From positions 1 through 20,459 of IMG/VR virus record IMGVR_UViG_3300048592_000215: a DNA stretch of 20,459 bases; one strand, 5' to 3'. Below the pieces are notes generated by a model. It did no database searches and had not been told where the DNA came from. It saw only the letters and a list, made by a program, of their open reading frames with translations. The translations under genes and the position numbers were made by a program. Position 1 is the first letter of the stretch, and every line of letters starts with the position of its first letter. Of this stretch, positions 1 through 20,459 are shown one piece after another. The DNA comes from a virus.

Positions 1-28
1 CACCCGTACAACAGAACGGAGGGACACA

Positions 29-280
29 GTGAGCGAACCGATTAAACTGTTTAGGAACGGGCAGGAAATTGTCATCGCAGCGCCATCACAGGTGCAAATG
101 TTGATTCGTGAGGGCTGGAGTGTGACGGCAGAGGACGACGTCCCCTTTGACATCGCCGCCGATATTGAGCCCACCGACGACATTCCATTTGAGATAGAGG
201 AGCCTGAGGTGCAGGAAGTGGCCGCTACCAAAGGCAAACGTGGCAGGCCAAAGGGGAGTGTCAACGATGGAAAAAAGTGA
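29..280 (+). CDS. Small head-module protein with C-terminal AT-hook-like motif
   Basis: An 83-residue protein starting at a GTG with a strong ribosome site (GGAGGG at 18-23). The N-terminal 40 residues (KLFRNGQEIVIAAPSQV then LIREGWS) look like a small beta/alpha domain of the kind seen in short phage proteins encoded between portal and minor head genes. An acidic linker follows, with repeated VPFDI/IPFEI elements. The last 16 residues are basic and contain KRGRPKG, which matches the core of an AT-hook, a minor-groove DNA-binding motif. Its end overlaps the start of the next gene (267). A structural or DNA-contacting head role is inferred from position only; no defined family is recognised with certainty. 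Confidence 0.75.
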   Translation: MSEPIKLFRNGQEIVIAAPSQVQMLIREGWSVTAEDDVPFDIAADIEPTDDIPFEIEEPEVQEVAATKGKRGRPKGSVNDGKK

Positions 281-491
281 TGTGCTTGTAAGGCATATAA
301 AACTCAAGCCGCTGGTAAAGGGCGCATGGGAGCGCAAAGCGGCAATCTGGATCAATGGCGTGGAGATTGTAGGTGTAATCGAGTACGATATACACGCCAG
401 TGTAGAGTCCCGCCTGGGCGTGATGCAGCAATTTACAATCACGATGTGGGCCGACATCGTGATTGAGCATGTAGAGGGGGCAGCAGAGTGA
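267..491 (+). CDS. Hypothetical small phage protein
   Basis: A 74-residue protein. The ATG at 267 is preferred over an upstream in-frame ATG at 240 because GGGGAG (252-257) sits nine bases before it. It overlaps the preceding gene by 14 bases and its TGA (489-491) overlaps the GTG start of the minor head gene, so translation of the three genes is probably coupled. The sequence is rich in predicted beta strands (AAIWINGVEIVGVIEYDI, QQFTITMWADIVIEHV) with no cysteines, signal peptide or membrane segment. I do not recognise a family. Its place between portal-side genes and the minor head protein suggests a head-assembly accessory, by context only. Confidence 0.7.
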   Translation: MEKSDVLVRHIKLKPLVKGAWERKAAIWINGVEIVGVIEYDIHASVESRLGVMQQFTITMWADIVIEHVEGAAE

Positions 492-2572
492 ACGAGCTTC
501 TGTCTGCGCTTGTGCAGTTGGGCATTATCACGAATGCGACGGCGCAGCGTATCAACCGTGACTTGAATCCAGTCGAGGCGGCAGCCTGGGCGGAAAGCGT
601 GATCGGCGATGCTTTCACCGGCGCACTCGCTGCGCAGGAAGGGCGTCTTCTGGATTTGGTTGCGGCCACAGACGGCAGGCCAACGGCGGCGCAAATCAAT
701 TCATTTTGGCGGCGAGAAGATGATTTCCTTTGGGGTTCCGTCCAGTCGTCAGTCGAAACGGTCGCTCAAGAGCGGGCTATTGTGGCGGCGCTGACCGGAG
801 TTGCCGACGACAAGACGTGGAATAAAATCAATGACGCGGTGCTGAACTGGGTCGGCGACTACTACACCAACCTGGACGTTGATTTGGTCGGCTCCATTCC
901 GAATCTGAATGCGACCGGGCGCACTGAGTTTGCACGGTCATTCATCGACTGGCAGCGGGGCGAGTTGGAGACGGCTGGTGCACAAGACGGCTTGCCGCAA
1001 TTGATACGGGCTATCGAGCCAACGTTCGGTCAGGCACGGGCGGCGCGCATCGCAGCCACGGAGACGACCCGCATTTTCTACGAGGCGACCTATCATGCGG
1101 CGAACGCCAACCCGAATGTAACTGCGTTCAGGTGGTATAGCGCCGCAGATGAAAGGGTATGTTTTCCCGAAGGGACACAAGTTTCGACCAGTACCGGAGA
1201 TGTGTCTATTGAGACGATAAAGCCGGGCGATTACGTTTTGACTAGGGGAGGATACAGGAAGGTAGCGGCTGCCAGTGCTAGACCATATCAAGGTGCAATG
1301 TCAACCGTTATCACTCGCAATGGGGCTGTAACGGCTACCAGTGATCATCCATTTTGGACACTAGAACAGGGCTGGTTGCAATGTGGTGATCTCACGACCA
1401 GCCACACTTTGCAAACGTTCAATGACCAAAGCGTTAATATCACCGGCGTTGTCAATTTCCGTGTCGGTGATACGGCAAACTATCCAACCGTAGGATTCAA
1501 GCAATTTGACCTTGCGGGCATCTCTCTTGGGGTCTTGATGCCAGTAAATTCCATCGATTTCGAGGGCAATACGCAAATCCGGAATCAGGAAGTCAATGGA
1601 GTATCTCCCGATTTGCGCCTCTTGAACGAACTGTATGTTGGCAGATTCGAGAACGGAGCGAACGATTTTCTCAATCGAAGATTCGCCAGTGAAAGAACGG
1701 TAACAGGAAATACAACAAAACCGCCTGGTAGTTGCCCCTGGCGAAATCCTGAAAAGTTTGCCGCAGTTGTCGCAGGCGATCTGCTTCGGTGGTCGGCGGC
1801 ATTCTTCAGAGCAGTAATGCCGATTCAAGTGTTGCTCCGCACGAAAAACATTTCCACATCGCCTGCATGTTACATATTTGGTGGTAGCAGTCCGACAATT
1901 CCGGCTACAAACGGTATATCTATCAGCAACTTTGGCACGAACAGAGAAATCCTTTCCGCAGACTGGACAAGTTTTCGTAACCATCGGAGAGGATTTGGCG
2001 ACGATACTGCAATCAGTGGAACAGTATCGTCGGCGCCCGTACAGTTGAAGTTTGGTCAGGGGCTTTCCGCAAATTTCGCAATTCTTGCTAGGCAATATAC
2101 GGATTTTGTCATAGCAAGCCTGCGAACAATAAAGTTTACCCTGCCACGCCGCATTAAATTCCTGTCCACATCCCTTGCATATCTTTTTCATGAAATGACC
2201 TCTGGTGCTATACGTTCAGTGATTGAATCATATCACATGAGGAGTAGCAGCGCAATTCTGGTGTATGACCTGCAAGTTGAAGATGACCATGAATTTTATG
2301 CAAACGGAATTTTAGTGCATAACTGCCCTATCTGCGGCCCCAACCATCTGGTCGTCGTTCCGAAAGCACAACGCACCTGGCCGAACGGCGCAACGATTCC
2401 GGCGCATCCAAATTGTCGATGCCGGGCAATCGAGGAGACGGCCTTGACGCTGGAGACGCCACTACCGCCAGAGGAGCGCTATCGATGGAGCGCAGAGACA
2501 TACGCAAACTACCAGGCGGAACAGACAGCAGCGAGACGACCGACGAACATCATCGACGTGCTGACAGGATGA
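488..2572 (+). CDS. Minor head (SPP1 gp7 / Mu F-like) protein interrupted by an intein
   Basis: The 694-codon frame encodes a 306-residue minor head/head-morphogenesis protein plus a 388-residue intein (residues 225-612). The GTG start overlaps the previous stop and is preceded by GAGGGGG (474-480). N-extein residues 1-224 are mostly helical and end in the Mu F hallmark WYSAADERV. C-extein residues 613-694 begin CPICGPNH and contain HPNCRCR, the conserved C-terminal end of this domain. Joined, they recreate the family signature W-x(4)-D-x-R-V-C-x2-C...HPNCRC, and 306 aa is a normal family length. The protein is expected to bind portal inside the procapsid and help DNA exit or head assembly. 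It needs protein splicing to be functional. The neighbouring HK97 gp10-like gene fits head assembly. Confidence 0.93.
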   Translation: MNELLSALVQLGIITNATAQRINRDLNPVEAAAWAESVIGDAFTGALAAQEGRLLDLVAATDGRPTAAQINSFWRREDDFLWGSVQSSVETVAQERAIVAALTGVADDKTWNKINDAVLNWVGDYYTNLDVDLVGSIPNLNATGRTEFARSFIDWQRGELETAGAQDGLPQLIRAIEPTFGQARAARIAATETTRIFYEATYHAANANPNVTAFRWYSAADERVCFPEGTQVSTSTGDVSIETIKPGDYVLTRGGYRKVAAASARPYQGAMSTVITRNGAVTATSDHPFWTLEQGWLQCGDLTTSHTLQTFNDQSVNITGVVNFRVGDTANYPTVGFKQFDLAGISLGVLMPVNSIDFEGNTQIRNQEVNGVSPDLRLLNELYVGRFENGANDFLNRRFASERTVTGNTTKPPGSCPWRNPEKFAAVVAGDLLRWSAAFFRAVMPIQVLLRTKNISTSPACYIFGGSSPTIPATNGISISNFGTNREILSADWTSFRNHRRGFGDDTAISGTVSSAPVQLKFGQGLSANFAILARQYTDFVIASLRTIKFTLPRRIKFLSTSLAYLFHEMTSGAIRSVIESYHMRSSSAILVYDLQVEDDHEFYANGILVHNCPICGPNHLVVVPKAQRTWPNGATIPAHPNCRCRAIEETALTLETPLPPEERYRWSAETYANYQAEQTAARRPTNIIDVLTG
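1361..2191 (-). CDS. Antisense homing endonuclease: five Cys4 zinc fingers plus Vsr/DUF559-like nuclease domain
   Basis: A 276-residue protein read from the strand opposite the intein. Five tandem CxxC...CxxxC fingers carry cysteines at 5/8/22/26, 38/41/57/61, 75/78/95/99, 109/112/127/131 and 140/143/159/163, probably DNA-binding treble-clef-like modules. Residues about 170-250 form a compact nuclease domain: SSIEKIV, then RYSIDFLIPDLRIALEIDG, YWHQD and RDARK...GWIVCRITDTEI. This resembles Vsr/DUF559 folds and the EDxHD homing-endonuclease family; likely active-site residues are Glu174, Asp200, Glu211/Asp213 and His218. The start is supported by AGAGGT seven bases upstream on this strand. Codons are in exact register with the + frame. 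The likely role is cutting intein-less alleles of the minor head gene to drive homing; that is inference. Confidence 0.9.
   Translation of the reverse strand: MKKICKGCGQEFNAAWQGKLYCSQACYDKIRILPSKNCEICGKPLTKLQLYGRRRYCSTDCSIVAKSSPMVTKTCPVCGKDFSVRAKVADRYTVCSRNCRTATTKYVTCRRCGNVFRAEQHLNRHYCSEECRRPPKQIACDNCGKLFRISPGATTRRFCCISCYRSFTGESSIEKIVRSVLESANIQFVQEAQIGRYSIDFLIPDLRIALEIDGIYWHQDPKRDARKVKLLESYGWIVCRITDTEIDNAGDINALVIERLQSVAGREITTLQPALF
2227..2255 (-). promoter_or_regulatory. Candidate sigma70-type promoter for the antisense endonuclease
   Basis: On the - strand TTGCGC (2250-2255) is separated by exactly 17 bases from TATGAT (2227-2232), which is five of six matches to the -10 consensus. It lies 36 bases upstream of the endonuclease ATG and inside the DNA encoding the C-terminal intein segment. 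The -35 box is weak (three of six). If active, it would let the nuclease be made independently of late + strand transcription. Confidence 0.45.
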
Positions 2573-2576
2573 CGAC

Positions 2577-2987
2577 ATGACGACCGTGACGATTACAATC
2601 GACAGCCGAGAAGTGCGCAACATGCTAGAGCGTGCGCCGGACAGAATCAATAGAGCGCTGCGCGCTGGCATGGATGACGCGACCATTCTGTTACTTCGTG
2701 AGCAACAAACGTATCCACCACAACGCACGGGTTCTGCCTATCGGCGCACGGGCACGCTTGGCCGCAGCTGGTCACGAACGGTCGAAACAATAGGCAATAC
2801 GGTTGTCGGCGAGGTGGGCAGCAATAGCGATATGGCGCCATACAATCGTGAAGTGCAAGACGCAGATCGGCAGTCACGAATCCACCGAGGCAGATGGACG
2901 AACACCGTTCAAGAAACATCACGGCGCAACGAGCGCACAATACAGCGTTATTTCGACAGGCGGCTTCGTGAGGAGTTCAGTAGATGA
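2577..2987 (+). CDS. HK97 gp10-like head-tail/neck protein
   Basis: A 136-residue protein with the layout of HK97 gp10-family proteins: a short N-terminal strand and helix (SREVRNMLERAPDRINRALRAG), a central 'PPQRTGSAYRRTGTLGRSW' stretch typical of the family's conserved P-x(n)-TG-x-L-x-x-S-W region, a 'MAPYNREVQ' motif, and a C-terminal helix ending TIQRYFDRRLREEF. Family members take part in head-tail joining or tail completion. It begins four bases after the minor head stop, and its TGA overlaps the ATG of the next gene. Strong match to family pattern by eye; no search was run. Confidence 0.8.
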   Translation: MTTVTITIDSREVRNMLERAPDRINRALRAGMDDATILLLREQQTYPPQRTGSAYRRTGTLGRSWSRTVETIGNTVVGEVGSNSDMAPYNREVQDADRQSRIHRGRWTNTVQETSRRNERTIQRYFDRRLREEFSR

Positions 2988-3196
2988 CCATGAGCAACGG
3001 CAATCAAGAGCGTAGCGACTGGACAAACCTATGCGGTGACGATGGCCGTGTGAAAGCACGGTTCAACCGTGTCACATTTGAACTTGTTGTCAAGGAGCGA
3101 GGCGTCTATCACTCGTGGCGACTGGCGACAATGGTGAAACTCGGCCAGGACGCCACCGATAGTCAAATGCCTATTGAAATGACGATCTCAAAATGA
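2984..3196 (+). CDS. Hypothetical small phage protein
   Basis: A 70-residue protein beginning at an ATG overlapping the preceding TGA (ATGA), so translational coupling is likely; a second in-frame ATG at 2990 is possible. The central part alternates polar and hydrophobic residues (RFNRVTFELVVKERGVYHSWRLATMVKL), suggesting a small beta-rich fold. There is no membrane segment. I do not recognise it. It is the last gene before a hairpin that may end transcription of the first head operon. Confidence 0.6.
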   Translation: MTMSNGNQERSDWTNLCGDDGRVKARFNRVTFELVVKERGVYHSWRLATMVKLGQDATDSQMPIEMTISK

Positions 3197-3200
3197 TAGA

Positions 3201-3332
3201 ATGAACAAAGGCGACTGCGAATCGCCTTTGTTCGGTGATGAGCCGGTAGCGTGTCGCATTTGGACGCAAGATGGCCGCATCGTTTCGGAGTCAGTCGGCG
3301 GATGGGCTGCGCAATGTTCGGTAGAGGGGTAA
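3201..3332 (+). CDS. Possible 43-aa ORF filling the gap before 3335
   Basis: An ATG at 3201 opens a 43-codon frame ending at TAA 3330-3332, two bases before the next gene's ATG. The product begins MNKGDCESPLFGDEPVACRI and continues with WTQDGRIVSESVGGW. It fills the gap almost exactly and contains three Cys and two Trp, but there is no convincing ribosome site, and a perfect 12-bp hairpin covers its first codons. It may be a real small gene, or merely an open frame around a terminator. Confidence 0.35.
   Translation: MNKGDCESPLFGDEPVACRIWTQDGRIVSESVGGWAAQCSVEG
3203..3233. terminator. 12-bp perfect hairpin, probable terminator
   Basis: Arms 3203-3214 and 3222-3233 pair perfectly around a 7-base loop. 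The arms contain AAAGGCGA/TCGCCTTT, the arrangement typical of bidirectional intrinsic terminators, though the T-run is interrupted (CCTTTGTTC). It lies just after the stop of the 2984-3196 gene. It overlaps the possible small ORF at 3201. Confidence 0.55.
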
Positions 3333-3334
3333 GC

Positions 3335-3604
3335 ATGAAGTATACAATCGGAACGGACTCTATAGACACGGCCAAGACACTAATGGGCTTAGCTGCCTAC
3401 TTGGATGATGATGACAATTCTGAGCTTGGCGCCGCCTTGGGAACTTTTTTATCCGTTCTGGTTACTATGTTCGATGGCTTCGCAAAGGAACCGGAGATGA
3501 GCCCGTGGCGGTCGGAAGTCAAACGATGGGATTGTATACGAAAACAATGTGATTTTCTTTCAAGCAAGATCGGCGCATACATCGCCGAACATTCGACTGA
3601 GTGA
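3335..3604 (+). CDS. Hypothetical phage protein
   Basis: An 89-residue protein. The ATG at 3335 is chosen because AGAGGGG (3323-3329) precedes it; a longer in-frame start at 3251 has no such site. It has an acidic cluster (DDDDNSE), a hydrophobic stretch (LGAALGTFLSVLVTMF) too short and interrupted to be a confident membrane helix, and a basic/aromatic second half with two cysteines. No family is recognised. It is the last gene before the capsid-operon promoter. Confidence 0.65.
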   Translation: MKYTIGTDSIDTAKTLMGLAAYLDDDDNSELGAALGTFLSVLVTMFDGFAKEPEMSPWRSEVKRWDCIRKQCDFLSSKIGAYIAEHSTE

Positions 3605-3617
3605 CATCAATGGTCGG

Positions 3618-3635
3618 ATCAATAGGACTATTGAT
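3618..3635. promoter_or_regulatory. Operator-like palindrome overlapping the -35 box
   Basis: ATCAATAG-GA-CTATTGAT is a perfect 8-bp inverted repeat with a 2-base centre. Its right arm overlaps the -35 hexamer of the promoter at 3631-3659. This is where a dimeric regulator could block or recruit polymerase. Symmetry and position are seen; binding is inferred. Confidence 0.5.
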
Positions 3636-3659
3636 TCTATGACATAATCATGATATAAT
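3631..3659 (+). promoter_or_regulatory. Extended -10 sigma70 promoter upstream of the capsid genes
   Basis: TTGATT (3631-3636), a 17-base spacer, then TATAAT (3654-3659) preceded by TG at 3651-3652, giving a consensus extended -10 element. The surrounding bases are very AT-rich compared with the rest of the window. Transcription would start near 3666 and read into the scaffold, decoration and capsid genes after passing the terminator at 3692-3731. This is the best promoter in the window. Confidence 0.8.
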
Positions 3660-3691
3660 TTTTTGCAACAGAATACTATCGTAGCGCCTAG

Positions 3692-3731
3692 AGCGCCACA
3701 CCGGGACATACGCCGGTTGTGGCGCTTTTTT
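3692..3731 (+). terminator. Intrinsic terminator just downstream of the capsid promoter
   Basis: AGCGCCACA (3692-3700) pairs with TGTGGCGCT (3718-3726), and CCGG (3701-3704) pairs with CCGG (3713-3716) with one bulged T; six T residues end the structure (3726-3731). It has all the parts of a Rho-independent terminator. It could stop transcription from the upstream head genes. Because the strong promoter at 3631 lies before it, it would also end most transcripts of that promoter after about 65 nt unless there is read-through or antitermination. Confidence 0.8.
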
Positions 3732-3766
3732 GTTTTACGCCGACGGGCGGCAAAAACGGGGAGAGT

Positions 3767-4342
3767 ATGAACGACGAAACACAAACCAATCCAGTAGAGC
3801 AAACGCCGGAAGCGCCGACTGCGGGCGACCAAACAGCAGGAACAACGCCGGCGACCGAACGCACGTTCACACAACAAGACGTAGACAGGATCATCGCTGA
3901 CCGGCTGGTCAAAGAGCGCACGAAGGCGGATGCGCAGGCAGCCAAGGCGCGTGAAGACGCCGAGCGGAAAGCGGCAGAGGAGCAAGGTGAGTTTCGGAAA
4001 CTGTATGAGAAGGCACAACAGCAGATTACCGAAACCGAAGCCAGGCTCAAGGCTGCCGAAATCGCCAGCATCAAGCGCGATGTAGCTGCACGGCTCAATA
4101 TGCCCGTGGCGCTTGCCAGCCGCTTGCAGGGTGAGGATGAATCCGCCATCGAAGCAGACGCTAAAGAACTGATGGCTGCACTGCCAAAACCGGCAGCGCC
4201 AAACATCAACAGCAGCGCCGGCACGGGCAACGCTCCGCGGGTGAATCTACCTGCTGGCATAACGGAAGCTTCGCTTCGTGATCAGGCGGTTCGTCTAGGT
4301 GTGAATCCGGATCTGTATGTACAGAAGTTCATCGGGAGTTGA
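3767..4342 (+). CDS. Capsid scaffolding protein (DUF4355-like)
   Basis: A 191-residue, highly charged and Ala/Gln/Glu-rich protein. The ATG at 3767 follows GGGGAGAG. A disordered, Pro/Thr-rich head (1-35) leads to TFTQQDVDRIIADRLVKER, the signature opening of DUF4355/gp20-type scaffolds. A long coiled coil runs over about residues 40-105, and the tail ends with SLRDQAVRLGVNPDLYVQKF, a likely coat-binding end. Scaffolds line the inside of the procapsid and leave before DNA packaging. The next genes, decoration protein and coat, support the assignment. An upstream in-frame start at 3719 lies inside the terminator and is rejected. Confidence 0.88.
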   Translation: MNDETQTNPVEQTPEAPTAGDQTAGTTPATERTFTQQDVDRIIADRLVKERTKADAQAAKAREDAERKAAEEQGEFRKLYEKAQQQITETEARLKAAEIASIKRDVAARLNMPVALASRLQGEDESAIEADAKELMAALPKPAAPNINSSAGTGNAPRVNLPAGITEASLRDQAVRLGVNPDLYVQKFIGS

Positions 4343-4345
4343 ACT

Positions 4346-4753
4346 ATGGCAATCGCCAATGAAACAGTAGTCGGAAATATCAAGAAGTTGGAAGGCGCAA
4401 TTTCCCGCCGCTACACCGCAGGCTCAGCAATTACGCCGGGCGATGCTGTGTGTATGTCGTCGGATGGATTTATCGACTCGGCGGATAGCGATGCACTCGC
4501 TAGCAATACCCTGGTCGGGATCGCCCTGACGCCACGCAATCAAGGCACGGCCTTTGCGTCCGGCGACAATGTTGATGTTGTCGTGTTCGGGCCTGTGCTG
4601 TGCGTCACCGGTGGCACGCCCGGCGCTTACGCCTACACGGCGGCGACTGCGGGTGCAATCGCCGAAACTGCCGGCACGAAGTCGCTGATTATCGGGTTCG
4701 TGGAATCTGCCACGACGATCTTCGTGCGTCCCGTTCCAATCACTTTGACATAA
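4346..4753 (+). CDS. Head decoration protein (DUF2190/gpD-like)
   Basis: A 135-residue, Gly/Ala/Thr/Val-rich beta protein starting three bases after the scaffold gene, with GGGAG as ribosome site. The pattern AGSAITPGDAVCMSSDGFI, LVGIALTPRNQGTAFASGD, VVVFGPVL and a C-terminal VRPVPI strand is that of small capsid-stabilising proteins of the DUF2190 kind, usually encoded between scaffold and major coat. It would trimerise on the outer capsid surface and lock the expanded head. Assignment is from pattern plus position. Confidence 0.8.
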   Translation: MAIANETVVGNIKKLEGAISRRYTAGSAITPGDAVCMSSDGFIDSADSDALASNTLVGIALTPRNQGTAFASGDNVDVVVFGPVLCVTGGTPGAYAYTAATAGAIAETAGTKSLIIGFVESATTIFVRPVPITLT

Positions 4754-4765
4754 GAGGATAGCAAC

Positions 4766-5887
4766 ATGGCACTAGGTGCAAGAGATACCTCACTACTCGC
4801 ATTGCCCGTTGGTTGGGATGCGGGCGTGCTTGAGAAGAACGCTTTGGAAGACGGCACGACGTTCCTGACCGTCGCCCAAATGCTGAATGGATCGGTGCAG
4901 GTGGCGGCACAAACCCTGTACAGCGATCCTCTGTGGTCGAGTCTGCTTTCCTACACCGATATGCCGCAAGTCGCGGAATATGCGCAGGGCGGGTCAAATG
5001 GCTTCGGTGAGTTCACCGAGTACAGCCGTGCTGACCCGAAACGAGCAGACACGGCCGGGCACATGTTGCCGATTAAACCCTACGATCGGGCGCTGGCCTG
5101 GACGTGGTACTATCTGCGTCATGCTCGTCTTCCACAGATTGAGGCGGACATCGCCGACGCTGTGAAGGACATGGGCGACCTGCTGCGCGTGCGCCTGCTC
5201 TCTCGCTTGCTGCAACGCGGTGACGATAGCGGTGCAGCTAAGGGGCTTGGCGCCGGCGGTTACTCGCCAGGCTTTGCCACGACTGCGGCTTCTACGAATG
5301 TGGATTTCGTTCCACCGGCTTTTGGTGGCGTAACGTTCACATCCACGCATGAACACTACGTTCCCATCGCTGGCGGCGCATTCACGGCTCCAGTGTTCGC
5401 CGACATCAAGGCGGAACTACTGGAGCACGGACACCTTCCACCGTACAATGCCATGATCAGTATGGCGGATGAAACTACCGTGCGCGGGTTGGCCGGCTTC
5501 GTGCCCGTCGCACAGATGGGCACCAACTATGCAAACACGGTCAGCCTGGCTTCGTTTGGGCCAGACTATCGACCCGATGGCTATAACATCGGCACGATCA
5601 ACGATGTTATGGTGCGTGTGGTGCACGGGATGCCGCAATACTATGCCTTCGCCTGGAAATCCTACGGCGCAAACAGCCAGCGAAACCCGCTGCGTATGCG
5701 TTTGCCGAAAGGCCAGATGCGTCCGACCTTCGAGGTCATGACCGATCCGACCTCAAGTAACGCGACGCTGCCGCTGCAATACGCCATGATCTTTACTGAG
5801 TTTGGCGTTGGCGTCGGCGGTGACCGCACGAACGGCACTGCTCGTTATGTGAACAATGCGACCTGGGCGGACGGCACGCCAACCTAA
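4766..5887 (+). CDS. Major capsid protein
   Basis: A 373-residue protein directly after scaffold and decoration genes, with AGAGGAT before the ATG. It has no cleavable delta domain (the scaffold is separate), an N-terminal arm, a segment resembling an E-loop/P-domain region (about 85-150: FTEYSRADPKRADTAG, then a long helix IEADIADAVKDMGDLLRVRLLSRLL), and a C-terminal beta-rich A domain (VMVRVVHGMPQYYAFAWKSY). This agrees with the HK97-fold coat proteins of siphoviruses, though no short diagnostic motif exists. The single-gene position, size and context make this the coat with good confidence. Confidence 0.85.
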   Translation: MALGARDTSLLALPVGWDAGVLEKNALEDGTTFLTVAQMLNGSVQVAAQTLYSDPLWSSLLSYTDMPQVAEYAQGGSNGFGEFTEYSRADPKRADTAGHMLPIKPYDRALAWTWYYLRHARLPQIEADIADAVKDMGDLLRVRLLSRLLQRGDDSGAAKGLGAGGYSPGFATTAASTNVDFVPPAFGGVTFTSTHEHYVPIAGGAFTAPVFADIKAELLEHGHLPPYNAMISMADETTVRGLAGFVPVAQMGTNYANTVSLASFGPDYRPDGYNIGTINDVMVRVVHGMPQYYAFAWKSYGANSQRNPLRMRLPKGQMRPTFEVMTDPTSSNATLPLQYAMIFTEFGVGVGGDRTNGTARYVNNATWADGTPT

Positions 5888-5893
5888 GGGGGG

Positions 5894-6358
5894 ATGACGA
5901 AACGCACAATGATTACAGTGCTGGTCGACCACGTGATCGCCAAGTCGCTAATCACGTCTGGAGACACGTCAGTCATCGGAAATCTTGCTGTAACTGGAGT
6001 TACAGCAATGACGGGAAATACGTCGGTTGGTGGCACGCTGGCCGTTGTCGGCGACACTTCGCTTTCTGGCCTGCTATCCATTGCGACGGTCGATGAACTG
6101 ACCGTTGCGAATGGCGGCACGATTACGCCAACCGGCACGCTCCAGCGGCTGACCGCCGCGGGTGCGGTAGGCGCTGCCCTCGGTGCGCCAACGGCTGGTG
6201 CGTACGTGATGCTTCTCAACACGTCGGCCAACACCATTACGATCACCGACACGACCGGCGCAGTTTTGGCCGGAAATGCGGCGCTAGGGCAATGGGACAC
6301 GCTGACGATTGTTGGATACGGAAATAGCTGGCATGAAGTTGCGAGGAGCAACAACTAG
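5894..6358 (+). CDS. Repeat-rich accessory head protein (head fibre-like)
   Basis: A 154-residue protein with a run of short beta repeats at about residues 22-70 (GDTSVIGNLAVTG, GNTSVGGTLAVVG, GDTSLSGLLSIA), the left-handed/beta-helix-like pattern common in phage fibres and capsid fibres. A C-terminal beta domain follows (YVMLLNTSANTITITDTTGAVLAGN, then WDTLTIVGYGNSWHEV). It lies directly downstream of the coat gene, so a head surface fibre or decoration protein is most likely. The start is uncertain: AAGGGGGG abuts the ATG at 5894, and an alternative ATG lies at 5909. Confidence 0.7.
   Translation: MTKRTMITVLVDHVIAKSLITSGDTSVIGNLAVTGVTAMTGNTSVGGTLAVVGDTSLSGLLSIATVDELTVANGGTITPTGTLQRLTAAGAVGAALGAPTAGAYVMLLNTSANTITITDTTGAVLAGNAALGQWDTLTIVGYGNSWHEVARSNN
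5989..6004. repeat. 16-bp palindrome, copy 1
   Basis: TGTAACTGGAGTTACA, inside the accessory head gene. The symmetry extends to 11-bp arms (5985-5995 and 5998-6008). A second copy differing by one central base lies at 6707-6722. See findings. Confidence 0.6.
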
Positions 6359-6359
6359 C

Positions 6360-6818
6360 ATGGCATACGGCAGCATCTCCGGTGCGTCGGCTTTGGTTCC
6401 GGCGGCGGGCGCACTAGGCGCCACGAGCACACCGACGAGCGCACAGGTCGCGGCCTGGCTTGCACAGGGGAGCGCAAAAATAGATAGAGCGCTCTCCAGT
6501 GCAGGCTATTTCGTGCCTGTCTCCGTTGTGGCGGGTGCCTACCAGGAACTGGAGGCGCTCGCTAATCTGTATGCGGCCGCCTACATCTTGATTGCGCGCG
6601 GCATGGACTCCAGCAACGGGGAAGCGGAGAACCGATCCGACGTGTGGTTGGAGCGATTCGATGTCACACTACAGGCGTTTGCGGCCTCAAATCTCATCGG
6701 TATTGGTGTAACTGTAGTTACAAGCACGACTGCCCCGCGCAGTCGGGTTCGCACGTTGCAGTTGCGGCGCATCGATGGCTACTCGGCGCTGGCGACCGGC
6801 GAGGACTGGACAGAATGA
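6360..6818 (+). CDS. Head-tail connector (adaptor) protein
   Basis: A 152-residue protein in the slot for gp6/gp15-type adaptors between coat and tail terminator. The ATG at 6360 follows GCGAGGAG. The core is helical (SAQVAAWLAQGSAKIDRALSSAGYFVPV, then AYQELEALANLYAAAYILIARG), resembling the helical bundle of portal-binding adaptors with the recurrent 'I-x-x-x-L-x-x-x-G-Y' element. Its TGA overlaps the next ATG, so it is probably translationally coupled to the tail terminator. Function follows from the fold pattern and gene order. Confidence 0.75.
   Translation: MAYGSISGASALVPAAGALGATSTPTSAQVAAWLAQGSAKIDRALSSAGYFVPVSVVAGAYQELEALANLYAAAYILIARGMDSSNGEAENRSDVWLERFDVTLQAFAASNLIGIGVTVVTSTTAPRSRVRTLQLRRIDGYSALATGEDWTE
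6707..6722. repeat. 16-bp palindrome, copy 2
   Basis: TGTAACTGTAGTTACA, inside the connector gene. It matches the copy at 5989 except for one central base, and the two are 718 bp apart. The arms are perfectly complementary (seven bases each). Confidence 0.6.
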
Positions 6819-7252
6819 CCGTCACCTCGTCGATTGTGAATGCTCTGTTGAGCGCCATCAATACGGCGGTGTCTGATGTAGATTCCGTTTCTTCGTCGGA
6901 TTTCACGCCAGCGATCACAACGGCGAGGATAGCAGCATTGTCACCAGCGTTTGAACTGGAATCGCGGTTCACCTGGGAGACGCTAGACGTGTTTGCCGTG
7001 ACGGTAACGCACAGAGTGCCGATTGAGTTATGGATTAAGCACGATGGAAAACCGGCAGCGACGATGCAGAGGGCGCGAGACATAGGCGTCGCTGCAATGG
7101 CGGCGCTGGTGTCTGCGGACGGGACGGGCTATACGCTTGTCTACGATGAGCCGGTATCGTTCACCGTCGATCCTGGTATCACAACCGTCAATTCGCTGGC
7201 CTGGCTGGTCGCAACTATGGTCGTCAGTGTGCGCGACGAATTGAGCATCTGA
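6815..7252 (+). CDS. Tail terminator / tail completion protein
   Basis: A 145-residue protein starting at the ATGA overlap with the connector gene. An N-terminal helix (SIVNALLSAINTAV) is followed by strands with the pattern WETLDVFAVTVTHRVPIELWI, helix RARDIGVAAMAALV, then YTLVYDEPVSFTVDP and a final strand WLVATMVVSVRDEL. This alpha/beta arrangement is that of gpU/gp16-like tail terminators, which cap the tail tube and dock to the connector. Position just before the tube genes agrees. Confidence 0.75.
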   Translation: MTVTSSIVNALLSAINTAVSDVDSVSSSDFTPAITTARIAALSPAFELESRFTWETLDVFAVTVTHRVPIELWIKHDGKPAATMQRARDIGVAAMAALVSADGTGYTLVYDEPVSFTVDPGITTVNSLAWLVATMVVSVRDELSI

Positions 7253-7262
7253 GGAAGCAACT

Positions 7263-7997
7263 ATGGCAGGAATCAAGGGCACAAATACGCGCGTGTTCAT
7301 GGGTGGCTACCTACTTTCTAGCCAGACCAACAGCAGCGAGATAGTGGCCACGTTGGAACGCATAGAGACGACGCCATTCGAGGCGACCGGTAAAGAATAT
7401 GTCACGCTGCCACCTTCCGCACAGGTGAACCTTGGCGGCTACATGACATTTGACACGGCCAACGGCTCGACGTTTGAAAACAGATTGCGCCTGGCAATCG
7501 ACACGGCGGATACGGTAGGTGTTATCCATTATGTCACGGCGCCGGCAGGTTCGCCGGGCTATGTGCTGCCTGGCGCATCTACCAACAATCTGAAAATAGA
7601 ATCGCCGGTTGCTGGCGTTATGACGCTGTCTGGCGGATTCGTCAGTGACACCGGCCTGCGGCGCGGGATATGCGTCTACAGCGGAACAGTGAACGCCACG
7701 GGCGGAACAGCATCGATCGACATTGGCGCAGCGGGCACTACCGGTGGTTACGCCTACCTGTTCGTCACAACTGAAACCGGGGCGGGAACGAACGCAACGA
7801 TTGACATTGAATCGTCAGCCACAGAGGGCGGAACGTATGTCAGCGAGGGAACCTTTACCTTCTCGGCTATCGGAGTTCCGGCTGTCACTTTAAGCGGAAC
7901 TGTCAATCGATGGTTGCGACTGAATTGCACCACACTCGGCGGTGCGACATCGTGGTACGTTACGTGCATCGCCTGTGTTGCAGGCGTTACTTACTAG
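7263..7997 (+). CDS. Tail tube-like protein with extra C-terminal beta domain
   Basis: A 244-residue protein with GAGGAAG as ribosome site. Residues 1-130 (GTNTRVFMGGYLLSSQTNSSEIVATLERIETTPFEATG...) resemble siphovirus tube proteins. The remainder is Gly/Thr-rich with strands (GTVNATGGTASIDIG, AYLFVTTETG, NATIDIESSATEGGTYV, TVNRWLRLNCTTLGGA), looking like an added surface beta-sandwich domain. It shares the opening MAG(I/Y)K and about the same central organisation with the smaller next gene. Either this is a decorated tube subunit or the two form the tube together. Confidence 0.75.
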   Translation: MAGIKGTNTRVFMGGYLLSSQTNSSEIVATLERIETTPFEATGKEYVTLPPSAQVNLGGYMTFDTANGSTFENRLRLAIDTADTVGVIHYVTAPAGSPGYVLPGASTNNLKIESPVAGVMTLSGGFVSDTGLRRGICVYSGTVNATGGTASIDIGAAGTTGGYAYLFVTTETGAGTNATIDIESSATEGGTYVSEGTFTFSAIGVPAVTLSGTVNRWLRLNCTTLGGATSWYVTCIACVAGVTY

Positions 7998-8008
7998 GAG
8001 AATGAATC

Positions 8009-8413
8009 ATGGCCGGATACAAAGCGCAGGGTAACTCGACCTGCACGTACAACAGCAACGCGCTGACAAATTATATCAATCAAGCGGACGTCGCCAGCAC
8101 GTTGGCGCAAATCGACGTGACGACCTTGGGCGATTCAGGCAAAGTCAACATTGTTGACGCCGCTGAGTGGAGCATCAATATCGGCGGGCCGTGGCATCCA
8201 ACGTTAGACGGTTTCCTTGCGCCGGATGCGGTGACGCCGGGAACTAAACGGACGGCGGTCATCATGTACAGCAATGGCAGCAATTCCGTGACGTACACCT
8301 GGACGGCCAACGCCGAAGTTGGCAACTGGAATATCACGTCGGCGCCAGGCGGCGCTATTACGTGGAGCGCCACGTTGACGCTTTCCGGTGCGCCTGTTCG
8401 CACCGTAGCGTAA
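8009..8413 (+). CDS. Second tail tube-like protein
   Basis: A 134-residue beta-rich protein with AGGAG upstream. The N-terminal part (YKAQGNSTCTYNSNALTNYINQADVASTLAQIDVTTLGDSGKV) and the alternating strands later (SNSVTYTWTANAEVGNWNITSAPGGAITWSATLTLSG) match small phage tail tube subunits, including the common pattern of N-terminal 'L-T-x-Y-I-x-x-x-D' and 'T-x-L-G-D'. It ends at a TAA ten bases before the IS element at 8423. It is the better candidate for the main tube subunit. Confidence 0.75.
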   Translation: MAGYKAQGNSTCTYNSNALTNYINQADVASTLAQIDVTTLGDSGKVNIVDAAEWSINIGGPWHPTLDGFLAPDAVTPGTKRTAVIMYSNGSNSVTYTWTANAEVGNWNITSAPGGAITWSATLTLSGAPVRTVA

Positions 8414-8422
8414 AGGGGTTCC

Positions 8423-8560
8423 GTCAGATACTCCCCGCTGAAGCAGGGGAGCTTGTTCCTGGGTTGCGAGTGTAAAAGTCTACATCCGCACCCGAAACGT
8501 TCGGCGGTCTGACAGCCGCCCGGCGACCAATGTTAATCGCCGCGTTATGGTCGGCGTTGC
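8423..8560 (-). ncRNA. Predicted omega-RNA (right-end RNA) region of the TnpB element
   Basis: TnpB proteins use an RNA made from the right end of their element, overlapping the end of tnpB and finishing with the terminal hairpin; the next bases outside the element serve as guide. Here the region is structured: a stem-loop at 8431-8451 and GC-rich self-complementary stretches upstream of it. Boundaries are inferred. The predicted guide on this strand, GGAACCCCTTTACGCTACGG, comes from 8403-8422. Confidence 0.5.
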
Positions 8561-9560
8561 AGCTATAGCCGCAGACCACACAGAGGAAAGAACTTTGAGA
8601 CTTTCGGTTAGCCTTCGCCACATGTCCGCAACAGGCGCACGTCTGCGACGTGTAGCGCGGGTCAACCGATACGACGGGGACGCCATGCAACTGGGCTTTG
8701 TACTCTATAAACTGGCGCAACTGGTAGAACGACCAGCTATGCAGATTGTCGCGCTGCGAGCGACGGAGCCGTCCCCGCCCGCGGATGCCAGTCAAGTCCT
8801 CGACGGCAATGCCGCGCTCGGTGCGTTTCGCTTCTTCGACAATCCGCTTGCTGATCGTGTGGTTGACATCACGCGCAAAGCGCGCTTCTTTGCCGGACAA
8901 ACGACGCAGCACGCGTCGCGCCGAACTGGTAGTCTTGGCCTGAAGCCGCTTGCGTTGGCGACGGCGGCGCTTGCGCACGCCAAGCACGTCTGCGCCGGTG
9001 AAGGTTGCGCCGTCCGACGTGGTAGCGATGTTGACGATGCCCATGTCCACGCCAAGCCAGGCGTCGGGGTCAAAGCCGTCATCTTCGAGGATGTTGCACG
9101 GCTGATGCAAGTAGAACTCGCCGTTGCGGTAGACCAGATCGGCTTCGCCTTGCAACGTCTCGATCATCTCACGCTGGCGCTCTCCGCAGACAAACGGCAT
9201 TCGTTGGCGACCGTCCATTGTCCAGATGTTGATCTCGGACTTGTCCAAATGCCAGCGCAGGACGCGGCTGTCGTAGGTGACGCTGCCCATGCGCCGAAAC
9301 GTGCGCTTGGTCTTCGTGTCCAGCTTGTAGGCGTCGGCTACGTTGGCGATGACGCGGATGGTCAACTGTGCCGCCAAGCCAAACTTCTCGCGAACGGAAT
9401 AGTACGTGGCGTGGTGCAAGTCATACTTGCGAAAGGACTTGCGCATCCAAGCCTCGCCGCTGATGTAGTTGGCGGCGTCGTTGTAGGCCAACATCGTGCG
9501 ACGCAGGGCGTCGGCCTGTTCTGGCGTGGTTTGCAGTTTGACTTGGGCAATCAGTTTCAT
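8424..9560 (-). CDS. tnpB: TnpB RNA-guided nuclease (IS605 family)
   Basis: A 378-residue TnpB. The start at 9560 (MKLIAQVKLQTTPEQADALR) matches the family N-terminus; a longer in-frame start lies outside the element and is rejected. The N-terminal recognition/wedge part covers residues 1-165. The split RuvC domain has GVDMGIVNIATTSDG (Asp172), GIAVEDLTGIR (Glu254) and NADHNAAINI (Asp337). The zinc ribbon uses Cys308/Cys311 and Cys327/Cys330. All catalytic and metal residues are present, so nuclease activity is expected. Family members cut DNA matching an omega-RNA guide next to a TAM, which helps the element persist at its site. The stop lies within the right end, so coding and omega-RNA overlap, as is usual. 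Confidence 0.93.
   Translation of the reverse strand: MKLIAQVKLQTTPEQADALRRTMLAYNDAANYISGEAWMRKSFRKYDLHHATYYSVREKFGLAAQLTIRVIANVADAYKLDTKTKRTFRRMGSVTYDSRVLRWHLDKSEINIWTMDGRQRMPFVCGERQREMIETLQGEADLVYRNGEFYLHQPCNILEDDGFDPDAWLGVDMGIVNIATTSDGATFTGADVLGVRKRRRRQRKRLQAKTTSSARRVLRRLSGKEARFARDVNHTISKRIVEEAKRTERGIAVEDLTGIRGRGRLRRSQRDNLHSWSFYQLRQFIEYKAQLHGVPVVSVDPRYTSQTCACCGHVAKANRKSQSSFLCVVCGYSCNADHNAAINIGRRAAVRPPNVSGADVDFYTRNPGTSSPASAGSI
8431..8451 (-). repeat. Right-end subterminal hairpin of the IS element
   Basis: CTCCCC (8431-8436) pairs with GGGGAG (8446-8451) and GCT (8437-8439) with AGC (8442-8444), with a bulged A at 8445. It is nearly the same sequence as the hairpin at 9627-9646. Confidence 0.8.
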
Positions 9561-9626
9561 GCAAGGAGTATAGCACATGTTCACTAGTGACGCAAATGGG
9601 CAAGCTGCGCTTGCTCTCCTATCCCT

Positions 9627-9646
9627 CTCCCCGATGAATCGGGGAG
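9627..9646 (-). repeat. Left-end subterminal hairpin of the IS element
   Basis: CTCCCCGATGAATCGGGGAG forms a 9-bp stem with a 2-base centre, close to the upstream end of tnpB. It is of the kind bound by the Y1 transposase TnpA in this family. Confidence 0.8.
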
Positions 9647-9662
9647 TGTCTCGGAGGTTTTT

Positions 9663-10031
9663 ATGACACAACGCTATGACTTCGATGCCATCGCCGGAAC
9701 GTTCGTCGAATTTGGCGATTCCTGGACGCGCGGCGAGGTGCTGCATTTTTCCGAGCTTGAGGGTGACGCATACTTCGCTTTCCTGGCGTCAAAAATGTTG
9801 GCGCTGAGTCTGCCACTCGGCAGTGGAGAATGGCTGACGGATGCCGCAAAGTTTGTCGAGATGACCGACAGTATCGATATGCGTGCGTTCTACTGGCTAA
9901 TGTCACTGCCAGCGCTGGAGTACGGAAGGATTGGCCGCCTGGGGGAATCGATAGGTCGGCAGTGGTTAATCTCCTACGTGCGTCAACAGACGACGACGCC
10001 GGAACCGCTGACCGACCCATTGCCCAGCTAG
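9663..10031 (+). CDS. Tail assembly chaperone (upstream ORF, gpG-like)
   Basis: A 122-residue acidic protein. GGAGG lies five bases before the ATG and just outside the IS element. It begins YDFDAIAGTFVEFGDSWTRGEVLHF and continues with helices (AKFVEMTDSIDMRAFYWL), matching tail assembly chaperones that precede the tape measure gene. A second overlapping frame (-1 relative) continues past its stop, the usual G/GT arrangement in which a small share of ribosomes make an extended product. It binds tape measure protein during tail polymerisation. Confidence 0.75.
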   Translation: MTQRYDFDAIAGTFVEFGDSWTRGEVLHFSELEGDAYFAFLASKMLALSLPLGSGEWLTDAAKFVEMTDSIDMRAFYWLMSLPALEYGRIGRLGESIGRQWLISYVRQQTTTPEPLTDPLPS

Positions 10032-10036
10032 GCGAC

Positions 10037-10294
10037 ATGTTGAAGACGCTTCCAACGGCGCTGGCCGATGCTTATCTGCTGGAACAATTCCCCGGCGCAA
10101 CGTTGCAGGCCATCGACGCAATGGACTTTCACAGGCTGGCGCGTGCGCTGGAAGTGCAGCGAATGCGAGACGCAGAGGGCAAGCGCAAACTAGCAGTCGA
10201 TGGTAAGGCGTCGGACGGTTTAATCTCTCCCGACGAATGGCGGCTTATCCGAGACATGGACAAAATAGCGGGGCTGCTCGATGCCAACGAATGA
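10037..10294 (+). CDS. Tail assembly chaperone, downstream part (gpT-like); by -1 frameshift or reinitiation
   Basis: This frame is open well upstream through the end of the first chaperone ORF and is one base back from it, as needed for a -1 frameshift fusion (9663-10294). No canonical XXXYYYZ site is visible; G GGG GAA at 9941-9947 is in the correct register but re-pairs well only in the P site. Alternatively an ATG at 10037, five bases after the first stop, starts an 86-residue protein by reinitiation. The product is helical and acidic (LADAYLLEQFPGATLQAID, ISPDEWRLIRDMDKIAGLL). It overlaps the tape measure start by 14 bases. Confidence 0.65.
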   Translation: MLKTLPTALADAYLLEQFPGATLQAIDAMDFHRLARALEVQRMRDAEGKRKLAVDGKASDGLISPDEWRLIRDMDKIAGLLDANE

Positions 10295-13229
10295 CCTAAA
10301 AATTCGGCTGGTTGGCGAAAATCAAGCTTCGCCCGCCATCAACAGAGTCAAACAAGATTTAGGCGCGTTGGATAAGGCCGCTGGCACGGCCGCTGGCGGA
10401 CTTGGCGCGTTGGCGAAAGGTGCCGGCGTCGCTGGCTTGGTCGCGCTTGGCGTGAAAGCGGCTGGCGCTGCGATTGAGATCGCCAAGTTGGGTGCGGCCT
10501 CGTTGTCGATGGGCGCCAGCTTTGAAAGCATGGCAGGCGGCGCTGCGCAGGCATCGTCAATCCTCGATGCACTGACCACGGCCTCCCGTGGCACTATCAA
10601 AGAATATGATTTGATGCTGACCGCAAACCGTGCCATGTTGCTTGGCGTGGCTGACAGCGCGGATGAGTTCGGCAAGCTCATGGAGATCGCCACCGTGCGC
10701 GGTCGTGCGATGGGCTTGAGCACCACGCAGGCTTTCGGCGACATCGTGACCGGCATCGGGCGCATGTCTCCGCTCATCCTGGACAACCTGGGCATTGTCA
10801 TCGACCAGGCGGCGGCGCAAGAAGAATACGCTGCTACGCTCGGAAAATCCGCCAAGGCGCTTTCGGATGCGGAGCGCAAACAGGCGCTTGTCAATGCGGT
10901 CATCGACCAGTCGGCTGGCCTCCTGGCAACGGCCAACACCAATGCAGATGCGTTGGCGGGTGAGGGCTTTGCACAACTTAACACGGCCTGGGGAAACTTT
11001 CAGGCGACGCTTGGCGAGTCCCTCGCGCCGATATTCGATGCACGGGCCAAAGATGTGGCACAGGGCGTTCAATCGATTATCGACGCCATCAACAACCGCG
11101 AGTCTGTAGAAGCTGCGTCGGGACTAGACTCATTGTTGCGCGACATGCAAACTAGGGCAGAGCAAAGCCGCTCGCCTCTACTAGACCCGCAGGCCAACCT
11201 TCGTTTCGACCCATATCCAGATCAGCCTATACCAGAAGCGCCAGCCATCGATAAGACATATGATGAGCAGGTGGCGCGCATCCGACTTGTTCAGGTTGCG
11301 CTGGAACAGGTCAAGCAGGCGCAAGCGGAAAACATACCTGGCGCTGAAGCGTGGGCTGACAAAATCCAACGGGTCACGGATCGAGTCGTTCAATTCGGCG
11401 AAGTGTCTGACGCTTCGATGCGCTCAGTAGCGGTGCTGCTTGGTGACATCTCCTCCACGACAGCAGACCAAAAACTTCAGGAGATGATCGAGCACGGTAA
11501 AGAACTCGGCGCCCTGACAGACGCCATCAAACCGGACGTCGCCGGCCCAAGCGCAGCGCTCGCATTGCAGAATGAATTACAGGCGATGCTGTCCCTATAC
11601 AAAGACGCCCAGGCTTCGTTTGCGGCAGCGAATGCGCAGGGAAACACCGAGGCGGCGGCAGTGGCCGAGGGTTATGTTTCACGCCTGGCTCCAGCCATCC
11701 GGGAAGTTGTCAGCGAGTACAATGTGCTTGCCAAGGAATTAGGCACGCGCAGTATTGAAGGCGTGTTCATCGGAAAGGGTGAAGTGGTCTATCAGACGGT
11801 CGAGGCGCTTGAGGCGCAGAAGCAGGCTGCCGAAAATGCGGCGACGGCTATCGACCTGTTGGCGCAGTCGGGCGATAAGCTTGGCGGCCTGTATGACACG
11901 CTGCTGGATAGTGGCAACATTGACGGCGCGGCGAGTGCATTCGAGTCCATTAAAGGCACAATGCAGGGCATTGTAGAGGAATGGCTCGCACAGGGAAAAT
12001 CAATCGAGGAGATCAACGACTCATTACTACCGAAACTTATCAGCGAGTTGGACGGGCTGATAGGCGCCCAGATAGAAGCGGGTGACGCCGGAATTACGGC
12101 GGGCGAATTGATAGGGTCGGGGTTCTTATCATCGATACCCGGAATCAGCGCGGTTATCAGTGCGGTTGCAGCGCTAACCGGGAATGTACTGGCGGCTGGC
12201 AATGCGTTGGGCGCTGTGCAGGGATTTACCCTCACTAACTGGCAATGGAAAGATTTTCAAGCGACCGGGCAGCGCCCACCCGGTCTTATTGGCCCTGCGG
12301 CAAAGGGCTGGGAAACACCGGGGCCGAAAGGACCGCAACCATTAGACAATAGCCGGTTCGGTTGGTTCGGCGCTGAGGCTGATACATTCGGTGGAAAATC
12401 AGCGGCAGATTTGCAAAGCGAACGCATACGGGCACTAGCGGCGAATCAGCGCAATATCGCCTCGGCTGGCGGCAGTGGCTTCGGTGGTGGTGGTGGTGGC
12501 GGTGGAGGTGGGTCGAGCTTCGACAGTGCGCTTAGTAGCATGGCAAGTAAAGTGAAATCCGTGCTGACCGGCGCTCTAAAGTCAGGCATCAATCTGGACG
12601 ACATCCTGCCCCGCCAAGATGCAGTAGAGGAACCCGCCCGACGCCTGGCCGATATTGCCGTGCGTGGGTTTGAATCGCCCTGGGTGGAGTATATCAAAAA
12701 TACATTCCCGGAAATATGGGCGCAAATTTCTTCCTCTGGCGATCCGAAAGCTGCTGCGGCTTCCATCCTGCGTGATTTCGAGGATGGATTGCGCCCGGAG
12801 TTGCTCGACAAAAGCCGTGCGAAGGATTTGGTCAAGCGCGCGTTGCTCGGCGACCAAAACACGGCGGCGCTGGCTGCGGAAATTGCCGCCGAGTTATCTC
12901 AGGAGCTTGGCGTGTCGCTGGCAGATGCTCAAGCGGCGGCGGCCGGTGTGCTCGGTTCAACTGGAGCAACCGACAAAACCGGCGAGACTGGAATGGATGG
13001 AAGCACGGCGGCGGGGACATTCACCGACAGTTTTGTCGGCGCAATGAACGGGATGTTGGAGCGATTCAAGGGGGCTGGGAGCAGTGCCGGATCGCAGTGG
13101 GGCGCTGGATTCCTGGCGACTGTCGAGGCTGGCGTACCCGCACAACTCATTTCTCTGCTCGCATCGTTGGTGACGCCAGGCGTACAGGCGAACCTGGCAG
13201 CGCAGGGCAGCCGGACAGGAGCGAGCTAA
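10281..13229 (+). CDS. Tape measure protein
   Basis: A 982-residue protein, the second longest in the window, directly after the chaperones. The N-terminus (LKIRLVGENQASPAINRVKQDLGALDKA) and the Ala/Gly-rich hydrophobic helices at about residues 35-85 are typical of siphovirus tape measures. Residues 90-220 (EYDLMLTANRAMLLGVADSADEF..., MGLSTTQAFGDIVTGIGRMS) match the conserved TMP core. A second hydrophobic segment occurs near 610-655, and a glycine run sits at about 733-745 before a C-terminal helical region. At about 0.15 nm per residue the tail would be roughly 147 nm. It fixes tail length and is ejected at infection. Confidence 0.92.
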   Translation: MPTNDLKIRLVGENQASPAINRVKQDLGALDKAAGTAAGGLGALAKGAGVAGLVALGVKAAGAAIEIAKLGAASLSMGASFESMAGGAAQASSILDALTTASRGTIKEYDLMLTANRAMLLGVADSADEFGKLMEIATVRGRAMGLSTTQAFGDIVTGIGRMSPLILDNLGIVIDQAAAQEEYAATLGKSAKALSDAERKQALVNAVIDQSAGLLATANTNADALAGEGFAQLNTAWGNFQATLGESLAPIFDARAKDVAQGVQSIIDAINNRESVEAASGLDSLLRDMQTRAEQSRSPLLDPQANLRFDPYPDQPIPEAPAIDKTYDEQVARIRLVQVALEQVKQAQAENIPGAEAWADKIQRVTDRVVQFGEVSDASMRSVAVLLGDISSTTADQKLQEMIEHGKELGALTDAIKPDVAGPSAALALQNELQAMLSLYKDAQASFAAANAQGNTEAAAVAEGYVSRLAPAIREVVSEYNVLAKELGTRSIEGVFIGKGEVVYQTVEALEAQKQAAENAATAIDLLAQSGDKLGGLYDTLLDSGNIDGAASAFESIKGTMQGIVEEWLAQGKSIEEINDSLLPKLISELDGLIGAQIEAGDAGITAGELIGSGFLSSIPGISAVISAVAALTGNVLAAGNALGAVQGFTLTNWQWKDFQATGQRPPGLIGPAAKGWETPGPKGPQPLDNSRFGWFGAEADTFGGKSAADLQSERIRALAANQRNIASAGGSGFGGGGGGGGGGSSFDSALSSMASKVKSVLTGALKSGINLDDILPRQDAVEEPARRLADIAVRGFESPWVEYIKNTFPEIWAQISSSGDPKAAAASILRDFEDGLRPELLDKSRAKDLVKRALLGDQNTAALAAEIAAELSQELGVSLADAQAAAAGVLGSTGATDKTGETGMDGSTAAGTFTDSFVGAMNGMLERFKGAGSSAGSQWGAGFLATVEAGVPAQLISLLASLVTPGVQANLAAQGSRTGAS

Positions 13230-13601
13230 ATGGCAATCACAACGCCCGCTTTGGGCGGAACGACGCTGCCGCAGGTTTATCATCGCGACAGTTATTTGGA
13301 GTTTCCCGGTTATCGTGGCGCTGATGTGGAAATGGCAAGCGGCGCACTAAGTACAGATTTAGTATCCACATCGATTAAGCGACGGTTTGAACTTGCCTGG
13401 GTTGCCATGACGGAAGCGCAGGTCGCCACGATTCTAACAGCGTTCGCCACCGTGCGTGATGGCAGTGCGTCATTCACAAGTCCACTCGGCGGATCGTACA
13501 CCGTAACTCGTGATGTGGCCGCTATGGAAGTTGATTTGTCGTGGTACCGGCTCGGCGGCGTGGCGAGGGCGGATGTGCGGATGCGATTGAGGGAAGTGTA
13601 G
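13230..13601 (+). CDS. Small tail protein (distal-tail-like)
   Basis: A 123-residue protein starting immediately after the tape measure stop (TAAATG). The pattern YLEFPGYRGADVEMASGALSTDLVSTSIKRRFELAW, then a helix MTEAQVATILTAFATV and strands GSASFTSPLGGSYTVTRDV and EVDLSWYRLGGVARADVRMRLRE, matches small phage tail proteins found between tape measure and hub genes, with a final Arg-rich strand as in distal-tail/gpM-like folds. A role at the tube-tip junction is inferred from position. Confidence 0.65.
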   Translation: MAITTPALGGTTLPQVYHRDSYLEFPGYRGADVEMASGALSTDLVSTSIKRRFELAWVAMTEAQVATILTAFATVRDGSASFTSPLGGSYTVTRDVAAMEVDLSWYRLGGVARADVRMRLREV

Positions 13602-13604
13602 CGC

Positions 13605-15086
13605 ATGGCAGGCACTCGACAGATTCGGTTCCGCCTGTGGGTAGACTGGACTTTTAGCGGCTCGTACACAGACGAATCGCAATACATGATTGATGCGTCC
13701 GGCGATATGAGCATATCGCCGCCTTCGTCGGGAATGACCAGCGGACAGGGCATTGTCTCTCAAATGAGAATTACAATGCGCAATGCCAGCGGGCGCTTCT
13801 CTCCTCTGCGCACGGATGGCGCTTTATATTCTGCTATCCGCGACGGAAGGGGATATCACGCGCCGTGCTACCTGGAGGTTTCCGTCAACGGCGGCTCCAG
13901 TTACAGCCGGGTGTTTACCGGCGTACTAAAACTGCCACAGGAATCCACGCTGACATCCAGCGAGGGGCCTACCGTGACCTTCGATGCACGCAGCATGGAG
14001 GAGAAATATCTTCAGCGGCGCATCAGTCTGACTCAGGGACAGTTGGCCGCTATTTATGACGGCGGCCTTACCGAGAAGGACATCATTGTCACATTCCTAA
14101 ATGCTGCTGGCGTGGCTGGCGGCGACATGACGCTTGACCCTGGTTTGTTCGTCGTGCCGTGGGCGTGGCTGGATGACGAAAGCGCCATTGAAGAATGTTG
14201 GTCGATTGCGGCGGCGTGCGGTGGCAGGTTTTACGCTGATCCTGATGGTGAATTTCTTTATGAGAACATGGAGCACTGGCAGACAGCTACACGAAGCACG
14301 TCAGTGCAGCTGGCGCTAGGGCGCAACGATTTCGATTCGTTCCGGCTCCATCTGGGAGATGACGACCTGTACAATGTCGTCACGGTCGAGGCGTCGCCGC
14401 GTGTTATCGGTGGCGTTGACATCATTTGGGAGCCGGATAGCACTCCTGTTATTGCGCCTGGCGCATCAACAACGATAGTTGCACGCTATGATGCACCCGC
14501 CTACGCAATCGCCGGCATACAGTTTGGTGCGGCCGATCAGGGTGGGGGCGACCGCACGGCAAGCGTCACTGTCACTCCGACCTACTATGCACAGCGGGCA
14601 GATTTGGCGGTCGTCAACAATGCGGCGTATCAAATTGTTCTCTATCCTCTGCGCATTCTGGGCGTTCCGGTCATCGGCGGGCCGGAGCTTGAATCGCGCA
14701 GCGTTTCTGTAGCCAACGCCGCATACTGGACGGGGCGAGGCGATCGCACGCTCAGCATCCGCGGCAATCCGTACATTCAAACGTCCAGCCACGCCGGAGT
14801 ACTGTCTCAATTCCTGCTAGATCGCTGCGAATATCCGAGGCTCATTGCTCAAGTCGGTTTGCCTGGCGTGCCATCGCTGCGGCTTGGCGACCGGGTGCAA
14901 ATCACAGATGCGCCGACGCTATCCAGCACTTTTACAGGCTACATTTCTACGATTCGCTGGACACTGGGCGGGGCATTCCGGCAGGAATTAGAACTGATAC
15001 ATGCATCGCAGATGTTCGCTTACGATGGCAATTACTTTGTACTAAACACGCATAATTTCGCCAGTGGGCGGCGGGCGTTTTACTGA
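13605..15086 (+). CDS. Tail hub-like minor tail protein
   Basis: A 493-residue protein with GAGGGAA as ribosome site. The first 130 residues (IRFRLWVDWTFSGSYTDES..., SQMRITMRNASGRFSPL, VFTGVLKLPQEST) match the common N-terminal domain of siphovirus minor tail/hub proteins, which forms the ring at the end of the tube. Residues about 145-260 (TEKDIIVTFLNAAGV, DDESAIEECWSIAAACGGRFYADPDGEF) resemble the gp44/gpD-like hub, and the C-terminal half has repeated beta strands and LRLGDRVQITDAP near the end. It overlaps the next gene by one base (TGATG). No catalytic motif was seen. Confidence 0.75.
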   Translation: MAGTRQIRFRLWVDWTFSGSYTDESQYMIDASGDMSISPPSSGMTSGQGIVSQMRITMRNASGRFSPLRTDGALYSAIRDGRGYHAPCYLEVSVNGGSSYSRVFTGVLKLPQESTLTSSEGPTVTFDARSMEEKYLQRRISLTQGQLAAIYDGGLTEKDIIVTFLNAAGVAGGDMTLDPGLFVVPWAWLDDESAIEECWSIAAACGGRFYADPDGEFLYENMEHWQTATRSTSVQLALGRNDFDSFRLHLGDDDLYNVVTVEASPRVIGGVDIIWEPDSTPVIAPGASTTIVARYDAPAYAIAGIQFGAADQGGGDRTASVTVTPTYYAQRADLAVVNNAAYQIVLYPLRILGVPVIGGPELESRSVSVANAAYWTGRGDRTLSIRGNPYIQTSSHAGVLSQFLLDRCEYPRLIAQVGLPGVPSLRLGDRVQITDAPTLSSTFTGYISTIRWTLGGAFRQELELIHASQMFAYDGNYFVLNTHNFASGRRAFY

Positions 15087-16288
15087 TGCCACAAATTCAC
15101 CTCTCACCTCCACTCTGGCAGGCTGGCGAGTTGCTCAGCGCTGGCAAATTGAATCAATTGTCGAGCGATGCCAACGCCATCAAAGGCGCAGCGATAGCGC
15201 CAGGCGCCACTTTCGTGCGCAATGGGAATGATTCCGTTTGGCATTTCCGCCGCAGGCGCTGGCGCTATCTGCATGTGAGTTTTACCACGGCGGGCGTTTC
15301 CTGCACGACACGCATCCAGATCAACGCCACGACTGTTTACAATAATGGGACACTCTATCCATCTGGCACGACGCAGGTATTCGACCTGGACGCCGTGGGC
15401 GGTGTGGCGGTCGGCGATGCGTACAGCGTGAGCGTGAGTTACACGGCCAGCAGTGCGACGCACGAGACGACCGGCATTGTCGAGCACGCCGCGTCATCAC
15501 GCACCGGGCTAGGCAGCTATAGCACGCCGGCATCGTGGAGTGGCAGCGAGACCGCGGCGCAGTTTCTCAGTGATTTGCAGTCGCTATCGAGCACTGTCAC
15601 TTCGCTGGCGCAGGTAGTCATCACGCCATCGGCCACGTGGCTGCGTCCGACCGAAAGCACGGTATTTGAGCGCCGGCGAAAATTGCGCTACCTGGTCGTC
15701 AATCTGACGGTCGGTAGTACGCCAAACGTTGACATTTTTGTAAATAGCACGACCGTAGTAAACGACGCCACAACAGGGACGCACGTGATCGACCTGTCGA
15801 GCGTCAGCGGCGGGCCTTCGGTGCGTGATTACTACCGGCTAGAGATCAGGCGCACCACGGGGACGATGCTGGTCAACGCTATTCAGGAAACCGGCGATGC
15901 CTGGAGCACTGCTGCGCCAGCCTGGTCGCACGGCGAGCTAATCAACGCTGGCGCGGCCACAAAACTGGGCTACTATACAACTCTGCTCAATGAGAGCTAC
16001 GCCATTCTTGGTGCGGCGGGCTGGCAGATGCCGCAAATCTGGCGACCATACGAACATCCGCAGTGGGGACTGCACAAAACCAAACGCTATTTGCACTACA
16101 TGCGCAACGGCAGTCTGCCCGCTTCGCTGCAAGACCCCGCGGGCGTGCAGCCGGACATCAGCCTGAGCAGTACAACGTCCAGAGAGCCGTGGGCGACTTA
16201 TGATCTTGATACTATCGATTGGCTTGCGCCGGGCGGCCTGCTCTACGCCTACGAGTGTGACTGTATCTGGCTGGATGACACGCCATAG
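15086..16288 (+). CDS. Tail-tip protein with three related modules
   Basis: A 400-residue protein translationally coupled to the hub gene (TGATG). It contains three related units beginning with a W-x-x-G-E-L helix: residues about 10-31 (LWQAGELLSAGKLNQLSSDANA), 151-175 (WSGSETAAQFLSDLQSL) and 280-308 (WSHGELINAGAATKL, LLNESYAIL). Each is followed by a basic-aromatic strand: VWHFRRRRWRYLHV (51-64), VFERRRKLRYLVV (193-205) and WGLHKTKRYLHY (327-338). The first two units also share a beta-sandwich-like region with a central FDLDAVGG/IDLSSVSGG. Probably a structural or receptor-contacting part of the tail tip. No named family recognised. Confidence 0.65.
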   Translation: MPQIHLSPPLWQAGELLSAGKLNQLSSDANAIKGAAIAPGATFVRNGNDSVWHFRRRRWRYLHVSFTTAGVSCTTRIQINATTVYNNGTLYPSGTTQVFDLDAVGGVAVGDAYSVSVSYTASSATHETTGIVEHAASSRTGLGSYSTPASWSGSETAAQFLSDLQSLSSTVTSLAQVVITPSATWLRPTESTVFERRRKLRYLVVNLTVGSTPNVDIFVNSTTVVNDATTGTHVIDLSSVSGGPSVRDYYRLEIRRTTGTMLVNAIQETGDAWSTAAPAWSHGELINAGAATKLGYYTTLLNESYAILGAAGWQMPQIWRPYEHPQWGLHKTKRYLHYMRNGSLPASLQDPAGVQPDISLSSTTSREPWATYDLDTIDWLAPGGLLYAYECDCIWLDDTP

Positions 16289-16300
16289 GAATCTGGAGCT

Positions 16301-19300
16301 ATGCCTAAAAGAACGCCACGAAAAATCATAGACACCCGCACACGAAACAGCGCCACGACGATCAGCGGTATTACGCTAACGTCGCCTAGTGGCGTTAGCG
16401 ATCACGGCCTGCTGCTGGGGCTCGGCGATGACGACCACTCGCAATATCTGCTGGCGAGTGGAGGGCGCACGCTGACCGGCAATCTGGCGGCAAGTGCGGG
16501 CGTGACAATCGACGGCATTGACATCAGCGCACATGCTGCAAATCCTGCCGCGCACCATGCGCCGGCGACGGCTGGCAACAGTGCGATCGGCATATCCGGG
16601 CAGGCGATCAGCCTGGCGTTGGCTGCCAATCCTGGTCTGGCGGTGAGTTCCGGGTTGACGATGGGGACGCCTGGCACGCTATCTGTTTCTAGCAGCAATG
16701 CCCTGAGCGGGTCGGCGCACGCGCACGCCATCACGAGCAGCAGCAATCCAGGTGCGGCGGCCAGCATCCTGGCGAGCGATGCGAGTGGCTATTTGTCGCT
16801 GGTGCGCATCGGGTTGGGGATGACGCCGACGAAACCGTTGGACGTGATTGGCAATGCAGGCGTATCAGGGAATGTAGCGGCGGGTTCGCTGAGCGTGACA
16901 GGTGCGGCGACGGTTGGACAGGATTTTACGGTCGGCGCCAATGTCCTGTACGTTTCCCAGGCGGGCACTAGAGTTGGTATCAATCGAGCGCCGGATCAAC
17001 AGTTCGATCTAGATGTGGCGGGCGCGATCCGTGGGCAATATCTGATCGGCAAGCACGCCATCCAGCTATCGTCGGCTGTGGGTGTGTGGCACTACGACGG
17101 GCCGGCGCCGTACAATCTGGACTTTGGCGGGTCGGACGCCAGTCACGCGGGCATCGGGGGGACGCCATCGGGTGGCGTGATTTATCGACCTGGGAAATAT
17201 GGCAAGGCCGTACAGATCGCGCCGGCCGCCACAAATCTAATCAAAAATCCGTCACTAGAAGCGACTTTGACGGGGTACTACAGCGACAGCACAGGAGCGT
17301 CACTGACGCAATCGAGCGCAGAGGCGTGGGTTGGCGGATATGCGCTGCGTTGGCAGTATGGGTCGAGTGGGCTGGCTTCGTGCGGGTATAACGGTGGCGG
17401 CACGCTAACGCCATCGACAGCGTACACGTTTTCGGTCTGCGTCAAGCGAGAGGACAGCGCCGATCTGTCGTCTGGCAGCGGGCTAAGTTTGTGGTTGGAT
17501 GCGACAGGAGGAGCGCAGACGCCGACACGGATTGTGGATATGGGCGGCGGGTGGTATCGATTCACGTTGACCCGCACGGTTGGTGCATCGCCCAGCAGTA
17601 TTGTAGCCGTGTCTGGCATGAACACGGGCTATATTTACTATTTTGATGGATGGCAATTGACGCAGACGGCGTATGAGTTACCGTATCTTGATGGGGCACT
17701 TGGCACAGGACACAGTTGGAGTGGGACGGCGCACGCCAGCACGAGTAGCCGCGCGGGGGCGACGCTGGCCTATGCAGCGGATGGATTGAGTGCGCAGGCT
17801 GGAACAATTTTGATGTGGGTGCGCCTGGCTGGTCTGAATCCAGCAGGTGGATTTGGGCTGTTTGGCAGCGGCGACAATGCGGATTTCGACGCATACGTGT
17901 GGCTAGATGGATCGGTCGTGTTTCGCGCAGACCCGAATTCGTTGACATCGGCGGCGGGTGCGGTGACGCCAGGGGAGTGGGTTCATCTGGCGTTCACCTG
18001 GGATGCAGCCGAAAATGATATGGCGCTATACGTCAACGGTGCCGCGTCGACATCGGCGTTATATGCAGCCGCAACACTGGGCAGTACGCTGCACGTAGGT
18101 TCACTGATGGCGGGATCGCCGTATAGCACAAACGGCCTGATCGACGAGTTCGTGCTGACCGACTACGCTATGGACGCCAAGCTTGTGCGCGCCATCTATG
18201 AGAGCGACGCACCCGTGTTCGTGGAGTCGAGCGTCTTTCACTGGCGCTCGCCCTCCGCCGCGCCGATCTGGGTCGACGAATACGGGTTATGGGCGCGCAG
18301 CGTGACAGGCAATGAAATTCTTGGCGTGTATGGCGGTGACCCGCGTCGAGTGGAGACTTACAAATCGTGGGGCGGCATCAACATGGGGGACAATGATGTC
18401 CTGATCGGTCGAGCAGCCGGTGGATACATCCATTGGGATGATTCAGCGATGACGATGGCCGTATACGGGATGATCACGGCAACGACGGGCGCTATCGGCG
18501 GCTGGACGCTAGGCACAACCAGTCTGATAGCGGGAAGCGGAGCCAATACGGTTGGCCTGGACTCCGGCGGAACCAATCCAGCGATCCATGCTGGCGGCTC
18601 CACGCCGGGAACGGCCCCGTTCCGAGTGATGCCCTCCGGCGCAGTGACGGCGCTGAATGCCACGATCCAAGGAACGATTACGGCGCAAAATGGCGCTATC
18701 GGCGGCTGGACGCTAGGCACAACCAGTCTGATAGCGGGAAGCGGAGCGAACACGGTTGGCCTCGACTCCGGCGGAACCAATCCGGCGTTCTACGCAGGAA
18801 GCGCTACGCCGGGCAGTGCACCTTTTCGGGTGATGCCCTCCGGCGCAGTGACGGCCACGAACGCAACAATCACAGGTGCGATCACTGCGAAGAGCGGGAG
18901 CATCACCGGCCCGCTGACGATTGGATCGTCGGGCGGCATCTATCAGGGGTCTGGTACATTTGCCAGTCCAACGACCGGCTTAAGAATCTGGAACGATAGC
19001 GGGGTTGGGCGCATCGCTGGCTATAATGGAGGTGTGGCGCAGTGGTACGCCAACACAAATGGCTATTTCTATTCTGGCTCTGGCACGATGCGTATCGGAA
19101 TGGATGATCTGCGCCTGCTTCTCGGCACTTACGACGGCGACTATGATGATTATCGATTTATTCGTTGGGTGCCATCGATTGATGGCGCTGACACGGCGAT
19201 CACCGACTTCAACTATCGATCTGATATGACATCCTGGGCAAACACCGGGTCGCCGAACACGGTCAATGTGCAGATTTCATCGCGCGTCAACGCTGCGGAA

Positions 19301-19573
19301 TATAGCACGCGCGAGGCGCGGACGATTCTGGCCGCAAACAACTGGAATGGAACGGCGCTATCCCGAACGGAGATCATGCTCCGACAACAGCACTCCGGAG
19401 ACAGTTACAATGCCCTGATTCGATTTACGATGCACGCCTGGCAGATGCCACGCGGGACAGGCCCAACCGGAAACCCGCCGTCGGGATTTGCGTATGTATG
19501 GTTAGACAGCGCGTCGAATGCATTGAAAATGAGAGACAGCGGCGGCACTACACGAACCGCCACATTTAGCTAA
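16301..19573 (+). CDS. Long tail fibre / tip protein with LamG-like lectin domain and tandem repeats
   Basis: A 1090-residue protein, the longest here. The N-terminus has DDDHSQYLLASGGRTLTGNL, a motif common in phage fibre shafts. Repetitive Ala/Gly/Ser beta segments follow to about residue 240. Residues about 305-470 look like a carbohydrate-binding-module type sandwich (TNLIKNPSLEATLTGYYSD onward). Residues about 487-640 form a LamG/concanavalin-like domain (GTILMWVRLAG, GEWVHLAFTWDAAENDMALYVNG, STNGLIDEFVLTDYAM). Two 68-residue repeats lie at 730-865, then a C-terminal receptor-like region ending GFAYVWLDSASNALKMRDSG. It most likely binds host glycans. Weak GGAG precedes the ATG by two bases. 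Confidence 0.85.
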   Translation: MPKRTPRKIIDTRTRNSATTISGITLTSPSGVSDHGLLLGLGDDDHSQYLLASGGRTLTGNLAASAGVTIDGIDISAHAANPAAHHAPATAGNSAIGISGQAISLALAANPGLAVSSGLTMGTPGTLSVSSSNALSGSAHAHAITSSSNPGAAASILASDASGYLSLVRIGLGMTPTKPLDVIGNAGVSGNVAAGSLSVTGAATVGQDFTVGANVLYVSQAGTRVGINRAPDQQFDLDVAGAIRGQYLIGKHAIQLSSAVGVWHYDGPAPYNLDFGGSDASHAGIGGTPSGGVIYRPGKYGKAVQIAPAATNLIKNPSLEATLTGYYSDSTGASLTQSSAEAWVGGYALRWQYGSSGLASCGYNGGGTLTPSTAYTFSVCVKREDSADLSSGSGLSLWLDATGGAQTPTRIVDMGGGWYRFTLTRTVGASPSSIVAVSGMNTGYIYYFDGWQLTQTAYELPYLDGALGTGHSWSGTAHASTSSRAGATLAYAADGLSAQAGTILMWVRLAGLNPAGGFGLFGSGDNADFDAYVWLDGSVVFRADPNSLTSAAGAVTPGEWVHLAFTWDAAENDMALYVNGAASTSALYAAATLGSTLHVGSLMAGSPYSTNGLIDEFVLTDYAMDAKLVRAIYESDAPVFVESSVFHWRSPSAAPIWVDEYGLWARSVTGNEILGVYGGDPRRVETYKSWGGINMGDNDVLIGRAAGGYIHWDDSAMTMAVYGMITATTGAIGGWTLGTTSLIAGSGANTVGLDSGGTNPAIHAGGSTPGTAPFRVMPSGAVTALNATIQGTITAQNGAIGGWTLGTTSLIAGSGANTVGLDSGGTNPAFYAGSATPGSAPFRVMPSGAVTATNATITGAITAKSGSITGPLTIGSSGGIYQGSGTFASPTTGLRIWNDSGVGRIAGYNGGVAQWYANTNGYFYSGSGTMRIGMDDLRLLLGTYDGDYDDYRFIRWVPSIDGADTAITDFNYRSDMTSWANTGSPNTVNVQISSRVNAAEYSTREARTILAANNWNGTALSRTEIMLRQQHSGDSYNALIRFTMHAWQMPRGTGPTGNPPSGFAYVWLDSASNALKMRDSGGTTRTATFS
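18488..18895 (+). repeat. Two tandem 204-bp (68-codon) repeats in the fibre gene
   Basis: Unit 1 is 18488-18691 and unit 2 is 18692-18895. The first 56 bases of the two units are identical, and a second identical stretch of about 26 bases encodes VMPSGAVTA. Each unit encodes IGGWTLGTTSLIAGSG, TVGLDSGGTNPA, PFRVMPSGAVTA and NATI-x-G-x-I-T-A, a known fibre shaft motif. A degraded third unit may follow (GSITGPLTIGSSGG). Confidence 0.9.
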
Positions 19574-19586
19574 AGGAGTATCGATC

Positions 19587-19838
19587 ATGGCGCAAAAAGA
19601 GAAATATGCACGCAGGGCGCAGGATATGGCCTCGATTTTCAGTAGCCTGGCAGACGACATAATGTCTTTGCGTAATGTATACTGGGATCGTGGCTATAAT
19701 GGCAGCGGCGGAGATCCGCTTACCGATGCTGACGTGGAGACGCTTGGCATTGTGGCGGCAGACGTAACCGGCATGGTCACGTTCGCCGATGCGCTGGAAA
19801 CATTCCTTGGGCGAACCGGGGCTATCTATCGAAAATGA
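19587..19838 (+). CDS. Hypothetical small phage protein
   Basis: An 83-residue protein with a strong ribosome site (AAAGGAG) 13 bases after the fibre gene. It is helical and acidic, with MASIFSSLADDIMSLRNVYWDRGYNGSGGDPLTDADVETLGIVAADVTGMVTFADALETFL. The 'DRGYN-GSGGDPLTDADV' segment looks like a loop between two helices. No family recognised. Its place directly after the fibre gene suggests a tail-related or accessory role. Confidence 0.75.
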   Translation: MAQKEKYARRAQDMASIFSSLADDIMSLRNVYWDRGYNGSGGDPLTDADVETLGIVAADVTGMVTFADALETFLGRTGAIYRK

Positions 19839-19848
19839 GGAGCGACCT

Positions 19849-20067
19849 ATGATGCAAATCATCACGCTGGCGCAAATCTGGTCGGCCATCGCTGCGCAGG
19901 GCTACAGGATGCAACCGATGTCGTGCTATTTCGAGGATGCGCAGCCAGTCATTTGCCGGATGCCACTATCGCAGCAAGAGCACGCCGGTTGGCTGACGAT
20001 CACGACGGATGGCGGCAGGATTCAGATTGACGAACACGCCTATTGTTTCAGTGAGGAATGCGGATGA
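19849..20067 (+). CDS. Hypothetical small phage protein
   Basis: A 72-residue protein. The ATG at 19849 (a second ATG follows at 19852) is chosen because GAGGAG lies seven bases upstream; an in-frame ATG at 19789 lies inside the previous gene. The sequence has a helix (TLAQIWSAIAAQGYRM), then strands (SCYFEDAQPVICRMPL, AGWLTITTDGGRIQID) and three cysteines. No family recognised. Its TGA overlaps the ATG of the next gene. Confidence 0.7.
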   Translation: MMQIITLAQIWSAIAAQGYRMQPMSCYFEDAQPVICRMPLSQQEHAGWLTITTDGGRIQIDEHAYCFSEECG

Positions 20068-20294
20068 GCACACTACGGATTGACGCTACACCGGAGATTG
20101 TTGAGGCGATGCGCCGCCTACAGGAAACTATGGATCGCTTGCAGATAGAGGCACAGGCGATCCAATTTGGCGCTCGTGCCCAAGCGGGCGTTGATGGTGC
20201 GTGGAAGTGGGGCGGAGCAGGCTGGGTAGAGCCGGACAACGGAGAGGATCAACAGCACACGCCAGAGCATCAGCAGAACCTGCCAGAAAGTTAG
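20064..20294 (+). CDS. Hypothetical small phage protein
   Basis: A 76-residue protein. The ATG at 20064 overlaps the previous stop (ATGA) and is preceded by GAGGAA at 20053-20058; an in-frame ATG at 20058 lies within that site and is less likely. The first 40 residues are a helix (TPEIVEAMRRLQETMDRLQIEAQAI) with coiled-coil character, followed by GAWKWGGAGWVEP and a polar tail. Its last codons and stop lie within the hairpin at 20268-20309. No family recognised. Confidence 0.65.
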   Translation: MSTLRIDATPEIVEAMRRLQETMDRLQIEAQAIQFGARAQAGVDGAWKWGGAGWVEPDNGEDQQHTPEHQQNLPES

Positions 20295-20309
20295 CAGGTT
20301 CTGCTGATG
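20268..20309. terminator. 16-bp perfect hairpin at the end of the late operon
   Basis: The arms 20268-20283 and 20294-20309 (CATCAGCAGAACCTGC and its complement) pair perfectly around a 10-base loop that contains the last gene's stop. No T-run follows on either side, so it is not a classic intrinsic terminator, but it is well placed to end late transcription or protect the mRNA 3' end. Confidence 0.55.
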
Positions 20310-20330
20310 ACTCGACATAAAGAAATAGCA

Positions 20331-20360
20331 AGTGCATGATCCGGGAGTGGATCATGCACT
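20331..20360. terminator. 12-bp perfect hairpin between convergent genes
   Basis: AGTGCATGATCC (20331-20342) and GGATCATGCACT (20349-20360) pair perfectly around a 6-base loop. It lies 24 bases past the stop of the convergent - strand gene. No T-run is present. It may be a terminator for either strand or a protein-binding palindrome. Confidence 0.45.
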
Positions 20361-20384
20361 GTGTTGCGCGCCTCTGGCGTCAAT

Positions 20385-20459
20385 TTAGCTGGCATCCTCA
20401 CCAGCCTCCTCGACGCCGGCGTCGTACTCCAGCCACGCCGCATGAATGATGTCCGCCGC
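20385..20459 (-). CDS. 3' end of a convergent gene (partial)
   Basis: Read on the - strand, the last 75 bases form 24 codons and a TAA (20385-20387) and stay open to the window edge. The C-terminus ends IIHAAWLEYDAGVEEAGEDAS, an acidic tail of ordinary composition. The frame is open over a GC-rich stretch, and a convergent gene after the operon-end hairpins is a sensible layout. The length visible is too short to identify it. Confidence 0.5.
   Translation of the reverse strand, partial: AADIIHAAWLEYDAGVEEAGEDAS

Follow-up and report, generated by a model that had tools for sequence, protein, structure and literature searches.

Can the homing endonuclease of a continuous intein be encoded on the opposite strand, nested between the splicing domains of that same intein? 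This question was raised by a 20,459-base virus record (the whole stretch analyzed here, hereafter the window), in which head and tail genes are present. The original prediction placed an intein on the + strand and an antisense nuclease gene in the gap between its splicing blocks, and suggested that the arrangement may be new. Here, we report the structure of this locus, a survey of loci with the same layout, and the selection acting on the two overlapping reading frames.

The host gene is a single open reading frame (ORF) (488-2572, + strand, 694 amino acids [aa]) encoding a minor head protein of the MuF/SPP1-gp7 type with a continuous intein. The N-extein (488..1159) matched Pfam Phage_Mu_F (E 3e-4) and NCBIfam phageSPP1_gp7 (E 6e-4), and its gene was assigned by PHROG to head morphogenesis and minor head protein. 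The intein (1160..2323, + strand; 388 codons, 388 aa) extends from C1 to H387-N388, with N388 at 2321-2323; the predicted coordinates, 1160-2323, were right to the base. The C-extein (CPIC...HPNCRCR; 2324..2572, + strand, stop included) starts at Cys+1 (2324-2326). No stop was found in the + frame across the whole ORF in the window translation, and there was no frame break of the kind that would have refuted the prediction. A simple split intein was ruled out for the window by this single ORF, and the host gene is not broken into two ORFs as it is in fractured genes.

The window intein carries the class 1 residues, namely, C1 in block A, TxxH in block B (T60, H63), H387-N388 in block G, and Cys+1. 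Blocks A and B lie in the N-terminal part of the Hint domain (1160..1471, + strand; AlphaFold2 [AF2] pLDDT 92-97 for residues 1-100), and blocks F and G, the latter ending in GILVHN, lie in the C-terminal part (2246..2323, + strand; pLDDT 83-96). In the AF2 model, residues 1-104 and 363-388 form a Hint fold, mostly at pLDDT 92-97, of which the best PDB match was the gp41-1 intein (6qaz, E 6.7e-8); the top PDB matches were inteins. NCBIfam intein_Cterm matched at E 6.5e-9 and Pfam Intein_splicing at E 1.4e-7, slightly under its curated cut-off, and the predicted complete N- and C-terminal blocks were thereby borne out. Between them, the spacer (1472..2245, + strand) is the antisense translation of the nuclease gene. 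Its pLDDT was 25-64, mostly below 50, and the peptide is predicted to be disordered; no recognizable domain was detected in it in a Pfam search of the window translations.

The antisense gene (1361-2191, − strand, 276 aa) is in codon register with the intein frame, and, as had been predicted, it encodes five zinc fingers followed by a Vsr/DUF559-like nuclease. The CxxC...CxxxC fingers (1703..2179, − strand; nuclease residues 5-163) span residues 5-26, 38-61, 75-99, 109-131, and 140-163 and are presumed to bind DNA. The EDxHD/Vsr-like domain (1397..1684, − strand; residues 170-265) matched DUF559 (E 3e-10), and the best solved relative of the nuclease was I-Bth0305I (3r3p; E 1.9e-15 by profile, E 4e-6 by fold match of the AF2 model, whose mean pLDDT was 91). 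Among 34 aligned nuclease homologues, the finger cysteines were invariant or at least 90% conserved, and E174, D200, E211, D213, H218, and D224 were invariant. The catalytic domain has a Vsr-like fold with conserved acidic and His residues of the EDxHD type; cleavage itself is inferred. Intein codons 68-104 of the window double as the end of the nuclease gene, and across inteins the nuclease ORF crosses the codon of the nearly invariant W72 in 19 out of 32; part of the Hint domain is therefore truly dual-coding.

IMG/VR (searched with the intein and with nuclease profiles), named phages, plasmids, and bacterial genomes yielded about a hundred loci. With stops masked, all six frames of these loci were scanned for N and C intein halves flanking the nuclease; nucleases were clustered at 85% identity before distinct loci were counted. 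The search for the same layout that the original prediction had called for thus returned 37 distinct homologous loci with an antisense nuclease and an open intein frame, all in codon register 0, and C1, T60, H63, H387, and N388 were invariant in 37/37 of the open inteins. Three more loci (L048, L090, and L097) had an antisense nuclease with the intein frame broken, and in another three (L006, L049, and L098) the intein frame was open and the nuclease shared its strand but was read in a different frame. No intein was detected around the nuclease in the remaining loci by the six-frame search. The bacterial genome scan gave only two contigs, both from metagenome-assembled genomes (MAGs); the nuclease is embedded in L060 and free-standing in L059. 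The same-strand, out-of-frame nuclease ORFs (L006, 3596-4243; L049, 3557-4216; L098, 3962-4645; all + strand) occur in hosts that include a terminase, a DEAD-box helicase, and a MuF gene. In L048 (3842-4940), the antisense gene is a zinc-finger HNH gene with a stop, and the intein halves lie in different frames; this element looks degenerate. One MuF ORF (L021, 1652-5191, − strand) has two inteins, with an antisense nuclease seen in the first only.

Over the overlap, intein and nuclease codons pair one to one as reverse complements, and because of this register only the nuclease codons TTA and CTA (Leu) and TCA (Ser) can stop the intein frame. Expected numbers of these stop-making codons were computed from the codon use of each contig. 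The window nuclease has 0 against 4.5 expected (P about 0.008), and the 37 embedded nucleases together have 0 against 205.8 expected, in keeping with the prediction that the + frame is retained as an open spacer. The controls behaved otherwise, with 168 against 166.4 expected in 26 free-standing relatives and 26 against 21.5 in the three broken-frame loci. The free-standing set includes two members without such codons (L087 and L096) that have intein N-half matches; this control is conservative, since both are probably embedded. Because the 37 loci are related by descent, their individual probabilities cannot simply be multiplied, although the nuclease synonymous sites of distant pairs are mostly near saturation (pS 0.5-0.8). 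In L090 and L097, the intein frame has 9 and 15 stops, respectively, the antisense nuclease is intact between the halves, and the C-terminal half has its own ATG; both therefore resemble naturally split inteins that hold an antisense nuclease. They are an internal control: stops return once read-through is unneeded. Judged from these codon counts, the openness of the intein frame was shown to be selected.

The amino acid sequences encoded by the two frames are under different constraint. In the pair L022/L027, the same bases gave a dN/dS of 0.14 in the nuclease frame and 1.0 in the intein frame; five other pairs gave 1.1-1.3 for the intein frame, and a pair from Vibrio phages (L009/L010) gave 0.69. 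Across homologue pairs, the nuclease frame ranged from 0.14 to 0.44 and the + frame from 0.7 to 1.3. On these substitution ratios, the nuclease frame is under purifying selection, and the spacer peptide, with a dN/dS of about 1, appears to evolve neutrally and looks free of function.

These data bear on three simpler accounts of the locus. That the + frame is open by chance or composition, the intein being split or dead and the ORF meaningless, is very improbable: in-register antisense ORFs are frequent in GC-rich DNA, where the probability of an open frame is 0.1-0.2 for single loci, but the AT-rich loci L038, L078, L085, and L092 (GC about 0.3) were expected to have 12-17 stops each and have none, and the split inteins L090 and L097 show stops at about the expected rate. 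Chance openness is refuted at the family level by the count of 0 against 206. We give just as little credence to the converse, in which the antisense ORF is a by-product of a functional + spacer and the nuclease a decayed relic. Nothing speaks for it but the openness of the + frame, and against it stand the contrast in dN/dS described above, the invariance or near-invariance of the fingers and active-site residues in 34 sequences, the model confidence (pLDDT 91 for the nuclease against 25-40 for the spacer), and the survival of an intact nuclease where the + frame breaks (L090 and L097). Removal of the insert as RNA, by a group I or group II intron, instead of as a translated intein is scarcely credible; phage homing nucleases of the EDxHD class do occur in introns (PMC12350094), but no Rfam match was found anywhere in the window, and the splicing blocks are complete, the Hint fold is present, and the frame is open.

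Reading of the window sequence gave a ribosome-site-like AGAGG (2199..2203, − strand) upstream of the nuclease ATG and a −10-like TATGAT (2227..2232, − strand; 5/6 match, preceded by TGn, with a weak −35). A generic promoter scan near the window nuclease start returned nothing convincing, and TATGAT was not flagged, because the −35 is poor. Among 40 embedded loci, 14 had an exact TATAAT no more than 40 nucleotides (nt) ahead of the nuclease start (0.4 expected), a −10 match of at least 5/6 occurred in 28 (5.3 expected), often with a −35-like box at a distance of 17 nt, and ribosome sites of at least 4 bases were found upstream in 14 (3.3 expected). Most embedded nuclease genes therefore carry a promoter-like box of their own within the intein DNA. 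Some embedded loci have a promoter and TCAGGAG together; elsewhere, about 6-8 nt separate the end of the −10 box from the ATG, which suggests that these messages may be leaderless. The promoter evidence comes from this family enrichment, the window match being modest. Independent expression of the nuclease gains support from the enrichment of promoters and ribosome sites, although transcription is inferred.

In nearly all hosts, the intein sits before a CxxC motif, at the same codon of very divergent MuF proteins. MuF genes of the zinc-finger family that lack the intein run uninterrupted through this position (L121 for the L079 group; L031 and others), and L079 has a relative, at 46%, with an empty site. 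For the phage of the window itself, an empty site could not be demonstrated, since a single-sequence search with its N-extein turned up no close relative. Free-standing nuclease genes are convergent to intein-less MuF genes in L003, L029, L031, L037, L044, L070, and L075, with the 3' ends of the two genes directly adjoining or sharing as much as about 20 nt. In the nuclease tree, free-standing relatives are nested, and the embedded state must have been gained or lost 11 times; well-supported branches force at least 3 of these changes (as where the free-standing L070 stands beside the embedded L065). The tree is silent on which state came first. Collaborative homing, in which a free-standing nuclease joins an endonuclease-less intron, has been described for group I introns (PMC2988022, PMC3984707). 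By analogy, a free-standing nuclease directed against MuF could plausibly have united with a small intein at this site, a path that is inferred. The system resembles collaborative homing in that the free-standing relatives adjoin the intein-less target gene, and it differs in that an intein with an antisense insertion takes the place of the group I intron. Between L022 and L027, base difference was about 11% over the nuclease ORF; elsewhere in the intein, and in the exteins, it was about 1%, and the nuclease was therefore probably replaced as a cassette.

An independent antisense form, also in codon register, was found in the cultured Vibrio phages 1.265.O, 1.266.O, and 1.082.O. Its nuclease is a different DUF559 enzyme without zinc fingers, at a different MuF site, and is unannotated in the GenBank records of these phages; an IMG/VR profile search with it returned no relative. 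In more than 20 closely related V. breoganii phages, this MuF gene is present but uninterrupted; relative to these empty alleles, the insert measures exactly 1023 nt. Between 1.266.O and 1.082.O, the intein is 1.6% diverged, while the N-extein is 12% and the C-extein 21% diverged. A near-identical intein in diverged exteins is the expected mark of recent homing, and intein and nuclease appear to have been transferred together. This evidence for homing comes from the independent Vibrio type of nuclease and intein, not from the family of the window. Comparison of L009 and L010 with empty alleles gave the junctions HPN^AC...HN^CRST, which suggests that these Vibrio inteins begin with Ala, not Cys; they may not be class 1.

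The rival that retains some weight, although we consider it unlikely, treats the nuclease as a free-standing homing gene that merely takes refuge in the intein and works mostly for its own spread, so that the locus holds two separate selfish elements and the cuts fall elsewhere (in other mini-inteins or in MuF flanks, for instance). The position of the free-standing relatives, the repeated switches in the tree, and the replacement of the nuclease alone in L022/L027 all speak for it. Against it are the co-transfer of intein and nuclease in the Vibrio phages, with 1.6% divergence as opposed to 12-21% in the exteins, and the use of one insertion codon in highly diverged MuF proteins, which is what a nuclease directed at that position should produce.

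We regard a composite selfish element, made up of an intein and an antisense homing nuclease, as very likely the best explanation overall, with splicing, expression, and cleavage being inferred. Such an element would occupy one conserved codon of the phage MuF minor-head gene. After translation of the whole ORF, the Hint domain of the + strand class 1 intein would fold around an unstructured loop of ~260 residues and, to judge from its intact catalytic residues and fold, would splice itself out and restore the head protein. The separate opposite-strand gene would be expressed from its own promoter as a five-zinc-finger homing endonuclease of the EDxHD/Vsr type, and this enzyme is expected to cut MuF genes that lack the intein, at its insertion site or close to it, in phages infecting the same cell, whereupon repair would copy the intein plus its antisense gene into the cut MuF. 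Selection purges TTA, CTA, and TCA from the nuclease, leaving the intein readable and the spacer peptide to drift; because the genes are in codon register, avoiding three synonymous codons is the sole shared constraint over most of the overlap. The nuclease module is replaceable inside the intein and has switched between it and the spot just downstream of intein-less MuF genes. In its broader form, the proposal is of a widespread, undescribed class of phage inteins with splicing and homing on opposite strands, three codons purged, and a cassette-exchanged nuclease that shuttles to the flank of the target gene, which we think probable. This class would be intermediate between a mini-intein with a free-standing nuclease and split, fractured genes.

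Canonical mobile inteins (e.g., PI-SceI) share with the window intein the Hint halves split by a homing endonuclease, the class 1 residues, and the location at a conserved codon of an essential gene. They differ in that their endonuclease is in frame with the splicing domains; here, it is encoded apart, by an opposite-strand gene that has its own start and a probable promoter, and the intein protein holds an unstructured antisense translation instead. Fractured genes, which Dassa and colleagues are said to have described in 2009, reportedly have EDxHD endonuclease genes between the halves of split inteins such as gp41-1 and NrdJ-1. They share the EDxHD/Vsr nuclease superfamily with the window, and gp41-1 is the best structural match of its intein; the host gene there is in two pieces, whereas here a single ORF spans the antisense gene. 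The window's own zinc-finger family also has split versions, L090 and L097. I-Bth0305I, a phage intron endonuclease, is alike in the fold and sequence of the catalytic domain, but it is intron encoded, in another genetic setting.

The ShiLan domain (Arsenault, Gosselin, and Gogarten, 2025) is a same-strand, out-of-frame HNH nuclease for which the host frame is open; no splicing domain was detected, and it stays in the host protein (PMC11855218). In both cases, a homing nuclease gene is hidden in another frame of a phage gene while the host frame remains open, but the window nuclease is antisense and lies inside a true intein with splicing domains, so that the locus is not of the ShiLan type. 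The ShiLan paper cites a preprint on noncanonical actinophage inteins (10.1101/2025.01.02.630785) and, for overlapping frames, Gorbalenya 1998 (PMC11855218); because such works are cited there, same-strand, out-of-frame nucleases in inteins may already be known. As to the suggestion that the antisense arrangement is new, no published continuous intein with an antisense endonuclease was found in the literature covered, which excluded most subscription papers and the 2025 actinophage-intein preprint. The novelty is thus probable but not proven.

The homing enzyme of an intein, then, need not belong to the intein protein, and because it is a separate opposite-strand gene, the two halves of the selfish element can evolve and be expressed separately on shared DNA. 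The locus is a clean natural case of a long antisense gene overlap in which selection is measurable on both readings. The assembly of mobile inteins and their splitting become testable questions, since related nucleases with one main target site occur in free-standing, nested antisense, same-strand out-of-frame, and fractured forms, and direct tests are possible with Vibrio phages 1.265.O, 1.266.O, and 1.082.O and their intein-less sister phages. Inteins of this kind may be useful scaffolds, because they seem to tolerate a long unstructured insert. The layout is also a warning for annotation, as the spacer hides an antisense gene that is absent from the Vibrio records.

Several minor observations were made on the surveyed contigs. 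In L040 (3683-7006, − strand), the host ORF has an N-end phage portal domain (E 3.8e-51) and an intein near its C end, and the portal protein of Mycobacterium phage Blubba is a Hint match. An extra intein C-terminal match occurs elsewhere on the same contig in L024 (8226-8303, − strand) and also in L023 and L026. The window itself carries a TnpB/OrfB-like gene (8424-9746, − strand; Pfam Cas12f1-like_TNB, E 2.5e-25; OrfB_IS605, E 2.4e-10), antisense amid the phage tail genes.
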